Below, one piece after another: positions 1 through 64,000 of a stretch of DNA of 64,000 bases. The DNA lies in NCBI GenBank assembly GCA_014859685.1, contig JACUTU010000003.1, forward strand, positions 62,001 to 126,000, written 5' to 3'. This stretch comes from Sulfurospirillum sp. (GTDB lineage Bacteria; Campylobacterota; Campylobacteria; Campylobacterales; Sulfurospirillaceae). The translations under genes and the position numbers were made by a program. Under the pieces are notes generated by a model. It was not told the DNA's origin. It was given only the letters and a program-made list of their open reading frames with translations, and did not search any database. Positions within the stretch are counted from its first letter, which is position 1; each line of letters begins with the position of its first letter.

Positions 1-257
1 ATAGTATTTGTGCATATGAGGATAAAATCTGCTCCAGCTAGTTCTAGGGATTTTGCATTTTTAGTAAGTATTTGCCCAGCTTCTTCCCATTTGCCTTCTC
101 TTTGAAGCTCTTCTATCTCATGAAAATCAACAGAGTAAAGAATTATTTTACAGCTATGAAATCCCCCAAGAGATTTTTTAATACCCTCATTTAACAGTGT
201 ATAGTATGTTTGGGTTGATTCCCAACTCATACCGCCAAGAAGACCAATAGTCTTCAT
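1..257 (-). CDS. Aspartate/glutamate racemase family protein (partial, C-terminus outside window)
   Basis: The reading frame runs off the left edge. About 85 N-terminal residues are visible, starting MKTIGLLGGMSWEST, the hallmark start of the Asp/Glu racemase (YgeA-like) family, and it reaches an ICTNT motif that carries the first catalytic cysteine. Members interconvert D- and L-aspartate or glutamate in a PLP-independent two-cysteine mechanism. The second cysteine lies outside the window. The start codon sits one base beyond the nrdA stop, so the two genes are probably co-transcribed. The substrate cannot be decided from the fragment. Confidence 0.85.
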   Translation of the reverse strand, partial: MKTIGLLGGMSWESTQTYYTLLNEGIKKSLGGFHSCKIILYSVDFHEIEELQREGKWEEAGQILTKNAKSLELAGADFILICTNT

Positions 258-258
258 A

Positions 259-2625
259 CTATTGACAGCCTTCGCATTCTATGCTGCGATCGGCGACATC
301 TACCTTGTTTTCAGGAGATTGACTTCGTAGATAATAGGTTGATTTGATGCCAAGTTTCCATGCTGACATGTAGATCTCATTGAGGTATTTTCCGCTAGCT
401 TTATCAAGAGGGATAAAGATATTCAGGCTCTGCCCTTGATCAATCCATTTTTGTCTGATCGCTCCTGCTTTTATGAGTAGTGTTTGATTTAATTCATACG
501 CTGGAGTATAGTAACTCCATGTTTGCGTGTTGAGATTTGGCGCGACAACTGGAATCATACCTGAGAGATTTTCCTCAAACCATTTTCGTTTATACACTGG
601 TTCTATCGTTTGGGTTGTGCCTACAAGTATGGAGATAGAACTTGTTGGTGCAATCGCCATCAAATAGCCATTACGCATACCATTTTTTTTGACTTTCTCT
701 CTGAGTTGTTCCCAATTGTAGGTTGTACCAAATAATCCACCGCGATCTACTAATTTTTTTGCTTCCTCGTTTGCTACATCAATAGGAAATATCCCCTTAC
801 TCCATTTTGAGCCTTCAAATTCTGGATAACATCCTTTTTCGATGGAAAGTTTGGAAGAGTATTCTATGGCATTGTAGCTTATTGCTTCCATCACTTCGTC
901 TATCTTATGAAAATGCTCATAGCTTCCCCATTGTATTGCAGATTCTGCAAGCATTTGTGCTTCCCCCATCACGCCTAAGCCTATAGCTCTTGATTTGAGA
1001 TTTGTATTTTTTACTTTTGCATGTGGATAAAAATTGAGATCAATTACATTATCGAGCATTCGAATAGCTATTGGTATCACTCGCTCTATCTCTTCTTTTG
1101 TATTGATTTTGGAAAGATTCACACTTGCTAAGTTGCAAACAGCTGTTTTTCCTTCACGCATCTGTTTTTCTACGATAAAAATCTTTTTATCATTGATGCT
1201 ATCGAGCGCCGTTATTTTTTTGGCTGCTTTGGTGATGCCATTATCTACTTTTACAAGTGCATCTTCTTCGCAGACCATTTCGCTCCCATCTTCAAAAACA
1301 ATTTTTATAGCATAATGATTTGGTGCTGTGTTTTGGAAGATTTCTGTACAAAGGTTTGAACTTCTTATAATTCCTGTATGGCTATTTGGATTTGCTTTAT
1401 TTGCATTGTCTTTGAAGCACAAAAAAGGATTACCTGTTTCAAAAAGCTCTGTAAGCATTTTCTTCCAAAGATCTTTTGCTCTTATGCGTTCTTTTGTGAT
1501 TGATTCGTCATTTTCATATTGGATGTATCGTTCTTCAAATGCTTTGCCGTAGAGATCTGATAAATCACTCACATCAAAAGGATCAAAGAGTGTCCATATC
1601 CCATCATCACTAACTCTTTGCATAAATAAATCATTAAGCCACATGGCTGGAAAGAGATCATGGGTTCTTCTTCGTTCTTCTCCAGAGTTTTTCTTTAGAT
1701 CAAGAAAATCAGCAATATCCATATGCCAAGGTTCAATATATACAGCAATGGCGCCTTTTCTCGTTCCTAATTGATCAACGGCAATGGCTATATCGTTTGT
1801 GATTTTTAAAAATGGTATGATGCCACCAGCAGCATTTTTGTGTCCATCTATACTGCCCCCCATGGATCTAACAAGATTCCAGTCCCAGCCAATTCCCCCA
1901 CCAAATTTACTCAAAAGTGACATCTCTTTAAATGAGTCAAAAATTCCTTCTATATTGTCAGGTGTGCTTCCTATGTAGCATGAACTGAGTTGGTGTCTGG
2001 TTGTTCTTGCATTTGAGAGTGTTGGTGTTGCTAGCATTACTTCAAATTTTGAGATAAGATCATAAAACTTTTTTGCCCAATCTTGTGGGTTGAACTCGTT
2101 TTGTGCTAAAAACATAGCGATAGCCATAAACATATGTTGTGGCAATTCTATCGGATTGCCTTTTTTATCTTTGATAAGGTATCTATCATGGAGTGTTTTT
2201 GCGCCCAAATAGTTAAATTGTAGATCTCTTTCTGGCTTTAAGTATGCGTTGAGATCATCAAGATCATATTTTTCACTCAATCCCAAAAGCAACCTGCCCT
2301 CTTTTTCTCCTTTATCAAAATACTCCCTTAGGGTGTTGTATCCTGTGAAGCCAGTGACGCTATGGTAGAGGTCATACATAAATAACCTTGCTGCAACAAA
2401 AGTCCAGTTTGGTCTGTCTATATCTATCTTTTCAACTGCTGTCTTTATGAGTGTTTGCTGGATCTCTTTTGTAGTGATCATATCTCTAAATTGAATTTTA
2501 GCATCCACTTCAAGCTCGCTTTGGCTGACATTATCAAGTCCGGCAACAGCACTACTTGTGTATTTTTGTATTTTAGATATATCTAACTTTTCAGATCTTC
2601 CATTTCTTTTGAGTACAGTTATCAT
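259..2625 (-). CDS. nrdA: Class I ribonucleoside-diphosphate reductase alpha subunit
   Basis: This is the large subunit of aerobic ribonucleotide reductase, 788 aa, which reduces NDPs to dNDPs. An ATP-cone is recognisable at the N-terminus (about residues 1-90). The active-site cysteine is in LSSCYIG (Cys216). NLCTEI holds the Asn/Cys/Glu catalytic trio, VCNLASVNL the second redox cysteine, and TYYLRSQ the radical-transfer tyrosine pair. The C-terminus ends CEGCQ, the mobile redox Cys pair that is re-reduced by thioredoxin-like partners. The beta subunit gene is not adjacent here. It lies 17 bp downstream of purB, suggesting a nucleotide-metabolism operon. Confidence 0.97.
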   Translation of the reverse strand: MITVLKRNGRSEKLDISKIQKYTSSAVAGLDNVSQSELEVDAKIQFRDMITTKEIQQTLIKTAVEKIDIDRPNWTFVAARLFMYDLYHSVTGFTGYNTLREYFDKGEKEGRLLLGLSEKYDLDDLNAYLKPERDLQFNYLGAKTLHDRYLIKDKKGNPIELPQHMFMAIAMFLAQNEFNPQDWAKKFYDLISKFEVMLATPTLSNARTTRHQLSSCYIGSTPDNIEGIFDSFKEMSLLSKFGGGIGWDWNLVRSMGGSIDGHKNAAGGIIPFLKITNDIAIAVDQLGTRKGAIAVYIEPWHMDIADFLDLKKNSGEERRRTHDLFPAMWLNDLFMQRVSDDGIWTLFDPFDVSDLSDLYGKAFEERYIQYENDESITKERIRAKDLWKKMLTELFETGNPFLCFKDNANKANPNSHTGIIRSSNLCTEIFQNTAPNHYAIKIVFEDGSEMVCEEDALVKVDNGITKAAKKITALDSINDKKIFIVEKQMREGKTAVCNLASVNLSKINTKEEIERVIPIAIRMLDNVIDLNFYPHAKVKNTNLKSRAIGLGVMGEAQMLAESAIQWGSYEHFHKIDEVMEAISYNAIEYSSKLSIEKGCYPEFEGSKWSKGIFPIDVANEEAKKLVDRGGLFGTTYNWEQLREKVKKNGMRNGYLMAIAPTSSISILVGTTQTIEPVYKRKWFEENLSGMIPVVAPNLNTQTWSYYTPAYELNQTLLIKAGAIRQKWIDQGQSLNIFIPLDKASGKYLNEIYMSAWKLGIKSTYYLRSQSPENKVDVADRSIECEGCQ

Positions 2626-2642
2626 TTTTTTTCCTAGTAGGT

Positions 2643-3971
2643 TTATTTGAAAACTCGAGCAAAAATTTTGTCAATATTTTTTGTGTAATAGTTAAAATCA
2701 AAACATTCTCGAATTGCTGCTTCACTCAATTTTTCACGAAGTTCTTTGTCTGCTAAAAGATTTTCAAGATAAAGGCTTTCACCTTTTTCATTAAGTGCTG
2801 CTTTGCCTTGTTGCAAATCAGCCCAAACCTTCATCGCATTTCTTTGGACTATCTTATAGGATTCTTCCCGACTCAATCCTTTGAGTGGCAATTCTAGTAA
2901 AATTCTTTGTGAAAATACAAGTCCACCTGTAAGGTTGAGATTTTTCATCATATTTTCGGGGTAGACAACAAGTTTTTCAACAAGTCCATTGAGCCTTGTT
3001 AGCATAAAATCAGTCGTGATAAAGCCATCAGGCAAGATAAATCGCTCAACGGATGAGTGCGAGATATCTCGTTCGTGCCAGAGTGCAACATTTTCCATGG
3101 CAGGTATCGCAAAAGAGCGAATCATACGACAAAGTCCCGTGATATTTTCACTCAAGACGGGATTTCTTTTGTGTGGCATAGCAGAGCTTCCCTTTTGCCC
3201 TTGTGCAAAAAACTCTTCACATTCATATACTTCTGTTCTTTGGTAGTGTCTGATTGCAATTGCGATTTTTTCACAACTTGATGCAAGTAAAGCAAGTGCA
3301 TTCATAAGTGCCGCATAACGATCTCTTTGGATGATTTGATTTGATACGGGTGCTGGGCTGAGTCCTAATTGCTCACATACGAGTTCTTCAAGTTCAAGCG
3401 GCGAATGTGCCATATTTCCCATAGCGCCACTGATTTGACCAACGCTAATGACTTCCATCACATGTTCAAGATTTGTAAGACTTCTTTTGATTTCTTCATA
3501 CCAGATAGCAAGTACCAAGCCAAAAGTTATAGGCTCACCGTGTATCCCGTGGCTTCTACCAACCATAAGCGTCATTTTGTGTTCTTGTGCTTTGTTCGCA
3601 AGTGTGCTGAGGAGAGTTTTTACATCTTTGATGATAAGTTCTAGCGAGCCTTTCATTTGCAATGCAACAGCGGTGTCGATACAATCGGAACTTGTCATAC
3701 CATAATGCACCCACCTACTCTCTTCACCAAGACTTTCACTTACGCTTGTCAAAAATGCTATAACATCGTGTTTTGTTGTAGCTTCTATCTCATCAATTCT
3801 TGCTACTGAAAATGCTGCATTTTTTATTATCTTGTCGCAATCTTCATCTGGTATGAGTCCTAGTTTATTCCAAGCACTCACTGCTGCCTTCTCAACCTCA
3901 AGCCATGCGTCATATTTTGCTTGTATGCTCCACCTGTTTTTCATCTCTTCTCGTGAATATCTCTCGACCAT
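2643..3971 (-). CDS. purB: Adenylosuccinate lyase
   Basis: The protein has 442 aa and belongs to the fumarase/aspartase superfamily. It catalyses two fumarate-releasing steps of purine synthesis: SAICAR to AICAR, and adenylosuccinate to AMP. The superfamily signature GSSAMPHKRNP is present near residue 265, and the conserved TSSDCIDTA and GRSHGIHGEP segments lie in the first half. Length is normal for the family. It is followed closely by nrdA and then the racemase-family gene. The facing gene on the other strand is an RluA-type synthase, so the 120-bp gap holds divergent promoters. Confidence 0.97.
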   Translation of the reverse strand: MVERYSREEMKNRWSIQAKYDAWLEVEKAAVSAWNKLGLIPDEDCDKIIKNAAFSVARIDEIEATTKHDVIAFLTSVSESLGEESRWVHYGMTSSDCIDTAVALQMKGSLELIIKDVKTLLSTLANKAQEHKMTLMVGRSHGIHGEPITFGLVLAIWYEEIKRSLTNLEHVMEVISVGQISGAMGNMAHSPLELEELVCEQLGLSPAPVSNQIIQRDRYAALMNALALLASSCEKIAIAIRHYQRTEVYECEEFFAQGQKGSSAMPHKRNPVLSENITGLCRMIRSFAIPAMENVALWHERDISHSSVERFILPDGFITTDFMLTRLNGLVEKLVVYPENMMKNLNLTGGLVFSQRILLELPLKGLSREESYKIVQRNAMKVWADLQQGKAALNEKGESLYLENLLADKELREKLSEAAIRECFDFNYYTKNIDKIFARVFK

Positions 3972-4043
3972 TGCACTACCTTTTGTTTTACGCTTATTTT
4001 AAATCAGCCAAGAAAATCTGTGATACAATTAACAAATTATTTG

Positions 4044-4057
4044 GCTTACATGTAAGC
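4044..4057. repeat. 14-bp perfect copy of the iterated TACATGTA palindrome
   Basis: GCTTACATGTAAGC reads identically on both strands. It lies between purB and the pseudouridine synthase and is one of two 14-bp perfect versions of the palindrome that recurs through the window (see findings). Confidence 0.8.
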
Positions 4058-4096
4058 TGTGATTTTATCTTTTATTTTGTTATAAAAAGGTTAATT

Positions 4097-5002
4097 TTGG
4101 CATTTGTCACTAAAAAGTTTTTACAAGTTGCACCAAAAAAAGTATTTAAAATTCTTATGGACGAGTTTGGAATTTCTATCCATGAGGCACAAAGAATTGT
4201 AGATAGAAAAAGAGTTTTTCTTGATGGTATTCAAGTTAGTGATAAAGCCGCATTTCTTTGCGGAGAGATAAGCGTAGTTGTTTTTGAGCCAGAACCTAGC
4301 GGCTTGCTGCCTATCTTTGAAACGCCTGATTTTGCAATTTTTGATAAACCTAGTGGCTTATTGGTGCACCCTAGAAAAAGAGAAAGTGTGCAAACACTCA
4401 ATGATGATATAAAAGCACTTTTTGGTGTACATGCAAATGCTGCTCACCGCATTGATAAAGAGACAAGCGGACTTGTATTGGTCGGCAAAGACAAAGCAAA
4501 TGAAATTGCACTGAAAGCTTTATTTGAGGAGAAGAAAGTAAGTAAAGAATATTTTGCACTTGTTCGCGGTTGTTTTGAAGATTCAATGCTTATTGATGCT
4601 AGATTGATAGTTGGACATCCTACTTGTTCTATCAAGATTAAGGTACATGTAGATGAAAATGGCAAAGAGTCATTGACGAAGATAGAGCCTATCTCATATT
4701 GGGAAAAATATGGCGCAACGCTTGTTAAAGCTATACCATTTACTGGCCGGCAACATCAAATAAGAGCCCATTTGTTTCATGTGAAACATCCGATAGTTGG
4801 TGATCCCATTTATGGAATTGATGAAAAATTTACAGATTTGTATCTTGATAAATTACTTGATGATCCGACTCGAAAAAAACTTACACATTCTTTGCGTTTG
4901 CTTTTGCATGCGTATAGGATTACTTTTGTATACCGAGGCATAAGTTATGATATAGTTTCAAAGATGGATTTTGAAAGCGAATTTTTACAAGCATTGGAGT
5001 AG
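4097..5002 (+). CDS. RluA/RluD-family 23S rRNA pseudouridine synthase
   Basis: It converts specific uridines of rRNA to pseudouridine. An S4-like RNA-binding segment (VFKILMDEFGISIHEAQRIV) comes first, then the catalytic domain with HRIDKETSGL, which carries the catalytic Asp, and GRQHQIRAHL further on. The frame is open far upstream. I chose the TTG at 4097 because AAAAAGG precedes it with six-base spacing and it gives a 301-aa protein, the family's usual size. The longer frame would add a hydrophobic segment unlike this family. The FAH-family gene follows by two bases. Confidence 0.88.
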   Translation: MAFVTKKFLQVAPKKVFKILMDEFGISIHEAQRIVDRKRVFLDGIQVSDKAAFLCGEISVVVFEPEPSGLLPIFETPDFAIFDKPSGLLVHPRKRESVQTLNDDIKALFGVHANAAHRIDKETSGLVLVGKDKANEIALKALFEEKKVSKEYFALVRGCFEDSMLIDARLIVGHPTCSIKIKVHVDENGKESLTKIEPISYWEKYGATLVKAIPFTGRQHQIRAHLFHVKHPIVGDPIYGIDEKFTDLYLDKLLDDPTRKKLTHSLRLLLHAYRITFVYRGISYDIVSKMDFESEFLQALE

Positions 5003-5004
5003 TC

Positions 5005-5619
5005 ATGAGCCAGATTAATTTTAACGGAAAATTTGTAACGCCTGCAAAGATAGTATGCGTTGGCAGAAATTATGTTGCACATATTCATGAGCTTGGCAAT
5101 GAAATACCAAAAGAGATGGTAGTGTTTATGAAGCCCGTTTCTTGTATTTCAAGTGAATTATATGCCAAGCACTTAGATCAAGAAATTCACTATGAAAGTG
5201 AGATAAGTTTTTTGGTTATTAGCGGAAAAATTCATGGTGTTGGCTTTGGTTTTGATCTTACGAAGAGAGATTTACAAAGCACTCTCAAGAAAGATGGGTT
5301 ACCGTGGGAGCGAGCAAAATGTTTTGATGGAGCGGCTTTATTTAGTAAATTTATTCAATTCAATGGCTTGATTGAGAGCTTATCTGTAAAGCTTTTTGTT
5401 AATAATGCTTTACGACAAGATGGTGGCGTTTCTTTGATGATGGTTAAACCAGATGATATCATAGCTCAAATAAGTAGCTTTTGTAAACTAGAGGATTTTG
5501 ATATCATTATGAGCGGCACGCCTAGTGGTGTTGGAAAACTGCAACAAGGCGACATTTATCGTGGCGAAATTTATAGCGGCGATACGCTACTTGTAAAAGA
5601 AGAATGGGTAGCACATTAA
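5005..5619 (+). CDS. Fumarylacetoacetate hydrolase (FAH) family protein
   Basis: This 204-aa protein has the FAH fold. KIVCVGRNYVAHIHELGNE is the typical start of YcgM/FAHD1-like hydrolases and decarboxylases, the metal-binding acidic triad region is around YESEISFLV, and MSGTPSGVG is the classic C-terminal motif. Members hydrolyse or decarboxylate beta-diketo acids such as oxaloacetate or acylpyruvates; the substrate here is not determinable. It directly follows the pseudouridine synthase gene, probably as its co-transcribed partner. Confidence 0.88.
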   Translation: MSQINFNGKFVTPAKIVCVGRNYVAHIHELGNEIPKEMVVFMKPVSCISSELYAKHLDQEIHYESEISFLVISGKIHGVGFGFDLTKRDLQSTLKKDGLPWERAKCFDGAALFSKFIQFNGLIESLSVKLFVNNALRQDGGVSLMMVKPDDIIAQISSFCKLEDFDIIMSGTPSGVGKLQQGDIYRGEIYSGDTLLVKEEWVAH

Positions 5620-5643
5620 AATACTCATAAATTCAATACAGAG

Positions 5644-5684
5644 GGTATGTTTTATTTGTCTATAAAAAGAACTTTTAACATACC
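5644..5684. terminator. Weak inverted repeat between convergent genes
   Basis: GGTATGTT at 5644-5651 pairs with AACATACC at 5677-5684 across a 25-base loop. It lies in the 3' region shared by the FAH-family gene and the 31-aa ORF, and could act as a bidirectional terminator, but the long loop makes this tentative. Confidence 0.3.
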
Positions 5685-5747
5685 TCCTACACCAAAAACC
5701 ACAACGATGATTAAAAATATAATTTGACCCCATTCAATGATTGACAT
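5652..5747 (-). CDS. 31-aa single-pass membrane peptide overlapping the rlmN 3' end
   Basis: The ORF starts [18 protein letters not shown] and ends in a short basic/acidic tail (LKVLFIDK). One hydrophobic helix spans about residues 5-26. The start is inside the last codons of rlmN, in another frame, and is preceded by GGAG at seven-base spacing. It was missed by length-limited gene calling. No family is recognised. The good ribosome site and coherent transmembrane sequence argue that it is translated, probably coupled to rlmN. Confidence 0.55.
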
Positions 5748-6816
5748 TGTCTATCTCCATCTTTGTTTTTTCTTTAAGCTGACCACATGCAGCACTAATA
5801 TCTAAACCTTTTGATTGTCTGATGGTACAAAGCAACCCGTGCGATATAAGATATTCTTGAAATGCTACAACATCTTTTTCAAGTGGTCTTGCATATTCAC
5901 TGCCAAGATGCGGGTTAAAATAGATGAGATTTACTTTGGCCTTGATGCCATCGAGCAACTTCACGAGTTTTTTTGCACTGGCTATATCATCGTTTACATC
6001 TTTCATCACAAGATATTCAAACATTACTCGTTTTCTCGCATCTATAGGAAATTCTCTAATGGCATTGATGATAGATTCTATATTGTAAGCCTTGTTTATT
6101 GGCATTAATTTAGCTCTTAGTGTATCATCAACAGCATGCAGTGAAATAGCGAGTAAAATACCCAAATCCATAAGCCCAAGTTTTTTTATCTGCGAACTGA
6201 GTCCACTTGTGGAGATAGTTTGTCTTCGAGGAGCGATGGCCAAACCATCAAGATCGGCAAAAAGTGTTACTGCTTTTGTAACATTGCTTATATTGTCAAG
6301 CGGTTCGCCCATACCCATATATACGATATTTACTCTTCTGTTTTGCTCTATATTATTGTCTTTTTTGATTGCTAAAACTTGCGCAACTATCTCACCGGCA
6401 CTGAGATTTCTTTTGAAGCCACCTTTTGCAGTAAGACAAAAACTACAGCCTATTTTACAGCCTACTTGTGAGGAGATACAAATCGTAAACTTTGTGTGGT
6501 GTAAAAGCTTACCCTCTTGGTCGTAACTTTCTTTTTTCATAGGCAAAAGCACTGATTCAATAGTTGAACCATCATGGAGTGAAAAGAGGTATTTTTTACT
6601 CCCATCACTACTTGTTTCAACTTTTGCTATTTGTAAGGGGCATAAAGTATAAGTAGCTTCCAGCTTTTCTCGCAAGTCTTGTGGTAGATTTTTCATCTGT
6701 GAAAAACTATCAACATATTTGTGGTAGATCCATTGATAAATCTGATTTGCTCTAAATGAAGGTATAATAAACTCTGCCAATTCATCTTTTGAGAGATCTA
6801 AAATATTTTTTTTCAT
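5734..6816 (-). CDS. rlmN: Dual-specificity 23S rRNA/tRNA A2-methyltransferase (radical SAM)
   Basis: RlmN methylates C2 of A2503 in 23S rRNA and A37 of some tRNAs. The radical-SAM CxxxCxxC motif is visible in GCKIGCSFC (around residue 125). GMGEPL binds SAM, and the mechanistic C-terminal cysteine is in ISAACGQL. At 360 aa it is of normal length. Its start overlaps the end of the upstream nucleoside-phosphorylase-like gene by four bases, implying translational coupling. Confidence 0.97.
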
Positions 6817-7349
6817 CGGAACTCTTTTTTATATAAATATTCACTGAGGATTTTTTTTGCTTGCTCATGATTTTTTAAAAATGCCTCATGGGCGGTTGCA
6901 TCACAATAGTTTGTTATTATGAATATGCCAGCAGCTGGGATCTCAAACTCTTTTGCAACACTTAAGAGTGAAAAAAATTCCATATTTTCAAGCTCTACAT
7001 GTAAGGAAAGCATTTTTTGCGCAAGTTTTGTATCTGTAGTTATATAATTGCTAGAATTAACAATTGTTTCACGTGGAACTTCAGCTGACGATGCAGATGA
7101 GACAACATTGTTGAGTGGAGTAAAACAATAATCTTGTAAAAAACCTAATTCGATGTTTGCAGCAGTTTTGGAGTGTACTATATCGAAGATTTGATGATTT
7201 CCATAACTTCCAGCACTGCCTACAAAAAGTAAAAAATCTGGCTTATCAAAAAGGGCAAGCCTTGTTAGATTGATCGCAGATTCTATAAGTCCAACACCTA
7301 TCGGGTGTGCAAAATCAAATACTTCGTTGTTTCCGGCACATACTATCAT
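6813..7349 (-). CDS. Purine-nucleoside phosphorylase-like protein (PNP/UDP family)
   Basis: This 178-aa protein resembles the PNP_UDP family (nucleoside phosphorylases, MTA/SAH nucleosidase, futalosine hydrolase). [11 protein letters not shown] is the phosphate/base pocket loop, and [18 protein letters not shown] contains the substrate-binding Glu-Asn-Met-Glu segment. It is shorter than the usual 230-250 aa and lacks some N-terminal sequence. Related compact versions occur in Campylobacterota, so this is probably not a truncation. The substrate is unknown. It overlaps hisF and rlmN by four bases each. Confidence 0.7.
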
Positions 7350-8107
7350 AATCTTACCGCTATCCCCTCTTCTTGTAAATATCGTTTTAAATCTAAAATT
7401 TCTATCTCTTGAAAATGAAAAATCGAAGCTGCAAGTGCTGCGTCTGCGTGATTGAGAAAGGCATCTCTTATATGCTCTTTTTTTCCAGCACCACCACTTG
7501 CGATAACCGGAATACCTAGCATTTGACTCATGGTAGCAGTGAGTGCTAAATCATAGCCATTTTTTACGCCATCACAATCCATAGAAGTGAGCAAAATCTC
7601 ACCAGCACCCCTGCTCTCTGCCTCTTTCGCCCAAGCAAGTGCATCAAGTCCTGTGTCAATTCTGCCACCATTGATAAATACATGCCAACTATCGCCTGTT
7701 TTTTTAGCATCAATCGCTACAACCATAGTGGATGATCCAAAACGCGTGGCAGCATCGTCTATGAAGTTCGGATTTCTTATGGCGTGAGAATTGATACTAA
7801 TCTTATCGCAACCTACTTTTAAAAGTCGATAAATATCATCAAGTGTTCTTATGCCCCCGCCTACTGTCAGCGGTATAAAGACTTCTTGTGCCACTTTTTC
7901 TAAAATATCCACAATAGTCTCTCTTTTTTCAACGCTAGCAGTGATATCTAAAAAAGTAATTTCATCGGCGCCCTCATCGTTGTAGCGTTTGGCAACTGCA
8001 ACTGGATCGCCAGCATCCTTAAGCCCCACAAAATTAACACCCTTTACAACGCGACCATCTTTGATATCTAAACACGGTATAATACGCTTTGCGAAAGTAT
8101 TTTTCAT
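7346..8107 (-). CDS. hisF: Imidazole glycerol phosphate synthase cyclase subunit
   Basis: This 253-aa TIM-barrel subunit uses ammonia from HisH to convert PRFAR into IGP plus AICAR (histidine pathway). The first catalytic Asp is in [14 protein letters not shown] (Asp14), the second in VVAIDAKK, and the phosphate-binding glycines in [11 protein letters not shown] and IASGGAG. No other his gene is adjacent. It heads the hisF-PNP-rlmN group. Confidence 0.97.
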
Positions 8108-8136
8108 GCTAACCCACTTTTAAAATAAATTTATCA

Positions 8137-8277
8137 CTGATGTTACGCACTAAAACGAACTCATCCGTTTTAGAGGCAGGGATAAATATCCCTATAACCC
8201 CCTAAAGCTACGAAAAGGGTACTTTTCGAGAAAATGAGAGGTATTTACAAACTTTTTTACAAAAGCGCATAAGTTAG
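8137..8277 (+). repeat. Intergenic inverted-end element, copy 1 (about 141 bp)
   Basis: It starts CTGATGTTACGCACTAAAAC and ends in a decayed right terminus (GCGCATAAGTTAG). The core includes a GGGATAAATATCCC palindrome and CTAAAGCTACGAAAAG. It shares most of its sequence, end to end, with the element at 62356-62515 and part of it with 35066-35155. It fills most of the 274-bp gap between the divergent hisF and rsmA. I see no ORF in it. It has the size and symmetry of a MITE or a structured repeat. Confidence 0.75.
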
Positions 8278-8381
8278 TTTATCATACAAAAAAAATGCAA
8301 AATATCTTCTGAAATCTTTTTCATAATCTGCTTGTAAGTAATACTTTGCTAGAATGGACAAAATTTTGATAAGGTCTGTGT

Positions 8382-9233
8382 TTGATAAAAGCGAAAAAAA
8401 AATTCGGACAAAATTTTTTGCAAGACGGATCTATAAAGCAAAAGATCGTCGAATCGATGCCCAAAAATGAAAGAATATTAGTAGAAATTGGGCCTGGATT
8501 AGGTGATTTGACGCAGAAGCTATTGGAGGTTAAACCGCTGATAGCATATGAGGTTGATAGTGACTTATGCGTTTATTTGAGAAAAAAATTTACTGAAGAA
8601 TTAAGTGAAAAAAGGTTAAAACTTATTGAGCAAGATGTGCTGGAAGTTTACAAGTCTAGTTCACTTTGTGATGAAGCATATGATTTAGTGGCAAATTTGC
8701 CCTATTATATAGCTACAACCATCATACTGCAAGCCTTGAGGGATTCGTTGTGTATGAGTATGGTGGTGATGGTTCAAAAAGAGGTAGCACAAAAATTTGC
8801 GGCAACATCTGGAGAGAAAGAATTCTCTTCGTTGGCAATTTTAGCACAGAGTATCGCAGATGTGCAGATACTTTTTGATGTACCTCCACAAGCTTTTGAT
8901 CCACAACCGAAGGTTCACTCTTCAGTTCTTTTTATAAAAAAAAGTAAGCAATATATACAAAGTGAAAGTTCTGCTGGTCTTTTTTTAGAGAAAAAAGAGC
9001 TTCATAATTTCGAAAAATATTTGAAAATAGCATTTAGTGCTCCCAGAAAAATGTGGCTTAAAAATATCGCATCTCACTTTTGTAAAATATTTGCTAGTAC
9101 CCTTTTAAATGAACTAGGATATACTCAAAGCATACGACCTCATGAGATTAGCGTCTCAAACCATCATCTATTATTTCAAAAATTACAAGGAAAAAATGAT
9201 GGCAGAAAACAACGAGGAAATCAAACCAGTTAG
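8382..9233 (+). CDS. rsmA: 16S rRNA dimethyladenosine transferase
   Basis: KsgA/RsmA dimethylates A1518 and A1519 of 16S rRNA during small-subunit maturation. KKKFGQNFLQD is the diagnostic N-terminus, EIGPGLGDLT the SAM loop, and NLPYYIATTI the catalytic NLPY motif. The C-terminus is a little longer than in E. coli. The start is TTG, with AAGG seven bases upstream. Its 3' end overlaps the rnj start by about 38 bases. Confidence 0.95.
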   Translation: MIKAKKKFGQNFLQDGSIKQKIVESMPKNERILVEIGPGLGDLTQKLLEVKPLIAYEVDSDLCVYLRKKFTEELSEKRLKLIEQDVLEVYKSSSLCDEAYDLVANLPYYIATTIILQALRDSLCMSMVVMVQKEVAQKFAATSGEKEFSSLAILAQSIADVQILFDVPPQAFDPQPKVHSSVLFIKKSKQYIQSESSAGLFLEKKELHNFEKYLKIAFSAPRKMWLKNIASHFCKIFASTLLNELGYTQSIRPHEISVSNHHLLFQKLQGKNDGRKQRGNQTS

Positions 9234-11190
9234 CGCCAATAAGCCGCGACCAAGAAGAAGAAAGCCCCAAGCTCCAAAATCTACAGTAGCTCCAAATGCT
9301 GAAACTTCACAAACTGAACAACCACAATCACAACAACCACAATCACAACAACCACAATCACAACAACCACAATCACAACAAAATAAGCCTAAAAAGAATC
9401 AAAGAAGGCAGATGACAAGTTCGATTGAGGGTAACGAAAAGTGGCAAAATGAGATGAAAAAAACTATCATCGCAAATGAAAAAATCCAAAAAGAAAGACT
9501 TCAGACTTTTAATTTGCCTGATCAAAATACAACTGCAAAAGTTCGCATAACTCCACTTGGAGGACTTGGTGAAATTGGCGGCAATATATCTGTTATAGAA
9601 ACAGATACAAGCGCTATCATAATCGATGTAGGAATGAGTTTTCCTAGTGAAGACATGCACGGAGTTGATATATTGATTCCTGATTTTACCTATCTGCGAA
9701 GTATAAAAAACAAGATCAAAGGCATTGTAATTACGCATGCACACGAAGACCATATAGGGGCTATTCCTTATCTTTTTAAAGAGATGCAATTTCCCATCTA
9801 TGCAACGCCATTGCCGCTTGGAATGCTTTCAAATAAGTTTGAAGAACACGGATTAAAGGCTGAGCGAAGGTATTTTAGACCTGTTGAGAAGCGAAAAGTG
9901 ATACAAATCGGCGATTTTAGTGTTGAATGGATTCATATCACACATTCTATCATCGATGCTTCCTCTTTGGCGATTACATGTGAGGCCGGAACACTTATCC
10001 ATACTGGAGATTTTAAGATTGACCACACTCCAATAGATGGCTTGGTGAGTGACCTACATAGGTTTGCACACTACGGCGAAAAAGGGATTTTATGTCTTTT
10101 GAGTGATAGTACAAACTCTTATAGAGAGGGCGTAACAAAAAGTGAAAGTATAGTTGGAAATACTTTTGATGGAATTTTTGCTAAGGCAAAAGGTCGGGTT
10201 ATTATGTCCACTTTTTCATCAAATATCCATAGGGTATATCAGGCGATTGATTATGGCTGTAGACACGGTAGAAAAGTTTGTGTTATCGGCAGATCAATGG
10301 AAAAAAATCTTTTCATTGCCATGGACTTGGGCTATATAAACCTTGATAAAAGTATCTTTATTGAGCCGCACGAATTAGGAAAATATAATGACAAAGATAT
10401 CTTGATCGTCACAACAGGTTCTCAAGGCGAGACGATGAGTGCGCTGTATCGTATGGCAACTGATGAACACAGGCATGTTAAAATTAAAACAAGTGACCAG
10501 ATTATCATCTCGGCAAGAGCGATACCAGGGAACGAGGGAAGTGTTTCAAAAGTACTAAACTTCCTGCTTAAAAGTGGTGCCGATGTTGCCTATCAGGATT
10601 TTAGTGAAATCCATGCAAGTGGACATGCTTCACAAGAAGATCAAAAACTTATATTGAGATTATGTAAGCCAAAATTCTTCCTCCCAGTACATGGCGAATA
10701 CAACCATATTGTCAAACATAAAGAAACAGCAATAGATTGTGGCATTCCATCTCGCAATATTTTACTAATGAGTGATGGCGAACAGATTGAAATATGTCCA
10801 AAATATATCAAAAAAATCAAAACAGTTAAAACAGGAAAAGTATATATCGACAATCAGATCAACCAGCAAATTGCTAACGATGTAGTATTGGATAGACAAA
10901 AAATGGCAGATGCTGGATTGGTTATGCTTGTAGCACAAGTGGACGCAAAAGAGTCAAAACTCATTAGCAAGCCAAAAGTAACAAGTTATGGTTTGGTTAG
11001 TGACAAAGAAGATCGTGAGTTTAGTCATGAGATGGAGGGCGTGATAGACCAGTTTATGCTCAATACTAAAAAAGAGATCTTGCAAGATGCTAGAGCACTT
11101 GAAAATGAGCTTAGACAGGTTGTAAGAAAGCATATATTTAGAAAAATGAAAAAATATCCAACTATCGTTCCTACGATATTTATGATGTAA
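9196..11190 (+). CDS. rnj: Ribonuclease J (metallo-beta-lactamase, beta-CASP)
   Basis: This is the endo/5'-3' exoribonuclease central to RNA turnover in Campylobacterota, which lack an RNase E-type degradosome. VITHAHEDHIGAIPYL carries the HxHxDH zinc motif, followed by beta-CASP blocks and a C-terminal domain. The first 110 or so residues are a hydrophilic, basic, Gln/Pro-rich extension, as in Helicobacter RNase J, and contain four perfect copies of a 15-bp repeat. ATG at 9196 or 9199 (MMAENN) follows ACAAGG. The start lies within rsmA. Confidence 0.95.
   Translation: MMAENNEEIKPVSANKPRPRRRKPQAPKSTVAPNAETSQTEQPQSQQPQSQQPQSQQPQSQQNKPKKNQRRQMTSSIEGNEKWQNEMKKTIIANEKIQKERLQTFNLPDQNTTAKVRITPLGGLGEIGGNISVIETDTSAIIIDVGMSFPSEDMHGVDILIPDFTYLRSIKNKIKGIVITHAHEDHIGAIPYLFKEMQFPIYATPLPLGMLSNKFEEHGLKAERRYFRPVEKRKVIQIGDFSVEWIHITHSIIDASSLAITCEAGTLIHTGDFKIDHTPIDGLVSDLHRFAHYGEKGILCLLSDSTNSYREGVTKSESIVGNTFDGIFAKAKGRVIMSTFSSNIHRVYQAIDYGCRHGRKVCVIGRSMEKNLFIAMDLGYINLDKSIFIEPHELGKYNDKDILIVTTGSQGETMSALYRMATDEHRHVKIKTSDQIIISARAIPGNEGSVSKVLNFLLKSGADVAYQDFSEIHASGHASQEDQKLILRLCKPKFFLPVHGEYNHIVKHKETAIDCGIPSRNILLMSDGEQIEICPKYIKKIKTVKTGKVYIDNQINQQIANDVVLDRQKMADAGLVMLVAQVDAKESKLISKPKVTSYGLVSDKEDREFSHEMEGVIDQFMLNTKKEILQDARALENELRQVVRKHIFRKMKKYPTIVPTIFMM
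9319..9378 (+). repeat. 15-bp tandem repeat x4 inside rnj
   Basis: The unit CAACCACAATCACAA is repeated four times without a mismatch and encodes QPQSQ pentapeptides in the RNase J extension. The repeat length is a multiple of three, so copy-number change would alter the linker length without breaking the frame. Confidence 0.95.
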
Positions 11191-11199
11191 GGTAAGCAT

Positions 11200-12162
11200 A
11201 TGAATTTTATAAAAATAGCACAAGAAGTACTGGAGCTTGAAGCAAAAGAGCTCCAAATAGCTGCAAAAAAATTGGGAAAAGAGATCGAAGATGCTGTTGA
11301 TCTAGTGATGCAAACAAAAGGCAAACTTATAGTTACAGGTGTAGGCAAAAGTGGACTTGTTGGCGCTAAAATAGCAGCAACGCTTGCAAGCACAGGAACT
11401 TCAAGCTTCTTTTTGCATCCAACAGAAGCAATGCATGGGGATTTGGGAATGCTTGCAAAAGGTGACGCACTGCTTGCTATTAGTTATAGTGGTGAGAGTG
11501 AAGAGCTTATCCGTATGCTCCCACATGTAAAGCGATTTGATATTCCGCTGATCGGTATGGCAAGAAGTAAAGAGAGTTCGCTTGGAAAATACAGTGATGT
11601 TTTTTTGAATATAGATATACAGCAAGAAGCCTGTCCATTGCAAGCCGCACCAACGAGTTCAACCACGCTTACACTTGCCCTTGGTGATGCACTTGCTGTT
11701 TGTTTGATGAAAAAAAGAGGGTTTGCTAAAGAAGACTTTGCATCATACCATCCAGGAGGTAGTCTAGGCAAGCAACTTTTTGTCAAAGTAAGTGATTTGA
11801 TGCGAACTAACAATTTACCAACAGTGAGTGAAAATACAAAACTTAAAGATGCGATTATTGCCATGAGTGAGGGAAGACTTGGTAATGTGCTTATAACAGA
11901 CAACACTAACAAGCTTATCGGACTCTTGAGCGATGGAGATCTTAGAAGAGCCTTGATGTTAGATGATTTTTCGATCGAAAAAAGTGTTATGGAGTATGCA
12001 TGTTTGAACCCAAAAACACTCAACAATGCCGGTCTGTTAGCAAGTGACGCACTTGTGCTTATTGAAAAATACAAAATACAATTGTTGGTAGTAACAGATA
12101 CAAGTGATGTTGTCGTTGGTGTGTTACATATTCATGATTTGATAGAAGCTGGAATCAAATAA
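11200..12162 (+). CDS. kdsD: KpsF/GutQ-family arabinose-5-phosphate isomerase
   Basis: It interconverts ribulose-5-phosphate and arabinose-5-phosphate, the first step of KDO synthesis for lipopolysaccharide. The SIS domain comes first, with GVGKSGLVGAKIAATLAS (about residues 47-64) and ISYSGESEEL. Two CBS domains follow (about 205-320). Length (320 aa) and domain order are standard. Start is ATG after AAGGTAAG, nine bases beyond rnj. The next gene begins with no gap. Confidence 0.92.
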   Translation: MNFIKIAQEVLELEAKELQIAAKKLGKEIEDAVDLVMQTKGKLIVTGVGKSGLVGAKIAATLASTGTSSFFLHPTEAMHGDLGMLAKGDALLAISYSGESEELIRMLPHVKRFDIPLIGMARSKESSLGKYSDVFLNIDIQQEACPLQAAPTSSTTLTLALGDALAVCLMKKRGFAKEDFASYHPGGSLGKQLFVKVSDLMRTNNLPTVSENTKLKDAIIAMSEGRLGNVLITDNTNKLIGLLSDGDLRRALMLDDFSIEKSVMEYACLNPKTLNNAGLLASDALVLIEKYKIQLLVVTDTSDVVVGVLHIHDLIEAGIK

Positions 12163-12954
12163 ATGGAAGAGCAAAGACTCAATAAAATAATTTCCCACAA
12201 TACAAAATATTCAAGAAGAGAAGCAGATAAGCTCATCGCTGATGGACTTGTGAGTGTCGATGGCAAGGTGGTAACAGATCTGAGTACGAAAGTTACTTTT
12301 AAAAATAAAATCATCCTCAATGGCAGAAAACTTTTTGAAAAAGAGGGTTATTCAGTTTTGGTATATCATAAGCCAAAAGGTGAATTAGTAAGTAAAAAAG
12401 ATGACCGTGGCAGAAAAGTTATATACGATACTTTGCCTAAAAAATATGGACATTATCTTAGCGTTGGCAGACTGGATTTTGCTAGCGAAGGATTGTTGCT
12501 TTTGTGTGATTCTCCAGTGGTAGTGTCTGCACTTATGCATGGTGATCTTGAAAGAGTTTATTATATAAAAATACAAGGTGAGATAACGCCACTTATGGAA
12601 AGTGCCATGAAAGAGGGATTGTATATCGAAGATGCGAGAAAAGGAGGGCATGAGGATAGTGACATCCGTTCCATGAATTTTGCACCTTTTGCAAATTATC
12701 GTATCATTAAAAATAGACCAACTTATTCAACGCTAAAAATCACTATCATAGAGGGACAAAATAGAGAATTAAGACGATTTTTTGCTCATTTCGACACGCC
12801 TGTGGTTGATTTGAAGCGAGTAAGTTACGGAAGAGTAGATTTAGGTACATTAAAACCTGGAAAAGTGCGATTTTTAGAAGCTAACGAATACGCCGCACTT
12901 AGAGACTATCTAAGTTATGTCGAGCAAAAAAATGATGGACAACCTAGCGCTTAG
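12163..12954 (+). CDS. RsuA/RluB-family rRNA pseudouridine synthase
   Basis: An N-terminal S4 domain (RLNKIISHNTKYSRREADKL) precedes the catalytic domain with VGRLDFASEGLLLL, where the Asp is the nucleophile, and EGQNRELRRFF. At 263 aa it fits RluB/RsuA-type enzymes that modify 23S or 16S rRNA. The exact target is not evident. It abuts kdsD and overlaps the start of rarA by up to 38 bases. Confidence 0.9.
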   Translation: MEEQRLNKIISHNTKYSRREADKLIADGLVSVDGKVVTDLSTKVTFKNKIILNGRKLFEKEGYSVLVYHKPKGELVSKKDDRGRKVIYDTLPKKYGHYLSVGRLDFASEGLLLLCDSPVVVSALMHGDLERVYYIKIQGEITPLMESAMKEGLYIEDARKGGHEDSDIRSMNFAPFANYRIIKNRPTYSTLKITIIEGQNRELRRFFAHFDTPVVDLKRVSYGRVDLGTLKPGKVRFLEANEYAALRDYLSYVEQKNDGQPSA

Positions 12955-14122
12955 GTTGCGACCAAAAAGTTTAACTGAATTTTTTGGGCAAAAACACTTA
13001 TGTGCAAAAGATGGCGCATTTTACCATCTTTTGCAAAATAAAACGGTTCCAAATTGTATTTTTTTTGGTCCAGCTGGAGTTGGCAAAACAACTCTAGCAC
13101 GCATTGTTGCACACGCGCTAGAGTTGCCATTTTATGAACTAGATGCTACAAGTCTCAAAGTCGAAGAGTTTCGAAAGATCCTACATAATCACAAAAATGC
13201 TTTGCAAAAACCTGTAATATTTATCGATGAGGTGCATAGACTCTCAAAAACACAGCAAGAGGTTTTACTCATACCAATGGAAAATAGAGATGCAATCATA
13301 ATCGCTGCATCGACTGAAAATCCCTATTTTACGCTAAGTTCCGGCATTCGTTCTCGCTCAATGCTTTTTGAATTTTATGATTTGAATGATACAGATATGC
13401 TTGAAATCCTACAAAAAGCACAGCAGATGATACACTTTGAAATCGATGCAGATGCAAAAGCATATCTTATAGCCTCAAGTGGTGGTGATGCAAGATCGCT
13501 TCTCAATCTTTTGGAATTTGCCATAAAAGTAAATCTACATGTAAGCTTGCAAATCCTAAAATCTTTGCGTCCAAATGCACTCAGCGATGGTGTTAGCAAA
13601 GATGAAACGCACTACGACCTTATAAGCGCTCTGATAAAAAGTGTACGGGGCAGTGATGTGGATGCTGGCTTGTATTATCTAGCAAGGCTTATAGATGGCG
13701 GAGAGAGTGCGGATTTTATAGCGCGTCGCTTGGTTGTATTGGCAAGCGAAGATATAGGAAATGCAAATCCTCAAGCACTCAATCTCGCTACTTCAGCTTT
13801 GCTAGCTGTGAGTAAGATAGGATTTCCTGAAGCTCGTATTATCCTCTCACAAACGCTTATATATCTTACATGTAGCCCAAAATCAAACGCAGCATACAAT
13901 GCGATCAATACCGCGCTAGAGTATGTAAAAACACAAAAAAAACTTCCAATCCCAAAACACCTCACAAATAGTGGTAAAAATGCTTATGTATATCCCCATG
14001 ATTTTGGCGGCTGGGTTGCACAAAAATATATTTCAAAGAAAGTCACTTTTTTTCAGCACAATAACATAGCCTTTGAAAAAACACTCCACGAATGGTTGCA
14101 AAAAATCAAGAGAGAAGTATGA
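12917..14122 (+). CDS. rarA: Replication-associated recombination protein A (AAA+ ATPase)
   Basis: This MgsA/RarA/WHIP-family clamp-loader-like ATPase acts at stalled replication forks. GPAGVGKTTLARIV is the Walker A motif (about residue 50), IDEVHRLSKTQQ the Walker B, and AASTENPYF sensor I. The C-terminal tetramerisation region is present. The start could be 12917 or the ATGs at 12932/12935, since none has a strong ribosome site. The stop overlaps the J-domain gene start as ATGA. Confidence 0.93.
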   Translation: MSSKKMMDNLALRLRPKSLTEFFGQKHLCAKDGAFYHLLQNKTVPNCIFFGPAGVGKTTLARIVAHALELPFYELDATSLKVEEFRKILHNHKNALQKPVIFIDEVHRLSKTQQEVLLIPMENRDAIIIAASTENPYFTLSSGIRSRSMLFEFYDLNDTDMLEILQKAQQMIHFEIDADAKAYLIASSGGDARSLLNLLEFAIKVNLHVSLQILKSLRPNALSDGVSKDETHYDLISALIKSVRGSDVDAGLYYLARLIDGGESADFIARRLVVLASEDIGNANPQALNLATSALLAVSKIGFPEARIILSQTLIYLTCSPKSNAAYNAINTALEYVKTQKKLPIPKHLTNSGKNAYVYPHDFGGWVAQKYISKKVTFFQHNNIAFEKTLHEWLQKIKREV

Positions 14123-14403
14123 ATTACAGCGAATTTGAAAAAGCAATACAAACGCTCGGTCTTTGTGCAAAAGTAAGTTATGATGATTTAAAATCGCATT
14201 ATCGTGAACTCTCAAAAGTTCACCATCCAGATAGAAGCGATGGCGATGCTGTAAAATTTGATGCGATAACAAAAGCTTATAAATTGCTCAAAACATACAT
14301 GGAATCTTACCGCTTTTCTCTCGATAAAGAGGAGTTTCAAAATCAACATCCAAGTATTTTAAATATGAAAGATTGGCTCAGCGGCAACACAAGAGAAAGT
14401 TAA
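14119..14403 (+). CDS. Small J-domain (DnaJ-like) protein
   Basis: This 94-aa protein consists almost only of a J domain. The HPD motif that stimulates DnaK ATPase is in KVHHPDRSDG, and helix III reads KFDAITKAYKLL. It lacks the G/F, zinc and substrate domains of true DnaJ, so it is probably a specialised co-chaperone. It overlaps rarA by ATGA and the convergent YdcF-like gene by four bases. Confidence 0.85.
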   Translation: MNYSEFEKAIQTLGLCAKVSYDDLKSHYRELSKVHHPDRSDGDAVKFDAITKAYKLLKTYMESYRFSLDKEEFQNQHPSILNMKDWLSGNTRES

Positions 14404-15182
14404 TAAACTCCTTTGAGATACAAACTCAACAAACCAAAATACTCGTGCAGTGCTCTGTAACTATTTTTAAAAGCGTCCATACTTGGCAAATAATCCCAAT
14501 TTGTTCGTTCTGCGTTGCTTATCAAAAAATCAGTTGCATTTGCAACTACTTCAAAACCAAAATGCTCATATAATTTGATAGATCTTCTCATGTGGTACGC
14601 TGATGTCACAAGGTAAATTTTTGGTTTTTTGATGCCAAAGTGTTGAAAAATTTCATAAGAGTATCGCGCATTTTCATAAGTATCTAAGCTTTTGTCTTCT
14701 ACAAGCATAGAAAATCTCTTATCACTAAGATCCAAAGAATTCGGAATGCTTACATGTAAGTATTGCTCAAGTTCATGAGTACTAGCTAGAAAAGCAGCAG
14801 CTTCTGTGTACTTTGTGATTCCAGCGCCACTAAAAAGTATAGGTAAATCTTGCGAACGAGCTTGCATAATGCCCCATATCGCTCGTTTGTACGCACTTGG
14901 TGAAAGCGGGATATTTGGGCTATCCGCAACACTACCACCCGCTAAAATAACAAGTGCATCTACGCGTTGTGGCTCAAAATTTCGAAAGGGTTTTTCTAAT
15001 GGTGCAAGTAACATATCAGATACAAAAGAGTTAGCAAGTGCGTAAAATACAAATGCACTTGCTAAGAAAAAAGCACGAAATTTTTTAGCAAATAAAGCAG
15101 CTAACACAAAAAGAAATACAAACAATCCAGGCGGTAAAAAAAGATATGTAAAAAGCTTAGAAATGATGTAAAATTGGCTCAT
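14400..15182 (-). CDS. YdcF/ElyC/SanA-like DUF218 membrane protein
   Basis: This 260-aa protein has two N-terminal hydrophobic helices (about residues 8-55) and a DUF218 domain starting LVILAGGSVADSP, with TSAYHMRRSIKLYEHFGF later. ElyC, a relative, affects envelope integrity and undecaprenyl-carrier metabolism in E. coli; the function here is unknown. Its start touches the purM stop, so it probably shares the purM transcript. Confidence 0.85.
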   Translation of the reverse strand: MSQFYIISKLFTYLFLPPGLFVFLFVLAALFAKKFRAFFLASAFVFYALANSFVSDMLLAPLEKPFRNFEPQRVDALVILAGGSVADSPNIPLSPSAYKRAIWGIMQARSQDLPILFSGAGITKYTEAAAFLASTHELEQYLHVSIPNSLDLSDKRFSMLVEDKSLDTYENARYSYEIFQHFGIKKPKIYLVTSAYHMRRSIKLYEHFGFEVVANATDFLISNAERTNWDYLPSMDAFKNSYRALHEYFGLLSLYLKGVY

Positions 15183-16177
15183 TAGAGCATCACAACTTCT
15201 CTTTGACCATTAACTAACTCACCGATAACATATCCATCACTGTTAGCAAGTACAAAATCAACATTTTCACTACTCACAATTAAAATCATACCAACACCCA
15301 TATTGAAAGTTCGATACATTTCACTTGCGGCTACATGTTTACTCATCAGTTCAAAAATGCTAAGTGTGCGAATTTTGTCTTTATAGATTGTTGCTTGGAG
15401 ATTCTCTGGCAAAACTCTTGGTAAGTTTTCAACAATGCCACCACCCGTAATGTGTGCGAGGGCATTGATTTTACTTTTCAGTTTTTTAAATAGTGGTACA
15501 TAAATTCTTGTCGGCTCTAAGAGAATATCGATAAGCGCTTTGCCATCGATTGTGCTTTCAAAATTGTAACCGAGTTTTTCAAAAAAAAGTTTTCTAACTA
15601 GTGAATAGCCATTGGAATGAATACCAGAACTTGGTAACGCTATGATTACATCACCTGCTTTTACACAACCTAAACGGTTCATCTCCTCTTTTTCGGCGAT
15701 TCCTACAGCAAAACCTGCAAGATCAAAATCTTTTCCACTATACATTCCTGGCATTTCAGCAGTTTCGCCTCCTATGAGTGAACATTCCGCAAGTTTGCAA
15801 CCCTCGGCTATGCCCGCTATGACTTGTGTGGCATCTTTTATATCTAATTTACTCATCGCATAATAATCTAAAAAAAACAGTGGCTCGCCAAAATTGCAGA
15901 TAAGGTCATTGACGCACATCGCTACAAGATCGATTCCCACACTGTGCAATTTGCCAGATTCTATGGCGAGCTTAAGTTTTGTACCTACACCATCGGTTGC
16001 ACCCAATAAAATAGGTTGTTTGTAGCCAGTTGGCAAGGCATAAGCCCCAGCAAAAGAACCGATACCGCCTACAACATTGCTATCAAAAGTCGCTTTGACT
16101 AATGGTTTGATATTTTCTACAAACTGATTTCCAGCGTCTATATCGACACCCGCATCTTTATAACTGATCGTACTCAT
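15182..16177 (-). CDS. purM: Phosphoribosylformylglycinamidine cyclo-ligase
   Basis: AIR synthetase, step 5 of purine synthesis, closes the imidazole ring of FGAM using ATP. It has 331 aa. The N-terminal YKDAGVDIDAGNQ, the ATP/substrate loop GATDGVGTKLKLA, and GGETAEMPGMY are all diagnostic. A divergent promoter region (75 bp) separates it from the SpeE-like gene. Confidence 0.97.
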   Translation of the reverse strand: MSTISYKDAGVDIDAGNQFVENIKPLVKATFDSNVVGGIGSFAGAYALPTGYKQPILLGATDGVGTKLKLAIESGKLHSVGIDLVAMCVNDLICNFGEPLFFLDYYAMSKLDIKDATQVIAGIAEGCKLAECSLIGGETAEMPGMYSGKDFDLAGFAVGIAEKEEMNRLGCVKAGDVIIALPSSGIHSNGYSLVRKLFFEKLGYNFESTIDGKALIDILLEPTRIYVPLFKKLKSKINALAHITGGGIVENLPRVLPENLQATIYKDKIRTLSIFELMSKHVAASEMYRTFNMGVGMILIVSSENVDFVLANSDGYVIGELVNGQREVVML

Positions 16178-16252
16178 ACTTTGCCTTCAATTTTTTAAGT
16201 GATTTTAACAAATATATGTTAAAATCGTGATAAAAATTAAAAAGGCAATAAT

Positions 16253-16783
16253 TTGAGAAACGAAACTATAAATGCTGAAATGCTAACCCATGTACCATTA
16301 TGTACACATGCACAGCCAAAAGATGTGCTAGTGCTTGGCAGGCACGATTTTATTAACATAGAGATTGCAAGGCATTTGGGCCTACATGTAAGACTCTGTG
16401 AAAATTTTACATGTATAGAAGAAGCAAAAGACGCTTCGATAGATGTTGTAATCATCAATTCTGATAGATTTTGTGAAGCTACAAATGTGGCACAAATCAA
16501 TAGAGTATTACGAAAAGATGGCTTAGTAGTCGTGAAAAGCGATGAAAAACTTAAACAAAATATGTCGCTATTTGATAATCTTTTTGGTGTCGTTATGACT
16601 TATACATATGAGGGCAAAAGAGCGATTTTGGCTTCTAAAAAATACCATCCAACAGCAGATATTATTTTGCAAAGAGCAGATTTGATTGATGGCTTGAATT
16701 ACTACAATGCACAGTTGCATCTTGCTTCCTTTGCCTTGCCAACTTTTATGAAAAATGAGTTGCTTGGAGTGCAAAAAAACTGA
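16253..16783 (+). CDS. Spermidine synthase-like protein, shortened and diverged
   Basis: It resembles the SpeE fold: ETINAEMLTHVPLCTH near the N-terminus, a Rossmann strand VLVLGRHDF, and a C-terminal YYNAQLHLASFALPTF typical of aminopropyltransferases. At 176 aa it lacks the N-terminal beta domain. The glycine-rich GGGDG loop that binds decarboxylated SAM reads LGRHDF, and the catalytic acidic motif is not visible. It may therefore be non-catalytic. Start is TTG after AAAGG. It overlaps coaE by one base. Confidence 0.7.
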   Translation: MRNETINAEMLTHVPLCTHAQPKDVLVLGRHDFINIEIARHLGLHVRLCENFTCIEEAKDASIDVVIINSDRFCEATNVAQINRVLRKDGLVVVKSDEKLKQNMSLFDNLFGVVMTYTYEGKRAILASKKYHPTADIILQRADLIDGLNYYNAQLHLASFALPTFMKNELLGVQKN

Positions 16784-17388
16784 TGACATTCAAACATGCT
16801 TGCGTGATAACAGGTGGCATTGCAACGGGTAAAAGCACCGTGTGTTCACTTTTGCGAATACACGGTTTTCATATTGTTGATGCTGATTTGATTGCAAAAG
16901 AGCAGATAGAAACTTGCAAGCGTGAACTGGTGGAGCTTTTTGGAGGCGATATCTTTGATGGTGAACATATCGACAGAGCAAAACTAGCACAAAAAATATT
17001 TACAGATGCAAGTGAAAGGGCTAAGCTCAATAAGCTTTTGCACCCAAAAATCAGGGGCGAACTCTACCGAGTGGCACAAGAGTTAGATCAAAAAGGGGTT
17101 GCATATATCATCGATATTCCGCTTTATTTTGAAACAAATCACTATGATGCAAAGATGAGCGCACTTGTTTATGCCCCACAAGATATACAAAAATCTAGAC
17201 TCATGCAAAGAGATGGTCTCTCATGCGTGGACGCTCAAAAAAGACTTGATGCACAAATGCCGATAGAGCAAAAAAAAACCATGGCCGATTGCATTATCGA
17301 CAATTCCAAAGATTTGAAACATTTACAAAATGAGGTTGAAAGATTTGTGGAGCGAGTAAAGGAGGATTATGCAAGTAGTAAAATATAA
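16783..17388 (+). CDS. coaE: Dephospho-CoA kinase
   Basis: This 201-aa enzyme phosphorylates dephospho-CoA to CoA, the last step of the pathway. The P-loop reads GGIATGKSTV (residues about 11-20) and is followed by VDADLIA, with IIDIPLYFE in the middle. It overlaps dapF by 20 bases. Confidence 0.95.
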   Translation: MTFKHACVITGGIATGKSTVCSLLRIHGFHIVDADLIAKEQIETCKRELVELFGGDIFDGEHIDRAKLAQKIFTDASERAKLNKLLHPKIRGELYRVAQELDQKGVAYIIDIPLYFETNHYDAKMSALVYAPQDIQKSRLMQRDGLSCVDAQKRLDAQMPIEQKKTMADCIIDNSKDLKHLQNEVERFVERVKEDYASSKI

Positions 17389-18118
17389 CGCAAGCGGCAA
17401 TGATTTTGTGATATTTCACACTTTTATCAAAAAAGATTACAGTAAGCTTGCTCAAAAACTTTGTCATAGACAAGAGGGCATTGGCGCTGATGGGCTTATT
17501 GTTTTGTTACCAAATGCTACTGTGGATTTTGAGTGGCTTTTTTACAATAGTGATGGCAGTGTAGCATTGATGTGTGGCAATGGAAGTAGAGCATGTGCAC
17601 ATTATGCCTACACACAAGGACTTGCTCCAGCTTCGATGTCTTTCCTTACGGGTGCTGGGAAGATTACTTCACTTGTGCAAGGTGATGTTGTTGCATCTCA
17701 ACTCACGCCACCAAAAGAGCTTGCAAAAAGCTTTTCACAAGAGGGAAGAGAGTGGTATTTTTATGATACGGGTGTGCCACATCTTGTTACGCTTGTAGAC
17801 GATTTGAGTGCTTTTGATAAAACGCTCGCTGCAAAAATGCGTTATGCACACAATGCTAATGTTAATTTTGTATTCTTCGATAAAAAATGCTTACATGTAA
17901 GAACTTATGAGCGGGGTGTAGAAGATGAGACAGGGGCTTGTGGCACTGGTATGGCAGCTTCTTTTTATGCACTATATTTGTTAGGACTTGTAGGAGATCA
18001 TGCAAAAGTATATCCTACGAGTAAAGAAGAACTTGAACTCTCAGTCCGTGATGGTGTGCTTTTTCTTAAAGGTAAAGTAAGTAAGATTTTTGAAACACAG
18101 CTTGAGAGGTTTGTATGA
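17369..18118 (+). CDS. dapF: Diaminopimelate epimerase
   Basis: It converts LL- to meso-diaminopimelate for lysine and peptidoglycan. Both catalytic cysteines are visible: MCGNGSRACAHYA and ETGACGTGMAAS. KYNASGNDFVIF is the standard N-terminus. At 249 aa it is on the short side of normal. The next gene starts within its last codons (GTATGA). Confidence 0.96.
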   Translation: MQVVKYNASGNDFVIFHTFIKKDYSKLAQKLCHRQEGIGADGLIVLLPNATVDFEWLFYNSDGSVALMCGNGSRACAHYAYTQGLAPASMSFLTGAGKITSLVQGDVVASQLTPPKELAKSFSQEGREWYFYDTGVPHLVTLVDDLSAFDKTLAAKMRYAHNANVNFVFFDKKCLHVRTYERGVEDETGACGTGMAASFYALYLLGLVGDHAKVYPTSKEELELSVRDGVLFLKGKVSKIFETQLERFV

Positions 18119-18861
18119 AAAAAGTTTTAATAACACTCTCTTTGCTTGCCAGTCTACTTTTTGCTGAAGGTTTTGATGCTTCTTTTTATGAATTACAAAA
18201 TTCCAAAAAACAAAAAGAAGAGTTTATAAAAGCACTTAAACCACTTTTGCAACGAGCTAATGAAAACATACTCAATGAACGCAATTTTATCGAAGCATTT
18301 TATATGAGAGCCATATCGATTGGTTTTAGAGAATTTGAATCAAGTGATTTAGCTTATATTATCAATCTTGCCAAAAAGTATAAAATTGCTACTATTTTTC
18401 ACAAAAATGAATTTTTGCGACGCATTGATGTGGTTCCGGTTTCTTTGGGGCTAACACAAGGTGCGATTGAGAGTGCATGGGGAAGAAGTCGTTTTGCGCG
18501 AGAAGCAAACAATATTTTTGGTCATTGGACTTGGGGTGAATATGGTTTAGTTCCAGAACAAAGGGAAGAGGGTAAAACGCACAAGATCAGAATTTTTAGC
18601 GATTTGCAAGCTTCGGTTGATGCGTATGTTCTCAATCTCAACAGAAATCAAGCGTATAAAGAGTTCCGTCATCAAAGAGAAGTATTTCGTCAAAAAGGAG
18701 AGCTTTTTAATGGCTTTGATGCAGCACTGAGTATGAAAAATTATTCTGAATTAAAAGAAGATTATGTGTGGATGTTGCAAGGGATGATGGAAAAAAATAA
18801 TCTTCTAGCGTATGACAATGATGCGGTTTACAATCCAGCTTCACTCATGGCGAGTGATTGA
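18115..18861 (+). CDS. Bax-like glucosaminidase (peptidoglycan hydrolase), exported
   Basis: The 248-aa protein starts with a signal peptide ([19 protein letters not shown]). The glucosaminidase domain carries [16 protein letters not shown], with the catalytic Glu, and NNIFGHWTW. It probably trims peptidoglycan glycan chains in the periplasm. It follows dapF by translational overlap. Its 3' end overlaps the convergent prfA by 34 bases. Confidence 0.88.
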
Positions 18862-19895
18862 AAATGTGTGATCAACGGATCGATAATTTCATCAAATAAT
18901 CCACCCTCCATAATAGCATCAAGTCTATAAAGAGTTAGATTTGCACGGTGTTCACTGATCCTGTTTTGCGGAAAATTATAAGTTCGTATCCGTCCACTTC
19001 TGTCCCCAGAGCCTACTTGAGTTTTTCGTTCAGCACTCAGTTTTGCGTCTTGTTCTTGTTGCTCTAGGTCATACAATCTTGCCTTGAGGATTTTCATGGC
19101 AGCATCTTTGTTTTTATGTTGGCTTTTACCATCTTGATTGACAACTACAAGGCCTGTTGGCAAGTGTGTGATACGAACAGCACTGTCTGTAGTATTGACA
19201 GATTGTCCGCCATTGCCACTTGAACGCATAACATCGATTTTAAGATCATTTGAATTTATAGTAATTTCAACATCATCAACTTCAGGCATAACAGCAACAG
19301 TTACAGCCGATGTATGCACTCTTCCTTGCGATTCTGTCAGAGGAACTCTTTGTACCCTGTGCGTTCCCCCTTCATATTTGAGTCTTGAAAAAGCACCTTT
19401 ACCTTCTATGAGGGCGATAACTTCTTTAAAACCACCCATAACACCCTCGCTAGAACTTACAATTTCGACTTTCCACCCACGAAGTTCGGCATATCTGGCG
19501 TATGATTTGAATAGTTCAGCTACAAATAGTGCAGCTTCATCACCACCAGCACCAGCTCTAATCTCTAAAAAGATATTGCGATCATCATTTTTATCTTTTG
19601 GGAGGAGCAAAATTTTAATATCTTCTTCGATAGTTTTTTTTAGCTCTTCTAATTGAACTAATTCCTCTTTTGCAAGTTCACTCAACTCTTTATCATCAAG
19701 CAAGAGTTTATTTTCCTCTATCGAATCTAGAGTTTCTATATATTCAGAAGCTTTATTTTTCATAGGTTCTATGCTTGATTGTTCTTTTGAGAGTTCTCGC
19801 AATTTTGTGATATCAGATGAGATAGCAGGATCACTTAAAAGATCTGTTATCTCTTGATAACGCTTTAAAAAAGGTAGTAATTTATCTTTTAGCAT
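18828..19895 (-). CDS. prfA: Peptide chain release factor 1
   Basis: RF1 terminates translation at UAA/UAG. The 355-aa protein has the GGQ loop in [17 protein letters not shown], which drives peptidyl-tRNA hydrolysis and is the PrmC methylation site, preceded by [14 protein letters not shown]. It lies directly downstream of rpsT, with which it is probably co-transcribed. Confidence 0.97.
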
Positions 19896-19923
19896 AAAGG
19901 TTTGTGGAGATGGAAGCCGCGAA

Positions 19924-20190
19924 TTACGCAGCTACCGTTGTGACTAATTTTGCAAGTCTACTAATGCGACGAGAAGCAGTATTTTTTTTCAAAATACCTT
20001 TTGTTGCATAAGAATGTAAGTTTTTATTCACATCTTTGAGGGCAGATGCAGCAGCTTCTTTGTCGCCTGCCTCTACTGCAACTTTCACAGCTTTTGTGAG
20101 GTTTTTGATTCTTGTTTTATAGAATCTATTTCTCTCAGTTCTTACTTTTGTTTGTCTAGCGCGTTTTTCAGCGGATTTATGGTTAGCCAT
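19924..20190 (-). CDS. rpsT: 30S ribosomal protein S20
   Basis: This 88-aa basic protein starts [13 protein letters not shown] and ends [12 protein letters not shown], typical S20. The frame is open further upstream, but the ATG at 20190 has AAAGG at eight-base spacing and matches the family start. Confidence 0.97.
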
Positions 20191-20306
20191 CGCTAAGCCT
20201 TTCGTTTTGAAATTTAGGCGTAGATTATACAAAAATAAAAATTAAAGGAAACTTATTTTAAGCATATTTTTATAAAAAAATTGTTCAAATAAGCGTGAAT
20301 TTGTGT

Positions 20307-20312
20307 TATAAT
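20307..20312 (+). promoter_or_regulatory. Sigma-70 type -10 box for glmM
   Basis: TATAAT lies 50 bp before the GTG start of glmM, in an AT-rich divergent region with rpsT. Campylobacterota promoters often lack a clear -35 box, as here. Confidence 0.55.
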
Positions 20313-20361
20313 CTCAATAAAATTTAAAAAAACAGTGATTTTAGCAACATAAGGAGTAGGT

Positions 20362-21702
20362 GTGAAACTTTTTGGCACAGATGGAGTTAGGGGAAAAGCT
20401 GGAAAAAAATTGGATGCAATGACCTCTATGCGACTTGCGATGGCAGCTGGTATTTATTTTAGAAAAAACTCCATAACAAATAAAATACTTGTAGGAAAAG
20501 ATACAAGACGAAGTGGCTATATGATAGAAAATGCCATTGTTTCGGGACTTACAGCAGTTGGTTATGATGTGCGACAAATCGGACCAATGCCAACTCCGGC
20601 GATAGCATTTTTGAGTGAAGATATGCGTTGTGATGCTGGCATTATGATTAGTGCTTCTCATAATCCTTACTATGATAATGGTGTAAAGTTTTTTGATGCA
20701 CAAGGTAACAAATTAAGTGAAGAAGCTGAGGCACAAATAGAAGAAATTTTTAATGATGGTACTCTCATAGAAAAAAATCAAAAAGTAGAATTTGGTATCG
20801 GAACCTCAAAAAGAGTAGATGATGTTATCGGTAGATACATCGTTCATATAAAAAATTCTTTTCCAAAAAATTTGACACTCAATGGAATTCGCATTGTTTT
20901 AGATACGGCAAATGGTGCAGCATATAAAGTTGCCCCAACAGTTTTTAAAGAGCTAGGTGCAGATGTTATTGTGATGAATAATGAGCCAAATGGTAGCAAT
21001 ATCAATCAAAGTTGCGGAGCACTTTTTCCACAAGAGCTTGGTGGACAGGTGCGAAAATTGCGTGCAGATGTTGGCTTTGGTTTTGATGGAGATGCTGATA
21101 GGCTTGTGGTTGTAGATGAACAAGGCGATATCGTGGAAGGTGATAAACTTTTGGGCGCACTTGGAGTGCATCTGCATAAAAGTGGCAAACTGAAAAATAG
21201 TGCAATGGTTGCAACGGTGATGAGCAATAAAGCCCTAGAGGATTATTTGCTTGATCATGGGATTTGTTTACATAGATGTAATGTTGGTGATAAATATGTT
21301 TTAGAGACATTAAACCAAAAAGATCTCAATTTTGGTGGTGAGCAGAGTGGACATATCATCCTTTCTGACTTTGCAAAAACAGGTGATGCGCTTGTTTCTT
21401 CTTTGGCTGTGATGGCATATTTTTTAAGTTCTGGCAAGAAAATAAGCGAACTGCTTAATCCATTTGAACTTTATCCGCAATTGCAAAGCAACATAATTGT
21501 AGGAATCAAAAAGCCTCTTGAAACCATAGAGGGATATACGCAGATGATAGCATCGCTTGAAGCTTTACATGTGAGAGCATTGATTCGCTACTCAGGGACT
21601 GAAAATCTTTTGCGTGTTTTGCTTGAGGGTGCGGATGAAGAATGCCTACATGTAAAGATGCAAGAAGTGATCTCATTGCTTAAAAAGCAGCTTAATGCTT
21701 AA
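20362..21702 (+). CDS. glmM: Phosphoglucosamine mutase
   Basis: It converts glucosamine-6-P to glucosamine-1-P for UDP-GlcNAc, the peptidoglycan and LPS precursor. The 446-aa protein has [13 protein letters not shown] at the N-terminus, the phosphoserine loop [13 protein letters not shown] (about residue 95-107), the metal loop [10 protein letters not shown], and the C-terminal [11 protein letters not shown]. Start is GTG after AAGGAG. lspA starts within its last eight bases. Confidence 0.97.
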
Positions 21703-22141
21703 AAGCCTTTTGATAATTTTTCTCTCTGCTTGGGGCGTTTTTTTTATTGATCAAAATATAAAAACAATTTTTCTTGACGGATTTCGCTGGTATGGGGATT
21801 TTTTCTCACTTATTTTGACATTTAATAAGGGTGTTGCTTTTTCGATGTTTGCTTTTTTGCAAGAGGATCTCAAATACATGCAACTCATCCTTCTTTTGTG
21901 CATTGGAATGTATCTTGTGTATGAAAAACAACTCCTATCGCGATACGCTTTGTCAATAGGTATTATCTTAGGTGCTGGTTCAAGTAATTTATATGATAGA
22001 TTTATACATGGCGGTGTTGTGGATTATATTTTTTGGCATAGGTGGTTTGAATTTGCTGTGTTTAATTTTGCTGATGTGATGATCAATGTGGGCGTAATAT
22101 CAGCCTTGCTCGTAGCATACATGAGAGGCAAAAAAATTTAA
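21695..22141 (+). CDS. lspA: Lipoprotein signal peptidase (signal peptidase II)
   Basis: This 148-aa inner-membrane aspartic protease removes signal peptides from prolipoproteins. Four hydrophobic helices are visible. The catalytic Asp residues lie in [17 protein letters not shown] and [12 protein letters not shown]. It overlaps glmM and precedes tRNA-Val. Confidence 0.95.
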
Positions 22142-22164
22142 GCTTTTCTACAAGGAAACTTCGA

Positions 22165-22170
22165 TAAAAT
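22165..22170 (+). promoter_or_regulatory. Possible -10 box for tRNA-Val
   Basis: TAAAAT lies about 20 bp before the tRNA-Val 5' end, at the distance expected for a tRNA promoter. No -35 box is obvious. Confidence 0.35.
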
Positions 22171-22190
22171 CCTTGTTTTAAATATTTAGC

Positions 22191-22266
22191 GGTCGCGTAG
22201 CTCAGTTGGTAGAGCACTACCTTGACATGGTAGTGGTCGTAGGTTCAAGTCCTATCGTGGCCACCA
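22191..22266 (+). tRNA. tRNA-Val(GAC)
   Basis: A full cloverleaf can be drawn: acceptor GGTCGCG with CGTGGCC, anticodon stem CTACC/GGTAG around loop TTGACAT, T-loop GGTTCAAGTCC, and an encoded CCA. The anticodon GAC reads GUC/GUU. Confidence 0.97.
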
Positions 22267-22314
22267 TTTTTTGTTCTCTCGCAGTCTGGGAGTTCTATTT
22301 AGTAAAGGATAATT

Positions 22315-24132
22315 ATGCAAAATGAGGTTATAGCCTACAAGGACGGGTCTTTTCTCATTGATACTCAAAGTGCTGCAAATCACGATATCTCAAAACTCCA
22401 ACCAGTTTTATTTGACAATTCTGCCGATGCTCTTGAAGTGATCCGTCATTCATGTGCACACTTAATGGCTCAGGCAATCAAAGAGATATATAAAGATGTG
22501 CAATTTTTTGTGGGACCTGTGATTGAAGATGGTTTTTATTATGATTTTCGCGTTAGCCAAAAGATCGGCGATAGTGATTTGAAAGATATAGAAAAAAAAA
22601 TGTTAGAGATAGCAAACAGAAAACTTCCGATCGAAAAAAGATGCAGCACTAAAGTAGATGTAAGTAGGCATTTTGACGATGATGATCTCAAACAAGAAGT
22701 GCTTTTACGCATTCCAGATGGTGAAGTGTCGATCTATTCTCAAGGCGATTTTGAAGATCTCTGCCGTGGCCCACATGTACCAAATACGAGATACCTGCGA
22801 TTTTTTAAACTTATTCGTGTAGCTGGCGCGTATCTTGGCGGTGATGAGAAGCGAGAAATGCTTACTCGTATTTATGGCACCGCTTTTGCTGACAAGAAAA
22901 CACTTACTGATTATACCACTATGATTGAAGAAGCAAAAAAACGAGATCATAGAAAACTTGGCAATGAATTAAAACTATTTACTTTTGATGAAGAAGTGGG
23001 TGCAGGGCTTGCTATATGGTTGCCAAATGGCGGTAGAATGCGTGGTAAAATCGAAAAGCTTCTCTATAAAGCACATCGAATTAGGGGTTATGAGCCTGTG
23101 AGGGGACCAGAAATATTAAAAAGTGATGCGTGGAAAGTGAGCGGGCATTATGATAATTATGGTGAAAATATGTATTTTACTGTTATTGATGATGCACAGT
23201 ATGGCATGAAGCCGATGAATTGCTTGGGACATATCAAAGTTTTTCAAAATGAAGTTCGTTCATATCGAGATTTGCCGTTGAAATTTTTTGAGTACGGTGT
23301 CGTGCATAGACACGAAAAAAGTGGTGTTATGCATGGGCTTTTTCGAGTGCGAGAGTTTACGCAAGATGATGCACATATTTTTTGTACACCAGATCAAATT
23401 AAAGAAAATGTATTAGAAATTTTAAGTTTTGTAAATTCTTTGATGAGTGTGTTTGGATTTAAGTATGAGATGGAAATCTCTACAAAGCCAGCCAAAGCAA
23501 TCGGCGATGATGCATATTGGGAAGTTGCAACACAAGGTTTGAAAAACGCCCTAGATGAAAACAATATTGCTTATGGTATAGATGAGGGTGGCGGTGCATT
23601 TTATGGGCCAAAAATTGATATCAAAATTACTGATGCACTTGGTAGAAAGTGGCAGTGTGGCACTATTCAAGTAGATTTTAATTTGCCTGAGCGTTTTGAT
23701 CTGCATTATACAGATGCCAACAATGAGGCAGCGCGACCTGTTATGTTACACCGTGCTATTTTGGGATCATTTGAGAGATTTATCGGTATATTGATCGAAC
23801 ATACAGCTGGTGAATTGCCATTTTTTGTGGCTCCAACACAAGTTATTATCGTGCCAATTGGCGAAGCACACCAAGCCTATGCAAAACAAATTGCACAAGA
23901 ATTGATGCAAAATGATGTGGATTCTGAGATTTTTATGAAAAATGAAAGCCTCAATAAACGCATTAGAAATGCTGAAAAGATGCGTGTTCCGATGATTTTA
24001 GTGCTTGGCGATGAAGAAGTTGCCCAAAAAACAGTTGCTTTAAGAGACAGAAGAGAGAGAAAACAGTATAATCTAACAAAAGACGAATTTATTTCGTTGA
24101 CAAAGGAAAAATTGAGTGAGGTACACTTTTGA
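22315..24132 (+). CDS. thrS: Threonyl-tRNA synthetase
   Basis: This 605-aa class II synthetase has the editing-domain motif [10 protein letters not shown] near residue 45, the catalytic core with [20 protein letters not shown], and a C-terminal anticodon-binding domain. The N-terminus is shorter than in E. coli (642 aa), leaving little room for a complete TGS domain. ATG follows AAAGGATAATT. It leads the thrS-infC-rpmI-rplT cluster. Confidence 0.97.
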
Positions 24133-24644
24133 ATAAAGACAAAGACGCGATTCTCAACCACGAGATCAGAGCCGGTGAAATACGATGTATTGGAGATGAT
24201 GGTACACAATATGGAATCATCACGCGAGATGAAGCACTGAAGATAGCACAAAAACAAGGACTAGATCTTGTTTTGATAGCCGCAGATGCAAAGCCTCCAG
24301 TTTGTAAAATCATGGACTATGGTAAATTTCGTTATCAACTCGAAAAGAAGAAAAAAGAAGCAAAGAAAAAACAAAAAGTTATCGAGGTCAAAGAGATCAA
24401 ACTTTCTGTAAAAATTGCTGAAAACGATGTGAATTACAAAGTAAAACATGCTCGTGAGTTTCTTGAAGAGGGAAAACATGTGAAGTTTCGCGTCTTTTTA
24501 CGAGGAAGAGAGATGGCAAATCCAGAAGCTGGAGTCGCTGTTCTTGAGAGAGTTTGGCTCATGGTCGAAGATATTGCTACAAGAGACAAAGCTCCTTCTA
24601 TGGAAGGCAGATATGTCAATATGCTCACAGTTCCAAAAAACTAA
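24129..24644 (+). CDS. infC: Translation initiation factor IF-3
   Basis: This 171-aa factor prevents premature 50S joining and proofreads the initiator codon. Recognisable blocks are [39 protein letters not shown] and [12 protein letters not shown]. The start is TTG overlapping the thrS stop. Rare infC starts (AUU in E. coli) serve autoregulation by IF-3, so a non-AUG start here may do the same; this is inference. Confidence 0.96.
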
Positions 24645-24664
24645 CACAATACTTTCACTATTTT

Positions 24665-24722
24665 AACCCCCTCTAAGAAACACTGAGGTATAATTGCCAG
24701 TTTCTTAAATGTACAGGGGGTT
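24665..24722 (+). promoter_or_regulatory. rpmI-rplT leader: nested inverted repeats around a -10 box
   Basis: AACCCCCT (24665-24672) pairs with AGGGGGTT (24715-24722), and AAGAAAC (24675-24681) with GTTTCTT (24700-24706). A consensus TATAAT (24689-24694) sits in the loop. Read-through RNA from thrS-infC would fold this stem, whereas RNA started at the internal promoter would contain only the right arms. A palindrome CTTACATGTAGA follows at 24729-24740. Confidence 0.5.
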
Positions 24723-24790
24723 TCATCACTTACATGTAGAAAATATTTTTCTTTTTTTTTTGAGAAAAATAAAATCCAAAGGAGTTAAGC

Positions 24791-24985
24791 ATGCCGAAAA
24801 TGAAAACGGTACGCGGTGCAGCAAAACGCTTCAAAGCAACTAAAAATAGTATCAAAAGAGGGGCAGCATTTAGAAGCCATATTTTGACTAAAAAATCCAC
24901 AAAGAGAATGCGTGGGCTTAAAGAAGCAAAAGTTGTTGATAGCCGTGATGTATCAAGAGTAAAATTGATGCTCGCACAGGCGTAA
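24791..24985 (+). CDS. rpmI: 50S ribosomal protein L35
   Basis: This 64-aa basic protein with [17 protein letters not shown] is a standard L35. ATG follows AAAGGAGTTAAGC. Confidence 0.97.
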
Positions 24986-24996
24986 GTCAAAGTTTT

Positions 24997-25019
24997 TTAG
25001 TGCTAAGGCGCTAATTTTT
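24997..25019 (+). terminator. Hairpin plus T5 between rpmI and rplT (attenuator candidate)
   Basis: TTAGTGC (24997-25003) pairs with GCGCTAA (25008-25014, one G-T pair) around loop TAAG and is followed by TTTTT. It is terminator-like but lies inside a ribosomal protein operon, so partial termination or L20-related control is possible. Confidence 0.5.
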
Positions 25020-25084
25020 CACTCCCCTACGCAAACTAGGGCAAGTTCGCATAAAGCGACACCAATAAGGTCAAGGAGACACAC

Positions 25085-25435
25085 ATGAGAGTAAAAACTG
25101 GTATAGTCAGAAGAAGACGCCACAAGAAGATATTGAAACTTGCAAAAGGTTTCTTTAGTGGTAGAAGAAAACATTTTAGAAAAGCGAAAGAACAACTCGA
25201 GAGAAGTATGGTTTATGCTTTCAGAGATAGAAAGTATAGAAAAAGAGATTTTAGAAGATTATGGATCACAAGAATCAATGCCGCTTGCAGACTCAATGAT
25301 ATAAGTTATTCACGCTTTATAAATGCTTTAAACAAAGCAAATATCCAACTTGATAGAAAAATTTTAGCTGATATGGCTATGAACGACCCACAAGCTTTTG
25401 CTGCTGTTGTACAACAAGCAAAAACTGCACTTTAA
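25085..25435 (+). CDS. rplT: 50S ribosomal protein L20
   Basis: This 116-aa basic protein with [18 protein letters not shown] and the [14 protein letters not shown] block is L20, an early assembler of the large subunit and in other bacteria the repressor of its own operon. AAGGAG precedes the start at nine bases. Confidence 0.97.
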
Positions 25436-25447
25436 AAAACTCCAAAA

Positions 25448-25479
25448 AAGTGGGGGCAGAATTTATCTTGCCCCCACTT
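25448..25479 (-). terminator. Strong terminator between convergent rplT and ccoG
   Basis: AAGTGGGGGCA (25448-25458) pairs perfectly with TGCCCCCACTT (25469-25479). On the minus strand the stem is followed by TTTTTT, giving a canonical rho-independent terminator for ccoG. On the plus strand the T-tract is weaker, but the stem may also end the rplT transcript. Confidence 0.85.
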
Positions 25480-25486
25480 CTACAAA

Positions 25487-26866
25487 TTACTTTATTTTCT
25501 CATCAATCTCTTTTTTGCTCGGATAGACAAAATTTGTATCGCGTAAGATAGAAATATTTTCTTTATCATCAACCGCAAACGCTTTTATCTGAATCGGTAC
25601 AACTACATTTTTATCATTATTGCCCATAGAAGATATGTCTGAGAAAAGGATGACTATCTCTTTAGATTTTTTTCCAGCTTTCAAAACAAAAGGTTTTGCT
25701 GGTTTTTTGATCTCGATATTTTTGTTGAGAACTTCGATATAGTAAGTGTGATCTCTAGAAGTTGTATTTTGAAATAAAAATGTGTAGACATTTTCTACTT
25801 TTTGTGTATTTTCATTGATTTTAAAAAGCTGTGAAGTTCTGTTGATATTGAGAAGCATATGTTCTTTTGTGCTTCCCATAAGAAGTAATCCAACCAATGC
25901 TAGCACAAGCGCGGCACTATAAGCGATAGTTCTGAAGCGAAGATATTTTACCTTACCACCTTGAGCCATTTGATTTGTACTTGTCCATGAGATGAGCGTT
26001 TCTTTGCCAAGTTTCCCCATCACTTTTGTACACGCATCAACGCATTCAAGACAATTGATACATTCAAGTTGCATCCCTTTTCTAATATCTATATGTGTAG
26101 GGCAGATGCGTACACATGCTTCACAACCCGTACATTCATCATTTTGTCCTGTAGGTTTTGTTGCAATGAGTGTGCCTTTTGCATCGTAGATATCACCACC
26201 TCGATTCGTATCGTAGATAGGTAAAATAGTATCTTCATCGAACATAACTGATTGGACTCTTGCATAAGGACAGATGTAAACACAAAAATCTTCTTTTAAA
26301 ATGATAGCATCATAGATCAAAAATCCAGTTATACTTGCTAAAAAAATGAGTAGCGTTACATGTTGACTAGGCTCTTGCAGATAGGCAAAATAATCTTCTG
26401 GAGGTATAAAATACCAAAGAAAATTTGAGGCAGCTAAAAATGCAAGTACACTCCAAATGAGTAATGCTAAAAGCTTTTTGATCTCAAAGCCCTCTTTGGG
26501 ATTTTTTTGTTTATTGTTGGTATTTTTACGCAAGCCCAAAAGTTTAGTTTCAATGAGATCGCGATAGATTGTTCTAAAAATTGTTTGTGGACATGCCCAA
26601 CCACACCACACTCTTCCTCCAAGAGTTGTCATAAAGAAGACACCCAAAAAAAGAAGAATAAGTAAAAATGGCATCAAATACAATTCTTGCATATCAAATG
26701 AAGTGAAAAGCAAATGTAACTGCTTTTTATCAAAATTGAGCAAGAAAAAATGCTTGTCATCCACTCGCAAAAATGGCAGCATCAAAGCTACTATTGTAAT
26801 TATTGCATATCCGATATAACGCTTTTTATCGTATTTTACCCCACATGATCCACTACTGCACGCCAT
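25487..26866 (-). CDS. ccoG: Cytochrome c oxidase accessory protein CcoG (polyferredoxin)
   Basis: CcoG helps reduce and deliver copper for assembly of cbb3 oxidase, the high-affinity terminal oxidase of this phylum. The 459-aa protein has five or so membrane helices, a GWACP motif (WCGWACPQTIF), two 4Fe-4S clusters (CTGCEACVRICP and CINCLECVDACT), and a C-terminal immunoglobulin-like domain from about residue 340. The cysteine-rich start MACSSGSCG is typical of Campylobacterota. Other cco genes are not in the window. Confidence 0.93.
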   Translation of the reverse strand: MACSSGSCGVKYDKKRYIGYAIITIVALMLPFLRVDDKHFFLLNFDKKQLHLLFTSFDMQELYLMPFLLILLFLGVFFMTTLGGRVWCGWACPQTIFRTIYRDLIETKLLGLRKNTNNKQKNPKEGFEIKKLLALLIWSVLAFLAASNFLWYFIPPEDYFAYLQEPSQHVTLLIFLASITGFLIYDAIILKEDFCVYICPYARVQSVMFDEDTILPIYDTNRGGDIYDAKGTLIATKPTGQNDECTGCEACVRICPTHIDIRKGMQLECINCLECVDACTKVMGKLGKETLISWTSTNQMAQGGKVKYLRFRTIAYSAALVLALVGLLLMGSTKEHMLLNINRTSQLFKINENTQKVENVYTFLFQNTTSRDHTYYIEVLNKNIEIKKPAKPFVLKAGKKSKEIVILFSDISSMGNNDKNVVVPIQIKAFAVDDKENISILRDTNFVYPSKKEIDEKIK

Positions 26867-26905
26867 TGTATATCCTTTAATGCTCCGCTATAAGAGAGCA
26901 GATTT

Positions 26906-27061
26906 TTATTTATTTTGTTTTGTTGGTATTTTCTGTGGTTTTATGTCACCGAGCAATACCTGATTAGTTTTTGCTAAATATTTAAATCCTCTTGAATTGA
27001 TATAATCTTTTAAAGAGGTGTGACTTGCTTCTAACTTTTGTGTTATTTGCATTATGCCCAT
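26906..27061 (-). CDS. Hypothetical 51-aa protein upstream of ccoG
   Basis: The minus-strand frame starts MGIMQITQKLEASHTSLKDY and ends PTKQNK. It is hydrophilic with no membrane helix or known motif. It sits between the resolvase-like gene and ccoG in the same direction. The ribosome site (AAGAAAG) is mediocre. It could be a real small gene or chance; conservation would decide. Confidence 0.35.
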   Translation of the reverse strand: MGIMQITQKLEASHTSLKDYINSRGFKYLAKTNQVLLGDIKPQKIPTKQNK

Positions 27062-27215
27062 CTTCTTTCTTAAAAATTAAACGATGGTTTTTCTATGTAT
27101 CTCAAATTTTGATCATGAGAGCCTTCCCTCGCGTCTGCCTTGTGATTTTTGGTCTTTTTTATAGAGTATTTTCTCAAAAAATTTACTCGATAAAGAAAGA
27201 ATCTCAATTGCATGG

Positions 27216-27554
27216 CTACTTGGACTCAAGTGTAGCATTTTTGTGCTTACATGTAAGGTTAATCGATTTGCCAAAAAGAAAATCAAATATCTTAAGAAGT
27301 TTGCTCATATCCTCGCTAAGCATACACAAATCAAAGACGATAAGATTTGCACCTTGCTTGAGTGAACGCAAAAATCTCTTAAACTCTTTACGATCTTCCA
27401 GTACTCTATCATCTTGTGAGTTATCAATCTTTGTTTGGTCAATCTTTGTTTGATCAAGTTTTAAGCCAGTATATTTTGCATACTTAATGATGCAATGTTG
27501 TTGCGATATGATATCTAATTGTGCGTTTTTGCCTCGTAAAAGGGCTATACACAT
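27216..27554 (-). CDS. Resolvase/invertase-like protein without the catalytic serine motif
   Basis: This 112-aa protein resembles the N-terminal domain of serine recombinases: an opening ALLRGKNAQLDIISQQ like the usual Y-x-R-x-S---Q start, then FKRFLRSLKQGANLIVFDL, where recombinases read as a basic helix plus V-x-x-x-D-R-L, then MSKLLKIFDFL. The catalytic Ser position is not recognisable and there is no HTH domain, so strand exchange is unlikely. Similar short proteins are annotated invertase-like in Campylobacterota. The iterated palindrome encodes NLTCKH near its end. Confidence 0.5.
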   Translation of the reverse strand: MCIALLRGKNAQLDIISQQHCIIKYAKYTGLKLDQTKIDQTKIDNSQDDRVLEDRKEFKRFLRSLKQGANLIVFDLCMLSEDMSKLLKIFDFLFGKSINLTCKHKNATLESK

Positions 27555-27659
27555 GTTATCACCTTTGTGTCACTTTAAAAATAATGGTAGCATAATTTGA
27601 CAAATAAAACTACCAAAGTGCTACATGTAAAGATTAAGCTTAAAAAAATCTTTTTTAGA

Positions 27660-27665
27660 TACAAT
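27660..27665 (+). promoter_or_regulatory. -10 box (TACAAT) for rpsU
   Basis: TACAAT lies about 35 bp upstream of rpsU after an AT-rich stretch, the usual Campylobacterota arrangement. A TACATGTA palindrome sits about 30 bp further upstream. Confidence 0.45.
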
Positions 27666-27700
27666 ACGAGCCTAAATTTAATGAAAGGTGGTGGTAGTGG

Positions 27701-27913
27701 ATGCCAGGTATTAAGGTACATCCTAACGACTCTTTTGACGAAGCGTATAGAAAATTTAAAAAGCAAGTAGATAGAAACTTGATCGTTACAGAAACACGAG
27801 CAAGAAGATTCTTCGAGCCTGAAACTGAAAAGCGTAAAAAACAAAAAATCAGTGCTCGCAAAAAAATGCTCAAAAGATTGTATATGCTTAGACGATACGA
27901 GTCTAGACTATAA
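27701..27913 (+). CDS. rpsU: 30S ribosomal protein S21
   Basis: This 70-aa basic protein, [20 protein letters not shown], is S21. A strong AAAGGTGGTGG lies upstream. It is separate from dnaG/rpoD, as common in this phylum. Confidence 0.95.
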
Positions 27914-27919
27914 TCACAG

Positions 27920-27935
27920 GGGGAGGAAACTCCCC
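27920..27935 (+). terminator. Hairpin downstream of rpsU
   Basis: GGGGAG and CTCCCC flank a GAAA tetraloop; a T8 run comes 15 bases later. This is probably the rpsU terminator, though the T-run is displaced. Confidence 0.55.
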
Positions 27936-27960
27936 AAATTCTCTCTTAATTTTTTTTCAG

Positions 27961-27966
27961 TATAAT
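27961..27966 (+). promoter_or_regulatory. -10 box for the HTH/coiled-coil gene
   Basis: TATAAT lies 30 bp before the ATG of the next gene, after a T-rich tract. Confidence 0.5.
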
Positions 27967-27995
27967 AACACAATCACAAACGCAAGGATCGTGTT

Positions 27996-28655
27996 ATGAG
28001 CCAAAAATTAACACTTACACAAGCCGCGGTACATTTTGGTGTTAGCAAAGAGGCTATCTACAATCGCTTAAGACGAGGAAGCCTTGAGAGTGTTGTTGAA
28101 GATGGTGTAAAATATGTTTTACTTGAAGAAAATCCCACAAAAACAACACAAAAAACCATAGCACAAAACTCGTTTCAAAGAGAATTTATAGAGCTTTTGC
28201 AATTACAAGTTCAAGAATTAAAAATGCAAAATGCAAAACTTGAACTCGACAAAGACACACTTATAAAAGAAAAAGAAAAACTCCTTATCGAATCAAAAGA
28301 AAAGATAGAGAGCATCTATCGTTCACGAGATGAGCATCTTAAAACAATTCTATCTCTTGCAAACACAAAAGCAGTTGCACATAATCATGTCGATGCGAAT
28401 GAAACAGTGATACAAGAAGCTGATTTTGAAGAAGAACAGGTCGATCTTGTAGATCAGATTTGTGAAACTTTTGAAGATTGGATAGAAATTGACGAGTATT
28501 TGGAAGTAAACAACTATGACCAAGAAGCATCTCAAATTATAAAACAAAAACTTCTTGAGCAACTTGGCAAAAACAAAAATATCAAGAGAAGTTCGGGCGA
28601 AATTTTCATAAAAAAAGGCAAGAAATTGAAAAAAATCATAGGAAAATTTGCGTGA
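27996..28655 (+). CDS. HTH plus coiled-coil DNA-binding protein, function unknown
   Basis: This 219-aa protein begins with a MerR/excisionase-like HTH (LTQAAVHFGVSKEAIYNRLR, residues about 7-26) and a short beta hairpin. A coiled coil follows (about 60-110, with heptads of Leu/Lys/Glu). The C-terminal half is acidic with a basic tail (KKGKKLKKIIGK). This suggests a dimeric DNA-binding protein of unknown target. It overlaps the UPF0323 lipoprotein gene by four bases. Confidence 0.65.
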   Translation: MSQKLTLTQAAVHFGVSKEAIYNRLRRGSLESVVEDGVKYVLLEENPTKTTQKTIAQNSFQREFIELLQLQVQELKMQNAKLELDKDTLIKEKEKLLIESKEKIESIYRSRDEHLKTILSLANTKAVAHNHVDANETVIQEADFEEEQVDLVDQICETFEDWIEIDEYLEVNNYDQEASQIIKQKLLEQLGKNKNIKRSSGEIFIKKGKKLKKIIGKFA

Positions 28656-29257
28656 GATACATACGAAAAATTTCAGAATATGCCATCGCTGGTGGCATTG
28701 GCGCACTCGTAGTTTTCGGCTTGCAAGGCTGTGAAAAAAAAGATGATACGAACGCTTTTGGTGAGGCCGCACAAAAACAAGGAGCGTTTGTTGTTATCGA
28801 TGAATTGCCAAATGGAAGCTATAAAATTGCACAAGAGTATCCAAGTGAAACGACTCGAGTTATCCTTCGCTCAAAAGAGGGAAGCGAGAGAATTCTTTCA
28901 CAAGATGAACTAGATATGCTCATCAAAGAAGAGGCCAAAAAGATAGAGGAAGGCACCTCGCCACTTACGAATCCTGAGTTGAGCAGTGGTATGCCAAGTT
29001 TGGGTACTATCTTGCTCTCAAGTGCTGCTGGAGCGATACTTGGTAGTTATATTGGCAACAAACTTTTCAATAACCAAAACTATCAAGCACAGAGACGAAC
29101 CCAATACAAAACACCACAAACATATTCCAAAAGTACCGATAGTTTTAACAAAGCAAAAGCAACAAGTGCAGCATCTAGCACAAAAAAAAGCACAGGATTT
29201 TTTGGTTCAAAAAGCACATCTTCTGGTTCGAAATCACTTTTTAGCACAGGAGGCTAG
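28652..29257 (+). CDS. UPF0323 family lipoprotein
   Basis: This 201-aa protein has a lipoprotein signal with lipobox FGLQGC around Cys27, a conserved central domain, a glycine-rich hydrophobic segment (SSAAGAILGSYIGNKLF) and a Ser/Thr/Lys-rich tail. UPF0323 is a family found in Helicobacter and relatives; its function is unknown. It is co-directional with and overlaps the HTH gene, and the glutathionylspermidine synthase homologue starts one base downstream. Confidence 0.8.
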   Translation: MRYIRKISEYAIAGGIGALVVFGLQGCEKKDDTNAFGEAAQKQGAFVVIDELPNGSYKIAQEYPSETTRVILRSKEGSERILSQDELDMLIKEEAKKIEEGTSPLTNPELSSGMPSLGTILLSSAAGAILGSYIGNKLFNNQNYQAQRRTQYKTPQTYSKSTDSFNKAKATSAASSTKKSTGFFGSKSTSSGSKSLFSTGG

Positions 29258-29258
29258 T

Positions 29259-30437
29259 GTGTTGGAACTTAAACGCGTAAAACCATTAAGCGAAAGTTTT
29301 TTAGAATCAATCGGATTTTATTGGCATAACGATAATGATAACACACCTTATGTGAGTGACTCGTTAGTTGTTATCTCACAAAAAGAAGCACAAGCCTACT
29401 ATGAGGCGGCAAATGAGCTTTATGATATGTTTGTTGAAGGTGCACAACATGTAATTGATAATAATTTGTTTCATGAATTAGGCATTCCTTTTACGCTTGT
29501 AGAACTTATCAAAAAATCTTGGGAAAATGATGTGCATTGGCATTTGTACGGAAGATTTGATCTTTCAGGCGGAATTGATGGAAAACCAATTAAACTCATT
29601 GAATTCAATGCCGATACTCCAACTGCTTTGTTTGAAACTGCAATCATTCAATGGGCAATGCTCAAAGCCAATGGTATGGATGAAGCAAAACAGTTTAATA
29701 ATGTGCTCGAAGCATTGCGTGAAAATTTCAAAAGACTTGTTGTGCTACATGGGGATGTTGCTGATTTTAGCCAATATTATGATGGTTGGAAGATACTTTT
29801 TTCATCAATTCGTGGTAATATCGAAGAGGAAAATACTACAAAGCTTTTGCAAAACGCTGCTAATGAGGCTGGGTTTCATACGGATTTTGAATATATTGAT
29901 GCCGTAGGTTTTTCTCCAAACGAAGGGATTTTTAAAGACGAAGAGTCTTTTGAGTATTGGTTTAAACTGATTCCTTGGGAAGAGATAGCGTTGCAAGAGG
30001 GCGATTTGGCTCTCATATTGCGAGATATCGTAGAAAATCAAAAAGCAATTATTCTCAACCCAGCGTATTCGCTTATCTTTCAAAGCAAAGCATTTATGAA
30101 GATACTTTGGGATCTTTATCCAAGACATCCATTGTTGCTCGAAACTGCATTTGAACCACTTGTTGGCAAAAAATATGTCGAAAAAAGAGCATTTGGCAGA
30201 GAAGGAGCCAACACGATTATCCGTGATGAAAAAGATCAAATCATAGCATCAAAAATAGGAGATTATGAACACTTTACACCAGTCTATCAAGAGTTTGTAG
30301 AGTTTGCAAGTGATGAAGCTGGCGATTTGTATCAAGCCGGCGTATTTTTTGCTTATGAAGCGTGCGGACTTGGATTTCGCAAGGGCGGGTTGATACTTGA
30401 TAATTATGCAAAATTTGTGGGTCACATCATATCGTAA
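29259..30437 (+). CDS. Glutathionylspermidine synthase-family ATP-grasp protein
   Basis: This 392-aa protein matches the C-terminal synthetase domain of Gsp synthase (YgiC/YjfC type), an ATP-grasp amide ligase. IKLIEFNADTPTALFET binds metal and ATP, and AFGREGANTII is the late ATP-grasp loop. The amidase domain of E. coli Gss is absent, so the product is unknown; YgiC-like members do not make glutathionylspermidine in assays reported for E. coli. GTG at 29259 follows CAGGAGG, and the longer upstream frame overlaps UPF0323 and is rejected. Confidence 0.85.
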   Translation: MLELKRVKPLSESFLESIGFYWHNDNDNTPYVSDSLVVISQKEAQAYYEAANELYDMFVEGAQHVIDNNLFHELGIPFTLVELIKKSWENDVHWHLYGRFDLSGGIDGKPIKLIEFNADTPTALFETAIIQWAMLKANGMDEAKQFNNVLEALRENFKRLVVLHGDVADFSQYYDGWKILFSSIRGNIEEENTTKLLQNAANEAGFHTDFEYIDAVGFSPNEGIFKDEESFEYWFKLIPWEEIALQEGDLALILRDIVENQKAIILNPAYSLIFQSKAFMKILWDLYPRHPLLLETAFEPLVGKKYVEKRAFGREGANTIIRDEKDQIIASKIGDYEHFTPVYQEFVEFASDEAGDLYQAGVFFAYEACGLGFRKGGLILDNYAKFVGHIIS

Positions 30438-30451
30438 GGCTAGGAGGAATT

Positions 30452-31378
30452 GTGAAAATAGTTTTTTTAGATGCGTTAACATTGGGCAATGATGCTGACT
30501 TGCGTGTATTGGGTGAATTTGGAGAGTTTATTTCGTATGATACAACAACTTTGGATGAACGATTAATGCATATTGGCGATGCGCAGATTGTTTTAAGTAA
30601 TAAAGTTGTCATCGATAAAGTGATTATGGATGCGTGTAAAAATCTCAAACTCATCTGCATTACAGCTACTGGAATGAATAATGTGGATTTGGAGTATGCA
30701 AAACAAAAAGGCATAGTGGTGAAAAATGTGGCTGGATATTCTACAGCTTCTGTGGCACAAGCAACTTTTGCACACGCTCTTGCCCTCATTTCAAGTGGTG
30801 CATACTATGATGCTTATGTAAAAAATGGCAACTGGTCAAAGAGTCCAATTTTTACCCATCTCGATAAGCCAATTTTTGAAATCAACAGAAAAACTTGGGG
30901 TATCATTGGGCTTGGTGCGATTGGAAAAGAAGTGGCAAAAATAGCAACCGCTTTTGGTGCAAATATTGTTTTCTACTCAACAAGTGGTGTTAATAACGAT
31001 AGTCTTTACAAAAGAGTTCCGTTGGAAGAGCTGATGCAAAGTGACATTATCTCAATTCATGCACCACTCAATGACAAAACAAATGGACTCATCAAAAAAG
31101 AGCAACTCTCCCTTATGAAACAAGGCGGGATTTTACTCAATATGGGGCGTGGCGGTATCGTGGATGAACAGGATTTGGCACTTGCTATTGATACACAAGA
31201 TATATTTGCAGGACTTGATGTTATGGCAATTGAGCCACCAGCGAGCAACAATCCACTCTTACATGTAAGGCGTAAAGAGCGACTCATTTTGAGTCCACAT
31301 GTAGCGTGGGCAAGTGTAGAAGCAAGAAAAACACTGATCACTATGGTGTCAGAAAACATAAAAAAATTTTTAGCATAA
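30452..31378 (+). CDS. D-isomer specific 2-hydroxyacid dehydrogenase
   Basis: This 308-aa NAD-dependent enzyme has the Rossmann loop GLGAIGKEVAKIA (about residue 152), catalytic Arg in NMGRGGIVDE, Glu in MAIEPPAS and His in LSPHVAWAS. Glycerate/hydroxypyruvate or lactate-type substrates are possible; HprA-like is most similar by eye. GTG follows AGGAGG. Two ACATGTA palindromes lie near its 3' end. Confidence 0.9.
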   Translation: MKIVFLDALTLGNDADLRVLGEFGEFISYDTTTLDERLMHIGDAQIVLSNKVVIDKVIMDACKNLKLICITATGMNNVDLEYAKQKGIVVKNVAGYSTASVAQATFAHALALISSGAYYDAYVKNGNWSKSPIFTHLDKPIFEINRKTWGIIGLGAIGKEVAKIATAFGANIVFYSTSGVNNDSLYKRVPLEELMQSDIISIHAPLNDKTNGLIKKEQLSLMKQGGILLNMGRGGIVDEQDLALAIDTQDIFAGLDVMAIEPPASNNPLLHVRRKERLILSPHVAWASVEARKTLITMVSENIKKFLA

Positions 31379-31387
31379 GGAGTCAAA

Positions 31388-31885
31388 ATGGCAAAAGAAC
31401 ATAGCTTTGATATAAGCGCTGAGATAGACAAACAAAAACTCAAAGACGCTTTTGAACAAGCAAAAAAAATAGTAACAAATAGGTGGGATTTTAAAGGCAT
31501 AACCGCCGACTTTGAACTGAATGAAAAATCAAAAGTCATTACGCTTACATGTAGCACTGATGCAAAAGCTGAGGTGATGTTTGATACGCTCATAAGTGAA
31601 GCCATCAAAAGAGATATTAGTTCAAAAGCACTTAAAGAAGCAAAGCGAGATGTCGTTGGCGGAGGAAAAACAAAGATAACAGTGAGCATCAATGATACCA
31701 TAGGGAAAGAGGATGCAAAAATTATTGTCAAAAAGATCAAAGATTTAGGGCTCAAAGTGCAAGCAAGCATCAGAGGAGAGGAAGTGCGAGTGGTTGGTAA
31801 ATCCATCGATGATTTGCAAGAAGCCATCCATGCACTCAAGGGAAGTGATCTAGAAATACCGCTTAATTTTATTAATATGAAATAA
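31388..31885 (+). CDS. YajQ family nucleotide-binding protein
   Basis: This 165-aa protein with HSFDISAEIDKQKLKDAFEQ, NRWDFKG and the C-terminal LQEAIHALKGSDLEIPLNF matches the complete YajQ/DUF520 family, whose members bind nucleotides, including cyclic di-GMP in some species. AAGGAG precedes the ATG. The iterated palindrome encodes TLTCST at about residue 55. Confidence 0.92.
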   Translation: MAKEHSFDISAEIDKQKLKDAFEQAKKIVTNRWDFKGITADFELNEKSKVITLTCSTDAKAEVMFDTLISEAIKRDISSKALKEAKRDVVGGGKTKITVSINDTIGKEDAKIIVKKIKDLGLKVQASIRGEEVRVVGKSIDDLQEAIHALKGSDLEIPLNFINMK

Positions 31886-31886
31886 A

Positions 31887-32192
31887 ATGCAAAACGAAAA
31901 AGAGCTTTTTGTTATTGAAGTTGTGCCAAAGATAGAGGGCTTTACATGTAAGGTTCTTTTGATTGCTTTGTATATAGGCGTAACTTTTACGCCTTTGCTA
32001 GTCGGAATTATTCTTTGGTATAGCTATAACATTTATATAGCGATTGCTTTTTTTCTTTTCTTGACTTTGCTTAGCGGTATCGTGCTTTCAAAGTTACGGA
32101 TTGCTTCAATTCCTTTTTCGCAACGAGAGATGAGTTATTCAAATTTCGCCATCATCAAGTGGTATCTTGGAAAAAATATATGCCTGCATTAA
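31887..32192 (+). CDS. Hypothetical two-helix membrane protein
   Basis: This 101-aa protein has two strongly hydrophobic helices (about residues 22-44 and 48-68) and a basic C-terminal tail. No known family. It begins one base after the YajQ-family gene and overlaps the DMT permease start, so it belongs to the same operon. A TACATGTA palindrome encodes GFTCKV just before helix 1. Confidence 0.6.
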   Translation: MQNEKELFVIEVVPKIEGFTCKVLLIALYIGVTFTPLLVGIILWYSYNIYIAIAFFLFLTLLSGIVLSKLRIASIPFSQREMSYSNFAIIKWYLGKNICLH

Positions 32193-33049
32193 GTGATACT
32201 ATAAAAGGGATGTTTTTTGCAGCCTTTGGCGTTGGTGTGATCAGTTTTGATGCTCTATTGGTGCGACTTGCCGATACAGATGCTTCGCTCATCGCTTTTT
32301 ATCGCGGATTTTTTATGGGTATTATTATGCTTTTTGTGTGGATTCTCAAAGGAGAAAAAGAATCTCTACCCAAAAATAGACATGATTTTATAGGCATCAT
32401 ACTCGTTTCTTTGCTTTCAGGAATTGGTACATCACTCTTTGTTTTTTCGATCAAAAATACTATCGCAGCCAATACGGTTGTTTTGCTCGCAACAGCATCT
32501 TTTTTCGGCGCACTTTTTTCTTATCTCCTGCTTCGTGAAAAGATAGCCAAACAAACGCTTGCAGCCATACTCCTCTCTTTTGTGGGAGTACTGATTATTG
32601 TTGGCAATTCATTAAGCTTAGGTGGCAATATTCTTGGGGATTTTTTGGGTGTTATGTTGGCTGTTAGTATGGGATTACAACTCACGCTCTTGCGAAAATT
32701 TCCTCATTTCTCGCATTATTTTATCATCTCTTTGAGTGGTTTTTTATTGATGGCTATCATGTGGGCTGTTGTAAAAAACCCTTTTGATATAGCACCTATG
32801 AGTCTTTTTTGGCTCTTTTTGATGGGCGCTATGCAAGTCGTTGCTATGTATTTTATCTATGGAGCTACAAGATATATAAGTTCTGCCGAAGTTGGTGTTT
32901 TTTCGACCATAGAAACAACGCTTGCACCTATTTGGTTATGGCTGTTTGTAGGAGAAATTGCTCCCGCAATGACGATCTTGGGAGGCGCTTTTGTAGTAGC
33001 AGCCATCTTCATAAACGCCTATCCGCACATCAGATTTAAAAAACGCTAA
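32180..33049 (+). CDS. EamA/DMT-family permease
   Basis: Ten membrane helices in two EamA repeats (about 290 aa) form a drug/metabolite transporter; the substrate is unknown. Motif-like segments are VRLADTDASLIAFYRGFFMG early and SAEVGVFSTIETTLAPIW in the second repeat. I prefer ATG 32180 (MPALSDT) to GTG 32159, although ribosome sites are weak for both. Its stop overlaps the convergent ligase gene by four bases. Confidence 0.88.
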   Translation: MPALSDTIKGMFFAAFGVGVISFDALLVRLADTDASLIAFYRGFFMGIIMLFVWILKGEKESLPKNRHDFIGIILVSLLSGIGTSLFVFSIKNTIAANTVVLLATASFFGALFSYLLLREKIAKQTLAAILLSFVGVLIIVGNSLSLGGNILGDFLGVMLAVSMGLQLTLLRKFPHFSHYFIISLSGFLLMAIMWAVVKNPFDIAPMSLFWLFLMGAMQVVAMYFIYGATRYISSAEVGVFSTIETTLAPIWLWLFVGEIAPAMTILGGAFVVAAIFINAYPHIRFKKR

Positions 33050-34926
33050 TGTAAAAATTTATCAATCACTTCTTTATATTTTTGCTCTATGACATGTCGT
33101 TTTTTCTTGAGCGTGTTTGTAAGCTCAACCCCGGGTTTAAATTCGTCGCTTAGAAAATGGATATTTTGAAGTTTTTCAAAGGGTTTAAATCCTTTTTTAT
33201 AGTGCAGCAACTCATTCATATCATGTTTTATTTTGGAGATGATTTGCTGATCTTCTAAGATGTTTTCCATGGAGTTAATGGCTTTGTCAAAATGCTGTGA
33301 AACATATTCTTTGAGTTTATCAAAATCAGCAACTATAAGTATTCCTAGACCTTTTTTATCTTGTCCAACAAGAACACTGTCTGTTATAAATGGGAGCATC
33401 GAGATAGTTGCTTCTATGCGGCTTGGATCTACATTTTCCCCATTTGCAAGAACAATGATCTCTTTTGAACGACCTGTGATGATGAGCTCTTTTTTAATGG
33501 TAAATTTACCCAAATCACCGGTTCGAAAGTAGCCATCTTTCGTGAAAGATTTTTCATTTTCACGCTCATTGTTATAGTACCCTTGTGTGAGCTGGTCTCC
33601 TTTTACAAGGATTTCTCCAACTTCGCCAACTTTAACCTCCACATCAAATTCATCGACTATTTTTACACTTGTGCCATCGACTGGAAGTCCAAGTGTGCCA
33701 AAAGTTTGGCAATTGAGTGCTCGGCCTGCGATGCCCGGAGCGCATTCACTCATGCCATAAGCATTGGATATGCGAATACCCACAGCGTCGATCCATTTAT
33801 CAAGATATTCAGGAAGGGTTCCGCCACCGCTGATTGCTATGCGTAAACGCCCGCCAAACTTTTGTTTTACAAGTGCAAGTTTACTTTTTGCAAAAGCATT
33901 TGGTAAGAATAAGAAAATGAGTGTACACAACGCAAAAAATTTCTTACATGTAGGAATAAAAAAATCATTATCAAATCGTGGCAACTCATCTTTGAGTATT
34001 CTAAGATTATAATTGTAAGAAGCACTAATAGCAACTAGTTTTGTGAAAATTTTTGCTTTTTTGGGATTTTGTTTTTCAAGAGTTGCATTTATTTTAGTGT
34101 ACATAGATTCCCACAATCTCGGTACAGTTGCAACGAGTGTTGGTTTGAACTCTTCAAGGTCGCTCGCAAAAGTTTTGATGCTCGCATAGATAGTCGTACA
34201 GCCTTTTGAAAGTGAAAGATACTCAGCAGCTCGCTCAAAGATATGCCAAGATGGCAAGATAGAGACCCAAACATCATCTGCTACAAGATCGATAAGTTTT
34301 GGAAGATTGTGGACATTGTGCATGATATTTTTATGTGTGAGGATAACTCCTTTTGGTCTGCCGGTTGTGCCTGAAGTGTAAATGAGTGTGAAGATATCAT
34401 CGCTTGCAATATTGTCCGCCTGTGCATAAAAAATTTTGATTTTTTCTGGCGAAATAGTCCTGTCTTTTAAGATATCGTTGTATGAGTAAGTGTTTGCAAA
34501 GAGGGTGTGGATGTGTGGCGCTTCTACAATCAAAATAGATTTGAGTGGAAGTTGCTTGAGTATCTCTTTATGCTGCGTATACAACGCAAGCGATTCGATA
34601 ATGAGAAATTCACATCCCGAGTGTTGTATGATGTAAGCAAGTTCATCGCTTGGTGTATCACTGCCTCTAGGTACACTGATAGCCCCTAAACTTATGAGTG
34701 CAAGATCGCTTACCATCCATTCGTATCGATTGTCACATACAAACATAACTTTAGAGTTTTTTCTTATGTTTTTGGCACGAAATGCCTTTGAGAGCAGCAA
34801 TACATCTTCAAACAGTTTGGCATAAGTTATCTCAAACTTCTGTTCAAGTACTCTATAAATAAAAGCAATTTTTTGGGGATGATTTTCATAAGTTTGCAAA
34901 AACATATGCAAGAGTGTATCGTTCAT
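33046..34926 (-). CDS. Long-chain acyl-CoA ligase / AMP-dependent synthetase
   Basis: This 626-aa adenylating enzyme has LIYTSGTTGRPKGVILTH (about residue 187), the YGMSECAPG motif, and YFRTGDLGKF plus the C-terminal ITGRSKEIIV hinge. It activates fatty acids with ATP and CoA, or transfers them to another acceptor. Its large size fits the bacterial FACS/Acs15-like group. A 310-bp gap separates it from nifU. Confidence 0.9.
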   Translation of the reverse strand: MNDTLLHMFLQTYENHPQKIAFIYRVLEQKFEITYAKLFEDVLLLSKAFRAKNIRKNSKVMFVCDNRYEWMVSDLALISLGAISVPRGSDTPSDELAYIIQHSGCEFLIIESLALYTQHKEILKQLPLKSILIVEAPHIHTLFANTYSYNDILKDRTISPEKIKIFYAQADNIASDDIFTLIYTSGTTGRPKGVILTHKNIMHNVHNLPKLIDLVADDVWVSILPSWHIFERAAEYLSLSKGCTTIYASIKTFASDLEEFKPTLVATVPRLWESMYTKINATLEKQNPKKAKIFTKLVAISASYNYNLRILKDELPRFDNDFFIPTCKKFFALCTLIFLFLPNAFAKSKLALVKQKFGGRLRIAISGGGTLPEYLDKWIDAVGIRISNAYGMSECAPGIAGRALNCQTFGTLGLPVDGTSVKIVDEFDVEVKVGEVGEILVKGDQLTQGYYNNERENEKSFTKDGYFRTGDLGKFTIKKELIITGRSKEIIVLANGENVDPSRIEATISMLPFITDSVLVGQDKKGLGILIVADFDKLKEYVSQHFDKAINSMENILEDQQIISKIKHDMNELLHYKKGFKPFEKLQNIHFLSDEFKPGVELTNTLKKKRHVIEQKYKEVIDKFLH

Positions 34927-35065
34927 ATCCGTACCACAATCCTTAATTTTGATGCAATTATTGTATCTATTTTAAGCAAGATTTGTTATAAATTGTATAT
35001 TAGAATATTTATTTTATATAACTTTAAAGAGTATTTTATACATAAACAAAGCATAGAATTACTAA

Positions 35066-35155
35066 TTGACCTTACGCACTTTTGCAAAAGTTCGTAAGAT
35101 ACTCTTTTCGTGGCTTTAGGGGGGTTGTAGGGATTTTTATCCCTGCAACTCAACC
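35066..35155 (-). repeat. Intergenic inverted-end element, copy 2 (inverted, about 90 bp)
   Basis: Read on the minus strand it gives GCAGGGATAAAAATCCC, then CTAAAGCCACGAAAAG, and ends CAAAAGTGCGTAAGGTCAA, matching the right two-thirds of copies 1 and 4. The left terminus is missing. It sits between the nifU 3' end and the ligase 5' end. The remaining AT-rich part of this 310-bp gap shows nothing else. Confidence 0.75.
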
Positions 35156-35236
35156 ATCTTTAAGAGTTTTATAAATGATGAAAAGATCGAAAACTTCAAA
35201 AATACAGTGATCGATCCTCTCCTTTTTTATATTGTG

Positions 35237-36226
35237 TTAGATAGGCAGTACACGAATTTTTGGTGAACATTGTTCTTTAAGTACTGCTTCGATGGCGAAA
35301 AGTGTTCCTGTTGAGCTACTAGCACAACCTGAGCATGCACCCATATAGCGGATGTAAAGATCAAGTGTTTCAGTACTATCTTTCATATCTATAATTTCAA
35401 GATTTCCTCCATCCATAATGAGCATTGGACGGATATTTTCATCAATAATCGCTTCAATAGCTTTGAGTTTTTGTACCATAGTTTGTTGATCAAATGGCAC
35501 ATCACTTTGTGTACCAGCTATTTTTGCATCTGCTAATGCTACGAGTTTATCATGCTCCATCTCTGCCCTTGTATCTTTGAGAATATCAACAAGATAGTAT
35601 TCTCGTTCTTCATGTCCGCCTTCTTTGATGCAAGATTTGCAAAAAGCACCCGCTTTTGTATAGTTCGTGATTTCTTCTATGGTTTTTAAATCATTGATTT
35701 TGATTACTTCTTTGATAGTTCCAAGGCTTACTCTCGCGCATTCACAAACGATAATTTCATCTTCAAAAGAGGCTGCATCCACGCCTTTGTAAGAAGCAGC
35801 TGCCGCTTTGATGACGTCATATGCCATAACAGAACAGTGCATTTTTTGTGGTGGAACTGCTGGGATATCTGGTTCATCGCGCATCGCTTTTTCAACATCT
35901 ATGTTGGTTATTTTTACCGCTTGATCAACAGTTTTTCCTATACAAAGTTCTGCCATTGTATCCGAACTTGCTATAGCCGTTCCGCAACCAAAACTTTTGA
36001 ATTTCGCTTCTTTAATCATATCAGTTTTTTCATCTACAAGCCAATACAATCGCACAGCGTCCCCACAACTTTCAGCACCAAAATCAGCCACAACAAGCTT
36101 GTAACCTTTTTCTTTTGCTTCTTCGTCTGTGATTTGTCCCATGTGTGTCGGGTTGTTCATCAAGTCTTGTACCTTTTGGCTGTATTCTTCCCAAATAGAG
36201 CCGCCTATCAAATCATGTTTTGCCAT
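35237..36226 (-). CDS. nifU: NifU-type Fe-S cluster scaffold protein
   Basis: A three-domain scaffold of 329 aa. The N-terminal IscU-like domain has Cys in FKSFGCGTAIASSD, AELCIGKT and KMHCSVMAYD. A central BFD-like 2Fe-2S domain has CECARVSLG and CKSCIKEGG. The C-terminal Nfu domain has YMGACSGCASSS. In Campylobacterota this NIF pair is the housekeeping Fe-S system rather than a sign of nitrogen fixation. The start at 36226 (MAKHDL) has AAGGA upstream; the longer frame only reads back into nifS. Confidence 0.95.
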   Translation of the reverse strand: MAKHDLIGGSIWEEYSQKVQDLMNNPTHMGQITDEEAKEKGYKLVVADFGAESCGDAVRLYWLVDEKTDMIKEAKFKSFGCGTAIASSDTMAELCIGKTVDQAVKITNIDVEKAMRDEPDIPAVPPQKMHCSVMAYDVIKAAAASYKGVDAASFEDEIIVCECARVSLGTIKEVIKINDLKTIEEITNYTKAGAFCKSCIKEGGHEEREYYLVDILKDTRAEMEHDKLVALADAKIAGTQSDVPFDQQTMVQKLKAIEAIIDENIRPMLIMDGGNLEIIDMKDSTETLDLYIRYMGACSGCASSSTGTLFAIEAVLKEQCSPKIRVLPI

Positions 36227-36236
36227 TTTTTCTTCC

Positions 36237-37451
<1,215 letters not shown>

Positions 37452-37544
37452 TTACATGTAGGACTCTAATAAGATAAAATATATCTTAATTTCAAACTTG
37501 CCATACTATTGAAAAATTGTTTAAAAAATGATAAATTTATCAAC

Positions 37545-38849
37545 TTATTTCACAATCTGCTGAAGCTTTGCGATGCTTGTTTGAAAATCAAAATACTCAT
37601 CAGGAGTTTGTTGCAAGTACTGTTCCATGCTCTCTTTTTTGGCTATAGCAATATCTAATTCTTTATCGTTGCCACTTTGGTAAGCACCTATACGGATAAG
37701 TACCTCATTTTCTTTTAAAATGGAATTGAGCCTTTTAAACTTGATAGCTGCTTTTTTATGTTCATCACTGATCACATCACCCATAACCCTTGAAGCACTA
37801 TTTTGGATATTTATAGGCGGGTAGATTCCATAATCTGTGAGTTCTCTACTCAAAACGATATGTCCATCAAGAATGCTTCTTGATTGATCGGCTATCGGAT
37901 CACTCAGATCATCTCCCTCTACCAAAACTGTAAAAAATGCAGTAATTGAGCCTTTGCCTTCCTCTTTTCCAGCCCGCTCCATAAGTTGTGGCAATAGCGT
38001 CAGCACTGATGGCGGATAACCTTTTGAAGTTGGAGGTTCCCCAAGTGCTAAACCTATCTCTCTTTGTGCCATCGCGAAACGAGTGATCGAATCCATCATA
38101 AAAAGCACATCTCTACCTTGATCTTTAAAATATTCAGCGATGCTCATAGCGCTAAATGCACCATATTTTCGCATCAAAGGAGAATCATCACTTGTAGCCA
38201 CCACGATGACTGTATCGCTTAGATCTCCGCCGAGATTTTTTTGGATAAATTCTGGAACTTCTCTGCCCCGTTCGCCAATGAGTGCTATCACTTTTATAGG
38301 CGCAACACTCCCCTTCACGATCATGCCCATAAGTGTAGATTTGCCTACGCCACTTCCAGCAAATATCCCAACTTTTTGCCCTTTGCCGCAAGTCAAAAGC
38401 CCGTCTATAGTTTTGATACCAACGCCAAAAGGCTCATCGATTAGCCCTCGTTTCATCGCATCAAGTGGTGCTTTCATGATCGAAGCACAAGCAGTACCAA
38501 CGATAGGAGGTTTGCCATCTTTTGGACGGATAAATGGATCTACGACTCTACCTAAAAGTGCTTCACCAACAGGGATGTTCATACCCTGTTCGCTTAAAAA
38601 TACTTTATCACCACTTTTAAAGCCCTCTATAAAACCAAAAGGAGATACGAAAAAAGAGTATTGATCGACCTCGGTTACCATGCCTAACTCATTTTTTGTA
38701 TCATCGAGCGAAACAAGTCTAACGATATCACCTATACTAGGACGCAAACCAAGTACTTCTATGTTTGTAGCGCTGATTTTTTTAATCGTGCCAAATTTTG
38801 GAGAAAGTGTTCCATTTTTGAGGCGTGATTTAAAGTCTGTAAGTGGCAT
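37545..38849 (-). CDS. fliI: Flagellum-specific ATPase FliI
   Basis: This 434-aa F1-beta-like ATPase energises flagellar type III export at the cytoplasmic face. Walker A is GIFAGSGVGKSTLMG (about residue 160), with VIALIGERGREVPEF and LFMMDSITRFAMAQREIGLALGE typical of FliI/SctN. It shows that the organism is or was motile. It directly follows folE. Confidence 0.95.
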   Translation of the reverse strand: MPLTDFKSRLKNGTLSPKFGTIKKISATNIEVLGLRPSIGDIVRLVSLDDTKNELGMVTEVDQYSFFVSPFGFIEGFKSGDKVFLSEQGMNIPVGEALLGRVVDPFIRPKDGKPPIVGTACASIMKAPLDAMKRGLIDEPFGVGIKTIDGLLTCGKGQKVGIFAGSGVGKSTLMGMIVKGSVAPIKVIALIGERGREVPEFIQKNLGGDLSDTVIVVATSDDSPLMRKYGAFSAMSIAEYFKDQGRDVLFMMDSITRFAMAQREIGLALGEPPTSKGYPPSVLTLLPQLMERAGKEEGKGSITAFFTVLVEGDDLSDPIADQSRSILDGHIVLSRELTDYGIYPPINIQNSASRVMGDVISDEHKKAAIKFKRLNSILKENEVLIRIGAYQSGNDKELDIAIAKKESMEQYLQQTPDEYFDFQTSIAKLQQIVK

Positions 38850-39424
38850 TAAAATCTATTTACACTAGGGGAATTGATAATATCAAAAAATTCTTTTCGT
38901 GTATCAGAGCGTAAAAACATTCCACGCAAAGCAGAAGTGGTTGTTGCGGAGTGTGTTTTCTCAACCCCACGCATTTCGATACACATATGTCTAGCTTGTA
39001 CAACAACGCCGACGCCTTTTGGCTTGATGACACTGTGAATTGCATCAGCTATTTGTTCTGTAAGTTGTTCTTGTATCTGCAATCTTCGTGCAAAAACATC
39101 TACCATACGAGGAATTTTTGAAAGCCCAACAACTTTTCCATCAGGAATGTATGCCACATGTGCCCTGCCAATGATTGGCAACAAATGATGCTCACACATA
39201 GAATAAAACTCTATATCTTTGATAAGTACCATCTGATCATTGTCACTTTCAAAAAGTGCTTCATTGAGAATTTCTACAGGATTTTGTGCGTATCCTTTAG
39301 TCATAAACGCATAAGCCTTTGCCACTCTTTGCGGTGTTTTAATGAGTCCCTCACGATTTGGATTTTCACCGATGAGTTCTAGCATATTTTTAACTAATGC
39401 TTCAAATTTTTCTTGGTTTTGCAT
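38849..39424 (-). CDS. folE: GTP cyclohydrolase I
   Basis: This 191-aa enzyme opens the folate pathway. Zinc ligands lie in [15 protein letters not shown] and [11 protein letters not shown], and [13 protein letters not shown] is the oligomer/substrate block. It overlaps fliI by one base. Confidence 0.96.
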
Positions 39425-39561
39425 TGTGCCTACTTTGTAGAAAATGTGGGATAAATTATAGCCTTTTTTTACTTTTTAGCTCTTAAAAGACCATAAATAT
39501 TATGGCATATAAAGCAAAAATTTGCTATATTATAAAAAATTTTTTAATTTAAAGGGAATAT

Positions 39562-40866
39562 ATGGAAGTCAAAGTAGAGCGAATAAATGGTGCAAATGCA
39601 AAAGCAGAGGCAAAAGTTTCAGCAGCATTTTTAGAAGAAAAAAAACAAAAAATGGCAAAAGAAGCTGCTAAAAATATGAAAATCGATGGTTTTAGACAAG
39701 GTAAAGTTCCTGTACATGTAGTGCTTGCAAGACACGGCGATCAGATCAAACAAGATGTAGAACAAGAAGCATTACGATTGATACTTGATAATGCACTAAA
39801 AGAACTTGACTTAACAATGGAAACTGTCATAGGCGAGCCACAAATCACAAAAATGGATCGAAACGATGATGGTTTACTTGTAGAAGTTATAGTATCTTTT
39901 AGACCAATAGTTGTTGTTGATGGTTATGAGGAACTTATTCCAGAACATAAGACCCCAAGAGTTACGAAAAAAGAGATAGCTGAGAGGGTTGAAACTATGC
40001 TCAAACTCACAGCCCCACTTGTAACGCTTGAAGAGCAAAGAGCTGTTCAAGGTGGCGATTTTGTGCAAATCGATTTTGAAGGTTTTATTGATGGTGTCGC
40101 TTTTGAAGGCGGCAAGGCTGAAAACTATACACTTGAAATCGGAAGTAACTCTTTCATCCCAGGCTTTGAAGATGGCATTGTTGGTATGAATATAGGTGAT
40201 GAAAAAGATATAGCAGTGGATTTTCCACAAGAGTATGGTTCTGAAGAATTAGCAGGAAAACCGGCTATCTTCAAAGTAAAACTTCAAGGTATTCAAACTA
40301 AAAAAATCCCTGAAACAGCAGACGAAGCAACACTCAAAAAATTACTCCCTGGTGTAGAAAATCCTACGCAAGATACGCTTGAAGAACAAGTGAAAGATCA
40401 AATCAGGAATGAAAAAAGATCAAAACTGTTTGCAGAAGAATTAAAACCAAAATTTGTAGAAAGCATACTCGCTAAATTTGCATTCGATCTTCCAAGCAAT
40501 ATCGTAGATCAAGAGATTGATATGCAAGTGCGAAATATCTTTGGAAGTATGAGCGAAGAAGATATCAAAGCATTTAGTGAAGATCCAAAGAAAATCGATG
40601 AAAAAAGAGAAGAATATAGAAAAGATGCCCAAGATTCAGTACGATTGACATTTTTAGTAGATGAACTTGCTAAAATCGAAAAAATCAGTGTACAAGATCA
40701 AGAAATTATGCAGATGATTTATTTTGAAGCAATGCAACAGGGTCAAGATCCAAAGCAGTATTTTGAATACTATCAAAAACAAGGATTGTTGCCGGCTATT
40801 AAGATGTCTATCATAGAAGAGCGACTTTTTGCACAAATTTTTGACAAAAATAATAAAGGCGAATAA
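39562..40866 (+). CDS. tig: Trigger factor
   Basis: This 434-aa ribosome-associated chaperone and prolyl isomerase binds nascent chains at the tunnel exit. The N-terminal ribosome-binding domain includes [17 protein letters not shown]; the FKBP domain is about residues 160-245 ([16 protein letters not shown]); a helical C-terminal domain follows. ATG follows AAAGGG. It heads the tig-clpP-GGDEF-def-comM operon with near-zero gaps. Confidence 0.96.
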
Positions 40867-41453
40867 TGAGCTATGTTCCAATAGTCGTTGAAAAAACAGG
40901 CAGGGGAGAGAGAAGTTATGATATCTACTCCAGACTTTTAAAAGACAGGATCATCATGTTAAGCGGAGAGATTAATGATCAAGTTGCCTCATCAATTGTG
41001 GCACAATTGCTCTTTTTAGAAGCGGAAGATCCTGAAAAAGATATCTACTTGTATATAAATTCTCCCGGCGGAGTGGTTACTAGTGGTTTTAGCATCTATG
41101 ATACGATGAATTACATAAGGCCAGATATCAGCACCATTTGTATCGGTCAAGCAGCTTCTATGGGTGCTTTTTTGTTGAGTTGTGGTGCTGCTGGTAAACG
41201 ATATGCTTTACCAAATGCAAGGATTATGATCCACCAACCACTCGGTGGCGCACAAGGCCAAGCAACTGATATAGAGATTCAAGCTAGAGAAATTTTAAGA
41301 CTCAAAAAAATACTCAATGAGATTTTAGCAAAAAATACAAAGCAAACTTTGAAAAAAATCGAAAAAGATACCGAAAGAGATTTTTTTATGAGTTCTGCTG
41401 AAGCATGCGAATATGGACTTGTGGATAAAGTTTTAGAAAAAAGCTTTAAGTAA
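40866..41453 (+). CDS. clpP: ATP-dependent Clp protease proteolytic subunit
   Basis: This 195-aa serine protease has the catalytic Ser in [11 protein letters not shown], His in [10 protein letters not shown] and Asp near the C-terminus. The start overlaps the tig stop (TAATGA). Confidence 0.97.
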
Positions 41454-41472
41454 AATTAGGGAGAAACTTTTT

Positions 41473-42567
41473 ATGGTTCGATTGGATAAAAACAAAATAC
41501 AAAGTGCTTTAGCAAAGCGTCCTGAAATTGTAAAAGCTAAAGAAGAAGAGGTTGTAGTCACGCCAAGCAAAGCACAAAATACTGATAGCGAACTTGAAAA
41601 GTTTTCCCTGTATGTTCTCAAAGTACTCACAGATGAAAATATTCCTCCAACGCCAACAAATTTCCAAATCTACTTTGATAAACTCTTAGACAACAAACCA
41701 GTTTCTTTCAAGAAGCGGATCAATGAACTTTTAGAGGTCGAGGGAGTCAATCAAGATGAACATCGAGCCAAAATGGAACTTGATGTCAAAGAGGGATTTT
41801 CTCAAATCAAAGGCATTATGCAAGTGGTTTCCACGGCATATAAAAATATGGGCATTATGAAAGAGATCATTAAAAAAAGAACGCAAGAATTAGAAGTAAG
41901 TTCATCACAGCTTTCGGTGCAAAATGTTACCTCGGCACTCTCCCAAGATCTTAAAAAACTCTCAGGACTTATGGAAAAGCAGATGCAAGTGCTCAAAATG
42001 CACTATGAAAAAACAGGCGAAATTCTCAAGGATATTGAAAGCAAAGCGATATTTGATTCACGATATGGTGTGTATAACCGTCGATATCTACTTCAATCCA
42101 TAGAAAAAGAGTGTCAATCCATACAGCAGTACAATCATCAAAGCTCGCTCGTGCTTGTAAAAATAAAAGAAAGTTTAATCTTACAAATAATCAATATAAA
42201 AGACAGGGCCATACTTACAAGAAATGTGGCAAAATTGCTTTTAAAAACCTCAAGAAGAAGTGATGTTGTTGCACACTATGGCGAGGGTGTTTTTGGGATG
42301 TTGATGGTTCATACAGATGTCAATAATGCAAAACGAGCCTGTGATCGTATAATAGATCTTATCTATGCCACTAGCTTTTTTATAGGCGATAGAGAAGTTG
42401 ATACGGATATAGAACTTGTTATTGTACCTATTAGACCAGGGCATAGTATGGAAGAGTTTGTTGCTTGCGGATTGGACTTTTTGCCAAAAACAGGAAAGCG
42501 ATTAGAATCATACCTAGTGTGCGAATTGGAAGAAGAAAATATAGGAAATAATGGCGATGAAGCGTGA
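41473..42567 (+). CDS. Degenerate GGDEF-domain protein
   Basis: This 364-aa protein has an N-terminal disordered/helical region and coiled coil (about 100-185), then a domain with the diguanylate-cyclase layout: SRYGVYNRRYLLQSIEKE matches the D-x-L-T-x-L-x-N-R-R start, and VVAHYGEGVFGMLMVH occupies the R-Y-G-G-D-E-F site. The G-G-D/E-E-F signature is lost, so cyclase activity is unlikely. It may be a binding or scaffold protein. It lies between clpP and def and overlaps def. Confidence 0.8.
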   Translation: MVRLDKNKIQSALAKRPEIVKAKEEEVVVTPSKAQNTDSELEKFSLYVLKVLTDENIPPTPTNFQIYFDKLLDNKPVSFKKRINELLEVEGVNQDEHRAKMELDVKEGFSQIKGIMQVVSTAYKNMGIMKEIIKKRTQELEVSSSQLSVQNVTSALSQDLKKLSGLMEKQMQVLKMHYEKTGEILKDIESKAIFDSRYGVYNRRYLLQSIEKECQSIQQYNHQSSLVLVKIKESLILQIINIKDRAILTRNVAKLLLKTSRRSDVVAHYGEGVFGMLMVHTDVNNAKRACDRIIDLIYATSFFIGDREVDTDIELVIVPIRPGHSMEEFVACGLDFLPKTGKRLESYLVCELEEENIGNNGDEA

Positions 42568-43072
42568 GATTCTCGTTTATCCAGATAAGCGATTGAGACA
42601 AAAATCTAGAGATGTTATTGCCTTTGATGGGCAATTGCATACTCTTTTAGATGATATGAAAGAAACGATGTATGCAAGTGAGGGTATCGGGCTTGCTGCT
42701 ATTCAAATTGGCGTAGCGGAAAATGTCCTCATTATCCATCTTATAAATGAAGAAAATGAGCAAAACGAGCACGATCTTTATGAAATGATCAATCCTTCCA
42801 TCATCAAAGGTCTTGGTAAAATCATCTATCAAGAAGGTTGTTTGAGCGTGCCTGGCTATTATGATGAGGTTGAAAGATTTGAGCAAATCGAAGTTGTGTA
42901 TTATGATCGATTTGGCAATAAGATTCAAAGAGAGTTTGATGGGCTGATGTCAGTTGCCTTCCAGCATGAACTTGACCATCTTAAAGGGCATCTTTTTATC
43001 GAAAAACTAACTTATCTTAAACGAAAAAAATTCGAAAAAGAGTGGAAGAAAAAACGAAAAGCTGGCGAGTAG
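42551..43072 (+). CDS. def: Peptide deformylase
   Basis: This 173-aa metalloenzyme removes formyl groups from nascent proteins. All three motifs are present: EGIGLAAIQIG, EGCLSVPGYY and QHELDHLKGHLF, which contains the HExxH zinc site. It overlaps the GGDEF-like gene by 17 bases. Placement with tig and clpP groups nascent-chain processing functions. Confidence 0.97.
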   Translation: MAMKREILVYPDKRLRQKSRDVIAFDGQLHTLLDDMKETMYASEGIGLAAIQIGVAENVLIIHLINEENEQNEHDLYEMINPSIIKGLGKIIYQEGCLSVPGYYDEVERFEQIEVVYYDRFGNKIQREFDGLMSVAFQHELDHLKGHLFIEKLTYLKRKKFEKEWKKKRKAGE

Positions 43073-43073
43073 T

Positions 43074-44594
43074 TTGGATAAAAATAAAGTCAAAAAATTT
43101 CGTTGTGCTACTTTGGATTTTAATGAAGCCAAAGAGGTTTCAGTTGAATCTGCTTTCGTACGCTCTTTGCCAGGTTTTTCTATCGTTGGTATGGCAAATC
43201 AATCCATACAAGAATCAAGAGATAGGATCAAATCGGCACTATCAAGTTTAGATTTTAAATTCCCCCCACAAAAAATCACCATCAGCCTATCACCAAGTGA
43301 CCTCAAAAAAGAGGGAAGTCATTTTGATTTAGGAATTGCTTTGTTGATCTACTTTCAAAAAGAACGCTTGATATTTGATGAGTATTTTATCTTTGGTGAA
43401 CTTGGTTTGGATGGGAGCGTACGAGAAACTACACTCATTTTTCCTATCATTCTCTCTCTCGCATCAAAAAAGAAAAATCTCAAACTTATCGTTCCTAATG
43501 CCATTAAAGATAAAATACTTCAAATTCCAAATCTCAATGTTTTTGGCGTAGATACACTGCAAGAAGCTATCGGATTTTTATCTTTAGAGCCAAAGCAGTT
43601 TTGCACGCATTCATCGTTGCAAATAGCACAAGAGATTTGTATTAAAGATCAAAAGTATTTTTATGAAAAAGATTTTGAACTTGATTTTATTGATGTTTTA
43701 GCACAAACAAGACTTAAAAGAGTACTTGTAGTGGCTGCTGCTGGTATGCACAATATCTTGCTTGAAGGAAGTCCGGGGTGCGGTAAAAGTATGAGCATAA
43801 AAAGACTTCGTTATATCTTACCACCGATGAGTGTTGATGAGATTTTACAAAGCAACGCGTATAGTTGCATGAGCGGTGTGGATGAGCAACTCAGTGCCAA
43901 AAGGGCTTTTCGATCCCCACACCATACTTCAAGTAAACCAAGCATCTTTGGAGGTGGAAGTTTAAAAGCGATTGCTGGAGAATGCGCCCTCGCTCACAAT
44001 GGCGTTCTTTTTTTTGATGAATTTCCCCACTTCTCAAAAACAGTTCTAGAATCTCTTAGGGAGCCACTTGAGGATAACCAAGTGTTAATCTCAAGAGTCA
44101 ATTCGAAAGTGAAGTATGAGACAAAATTTCTTTTTGCAGCTGCACAAAATCCTTGTCCATGTGGTAATCTGCTTTCCAAAACAAAAGAGTGTCGTTGTAG
44201 TGATTTGGAGATCGCAAAATATAAAACCCGCATATCTGAGCCTATTATGGATCGTATCGATATCTATTTTCAAATGGATGAAGCACAAGAAAATACACAA
44301 GACAATATAAGTTCAGCTGTAATGTTTGAGCAAGTATTGCAAGCTTTTGTGATGCAAAAAGAACGCAATCAAAAAGAGCTTAATGCTAATTTGAGCGAAG
44401 TAGATATGCAAAAATACTGTGAGATGGATAAACAAGCCACAGATATACTACAAAAAGCCATCGCTCGTTTTGGCTTGAGTTATCGAAGTGTTGCAAAAAT
44501 TCAAAAACTCTCAAGAACGATCGCAGATATTGATAAAAGTTGCATCATACAAAAAACCCATATTTTAGAAGCTTTAAGCTACCGTCAACGCTAA
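43074..44594 (+). CDS. comM: YifB/ComM-family Mg-chelatase-like AAA ATPase
   Basis: This 506-aa protein has an N-terminal Lon-like domain (SVESAFVRSLPGFSIVGM), Walker A GSPGCGKSMSIKRLR (about residue 228), FRSPHHTSS, LFFDEFPHF and a C-terminal PCPCGN zinc-like block. ComM is a hexameric branch-migration helicase that promotes integration of imported DNA during natural transformation in Vibrio and Haemophilus. The start is a TTG one base after the def stop. Its presence is relevant to the palindrome hypothesis in the findings. Confidence 0.9.
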   Translation: MDKNKVKKFRCATLDFNEAKEVSVESAFVRSLPGFSIVGMANQSIQESRDRIKSALSSLDFKFPPQKITISLSPSDLKKEGSHFDLGIALLIYFQKERLIFDEYFIFGELGLDGSVRETTLIFPIILSLASKKKNLKLIVPNAIKDKILQIPNLNVFGVDTLQEAIGFLSLEPKQFCTHSSLQIAQEICIKDQKYFYEKDFELDFIDVLAQTRLKRVLVVAAAGMHNILLEGSPGCGKSMSIKRLRYILPPMSVDEILQSNAYSCMSGVDEQLSAKRAFRSPHHTSSKPSIFGGGSLKAIAGECALAHNGVLFFDEFPHFSKTVLESLREPLEDNQVLISRVNSKVKYETKFLFAAAQNPCPCGNLLSKTKECRCSDLEIAKYKTRISEPIMDRIDIYFQMDEAQENTQDNISSAVMFEQVLQAFVMQKERNQKELNANLSEVDMQKYCEMDKQATDILQKAIARFGLSYRSVAKIQKLSRTIADIDKSCIIQKTHILEALSYRQR

Positions 44595-44603
44595 GGAGTT
44601 CGG

Positions 44604-45998
44604 GTGAAAAATATATATTATGAAGTGCAAACGCTAGATCAAAGATGTTATAAGTCCTATGGTCTTAGTGAGGATATTTTGATGGAAAATGCCGCAACAG
44701 CACTTGCAAAAACCATCAAGCGGCTCGCATCAAAAAATGCAAAAGTGGTATTTGTTTGTGGTTCTGGCAATAATGGTGCCGATGGAATGGCAGCCGCACG
44801 CATGCTAGAAGGCTTATTTGATGTACATGTATATAATGCAAATGAGCCAAAATCACCCTTAGCAAAAGTACAATTTCAAAGAGCAAAAGCCTTACATGTA
44901 AGGTTTGATAATGCTTTGATTGATGCAGATATTTATGTGGATTGTCTCTTTGGTTCAGGCTTGAAGAGAGACTTGAGTGAAGATATGTGCCATCTTATAG
45001 AAATGCTTAATGAAAAAGAAGCAAAAAAAATTGCTTGCGATATTCCAAGCGGGATATGGAGCCATGGTGATGTTAAACAAGGTGCATTTAAAGCAGATAT
45101 TACAGTGTGTATGGGAGCTTTAAAAAGTTGTTTGTATAGTGATAATGCAAAAGATTTTGTCGGTAAAATTATTGTGGCAGATTTAGGCATCAGTTCCAAA
45201 AATTATGAAATACAAAGCGATATGTTTTTGCTTCAAAAAAAAGACCTGTGTTTGCCCCATAGAAACCAAAAAAATACGCACAAGGGAAATTTTGGGCATT
45301 TACATATCATAGTTGGAGAAAAAGAGGGCGCTGGAATACTCGCTGGAGAAGCGGCATTTCATTTTGGAGCAGGGCTTGTGAGTGTTGTAAGCGAAGAGTC
45401 CGTAGCTAGTTTGCCACCATATATTATGTACGCAAAAAAGTTGGATTTAAATGCAAAAACTATTGCTATTGGGATGGGACTTGGTGCTATCGATGATGCA
45501 ACTTTGGAATCGTATTTATCACTTGATGCAAGATTTGTGGTGGACGCAGATCTTTTTTATAAACCTAGCATTAAACAGCTTTTAAATACAAAAAAAGAGA
45601 TTGTACTCACGCCACATCCAAAAGAGTTTTGTGCATTTTTGGCATTGCTAGGGCTTGCAAACATAAGTGTTGCACAGTTGCAAACCAATAGACTACATTG
45701 GGTGCGTGTTTTTGCAAAAGTCTATCCTGATATTGTGTTAGTACTCAAAGGAGCTAACACTATCATAACACACAATGAAAAATTTTATATCAATCCACTA
45801 GGTTCAGCTAAGCTAGCAAAAGGCGGAAGTGGCGATGTTTTAAGCGGAATGATAGGCGCATTGTTGGCACAAGGTTATTCGTGTTTACACGCCGCTACAA
45901 ACGCATCTATTGCTCACGCGTTAGCAAGCAATCAAGTAAAAGGTGCTGATTTTTCACTCACGCCTGTGGATATTTGTAAGGAATTGCGATGGTTGTAA
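44604..45998 (+). CDS. nnr: Bifunctional NAD(P)H-hydrate epimerase/dehydratase
   Basis: This 464-aa protein repairs hydrated NAD(P)H. The epimerase half (about residues 1-205) has VFVCGSGNNGADGMAAARML. The ADP/ATP-dependent dehydratase half has VLTPHPKEFCAFL and LAKGGSGDVLSGMIGALLA. GTG follows AAGGAG. Two palindromes lie 69 bp apart in it, the second encoding ALHVRF. It overlaps purN by ten bases. Confidence 0.94.
   Translation: MKNIYYEVQTLDQRCYKSYGLSEDILMENAATALAKTIKRLASKNAKVVFVCGSGNNGADGMAAARMLEGLFDVHVYNANEPKSPLAKVQFQRAKALHVRFDNALIDADIYVDCLFGSGLKRDLSEDMCHLIEMLNEKEAKKIACDIPSGIWSHGDVKQGAFKADITVCMGALKSCLYSDNAKDFVGKIIVADLGISSKNYEIQSDMFLLQKKDLCLPHRNQKNTHKGNFGHLHIIVGEKEGAGILAGEAAFHFGAGLVSVVSEESVASLPPYIMYAKKLDLNAKTIAIGMGLGAIDDATLESYLSLDARFVVDADLFYKPSIKQLLNTKKEIVLTPHPKEFCAFLALLGLANISVAQLQTNRLHWVRVFAKVYPDIVLVLKGANTIITHNEKFYINPLGSAKLAKGGSGDVLSGMIGALLAQGYSCLHAATNASIAHALASNQVKGADFSLTPVDICKELRWL
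44890..44903. repeat. 14-bp perfect copy of the iterated palindrome inside nnr
   Basis: CCTTACATGTAAGG is fully self-complementary and read in frame as part of A-L-H-V-R. It is the fullest match to the consensus in the window. Confidence 0.8.
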
Positions 45999-46570
45999 AA
46001 AAAATTGCCGTATTGTTCAGCGGTAGAGGCTCAAATTTAGAAGCCATTTTGAAACAAGTGCATAAAAAACAGTTTACTACATGTAGCATAGAGGTGGTTT
46101 GTTTGGTTTGCAATAAAAAAGATGCATATGGAATCGAAATAGCCAAAAGATACGGACTTGAAACTGTAATTATTGAGCATCAAAATTTTGCAAGCAGAGA
46201 AGCTTTTGATAAAGAATTGGTGCAAACTATCAAAAATAGTGGAGCCGAGTTAAGTGTTTTGGCTGGTTTTATGCGAATTTTAACACCAGAATTTACCCAA
46301 AATATAAAAGCCATCAACTTACATCCTTCATTGCTCCCACTTTTCAAAGGAGCACATGCGATAGAAGAGAGTTACGCATCATTCATGAAAGTAGCTGGCA
46401 TAAGTGTGCATTTTGTAAGTGATGAACTTGATGGCGGTGAGATTATCGCACAAGAATGTTTTCAAAAACAAGATATGGATATAGAAGAGTTTGAAAAAAA
46501 GATTCATGCACTTGAGCATGAGCTTTTACCTAAAATTATTATTGATATATTAGACAAAGGAATGAAGTAA
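45989..46570 (+). CDS. purN: Phosphoribosylglycinamide formyltransferase
   Basis: This 193-aa folate-dependent GAR transformylase opens with [28 protein letters not shown] and [19 protein letters not shown] hold the catalytic Asn/His; [17 protein letters not shown] holds the Asp. It overlaps nnr, and thiG starts at its stop. Confidence 0.96.
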
Positions 46571-47361
46571 TGAAAAAAGATATTTTGAAAATAGGCAATA
46601 TAGAGCTTTCTAGCAGGCTTATAGTGGGAAGTGGAAAATATCCAGATTTCCAAATAACAAAAGATGCAACCATTGCAAGTGGTTCAAAATTGATCACAGT
46701 AGCAGTGCGAAGAGTGAATATCACCAATCCAAATGAGGAAAACCTTCTTGATTATTTTAAAGGCACAGATATATTGCTTTTACCAAATTCCGCAGGATGT
46801 ACTAACGCACAAGAAGCTATAACACTTTTTCGAATGGTGAGGGAGGCAACAGGAATTGATCTCATAAAGCTCGAAGTTATAGGGGATACTGCCAAAACGC
46901 TTTATCCAGATGTTATGGAAACGCTCAAAGCATGTGAGGTGTTAGCAAAAGACGGATTTACGATTATGACTTATAGTAACGATGATCCAATTATGGCAAA
47001 AAGATTAGAAGATGCAGGAAGTGCAGCGGTTATGCCATTGGCTGCTCCTATTGGTAGTGGTTTAGGCATTCAAAATAGATATAATGTGCTTTTTATCAAA
47101 GAAGCAATCAAGGTTCCTGTGATAGTAGATGCTGGCATAGGGTGTGCAAGTGATGCGGCAATTGCTATGGAAATTGGAGCAGATGGTGTTTTGACAAATA
47201 CAGCTATAGCACAAGCTAAAAATCCAATTTTGATGGCAGAAGCGATGAAACAAGCAGTACTCGCTGGGAGAAATAGTTTTTTAGCAGGGCGTATTGCAAA
47301 AAAACCTTTTGCTACTGCAAGTTCGCCAACAGAGGGTTTGATAGAGTTTTCACAAAAATAA
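46570..47361 (+). CDS. thiG: Thiazole synthase
   Basis: This 263-aa TIM barrel forms the thiazole phosphate of thiamine from DXP, ThiS thiocarboxylate and dehydroglycine. The Schiff-base lysine lies in LIKLEVIGD, and phosphate-binding glycines in [10 protein letters not shown] and [19 protein letters not shown]. No other thi gene is adjacent and I see no TPP riboswitch. Confidence 0.95.
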
Positions 47362-47385
47362 TTTGCCTCCATGGTACAAGCTTGC

Positions 47386-47414
47386 TTGACAAAGTGTGAA
47401 AATTTGGATAACAT
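47386..47414 (+). promoter_or_regulatory. Consensus sigma-70 promoter of the tRNA operon
   Basis: TTGACA (47386-47391) and TAACAT (47409-47414) are separated by exactly 17 bases, about 40 bp before tRNA-Pro. This is the best -35/-10 pair I saw in the window. Confidence 0.7.
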
Positions 47415-47455
47415 TTCAGCCTTAAAACAGACTCTTGCGTTTGTTTTGGGCGGTT

Positions 47456-47533
47456 CGGGGCGTAGCGCAGTCTGGTTAGCGCACCTGGTTTGGGACCAGG
47501 GGGCCGAAGGTTCGAATCCTTTCGCCCCGACCA
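47456..47533 (+). tRNA. tRNA-Pro(TGG)
   Basis: Acceptor CGGGGCG pairs with CGCCCCG; the anticodon loop TTTGGGA sits in a CCTGG/CCAGG stem; CCA is encoded. It reads CCA and, by wobble, other Pro codons. Confidence 0.97.
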
Positions 47534-47558
47534 TTTTTACAAAGACAAAAAGACAAAT

Positions 47559-47636
47559 GGTGAGTGTAGCTCAGTTGGTTAGAGCATCGGGTTGTGGTTC
47601 CGAGGGTCGTGGGTTCGAGACCCATCATTCACCCCA
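47559..47636 (+). tRNA. tRNA-His(GTG)
   Basis: Acceptor GTGAGTG pairs with CATTCAC, with the extra G-1 encoded at 47559 opposite C73, the histidine identity element. The anticodon is GTG and CCA is encoded. Confidence 0.96.
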
Positions 47637-47652
47637 TTTCTTATACGAGTTT

Positions 47653-47729
47653 GCGCTCGTAGCTCAATTGGATAGAGCAACGGACTTCGGATCCGTAGGT
47701 TGTAGGTTCGACTCCTGTCGGGCGCACCA
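47653..47729 (+). tRNA. tRNA-Arg(TCG)
   Basis: Acceptor GCGCTCG pairs with CGGGCGC; the loop CTTCGGA sits in an ACGGA/TCCGT stem; CCA is encoded. Confidence 0.96.
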
Positions 47730-47742
47730 CTTTCTTTTGTGT

Positions 47743-47819
<77 letters not shown>

Positions 47820-47832
47820 CTTTTATAATTGT

Positions 47833-47917
47833 GCGGATGTGGTGAAATTGGTAGACACGCCAGACTTAGGATCTGGTGCCGAGAGGCATGGGAGTTCGAG
47901 TCTCTTCATCCGCACCA
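47833..47917 (+). tRNA. tRNA-Leu(TAG)
   Basis: This is a class II tRNA with a long variable arm (TGCCGAGAGGCA). Acceptor GCGGATG pairs with CATCCGC; the loop CTTAGGA carries anticodon TAG; CCA is encoded. It is the last tRNA of the cluster and borders the accessory island, a typical integration neighbourhood. Confidence 0.97.
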
Positions 47918-47921
47918 TCTA

Positions 47922-47944
47922 TAAAGCCCTATATATAGGCTTAT
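47922..47944 (+). terminator. Possible terminator of the tRNA operon
   Basis: AAGCC (47924-47928) pairs with GGCTT (47938-47942) around CTATATATA directly after tRNA-Leu. The stem is short and the downstream T-run is displaced. Confidence 0.4.
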
Positions 47945-48137
47945 AAATCACTTTTTAACTTCTTGGGTGTCTGTTTAGGTGTCCAAAACTTCAAAAAAAC
48001 AATCAAAAATCAAACTTTTTTAAATCTCTTTCACTAACTAAAAAACTACCTTTTTTAACCTCACTTTATCCGATAAAGAAGATGCCCCCAGTTTTGGGGG
48101 TATGTATTTAGACTTACAATCTATCACTTAAAAGTAG
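47945..48137. other. Non-coding left edge of the accessory island
   Basis: There is no convincing ORF. It contains GGTGTC(tgttta)GGTGTCC at about 47965-47983, two direct repeats of the kind bound by tyrosine integrases, and a GC-rich hairpin, CCCCCA-GTTT-TGGGGG, at 48085-48100. No second copy of the tRNA-Leu 3' end was seen at the far side of the island, so an att site is not demonstrated. Confidence 0.4.
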
Positions 48138-48340
48138 TTTGTGCCTTGTAGGACAGAATCAGCCTTTAAGATGGTTTATTTAGCAACACAGGAGCAGCAA
48201 GAAAAATGGAATAGAACGAGTATTAGAAATTGGTATGAAATCTACCCTCAGTTGAGTATATTTTTTAGTGAAATTATGTCAAAATACACTAACTGATTCA
48301 GAGATAGCAGGTGGGTTTACACAGTTTATTTTACGCTCTC
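48138..48340 (+). mobile_element. IS256-family transposase C-terminal remnant with right inverted end
   Basis: The frame 48138-48296 encodes ESAFKMVYLATQEQQEKWN and, a few residues on, IRNWYEIYPQLSIFFSE before TGA. This matches the conserved C-terminus of Mutator/IS256 transposases (K-x-x-Y-L-A-T, I-R-N-W, Q-L-S-I-F-F). Downstream, 48313-48340 ends TTTACACAGTTTATTTTACG-CTCTC, resembling IS256-family terminal repeats. The N-terminal nine-tenths, including the DDE core, is gone, so the element is dead. Confidence 0.75.
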
Positions 48341-48650
48341 TAATGAATCCCCCTTTTCAAAACATAATGAAGTTGCAAGTAAATTGAGAAAAACGGTCGA
48401 ATGTCTTGTTGATGAAAAAGTTTTTAATGGTCAAGTTCCAACTAAGTTTACATCAAAAAATAATCGTATTCACCGGGATAGCTTGAAACAATTAAACAAT
48501 GTTCAAGGATTAATCGACACATTAAGAGAAGTACATGATAGAGTTTCTGGCGGGGAAATGCATAATGGGACCGAATCAGAAGAAAATCAGATTGAAAAAG
48601 AAGAGTTTGATGCAATGATAGTTGAGTTAGAACAATTAAATTTAATTTGA
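48341..48650 (+). pseudogene. C-terminal fragment of an unidentified gene, cut off at the IS end
   Basis: The open frame has no start codon of its own and runs back straight into the IS right end. About 100 residues remain, including SKLRKTVECLVDEKVFNGQ and IDTLREVHDRVSGGEMHN, a helical, charged sequence. The family is not recognised; helical tails of ATPases in defence loci look broadly similar, but that is only an impression. It is probably a remnant of an older island gene truncated by the IS. The mod gene follows 33 bp later. Confidence 0.5.
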
Positions 48651-48683
48651 AAAACTGAACAATATGAAAAGGTATAAATATAA

Positions 48684-50648
48684 ATGAAAAAAAACATAAT
48701 AGAAGAACAAACCATAAACGATAACAACTACCAAAAACTCAAAGAGCTTTTTCCTCATGCTGTTAGTATTGATGAAGATGGGAAGTATATCATCGATAAA
48801 GAGAAATTACAGATGAGTTTAGATCCTTCAAAGGCGGAGATAAAAGAGGATGGTTATGGGCTTAATTGGGTTGGGAAGAAAGAGGCTTATCATGGGGCAT
48901 TTACTAAAAACTATAAGGTTTTAAAACCGCTTCAAGATGATAGTAAAAACTGGGATGAGACGGAGAATGTTCTTATAAAAGGGGATAATCTTGATGCTTT
49001 AAAGATTCTAAGACATAACTATTTTGAAGTTATCAAGATGATATATATCGACCCGCCTTACAATACCAAAAATGATGGTTTTGTTTATAATGACAACTTC
49101 ACATCTAACACAGAACAAACACTTGAAGAGTTGGGGTATGACAAAGAGTATATTGACTACATAGAGAACATACAAGGGGCGAAAACACATAGTGGGTGGC
49201 TTAGTTTTATGTATCCGCGGCTTTTACTTGCTCGTGATTTGCTTAAAGATGATGGGGTGATATTTATCTCTATTGATGATAAAGAACAAGCACAGTTAAA
49301 GTTGTTATGTGATGATATTTTTGGTGGAGATAATTTAATAGGACTAATCCCTGTAATAATGAATTTAAAGGGTAATCAAGATAATTTTGGATTTGCAGAT
49401 ACTCATGAGTATCTTTTTTGTTATGCAAAAAATAAAGAACTTTGTAATATAGGTAAATTTGATATCGATGAAGATGAAATCTATGAAGAATGGACAGAAG
49501 ATGATTATGGATTATATAAAAAAGCTGATGGGTTACGAAGAACAGGCGATGACGCTCCAAGAGAAAAAAGACAAAAAGGTTGGTTTCCTGTTTTTATAAC
49601 AGATGAAGATAAAGTTTATGTGACTGAAGATGACAAGCCATTAAGTGCTAATGATACTGTAGTCTATCCAATTAACGATGAGGGAGAAGAATTGTCATGG
49701 TCATGGAGTAAGGCAAAAATTATTAATGATAATCATAATTTGATAGTTACTAAAGGACGAAATGGGAATAAAACTATTTATAAAAAGCAAAGACCAGAAA
49801 TCGGTGATTTACCTACCAAAAAACCTAAATCATTTTTTTATAAAGCTGATTATAGTACAAGTACTGCTACAACTCAATTAAAAAATTTAATGGAGAAAAA
49901 ACTTTTTAAATCGCCTAAACCAGTTCCATTTATAAAAGATTTGTTAACTATTGGAATGAATGCTGATGATACTATCCTAGACTTCTTCGCAGGAAGCGGA
50001 ACAACCGCTCATGCGGTGATGGACTTAAACGCCAAAGATGGTGGCAACAGAAAATATATTTGTGTACAGTGGGCGGAAGAGACGCCTCTTAAAAGTGAAG
50101 CACGAAAGGCTGGATATGAGACTATTTTTGACATTACAAAAGCAAGGATAGATAAAGCTGGGGAGAAGATCTTGGGCGAAGCTAAAGCATCGCTTCCCAA
50201 AGAGCAAACGCTTTTTAGTGGGGATGAAGTCCCAACTCCGTTAGATGTCGGGTTTAGAACTTTTGAAGTGGTAGAAGATGCCAAACAGTGTATCTACCAA
50301 AAATCACTCGATACGGTAACTCAAGAGGATTTGTTTGTTTGTATGAGTAAGTCACATATACAAAGCAACGAAGAGATACTTTATAACCTTTTTGTCGCGG
50401 AAAATCTGCCGCTGAGTGTCAAGTATGAAACGCTCATACAAAACAAACTCTATCTAGCTTCAAATGTCGCTTTTGTACTGGGCGATATGACATCCAATCA
50501 ACTTGTAGCAGCACTTAAAAATAAAAAAGAGTGTGAGTATATCACGGTGTATTCTCCAAATATTAGTAATGATAGTCTTACGCTTGAGATAGAGAGTAAT
50601 ATTTCAAAGCTTGGTATCAAACCTGATAAATTAAGATTTAGGGGATAA
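48684..50648 (+). CDS. mod: Type III restriction-modification DNA methyltransferase (Mod)
   Basis: This 654-aa beta-class N6-adenine methyltransferase has motif IV (YIDPPYNTKNDGF, residues about 121-133) before motif I (DFFAGSGTTAHAV, about 433-445). The region between them is the variable target-recognition domain. Mod modifies one strand of an asymmetric site and gives Res its specificity. Codons 2-4 form an A8 tract after ATG that could slip. It is first in a five-gene operon whose gaps are two to three bases or overlaps. Confidence 0.95.
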   Translation: MKKNIIEEQTINDNNYQKLKELFPHAVSIDEDGKYIIDKEKLQMSLDPSKAEIKEDGYGLNWVGKKEAYHGAFTKNYKVLKPLQDDSKNWDETENVLIKGDNLDALKILRHNYFEVIKMIYIDPPYNTKNDGFVYNDNFTSNTEQTLEELGYDKEYIDYIENIQGAKTHSGWLSFMYPRLLLARDLLKDDGVIFISIDDKEQAQLKLLCDDIFGGDNLIGLIPVIMNLKGNQDNFGFADTHEYLFCYAKNKELCNIGKFDIDEDEIYEEWTEDDYGLYKKADGLRRTGDDAPREKRQKGWFPVFITDEDKVYVTEDDKPLSANDTVVYPINDEGEELSWSWSKAKIINDNHNLIVTKGRNGNKTIYKKQRPEIGDLPTKKPKSFFYKADYSTSTATTQLKNLMEKKLFKSPKPVPFIKDLLTIGMNADDTILDFFAGSGTTAHAVMDLNAKDGGNRKYICVQWAEETPLKSEARKAGYETIFDITKARIDKAGEKILGEAKASLPKEQTLFSGDEVPTPLDVGFRTFEVVEDAKQCIYQKSLDTVTQEDLFVCMSKSHIQSNEEILYNLFVAENLPLSVKYETLIQNKLYLASNVAFVLGDMTSNQLVAALKNKKECEYITVYSPNISNDSLTLEIESNISKLGIKPDKLRFRG

Positions 50649-50650
50649 AG

Positions 50651-50941
50651 ATGAAAAAAGAACAGATATTAGAGTATTTGAAAAGTCACAAAGATGAGTT
50701 TGCTAAAAAATATCAAATTACAAAATTAGCTCTTTTTGGCTCAGTTGCAAGAGATGAAAGCCATGAGAGTAGCGATATTGATATAGCTATTGATACAAAA
50801 CTAAGTGATTATTTTTTGCTTTATGATTTTAAAGAGAGTTTGGAAAAAGCATTTGGTACAAAAGTAGACATTGTAAGAGTAAGAGAAAAGATGAATGCAT
50901 CTCTTAAAAAGCGTATTTTAAAGGATGGTATCTATGTATGA
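50651..50941 (+). CDS. mntA: MntA-type minimal nucleotidyltransferase antitoxin
   Basis: This 96-aa MNT-fold protein has ALFGSVARDESHESSDIDIA (residues about 27-46), the GSxARxxxxxxSDID signature with both catalytic Asp residues. Family members antidote HEPN toxins by transferring AMP to a toxin tyrosine. It sits two bases after mod and overlaps hepT, as in free-standing modules, but here lies inside an R-M operon. Confidence 0.9.
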   Translation: MKKEQILEYLKSHKDEFAKKYQITKLALFGSVARDESHESSDIDIAIDTKLSDYFLLYDFKESLEKAFGTKVDIVRVREKMNASLKKRILKDGIYV

Positions 50942-51305
50942 TGAAGAATTGGTGCTTGATATTTTAGATCAGATAGTAGAAGCGATAGAAATAGTGCAAG
51001 AGCGATGTAAATTTGCGAATTGTGAAAATGACTTTATGGATACAAAAGAGGGACAAGAGAAGTTGGATAGTATCTGTATGAAGCTTATAGCTGTAGGTGA
51101 AAGCCTTAAAAATATAGACAAACTTACAGATAAAAAGCTTTTAGAAGAGTATCCTCAAATAGAATGGAGAAAGATAAAAGGGATACGAGATTTTATTTCA
51201 CATCACTATTTTGATTTGGATGCGGAGGTGATATTTGGGATTTGTCAAGATCATATTGATGATTTGTTAGTAGTGCTAAAACAGATGAGAAGTGATTTAG
51301 AGTAA
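50934..51305 (+). CDS. hepT: HepT-type HEPN ribonuclease toxin (DUF86)
   Basis: The 123-aa all-helical protein has the HEPN active site R-x4-H-x-Y in KGIRDFISHHYFDLD near residue 85, with the Tyr that MntA-type partners AMPylate. ATG 50934 has AAGGA eight bases upstream and is preferred over ATG 50925. Its stop overlaps the res start (TAATG). Confidence 0.9.
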   Translation: MYDEELVLDILDQIVEAIEIVQERCKFANCENDFMDTKEGQEKLDSICMKLIAVGESLKNIDKLTDKKLLEEYPQIEWRKIKGIRDFISHHYFDLDAEVIFGICQDHIDDLLVVLKQMRSDLE

Positions 51306-54244
51306 TGCTAAAAATAAAATTTGACAGATTAGATTATCAGGAACAAGCGGTAGATAGTATCAGTGATGTATTTAAAAATATAGCGTTTGTGCCAAATGAC
51401 AATAGAAAAAGTAACCCATCTTTTGATCTTCAAGCTTCTAAAAGTAATTTGGTAGAAAACATCTCAAAGGTAAGAGAATCAAATAAAGTTGATATAGGTG
51501 AAGTATCTATCAAAGATGAACTTGTGGTTGATACTTTGATGGAAACAGGTACGGGTAAAACTTTTACTTTTTTGGAGTCTATCTATAGGCTTAATCGTGA
51601 CTATGGACTAAGTAAATTTATCATCTTAGTACCTTCCAACCCTATACGACAAGGTACAATCAAAAATATAAAAATCACAAAAGAGTTCTTTGTAAAAGAG
51701 TATAGCAAACAAATATCAGTATTTAACTATAGTGAAAAAACTGTATTAAATTATATCAATGCGAGTGATCAAAATATCTCAGTGCTTGTATCGACTTACC
51801 AGTCATTTAACAAAGCTTCTAACAACATAAATAAAAGTAAGATAGAACAAAGCCTCATCGGTCGTGCAAAGAGCTATATGCAAGCTATCGCACAGCTTCG
51901 CCCTGTAATAGTCATAGATGAACCGCATCGATTTGAGGGTAAGCAGACTGCAAAATACCTCAAAGAGTTTAATGCACTTTTTACCTTGCGTTTTGGAGCC
52001 ACTTACAAAGGGGAAGAGTATAAAAATCTTATATACACTTTAGATAGTGTTGATGCTTTTAGTCGAGGTCTAGTTAAAGCTATCACGGTTGATACTGTTG
52101 GAAATGAAAATGTAGATAATCATACTATTGCATTTACAAAAGTAGCTGGAAGTAGTCAAAAAGATTATAAGGCAACTATTGAGTATAAAGATATAAACTC
52201 CAAAAATCAAAAAGTAGTTTTAGAAAAAGGTGAAAACCTTGGCGAAAAAGTGGGTATTGAGTATTTAAATAGCTATGTTGTGGAAAAGATTACAAAAAGT
52301 GAGATTATCTTTACAAATGATATTTCACTTCCTCTTGGAGTTGGTGAAAGTTATGGTGTACTCCTTAATGAGATGCAAAAAGTCATCATAGATACTGCCA
52401 TAAAAAACCATTTTGAGAGAGAAGAAGAGCTATTTAAACTTGATATAAAAGCACTCTGTTTGTTCTTCATAGATAGAGTTGATAAGTATCTTACAGATGA
52501 GGGAACAACTGGAGAACTTGCAAAGCTTTTTGAGAAGCTTTATCTAAAAAATTTAGAGGAAGTTTTAAAAAGAAAAAATCTTGATGAAGAGTATAAAAAG
52601 TATCTTTTGAAAACAAAAGAAAGTCTAAACGAGATACATAGCGGATACTTTGCTAAGTCTAAAAAAGAGGGAGATGAAGCGGAAGCGATAGAGCTAATAC
52701 TCAACAAAAAAGAGGAGCTACTCTCTTTTGATAGTGATTTGAGATTTATCTTCTCTCAGTGGGCTTTACAAGAGGGGTGGGATAACCCAAATGTAATGAC
52801 ACTGTGCAAACTGGCCCCAAGTAGCTCTAAAATATCCAAACTCCAACAAATTGGTCGTGGACTTAGACTGGCTGTTAATCAAGATGGTAAGAGAATAACT
52901 GGGGATGATAGTAATTTTGAGTTTATTAATGAGCTTTTTGTAGTGGTGCCATCAACGGAAGAAAACTTTGTAGCTTCCATACAAAATGAGATAAGTGAAA
53001 ATAGCATTAAGCAAATCTCAAAACTGTTTAACGAAGATGTTATGGTAGAAAATCATATAGCAGCTACACCAAGAGCAGCAACGAAACTCCTTGATGAACT
53101 TGAAGAAATTGGTTTTATTACTATTAACGAAGATGATATGAGTGAAATAACACTATCAAAAGAGGAGTATAGTTCAAAATCAAAAGAGCTTGAATCTTTG
53201 GAGATGAAAGGGTGCGATAGCAAAAAACTAAAAGAGTATTTTGATGGCTTCTTTAAAACATCTAACCGAGTTAAAGCTAAAGATAGAAGTGCTAAAAAAG
53301 AAAAAGGAAAAATCAAAATTCATCAAGCCAACTTTAAAAAGTTTAAAGCTCTGTGGGACAACCTAAACTATGATGCAGTTGTAAAGTATGATATTGATAG
53401 CGATACTTTAATCAAATCAGCGATACAGATGATAGATACAAACTTTGAGATAAGCGGGCAAGATATCATCATAAAAAGAGATAAGAATGTTGAAAGTAAA
53501 GAGAAACATGATAGCCAAAAAGATACTGTAGCAGTTGAAACTCACTCGATTTTTACACTTTATGAGTTTATAAAAGCATTATCAAACAATACTAAACTTA
53601 GTATGCAAACAATAGCTAAAGTCATGCATGGAATTAAAAAAGAGAAGTTTGACTTAATACCTCAAAATGAGAATTTAGCACTTAAAAAGATAGAAGAACA
53701 GCTTATCAGTGCAATCTATGAAACGATTATAAATAAAATATCTTATGACTTAAGAGAGATAAAAACTTGTAACACTTCTCTTACCGATAAAAATGGCAAC
53801 ATGAAAGAGTTTATACAAGAGGGCAGTCTAGGTGTTGAAACTTATAAAATAAAATCAAAAAATGTAAGAGAAAAGTCAATTTATGATGAAGATTTTATGG
53901 AGGTTGATAGTAGTATTGAAAAAATAACAATAGATGAGTCAAGTGATAAAAAAATTGTAGTTTTTGGAAAACTGCCAAAAGTCAATATTCCGACCGCTCA
54001 TGGAAGAAACTATAATCCAGATTTTGGATATGTAATAGAGTCTAGTGATCACAAAGAACTATACTTTGTTGTTGAGACTAAGGGGTATGATAAATTTGAT
54101 GATATAAGCACTAAAGAGAAATTGCAGATAAAAAGTGCCGAAGCATTTTTTAAAGAGTTAAAAGATAATGGTGTAAATGTAGAGTATAAGACCAAGCTCA
54201 ATAGTCCAGAACTGACACAGCTGATAAGTGATATTTTGAAGTAA
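51305..54244 (+). CDS. res: Type III restriction enzyme, Res subunit
   Basis: This 979-aa superfamily 2 ATPase/endonuclease has Walker A METGTGKTFTFLE (about residue 80), motif II VIDEPHRFEG, motif III LRFGATYKG, and motif VI LQQIGRGLRLAVN (about 514). The C-terminal PD-ExK nuclease is visible as NPDFGYVIES followed by FVVETKGYDKF (about 903-925). All motifs are intact, so the system looks functional. The nuclease cuts when Mod-Res meets unmethylated head-to-head sites. Confidence 0.95.
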   Translation: MLKIKFDRLDYQEQAVDSISDVFKNIAFVPNDNRKSNPSFDLQASKSNLVENISKVRESNKVDIGEVSIKDELVVDTLMETGTGKTFTFLESIYRLNRDYGLSKFIILVPSNPIRQGTIKNIKITKEFFVKEYSKQISVFNYSEKTVLNYINASDQNISVLVSTYQSFNKASNNINKSKIEQSLIGRAKSYMQAIAQLRPVIVIDEPHRFEGKQTAKYLKEFNALFTLRFGATYKGEEYKNLIYTLDSVDAFSRGLVKAITVDTVGNENVDNHTIAFTKVAGSSQKDYKATIEYKDINSKNQKVVLEKGENLGEKVGIEYLNSYVVEKITKSEIIFTNDISLPLGVGESYGVLLNEMQKVIIDTAIKNHFEREEELFKLDIKALCLFFIDRVDKYLTDEGTTGELAKLFEKLYLKNLEEVLKRKNLDEEYKKYLLKTKESLNEIHSGYFAKSKKEGDEAEAIELILNKKEELLSFDSDLRFIFSQWALQEGWDNPNVMTLCKLAPSSSKISKLQQIGRGLRLAVNQDGKRITGDDSNFEFINELFVVVPSTEENFVASIQNEISENSIKQISKLFNEDVMVENHIAATPRAATKLLDELEEIGFITINEDDMSEITLSKEEYSSKSKELESLEMKGCDSKKLKEYFDGFFKTSNRVKAKDRSAKKEKGKIKIHQANFKKFKALWDNLNYDAVVKYDIDSDTLIKSAIQMIDTNFEISGQDIIIKRDKNVESKEKHDSQKDTVAVETHSIFTLYEFIKALSNNTKLSMQTIAKVMHGIKKEKFDLIPQNENLALKKIEEQLISAIYETIINKISYDLREIKTCNTSLTDKNGNMKEFIQEGSLGVETYKIKSKNVREKSIYDEDFMEVDSSIEKITIDESSDKKIVVFGKLPKVNIPTAHGRNYNPDFGYVIESSDHKELYFVVETKGYDKFDDISTKEKLQIKSAEAFFKELKDNGVNVEYKTKLNSPELTQLISDILK

Positions 54245-54247
54245 ATT

Positions 54248-54913
54248 ATGGAAAATGCAGATTTGTCTTTAGATCAATGTAGTGTGACAGACTACAAGCA
54301 ATGTTCCTTAACAAAGTATAAATATCATGATGAGTGTATTCTACATTGCTCTAAAGAGGATGCTATGTGTGATTATCATAAAGCGTGGGAAGATTTAACT
54401 CTGTTTAAAGAAAAATTACTTGAGTATATTGTAGATATTATTTGTAATCATAAAGAAGAAACTGAACAGTTTAATCGCACTCTTGTATTAGGATACATGA
54501 GAGGAGCGGTAGATAATGAATTTCTTGAAGAGCAAATAAAAAGTACTACAGTAGTATTTAATTTTGTCTCTTTTCCTGTATATGATGAGCGAGATGAATG
54601 GGATTATACGCCTATATTGCAAAGATTGGGTAGAGTTCATTTTAACTACTGTAAGTTTTATGTAGCTTGGATTGATTTACCCCAGCAAAAGGTTTTTTTT
54701 CAAGATTGTGAGTTTTGTGATCACTGGAATCTACAAGATTATGAGATGCTCGATAATGTTGATGAAGTAATCTATCAAAATTGTTTGTTTACAGATGGTG
54801 TAAGTTGTTCTAGCAATGATAAAGCTGTAGAGTTGCCATATAGTCAGTTTAGAGATTGTGAATTGCAAGAAATAGAGTGTCAAAATGTGGTATTTCAAAA
54901 AGTGATGAGTTAA
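54248..54913 (+). CDS. Cys-rich acidic protein with a pentapeptide-like C-terminal half
   Basis: This 221-aa protein has about 13 Cys and many Asp/Glu. The N-terminal third has spaced cysteines (CDYHKAWEDL region), and the C-terminal half shows aromatic-x-x-C periodicity (HFNYCKFYVAWIDL, VFFQDCEFCDHWNL, VIYQNCLFTDGVSC, QFRDCELQEIECQNVVF), like a right-handed beta-helix of degenerate pentapeptide repeats. The family is not recognised. It begins three bases after res, so it is part of the R-M operon. A DNA-mimic or regulatory role is conjecture. Confidence 0.6.
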   Translation: MENADLSLDQCSVTDYKQCSLTKYKYHDECILHCSKEDAMCDYHKAWEDLTLFKEKLLEYIVDIICNHKEETEQFNRTLVLGYMRGAVDNEFLEEQIKSTTVVFNFVSFPVYDERDEWDYTPILQRLGRVHFNYCKFYVAWIDLPQQKVFFQDCEFCDHWNLQDYEMLDNVDEVIYQNCLFTDGVSCSSNDKAVELPYSQFRDCELQEIECQNVVFQKVMS

Positions 54914-54974
54914 CCGAGTGTTTACCCAACAATCTTACAATTTCATCAAGCAATTTCATTCATACTGATAATAA

Positions 54975-55006
54975 GCAAAAAAGTTCAAGCCAAGCGGCTT
55001 TTTTGC
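54975..55006 (+). terminator. Terminator of the R-M operon
   Basis: GCAAAAAAG pairs with CTTTTTTGC around an inner AAGCC/GGCTT stem; the right arm supplies the T-run. It lies 60 bp after the last island gene and marks its right edge. Confidence 0.65.
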
Positions 55007-55033
55007 TTTCTCCCTTTTTCATCTTCATTTTGT

Positions 55034-55039
55034 TATAAT
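55034..55039 (+). promoter_or_regulatory. -10 box upstream of the AI-2E permease
   Basis: TATAAT lies just before the 40-bp palindromic element, so transcripts would start at about 55046 and carry a hairpin at their 5' end. Confidence 0.5.
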
Positions 55040-55041
55040 TA

Positions 55042-55081
55042 CTGACCTTACGAACTTTTTTGCAAAATTGCGTAAGGTCAG
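55042..55081. repeat. Intergenic inverted-end element, copy 3 (minimal 40-bp palindrome)
   Basis: CTGACCTTACG at the left and CGTAAGGTCAG at the right form near-perfect inverted ends around aaCTTTTTTGCAAAAttG. It is equivalent to a right terminus fused to its own mirror image, with none of the internal sequence of copies 1 and 4. Confidence 0.8.
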
Positions 55082-55104
55082 TTAAAATTTTAAAAGGTTC
55101 TTCT

Positions 55105-56151
55105 GTGCAGGCTAAAAGTGGTTATGATATTTATAAACTTTGGATGAGCTTTGCGGCGTTTGTGGTAATTATTGCTGGTTTGAAAGCGGCAAGTAGTATC
55201 ATCGTACCTATTTTGTTGGCTATCTTTATCGCAACTATCGCGGCACCTTTGATGTTTTTTTTGCAAGATAGGGGTTTGCCTAGAATCGTAGCATTTTTTA
55301 CTGTCTTGCTTTTAGTGGTTTTGTTGCTTTTTGGTATAGGGGTGATTTTAAGCAGTTCTTTGGACGGTTTTCTAGCAAGTATTGCAGGCTATAGACAGCG
55401 ATGGAGCGGTGTTATCATTTCTGTGCGTGATTTTTTAAATGGTTTTGGAATTGACTTTATCCAAAGAGAGGATCTTGAAAATCTTTTGGATCCATCTGGT
55501 GTTTTGAGATTTGCCAACTCATTTTTCCGCTCATTTAGTGTGTTGCTTTCTAACTCGTTTTTTATTTTTTTAGCAGTAACTTTTATGCTTTTTGAAACCT
55601 CTAGCTTGAAAAAGAAGATTTTTTTACTTTTAAAAAAAGACGAAAATCACGAGAATCCTTTTGAGATTTTTAGCCAAAAACTTAACAAATACCTTCTCAT
55701 CAAAACACTTGCCTCTCTTGCAACAGGGATTATCATAGCCATGGGTTTGTGGCTGCTACAAGTTGAATTTGCACTGATGCTCGGTCTCATCGCTTTTTTA
55801 CTCAATTATGTGCCAAGTATCGGCTCAATTATCGCCGCTATTCCCGCAGTTGTTGTAGCACTTTTGGGGCTTGAGCTTGATATCGTGATCTCGGTAGTGC
55901 TTTTGTATCTTTGCACAAATATACTCATCGGCAATTTTGTAGAGCCACGCTTTTTGGGCAAAGGTTTGGGGCTTTCTGTGCTGGTGGTGTTTTTGTCACT
56001 ACTTTTTTGGGGATTTGTTTTTGGACCTATCGGAATGTTTTTAGCAGTTCCTTTGAGTATGACCATCAAAATAGCACTCGAATCGCATCCAAGCACAGGC
56101 TCGCTAGCTATGCTTTTAAGTGACATAGATACACGCAAAGATTCACAATGA
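55105..56151 (+). CDS. AI-2E family (PerM/YdiK-type) membrane transporter
   Basis: This 348-aa protein has about eight helices; the C-terminal blocks LLNYVPSIGSIIAAIPAV and GFVFGPIGMFLAVPL are typical of the AI-2E exporter/permease family, whose substrates vary. The start is GTG 55105 (VQAKSGYDIYKL) with AAAAGG upstream. The longer frame from 55060 begins inside the palindromic repeat and is rejected. Confidence 0.88.
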   Translation: MQAKSGYDIYKLWMSFAAFVVIIAGLKAASSIIVPILLAIFIATIAAPLMFFLQDRGLPRIVAFFTVLLLVVLLLFGIGVILSSSLDGFLASIAGYRQRWSGVIISVRDFLNGFGIDFIQREDLENLLDPSGVLRFANSFFRSFSVLLSNSFFIFLAVTFMLFETSSLKKKIFLLLKKDENHENPFEIFSQKLNKYLLIKTLASLATGIIIAMGLWLLQVEFALMLGLIAFLLNYVPSIGSIIAAIPAVVVALLGLELDIVISVVLLYLCTNILIGNFVEPRFLGKGLGLSVLVVFLSLLFWGFVFGPIGMFLAVPLSMTIKIALESHPSTGSLAMLLSDIDTRKDSQ

Positions 56152-56194
56152 AAACACATTTTTACACTATTATTTTGTTTTTTGAGGAGAGAGT

Positions 56195-56419
56195 ATGAGG
56201 AAGATTTTTGTTTTGGTTTTGTTTGTTGTTGCACTTTTTGCAAAAAGTGATTTCCAGGCGATGAGTACACAAGAACTTTTAGCAATGATGGGCTATGTTG
56301 CACCTTCTGCACAAAAAGATTTGGCGTATGAATTGCAAATGCGTGAGCCAAAGATGAGTGTACAAGAAAAAAAAACTTATGAAGAAAATCTGAAAAAAAT
56401 TAAAAATTCCAAACAATGA
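56195..56419 (+). CDS. DUF1104-family small exported protein
   Basis: This 74-aa protein has a signal peptide (MRKIFVLVLFVVALFAKS) and a mature part with MSTQELLAMMGYV, typical of DUF1104, a Helicobacter/Campylobacter-centred family of unknown function. It overlaps the response regulator gene by four bases. The location suggests a periplasmic partner of the two-component system. Confidence 0.75.
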   Translation: MRKIFVLVLFVVALFAKSDFQAMSTQELLAMMGYVAPSAQKDLAYELQMREPKMSVQEKKTYEENLKKIKNSKQ

Positions 56420-57099
56420 AAATAACACACAAGGCACAACTACTCTTACTTGAAGACGATACAAACTTGAGTGATACGCTGTGTGAGTTTTTGGACGAAC
56501 AAGGTTATAGCGTTGTACCGATTTATGATGGCGACGCGGCTTTAGATAATGCGTATGAAAATAGATATGATCTTTTACTTTTGGATGTAAATGTTCCTGG
56601 TATCAATGGTTTTGAACTTTTACAAGAGCTTCGAGCTCATGGTATTAAAACACCTGCTATCTTTTTGACTTCGCTCAATTCGCTCGAGGATTTGAGCATA
56701 GGATATGAGAGTGGTTGTGATGATTATATCCGCAAACCATTTGCACTCAAAGAGTTGCTTTTGCGAGTGCAAACACTTTTGAGGCGAGAATTTTTTCACG
56801 AAAATTCTGATCTGATTACACTTGCACAAAATGTAAATTATGATCTTGTTAACAATGAACTATGTGTCGATGGTATCACGCAAAGATTGCAAAATAAAGA
56901 AGCACTGCTTTTGAAACTTTTTGTGCAAAGACGAGGGGAAGTTGTCTCGCATTCGGTAATTCTTGATGCGCTTTGGAATTATGATGAAACACCAAGTGAA
57001 GAGGCGGTGCGTACTTATATCAAAAATCTACGCAAAATACTAGGAAAAGAGGCAATAATCAGTGTTAAAAAACTGGGATATAAATTTACGCAAGAGTGA
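56416..57099 (+). CDS. OmpR-family response regulator
   Basis: This 227-aa protein has a receiver domain with phospho-Asp in LLLLDVNVPGING (about residue 52) and Lys in YIRKPFALKEL, then a winged-helix DNA-binding domain (SEEAVRTYIKNLRKILG, about 193-209). Genes for DUF1104, this regulator, a kinase and a monohaem protein overlap, so they form one operon. The stimulus is unknown. Confidence 0.93.
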   Translation: MKITHKAQLLLLEDDTNLSDTLCEFLDEQGYSVVPIYDGDAALDNAYENRYDLLLLDVNVPGINGFELLQELRAHGIKTPAIFLTSLNSLEDLSIGYESGCDDYIRKPFALKELLLRVQTLLRREFFHENSDLITLAQNVNYDLVNNELCVDGITQRLQNKEALLLKLFVQRRGEVVSHSVILDALWNYDETPSEEAVRTYIKNLRKILGKEAIISVKKLGYKFTQE

Positions 57100-58243
57100 A
57101 AAAAAAACGCTCGGTGCATTTCTCTTGTTATATCTAACATTGAGTATTTTGCTTCTATCGCTCCTTGCTTTTGTATATTTTGATGCCCAAAAAAATCTTA
57201 TGCTCCAAAATGCAAGGCTAGATCTCTCAAGTATTGCAAATGAACAGATTGAGCGGCTTAGAAGCTTACATGTAAACTTTGAAACACAAAGAATCTATCC
57301 TCGGGACAATCGTTTTGAATCTGCCATTTTTGATAGCGCTAAAGAACAGATATTTGCTACAAAAACACCCTTACATGTAGGGCTTGATGCTGTGATTTAT
57401 TTGCAAGATGGACAGATCTATTTTATCAAAGAACTAGAATCTTACTATCTTGGTGCAAAGTATCTTGTATTGCAAATTCCACAGCCTGCTAATTGGATCA
57501 ATGGTGTGTATCAAGTGATGTTGCTTTATGGCGGAATTTTTCTTGTTTTTATGATGGCTGTAGGGTATTTTTTGATGAAGCTTTTTCTAAAACCTATGCG
57601 AGATGCCATAAAATTACTTGATAGATTTATCAAAGATACAACACATGAACTCAATACGCCTATCAGTACAATTCTCTCAAACATAGAGATGATAGATATG
57701 CAAAGCCTCGATGCAAAACTAGAGCAAAAACTCAAACGAATAGATATAGGCGCTAGAACGGTTTCAAATCTGTATCAGGATTTGACCTATTTGATGCTTT
57801 CTCACAAGATCATTAGCGAAAATACGATGGTTGCAGTGGGTAGTGTTTTGGCTGAGCGCGTGGAGTATTTTACACTTTTTGCAGATTCTAAGAAGATCAC
57901 TATTCATCTTGATTTGCAGTGTCAAAAAAATCTTTTTATCGATAGAAAAAAGCTCGCCAAAATCATAGATAATCTCCTCTCAAATGCCATCAAATACAAT
58001 AAAATTGGCGGTAAAATCACCGTTTTGTTGCTGGAGAATTTTTTTGAGATACAAGACAATGGTCGGGGTGTTCCAAAAGAGATGCTTGGTGAGATTTTCA
58101 AACGCTACGCTAGAGCCGATGTGAGCGTTGGCGGTTTTGGTATTGGTTTGAGTATTGTGATGATGATAGCTAGTGAATATCATTTACAAGTAAGCATCGA
58201 TTCGCAAGAACATAAATTCACAAAGGTGAGGGTGGCATGGTAA
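57062..58243 (+). CDS. Membrane sensor histidine kinase
   Basis: This 393-aa kinase has two transmembrane helices (about residues 15-40 and 150-175) flanking a periplasmic sensor domain, H-box DTTHELNTPISTILSN, N-box NLLSNAIKYN, and G-boxes DNGRGVPKEM and GFGIGLSIV. GTG 57062 lies within the regulator gene behind AGAGG. Two palindromes 105 bp apart encode SLHVNF and PLHVGL in the sensor domain. Confidence 0.92.
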   Translation: MLKNWDINLRKSEKKTLGAFLLLYLTLSILLLSLLAFVYFDAQKNLMLQNARLDLSSIANEQIERLRSLHVNFETQRIYPRDNRFESAIFDSAKEQIFATKTPLHVGLDAVIYLQDGQIYFIKELESYYLGAKYLVLQIPQPANWINGVYQVMLLYGGIFLVFMMAVGYFLMKLFLKPMRDAIKLLDRFIKDTTHELNTPISTILSNIEMIDMQSLDAKLEQKLKRIDIGARTVSNLYQDLTYLMLSHKIISENTMVAVGSVLAERVEYFTLFADSKKITIHLDLQCQKNLFIDRKKLAKIIDNLLSNAIKYNKIGGKITVLLLENFFEIQDNGRGVPKEMLGEIFKRYARADVSVGGFGIGLSIVMMIASEYHLQVSIDSQEHKFTKVRVAW

Positions 58244-58566
58244 AAGTTTTCATTATTTTTTTAGCCTTACATGTAGGTTTATTTGGCGGTATATATGAGA
58301 GTAATTGTGTGCAGTGCCATGAAAAATTGCCTGTTGGGATTGATAAGTTTTTTTATCGCTACCTTTTAAAATACAGCTCGCAAGAACAAGTCAAAGCATC
58401 TTTATCTGCCTATCTTAAAAATCCAACGCAAGATAAAAGCATCTTGCAAGAAGCATTGCTTGCTCGTTTTGGCATCAAAGAAAAAACAACACTCAGCGAC
58501 CCACAGTTACAAAAAGCCATTGATGCGTACTGGGAGACATACAAGATCTTTGGAAAGCTCAAATAG
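58237..58566 (+). CDS. Small monohaem c-type cytochrome-like protein
   Basis: This 109-aa exported protein has signal sequence MVKVFIIFLALHVGLFGG and one CVQCH haem site near residue 27; no distal Met motif is obvious. It overlaps the histidine kinase gene by seven bases, suggesting that it senses or serves the same redox-related response. The signal peptide itself contains the iterated palindrome (ALHVGL). Confidence 0.8.
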   Translation: MVKVFIIFLALHVGLFGGIYESNCVQCHEKLPVGIDKFFYRYLLKYSSQEQVKASLSAYLKNPTQDKSILQEALLARFGIKEKTTLSDPQLQKAIDAYWETYKIFGKLK

Positions 58567-58625
58567 TTTCACAATCACTTCACTTTTTCAAGGTATATTT
58601 TTACAAATCAAAAAAAGGATCAGTG

Positions 58626-58919
58626 ATGAAAAAAGTTATTGTAGCGGTTTTAGTGCTAATGAGTTCAAGTGTTTTTGCAAGTGATGGTGCTGATTTGTAT
58701 AAAAAATGTGCTGCTTGTCACGGTGTCAAAGCCGAGAAAAAAGCACTTGGCAAATCGCAAGTAATAGCAGGCTGGGAAGCACAAAAAACAGCAGATGCCA
58801 TCAAGGGGTATCAAGATGGTACTTATGGGGAGGCAATGAAAGGGCTTATGAAAACGCAAGTGCTAAATCTCAAAGATGAAGAGATCCAAACACTCGCAAA
58901 ATACATCGAAAGCCTGTAA
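58626..58919 (+). CDS. Cytochrome c553-type monohaem protein
   Basis: This 97-aa periplasmic electron carrier has a signal peptide ending VFASDG, haem motif CAACHG, and a Met axial-ligand region (MKGLMKTQ). ATG 58626 follows AAGGA at seven bases. The class donates electrons to cbb3 oxidase in this phylum. Confidence 0.92.
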   Translation: MKKVIVAVLVLMSSSVFASDGADLYKKCAACHGVKAEKKALGKSQVIAGWEAQKTADAIKGYQDGTYGEAMKGLMKTQVLNLKDEEIQTLAKYIESL

Positions 58920-58920
58920 T

Positions 58921-59562
58921 TTACGCAAGCGTTAAAAGGGCTATTCGTTTATTATCATGCTTGAGTAGCCGCATCCCACATGTAAGCGCCAACACTTCAA
59001 CTGTTTTTGGAGTGAAAAAGCCGATATGTGTGGGATCTCTTCTGTACCACCATTGTAAAAAATCTGCTTCGTTATTGTTATGAAAAAGACTCATCAAGGC
59101 CAAATGTGAGCCTACATGTAAGTGTTTTGTGAGCAAAAGTAGTGTCTCTTTTGGCTCACTCAAATGCTCAAAAACTTCTGTGGAAGTGATGAGATCATAG
59201 CTTTTTCCCACAAAAATCTGTTCTTGTTGATAGAATTTATCATAGATATCACATGGCACACCTCGTCTTTTTATCAAAGTGTCCAAAACAGGTCCTGGAC
59301 CAGAGCCAAAATCAAGTGCATTTTTACTTGTTTTACGGACATCTTCCCAAAAAAAATGCAAAAAATTCTCTAAAAATTGCACATATCCAGCATCTTGCAA
59401 GGAGTTGTTATGAAAATCATACTGGCTTTTTTCATCGTCATGTTCAAGGATGTATGATGGATCAAGAAAAATGTATTGGCAATTTGTGCAATGATGATAA
59501 AGCGTTTGAAATTTGAGATCTTCAAAAGAGGTTGTGGGCGAGTTACATATCTTGCAATCCAT
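58921..59562 (-). CDS. Class I SAM-dependent methyltransferase with N-terminal zinc ribbon
   Basis: This 213-aa protein opens MDCKICNSPTTSFEDL with a second CTNCQY pair, a four-Cys zinc ribbon. The SAM-binding loop is ALDFGSGPGPVLDTL (about 86-100), followed by LITSTEVFEHL. Similar proteins act on sugars or small molecules; the substrate is unknown. It is convergent with and nearly touches the cytochrome gene. Confidence 0.85.
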   Translation of the reverse strand: MDCKICNSPTTSFEDLKFQTLYHHCTNCQYIFLDPSYILEHDDEKSQYDFHNNSLQDAGYVQFLENFLHFFWEDVRKTSKNALDFGSGPGPVLDTLIKRRGVPCDIYDKFYQQEQIFVGKSYDLITSTEVFEHLSEPKETLLLLTKHLHVGSHLALMSLFHNNNEADFLQWWYRRDPTHIGFFTPKTVEVLALTCGMRLLKHDNKRIALLTLA

Positions 59563-59641
59563 TTTTGTTCCTAAAGGTAATATTTTTTTTAAATAGTCAA
59601 AAAAAACTAACTAATTAATCTTTTTTATACTTTCTGCGTGG

Positions 59642-59647
59642 TATAAT
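59642..59647 (+). promoter_or_regulatory. -10 box for the HK/RR operon
   Basis: TATAAT lies 40 bp before the kinase start in a T/A-rich tract. Confidence 0.5.
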
Positions 59648-59686
59648 TTTTAATTATATCATTTTTGAAAAAGAGTTGCTAGATTT

Positions 59687-61204
59687 ATGAGAAAATTGCT
59701 AGAAAGTATCAACGCTATGAGCATCACAAAAAAAACAAGTTTGCTTTTTTTGAATATGGTCGTTGGGATGCTTTTTTTGGGAAGTTTTGCCCATTTTAGT
59801 ATAAACAGCATTAAAAACAATTTTGATACCCTTTATACAAAAAGCATCGTGCCACTCATTGATTTGCAACGATTAAAAAGCTTTTATAGAGCCGATATAC
59901 ATGAAAAATTGGCAGCATTAAAAGATAAAGAAATTGCCTTGAAAGATGCAAAAACTATCATAAGAACTACACAAAAAAAGATAGCACAAGGCTGGATTAA
60001 CTATACCGCTCACGCACAAAGTAAACAAGAGTTTGTCATCATCGAAAAAGCCTCACAAGAGATGTTGCAAATGGATGATTTGTTAGAGCAGATTTTTGAA
60101 TTTTTTGCACAAGGAAAAAGTGAAAAAGAGATACATGCAAAAGAAGCTGAGCTTCGTGAAACTTTTGTGATGCTCAATGTTCATTTGACGAAACTTGCTA
60201 CTTATGGTTTCGAATCAGCGAGTAATATCAAAGAAAAAACGCAAGTTGCTTATAATTATACTTTCGAATGGATTCTCGCAGCCACAATAGGAACTATAAG
60301 CGTTGCGGCACTTTTGGCGTTTGTAATCTTGCAAAATATCCGTATACTCCATACCAATTTGGCACAAATGGTGGCTGAAAAAACAGCAGAATTACAAAAT
60401 CTCAATGCAAAATTGGAAGAAAAAATAACGCAAGAAGTAGCAAAAAGTAGACAAAAAGATGAGATTATGTTCCGCCAATCCAGACTTGCAGCGATGGGTG
60501 AAATGATGGGCAATATCGCACACCAATGGAGGCAACCACTGAATGCTATCGTTTTGATTATTCAAAGTTTTCAGATGAAAAAAATGCTTGGAAAACTTGA
60601 TGATGATTTTATCGATGCACAGGTCAATGAAGGGCTGTTGCTTGCTGCTAGTATGTCCAAAACGATAGATGATTTTCGTAATTTTTTTAAGCCAAATAAG
60701 AAGCAAGAGTATTTTAGTGCCTTACATGTAACAAAACAAACTATCGATATTGTGGCGCAGTATTATGAGAAACTTGGTATCAAAATAATGCTTACATGTA
60801 AGGAAGATTTTAGCATTTTGGGTTTTGAAAATGAATTTTCGCAGGTGCTTATGAATCTTTTTTCTAATGCCAAAGATGCACTGAGTCAAAATGATAACCC
60901 AGAGAAACTCATAGAAGTTACACTCACTAAAGATGTAAACTTTGGCATTATCACTGTTGTTGACAATGCTGGTGGCATTAGCGAAGAGATAATGGACCGG
61001 ATATTTGAGCCCTATTTTAGTACAAAACATAAAAGCATAGGCACAGGTATTGGGCTTCATATGTCAAAAGAGATCATAGAAAAACAGATGGACGGGCAAA
61101 TAGAAGCAAAAAATTGTACACACCGTTTTAGAGATAGTGGCATCGATTATATAAGTGCTTGTATGCAGATAAAAATGCCCACGATGAATAAAAAGGAGGA
61201 ATAA
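59687..61204 (+). CDS. Sensor histidine kinase with 4-helix-bundle periplasmic domain
   Basis: This 505-aa kinase has transmembrane helices at about residues 20-40 and 195-215 around a helical 4HB_MCP-like sensor, a coiled coil (225-260), H-box GNIAHQWRQPLNAIV (about 280), N-box NLFSNAKDAL, and G2-box TGIGLHMSK. The HQWRQPLN H-box type is common in free-living Campylobacterota. Palindromes encode SALHVT and MLTCKE. The cognate regulator follows immediately. Confidence 0.92.
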   Translation: MRKLLESINAMSITKKTSLLFLNMVVGMLFLGSFAHFSINSIKNNFDTLYTKSIVPLIDLQRLKSFYRADIHEKLAALKDKEIALKDAKTIIRTTQKKIAQGWINYTAHAQSKQEFVIIEKASQEMLQMDDLLEQIFEFFAQGKSEKEIHAKEAELRETFVMLNVHLTKLATYGFESASNIKEKTQVAYNYTFEWILAATIGTISVAALLAFVILQNIRILHTNLAQMVAEKTAELQNLNAKLEEKITQEVAKSRQKDEIMFRQSRLAAMGEMMGNIAHQWRQPLNAIVLIIQSFQMKKMLGKLDDDFIDAQVNEGLLLAASMSKTIDDFRNFFKPNKKQEYFSALHVTKQTIDIVAQYYEKLGIKIMLTCKEDFSILGFENEFSQVLMNLFSNAKDALSQNDNPEKLIEVTLTKDVNFGIITVVDNAGGISEEIMDRIFEPYFSTKHKSIGTGIGLHMSKEIIEKQMDGQIEAKNCTHRFRDSGIDYISACMQIKMPTMNKKEE

Positions 61205-61867
61205 GTGGATTTAAATGCTCTAAAAGATTGCGTAATTTTGTATGTTGAAGATGAGTTGAGTGTACAAAATCAAACAAGAATGATACTCGGGGATTTTGTT
61301 AAAAAAGTCATCGTTGCGAGCAATGGAGAAGACGGTTTGAAAATAGCGCTTGAAGAAGATGTTGATATCATCATAACAGATATTTTGATGCCAAAACTCA
61401 ACGGAATCGAGATGCTGAAAAAACTCAAATATGAGCATAAAAAAAATATAAATTGCATCATCACTACAGCATTTAGTGAGCCAGAATATCTCATAGAAGC
61501 AATCAAGATAAAAGTAGATGGCTTCATCACAAAACCTATCAACATCAAAGAGCTTATCAATACGATTTATGAAATTATATTGCCAAAATTGCAAAAAAAT
61601 GAGTTGCAGGGTTGCTCATATATGGTCAATGTACTCTCTGCCTTGGTTGGTGGAAAAAAGATCGAGATCTTGCAATATGTCATTAATCATATCGATGATG
61701 AGCGGATTTTTTACGGTTCTTATCAAGATATTATGGAAGCTATAGATGTGAGCAAACCAACGGTTGTAAACATGTTCAAACAGCTCATCGATGCTGGCGT
61801 GATTGAGAAAATTAAAAATAAAGTTTATAAATTTCAAAATAAAAAATTTTTACACGATGTTGATTAA
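61205..61867 (+). CDS. Response regulator with C-terminal winged helix
   Basis: This 220-aa protein has a receiver domain with phospho-Asp in IIITDILMPKLNG (about residue 57) and Lys in FITKPINIKEL. The output domain is not OmpR, NarL or NtrC type: YQDIMEAIDVSKPTVVNMFKQLIDAGVIEKI (shown in parts here) looks like an Rrf2/Crp/RepL-type winged helix. GTG start directly after the kinase stop. glnB follows about 90 bp later. Confidence 0.88.
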   Translation: MDLNALKDCVILYVEDELSVQNQTRMILGDFVKKVIVASNGEDGLKIALEEDVDIIITDILMPKLNGIEMLKKLKYEHKKNINCIITTAFSEPEYLIEAIKIKVDGFITKPINIKELINTIYEIILPKLQKNELQGCSYMVNVLSALVGGKKIEILQYVINHIDDERIFYGSYQDIMEAIDVSKPTVVNMFKQLIDAGVIEKIKNKVYKFQNKKFLHDVD

Positions 61868-61939
61868 TTTTTTTAAGTTTAGGGAGCTTTTTTTTAATCA
61901 CCATACAATCAAAATATCAGATAAAAATGGATACAATAG

Positions 61940-62299
<360 letters not shown>

Positions 62300-62311
62300 A
62301 CTACTTTTTTA

Positions 62312-62337
62312 TGGAGGTATTAAAAAATATACCTCCA
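62312..62337 (+). terminator. Terminator after glnB
   Basis: TGGAGGTAT pairs perfectly with ATACCTCCA around an AT-rich loop, 12 bp after the glnB stop, with TTTTT about ten bases on. Confidence 0.65.
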
Positions 62338-62355
62338 CCTATCTGCTTTTTGTGA

Positions 62356-62515
62356 CTGATGTTACGCACTAAAACAAACGCGTCTGTTTTGTAAAGAAAC
62401 TTTGTTTTGCAGCAGGAACAAAATATCCCCACAATTCTCTAAGGCTACGAAAAGGATACTTTTTTAGAAACTGAGAGATATTTACAAACTTTTTTGCAAA
62501 AGTGCGTAAGGTCAG
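62356..62515 (+). repeat. Intergenic inverted-end element, copy 4 (160 bp, most complete)
   Basis: CTGATGTTACGCACT at the left and AGTGCGTAAGGTCAG at the right are inverted repeats with two mismatches. The core, with CTAAGGCTACGAAAAG and GAGATATTTACAAAC, aligns with copy 1 throughout. It fills most of the 302-bp gap between glnB and the ZIP gene; the rest holds the glnB terminator and the ZIP promoter. It encodes no ORF of its own. Confidence 0.8.
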
Positions 62516-62573
62516 CTTGTAAAATCAAAAACATAAAATCAGTTTTTTCAATCCTTTTTAACGCAGAGATGAC

Positions 62574-62579
62574 TATAAT
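62574..62579 (+). promoter_or_regulatory. -10 box for the ZIP transporter gene
   Basis: TATAAT lies 23 bp upstream of the ATG, giving a short leader with AAGGAG. Confidence 0.5.
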
Positions 62580-62601
62580 AATGCCATTAAAAGGAGTCTG
62601 C

Positions 62602-63417
62602 ATGTATGAATATTTTTTAGGGCTTGATCATGTTACACAAGCACTTATCGCAACTCTTTTTACATGGCTTCTGACAGCATTTGGCGCTGGTTTTGTATTT
62701 TTTATGAGTAAGCCAAAGCCAAAATTTATGGATGCAACATTAGGATTTGCAGCGGGCGTTATGATTGCTGCGAGTTTTTGGTCGCTCTTAGCACCAGCTA
62801 TCGAGATGTCGCAAGAGCTTGGTCAAACTTCTTGGTTGAGTGCCGCAGGTGGATTTATGGCGGGCGGTATTTTTATGCGCATTATTGATAAATTTTTACC
62901 TCATTTACATCCTAGTTTGAGCATGGATAAAAAAGAAGGGATAAAAACCTCTTGGCAAAGAAGCACGCTTTTAGTGCTTGCTATAACACTCCATAATTTT
63001 CCTGAGGGTTTGGCCGTCGGCGTAGCTTTTGGAGCAATTGGCGCTGGTTTGCCATCAGCAACCATAGGTGGTGCAATCGCTTTGGCTCTAGGAATTGGTT
63101 TGCAAAATATTCCAGAGGGTGCCGCTGTTTCTATGCCTTTGCGTCGTGAGGGGATGAGTAAAACTAGAAGTTTTATGATGGGACAATCTTCTGGCATAGT
63201 TGAGCCAATTGCTGGCGTGATCGGTGCTTTTTTTGTTATCTACATGCAAGAATTTCTCCCTTTTGCATTGAGCTTTGCTGCGGGTGCCATGATCTTTGTT
63301 GTAGTTGAAGAATTAATCCCCGAATCACAAAAAAACTACAAACATATAGATACTGTAACTATGGCAACGATGGTTGGATTTACTGTTATGATGATTCTCG
63401 ATGTTGCACTAGGTTAA
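62602..63417 (+). CDS. ZIP family divalent metal transporter (ZupT/GufA-like)
   Basis: This 271-aa protein has eight helices with the paired metal-site motifs LHNFPEGLAVG (helix 4) and QNIPEGAAVS (helix 5). It probably imports zinc or iron. ATG 62602 follows AAGGAG at five bases. The longer frame from 62494 starts inside the intergenic repeat and is rejected. Confidence 0.93.
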   Translation: MYEYFLGLDHVTQALIATLFTWLLTAFGAGFVFFMSKPKPKFMDATLGFAAGVMIAASFWSLLAPAIEMSQELGQTSWLSAAGGFMAGGIFMRIIDKFLPHLHPSLSMDKKEGIKTSWQRSTLLVLAITLHNFPEGLAVGVAFGAIGAGLPSATIGGAIALALGIGLQNIPEGAAVSMPLRREGMSKTRSFMMGQSSGIVEPIAGVIGAFFVIYMQEFLPFALSFAAGAMIFVVVEELIPESQKNYKHIDTVTMATMVGFTVMMILDVALG

Positions 63418-63432
63418 AAAAAGGATAATTAC

Positions 63433-64000
63433 ATGTATTTTACACTCCAATCCCCACTTGATATGCACTTACATCTTCGGGATGAAATGATGCTTTACCA
63501 AGTTGCGGTACATAGTGCAAAAAGTTTTGCTGGCGGACTTGTGATGCCAAATCTTGTGCCACCAGTTACAAGTATCGAAACATTGTTAGCATACAAAGAA
63601 CGCATCCTTACGGCTTGCGGTAATGAAAAATTTGAACCATTGATGAGCTTGTTTTTTAGAAATGATTATAGTTATGAATTTTTACAAAAAGCAAAACCAT
63701 ATATCTATGCACTAAAATTGTATCCATCGGGTATTACTACGAATTCTGAGGGTGGCGTGAACAGTATGGATATAGAAAACCTTAGAGCTACTTTTGAGGC
63801 GATGAGCGAGCTTGAGATTCCTTTGTGTGTGCATGGAGAAACAAATGGTTTTGTGATGGATAGAGAGGCAGAATTTGGCTCTATCTATGAGCAATTTGCC
63901 AGCAATTTTCCAAAGCTCAAGATCATCATGGAGCACATCACGACAAAGCATAGTGTAGATCTGCTTTCAAGATATGAAAACCTCTATGCAACGATTACTT
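63433..64000 (+). CDS. pyrC: Dihydroorotase (partial, 3' end outside window)
   Basis: The first 189 residues of a type II (E. coli PyrC-like) dihydroorotase, step 3 of pyrimidine synthesis. Zinc ligands DMHLHLRD, the carboxylated Lys in ALKLYPSG, and His in CVHGE and EHITTK are all present. ATG lies inside a TACATGTA palindrome, behind AAGGATAATT. Confidence 0.95.
   Translation, partial: MYFTLQSPLDMHLHLRDEMMLYQVAVHSAKSFAGGLVMPNLVPPVTSIETLLAYKERILTACGNEKFEPLMSLFFRNDYSYEFLQKAKPYIYALKLYPSGITTNSEGGVNSMDIENLRATFEAMSELEIPLCVHGETNGFVMDREAEFGSIYEQFASNFPKLKIIMEHITTKHSVDLLSRYENLYATIT

Follow-up and report, generated by a model that had tools for sequence, protein, structure and literature searches.

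Within the window (the whole 64,000-nucleotide stretch of Sulfurospirillum DNA analysed here), a type III restriction-modification (R-M) operon begins after an array of tRNA genes whose last member, tRNA-Leu(TAG), extends to 47917, and closes with a short open reading frame, hereafter gene X, which is the final gene of the island before its edge (Table 1). Between mod and res lies an MNT/HEPN pair of the MntA-HepT-like toxin-antitoxin type, and a similar pair directly follows the homologue of X at another locus (L099). Gene X runs on the forward strand from an ATG to a TAA (54248-54913), starts 3 nt past the res stop codon (54244) and encodes 221 amino acids, among them 13 cysteines and 42 aspartates and glutamates against 19 lysines and arginines, for a pI of 4.4. 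To its right stands a conserved chromosomal element, followed by a gene for an AI-2E/PerM-like transporter.

Table 1. Features of the type III R-M island, gene X and the adjoining chromosome (positions in the window).
Feature	Position	Strand	Basis
tRNA-Leu(TAG), left edge of island	47833..47917	+	integration hotspot in relatives
Type III methyltransferase Mod	48684..50648	+	PADLOC MTase_III 6e-159
MNT nucleotidyltransferase (50651-50941) and HEPN/HepT-like protein (50925-51305)	50651..51305	+	Pfam; PADLOC PDC-S09
Type III restriction subunit Res, apparently intact	51305..54244	+	PADLOC REase_III 4e-152; Pfam ResIII, RE_endonuc
Gene X, N-terminal ~215 residues of a ~517-aa family plus borrowed stop codon	54248..54913	+	tblastn, alignments
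Cys/His module, putative zinc knuckle, C11-x7-C19-x10-C30-I-L-H33-C34	54278..54349	+	regex across family
Helical region, residues 36-99	54353..54544	+	AlphaFold2 model
First beta-helix coils, residues 101-216, F-x-x-C-x-F ladder	54548..54895	+	AlphaFold2 model, motif count
Breakpoint: X homology ends ~54902, chromosomal element from 54908	54902..54908	.	alignments to X of L003/L004 and to G001 L048 4230-4353
Conserved chromosomal element, candidate small RNA, promoter-like block and terminator hairpin	54908..55010	+	10 copies in 9 related genomes
Terminator hairpin, conserved loop GCCAAGC	54973..55008	+	fold, alignment
AI-2E/PerM-like transporter, chromosomal, right of island	55105..56151	+	orthologues in G001, G004, G006

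A first-pass annotation had described gene X as an unrecognised, acidic, Cys-rich protein at the end of the R-M operon with an aromatic-x-x-Cys periodicity, and that description stands. The [FY]xxC motif occurs at residues 16, 132, 151, 176 and 201, five times against 1.58 expected from shuffled sequences (P=0.011), and a stricter hydrophobic-x-x-C-x-aromatic/Leu form five times against 1.19 (P=0.004), and the periodicity is therefore modestly above chance. None of the libraries searched (Pfam, NCBIfam, PADLOC, PDB) names the protein: no Pfam match reaches its cut-off, NCBIfam and PADLOC return none, and neither single-sequence nor profile searches of the PDB find a significant match or a relative of solved structure. 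The PADLOC 2023 models likewise match none of the X proteins of the window, L003, L041, L043, L093 and L102, and the literature, covered mainly through open-access papers and hence weak evidence of novelty, yielded no description of the family.

The family itself is considerably larger than its representative in the window. The first whole-genome search returned a 45% identical match inside a 521-aa open frame of a related genome, and a scan of GTDB genomes and of the phylum places full-length members (L003, L005, L006, L041-L045, L076) at ~490-560 aa. From the N-terminus onward, intact proteins carry a Cys/His knuckle, a small region of helices, a beta-helix of the pentapeptide type, two predicted C-terminal transmembrane (TM) helices and a basic tail. 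Aligned members share F-x-x-C-x-F ladders, a helical linker (T-x-RETFRIIK...SFDKIGN) and the motif C-x(2-7)-C-x(n)-C-x-[LF]-H-C, which is found in most close members, has a CxxC as its first Cys pair in several distant ones, and is absent from L046, L081 and the distant members linked to IIG or HsdR (L093, L095, L102). The window copy carries the N-terminal features of the family, namely the Cys/His motif (residues 11-34), the helical region and the first coils of the beta-helix; the full beta-helix and the two C-terminal TM helices are missing both from it and from its genome. By hydropathy, nine complete members have two TM segments apiece, whereas the window copy has none. Between the X genes of L003 and L004, dN is 0.026 and dS 0.138, values indicating that the intact family is under purifying selection. 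A phage or plasmid origin was considered and rejected on tblastn results: X of the window has no match in phages or plasmids, and the full-length protein has one weak plasmid match and none on a confirmed viral contig.

Structure prediction bears out the beta-helix suggested by the first-pass annotation for part of the protein only. The AlphaFold2 model of the window protein (alignment of 12 sequences, mean pLDDT 82.6) has helices at residues 46-67, 77-84 and 91-99, with strands of beta-helix type appearing only at about residue 101 and beyond, its first coils being few and irregular; the beta-helix is therefore confined to the second half, and the N-terminal half is helical. In the model of the full-length protein of L003 (18 sequences, pLDDT 84.9) strands extend from about residue 96 to 360, with regular coils of roughly 21 residues in the middle part, and TM helices follow at 428-450 and 490-515. 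The Cys/His segment has low model confidence in both, and zinc binding is therefore read from the motif. Searched against the PDB with Foldseek, the full-length model ranks a pentapeptide repeat protein first, with an E of 0.03 at best, and for the window model nothing reaches significance. With pentapeptide repeat proteins (PF00805, PF13576, PF13599; MfpA, AlbG and Qnr among them) X shares a predicted beta-helix with coils of roughly 20 residues, putatively of the right-handed quadrilateral fold, and a ladder of a comparable Cys/Ala-x-Phe/Leu-like kind. Distant relatives (L093, L102, L103, L105, L110) pass the Pentapeptide_3 (PF13576) cut-off, whereas close members fall below it (L003 and L006, 18 bits against 27) and X of the window has no Pfam match; we therefore describe the protein as built like a pentapeptide-type beta-helix and do not file it as a member of the Pfam family, from whose proteins it also differs in its Cys/His and helical N-terminus and its two C-terminal TM helices.

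Where the window copy departs from its relatives can be located to within a few nucleotides. Searched by tblastn against positions 54001-56200, the protein of L003 (4933-6483) recovers residues 5-215 only, at 58% identity; nothing convincing corresponds to residues 216-517 there or elsewhere in the window's genome (G000), across which only residues 4-216 match and no full-length relative was found. Nucleotide homology to the X genes of L003 and L004 stops at GTATTTCAAAAAG (54890-54902). From 54908 onward (AGTTAACC...), the sequence belongs to the chromosomal element, 54908-55031 aligning to positions 4230-4353 of L048 in genome G001 (68.7%, E 2e-6), and the TAA of gene X (54911-54913) falls within it. 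The breakpoint is thus known from both sides, and gene X owes its stop codon to the element. With homology lost at about 54902, a chromosomal element immediately after and the rest of the gene absent, gene X is therefore a copy truncated at its 3' end and lying at the island edge, fused to chromosomal sequence, an incompleteness that the first-pass annotation missed. The only other members cut at this length, L047 and L082, both end at contig edges. Judged from the assembly rather than from reads, a misassembly at the junction is unlikely, both flanks being single-copy.

The element on the far side of the breakpoint is present once in the window's genome and recurs, in addition to the window copy (54908-55010, forward strand), at L048 (4230-4345), L050 (2795-2908), L141-L145, L147 and L148. 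A promoter-like block (TTAAC..GTTTAC..TAYAATTTCA) precedes a hairpin whose loop is invariant and whose stems vary yet stay complementary, a pattern that makes it a candidate small RNA conserved in this bacterial family; two copies compared with Rfam gave no credible match. Across the nine related genomes it stands behind differing genes (fur-like, cupin and others), and an initial idea that the right flank was the tail of a fur gene was dropped because what precedes the element is a cupin gene in G006 and still other genes at further sites. Both G001 and G006 have it upstream of an mla-perM cluster, with the PerM orthologues downstream of it; perM is downstream of the element in the window as well, and the element is hence ancestral chromosomal sequence. 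An inverted-repeat hairpin of ~40 nt, resembling dispersed elements of the REP type, also recurs in the genome, in the window at 55041-55083, 62482-62515 and 35063-35098, and at L137 (1809-1851).

At the opposite edge of the island, the same tRNA-Leu(TAG) is followed by an integrase-like ORF in G003 and by other gene sets in G002 and G005, so the site (L113, L114 and L115 in related genomes) is an insertion hotspot, and in G001 the tRNA array and perM lie on one contig, about 16 kb apart. Bounding of the island by a tRNA-Leu direct repeat was rejected, as the window holds a single copy of the tRNA 3' end and no second one; the right att site, if there was one, is therefore gone. The simplest history would be that the island inserted and that a later deletion at its right edge took the 3' 60% of gene X.

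Intact members of the family keep varied company. Their genes directly adjoin type I hsdS and/or hsdR at L003/L004, L041, L043, L076 and L102 and type IIG genes at L082, L093 and L095, with the type III system of the window completing the set; at L005 the order is X, a KAP NTPase gene and, further along, hsdR. Counting L003/L004 once, R-M genes stand directly beside X at nine of 37 loci, against a chance adjacency of 1-3%, an estimate based on the 4.0 N6_Mtase genes that a genome of the phylum carries and on R-M genes assumed to number 10-30 per genome (P 1e-10 to 2e-6, with loci taken as independent though some are related by descent). The association with restriction is real, but a type III-specific partnership, which the first-pass annotation had raised as co-occurrence, was rejected, since type I and IIG systems make up the majority of the linked loci. 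A KAP NTPase gene (PADLOC PDC-S20) directly follows X in three operons of type I R-M (L003, L005, L041), recalling the KAP-NTPase defence candidates PDC-S20, PifA and QatA; X itself has no PADLOC match, and the R-M operon of the window has no KAP gene. Pentapeptide repeats and KAP NTPases both occur in predicted conflict systems (PMC7159879, PMC10853773). The defence cluster around intact X at L075 (9027-13352) and L003 (6496-9025) comprises type I R-M, the PDC-S20 KAP NTPase, a T5orf172 protein and an Avs2 homologue. Outside defence loci, X accompanies polysaccharide genes (L042, L044), Fic genes (L045, L077, L080) and SbcCD (L006), and a distant X gene occupies a fixed slot beside secD/secF (L106-L109, L111), followed in four cases by a gene for a small membrane protein and then leuS.

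We consider it likely that gene X derives from an R-M-associated membrane protein as a copy cut short at its 3' end and probably without function: what survives matches the first 40% of a larger protein predicted to be membrane-anchored, and is probably a remnant and not a DNA mimic. Against this reading, the window ORF has neither an internal stop nor a frameshift and its model reaches a pLDDT of 82.6, features compatible with its expression and folding. A truncated protein retained as a soluble regulator that binds Mod, Res or a full-length relative and tunes restriction would account for an intact ORF only 3 nt after res and for an N-terminal half that folds confidently alone in the AlphaFold2 model; yet its stop codon comes from flanking DNA, its genome holds no full-length relative to bind, and among the members found there is no other natural truncation at this point, L047 and L082 being cut by contig edges, all of which leaves such a regulator improbable. 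Still harder to sustain is the DNA mimic proposed in the first-pass annotation, an MfpA- or Qnr-like protein that protects against Res or titrates Mod. Its appeal lies in the pI, the 42 acidic residues and the kinship with pentapeptide-type beta-helices, but over the first 215 residues the net charge runs from -24 in the window copy, where it is most extreme, through about -4 in close relatives to +3 in distant ones, the strong acidity being peculiar to the window copy and its closest kin. Because that acidity is not conserved, the idea is unsupported; moreover, a membrane anchor is predicted for the intact proteins, Foldseek matches to MfpA and AlbG are not significant (E 0.3-9) and the window copy retains just the first few irregular coils, so that we regard mimicry as extremely unlikely.

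Two further proposals were weighed. The Cys/His module might make the protein a sensor of metal or redox state that controls the operon, an alternative also offered by the first-pass annotation, and a metal-binding-looking module is indeed present in most close members, with CxxC in several distant ones; but the motif is missing from L046, L081, L093, L095 and L102, no DNA-binding domain was recognised, and a structural zinc is the simpler reading, making such control very doubtful. Somewhat less remote, if still unlikely, is a membrane-depolarising channel effector like HalA of Hailong, in which the beta-helix would sense and the two-TM hairpins would oligomerise into a pore, the window copy then being a dead effector. 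In its favour, X is predicted to join a beta-helix to a C-terminal membrane part, HalA is likewise a membrane protein, described as an ion channel (PMC13275509), and the NCBIfam model of HalA (NF051894) weakly matches X of L003 (E 4e-4). That match, however, amounts to 19.6 bits against an equivalog cut-off of 250 and covers residues 163-235, the generic beta-helix part alone; the same model picks up many pentapeptide-like proteins across the phylum, and no genome in the phylum sample passes its cut-off. Membership of X in HalA was accordingly rejected on the NF051894 cut-off. No HalB-like partner was identified beside X; the only nucleotidyltransferases seen near it (window, L099) sit in MNT/HEPN-type pairs and are at most candidates for the HalB family.

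For the intact protein, the likeliest role is to assist restriction systems from the membrane, as a tethered sensor or effector. In this view the N-terminal module would lie in the cytoplasm together with the beta-helix, tethered to the inner membrane, and the protein would act as a protein-binding sensor or scaffold, serving type I, IIG or III restriction as a sensor or membrane effector, at some loci together with a KAP NTPase. The window copy, having lost the anchor and most of the beta-helix, cannot act in this tethered capacity. Members at polysaccharide, Fic, SbcCD and secF-leuS loci argue against a purely defensive role. More specifically, and only tentatively, the intact protein may be an undescribed accessory R-M module, a membrane-tethered Cys/His-knuckle and beta-helix protein that plugs into type I, IIG and III operons and, with the KAP NTPase of some loci, provides a second layer of defence once restriction has been engaged or blocked. 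For the window itself the analysis corrects a tempting story, in which a broken gene fragment could pass for a compact DNA mimic. For the family, it brings to light a membrane protein whose neighbours include restriction systems of three mechanistically different kinds and which none of the defence libraries searched contains; if X works with restriction, DNA cleavage would be linked to events at the membrane.
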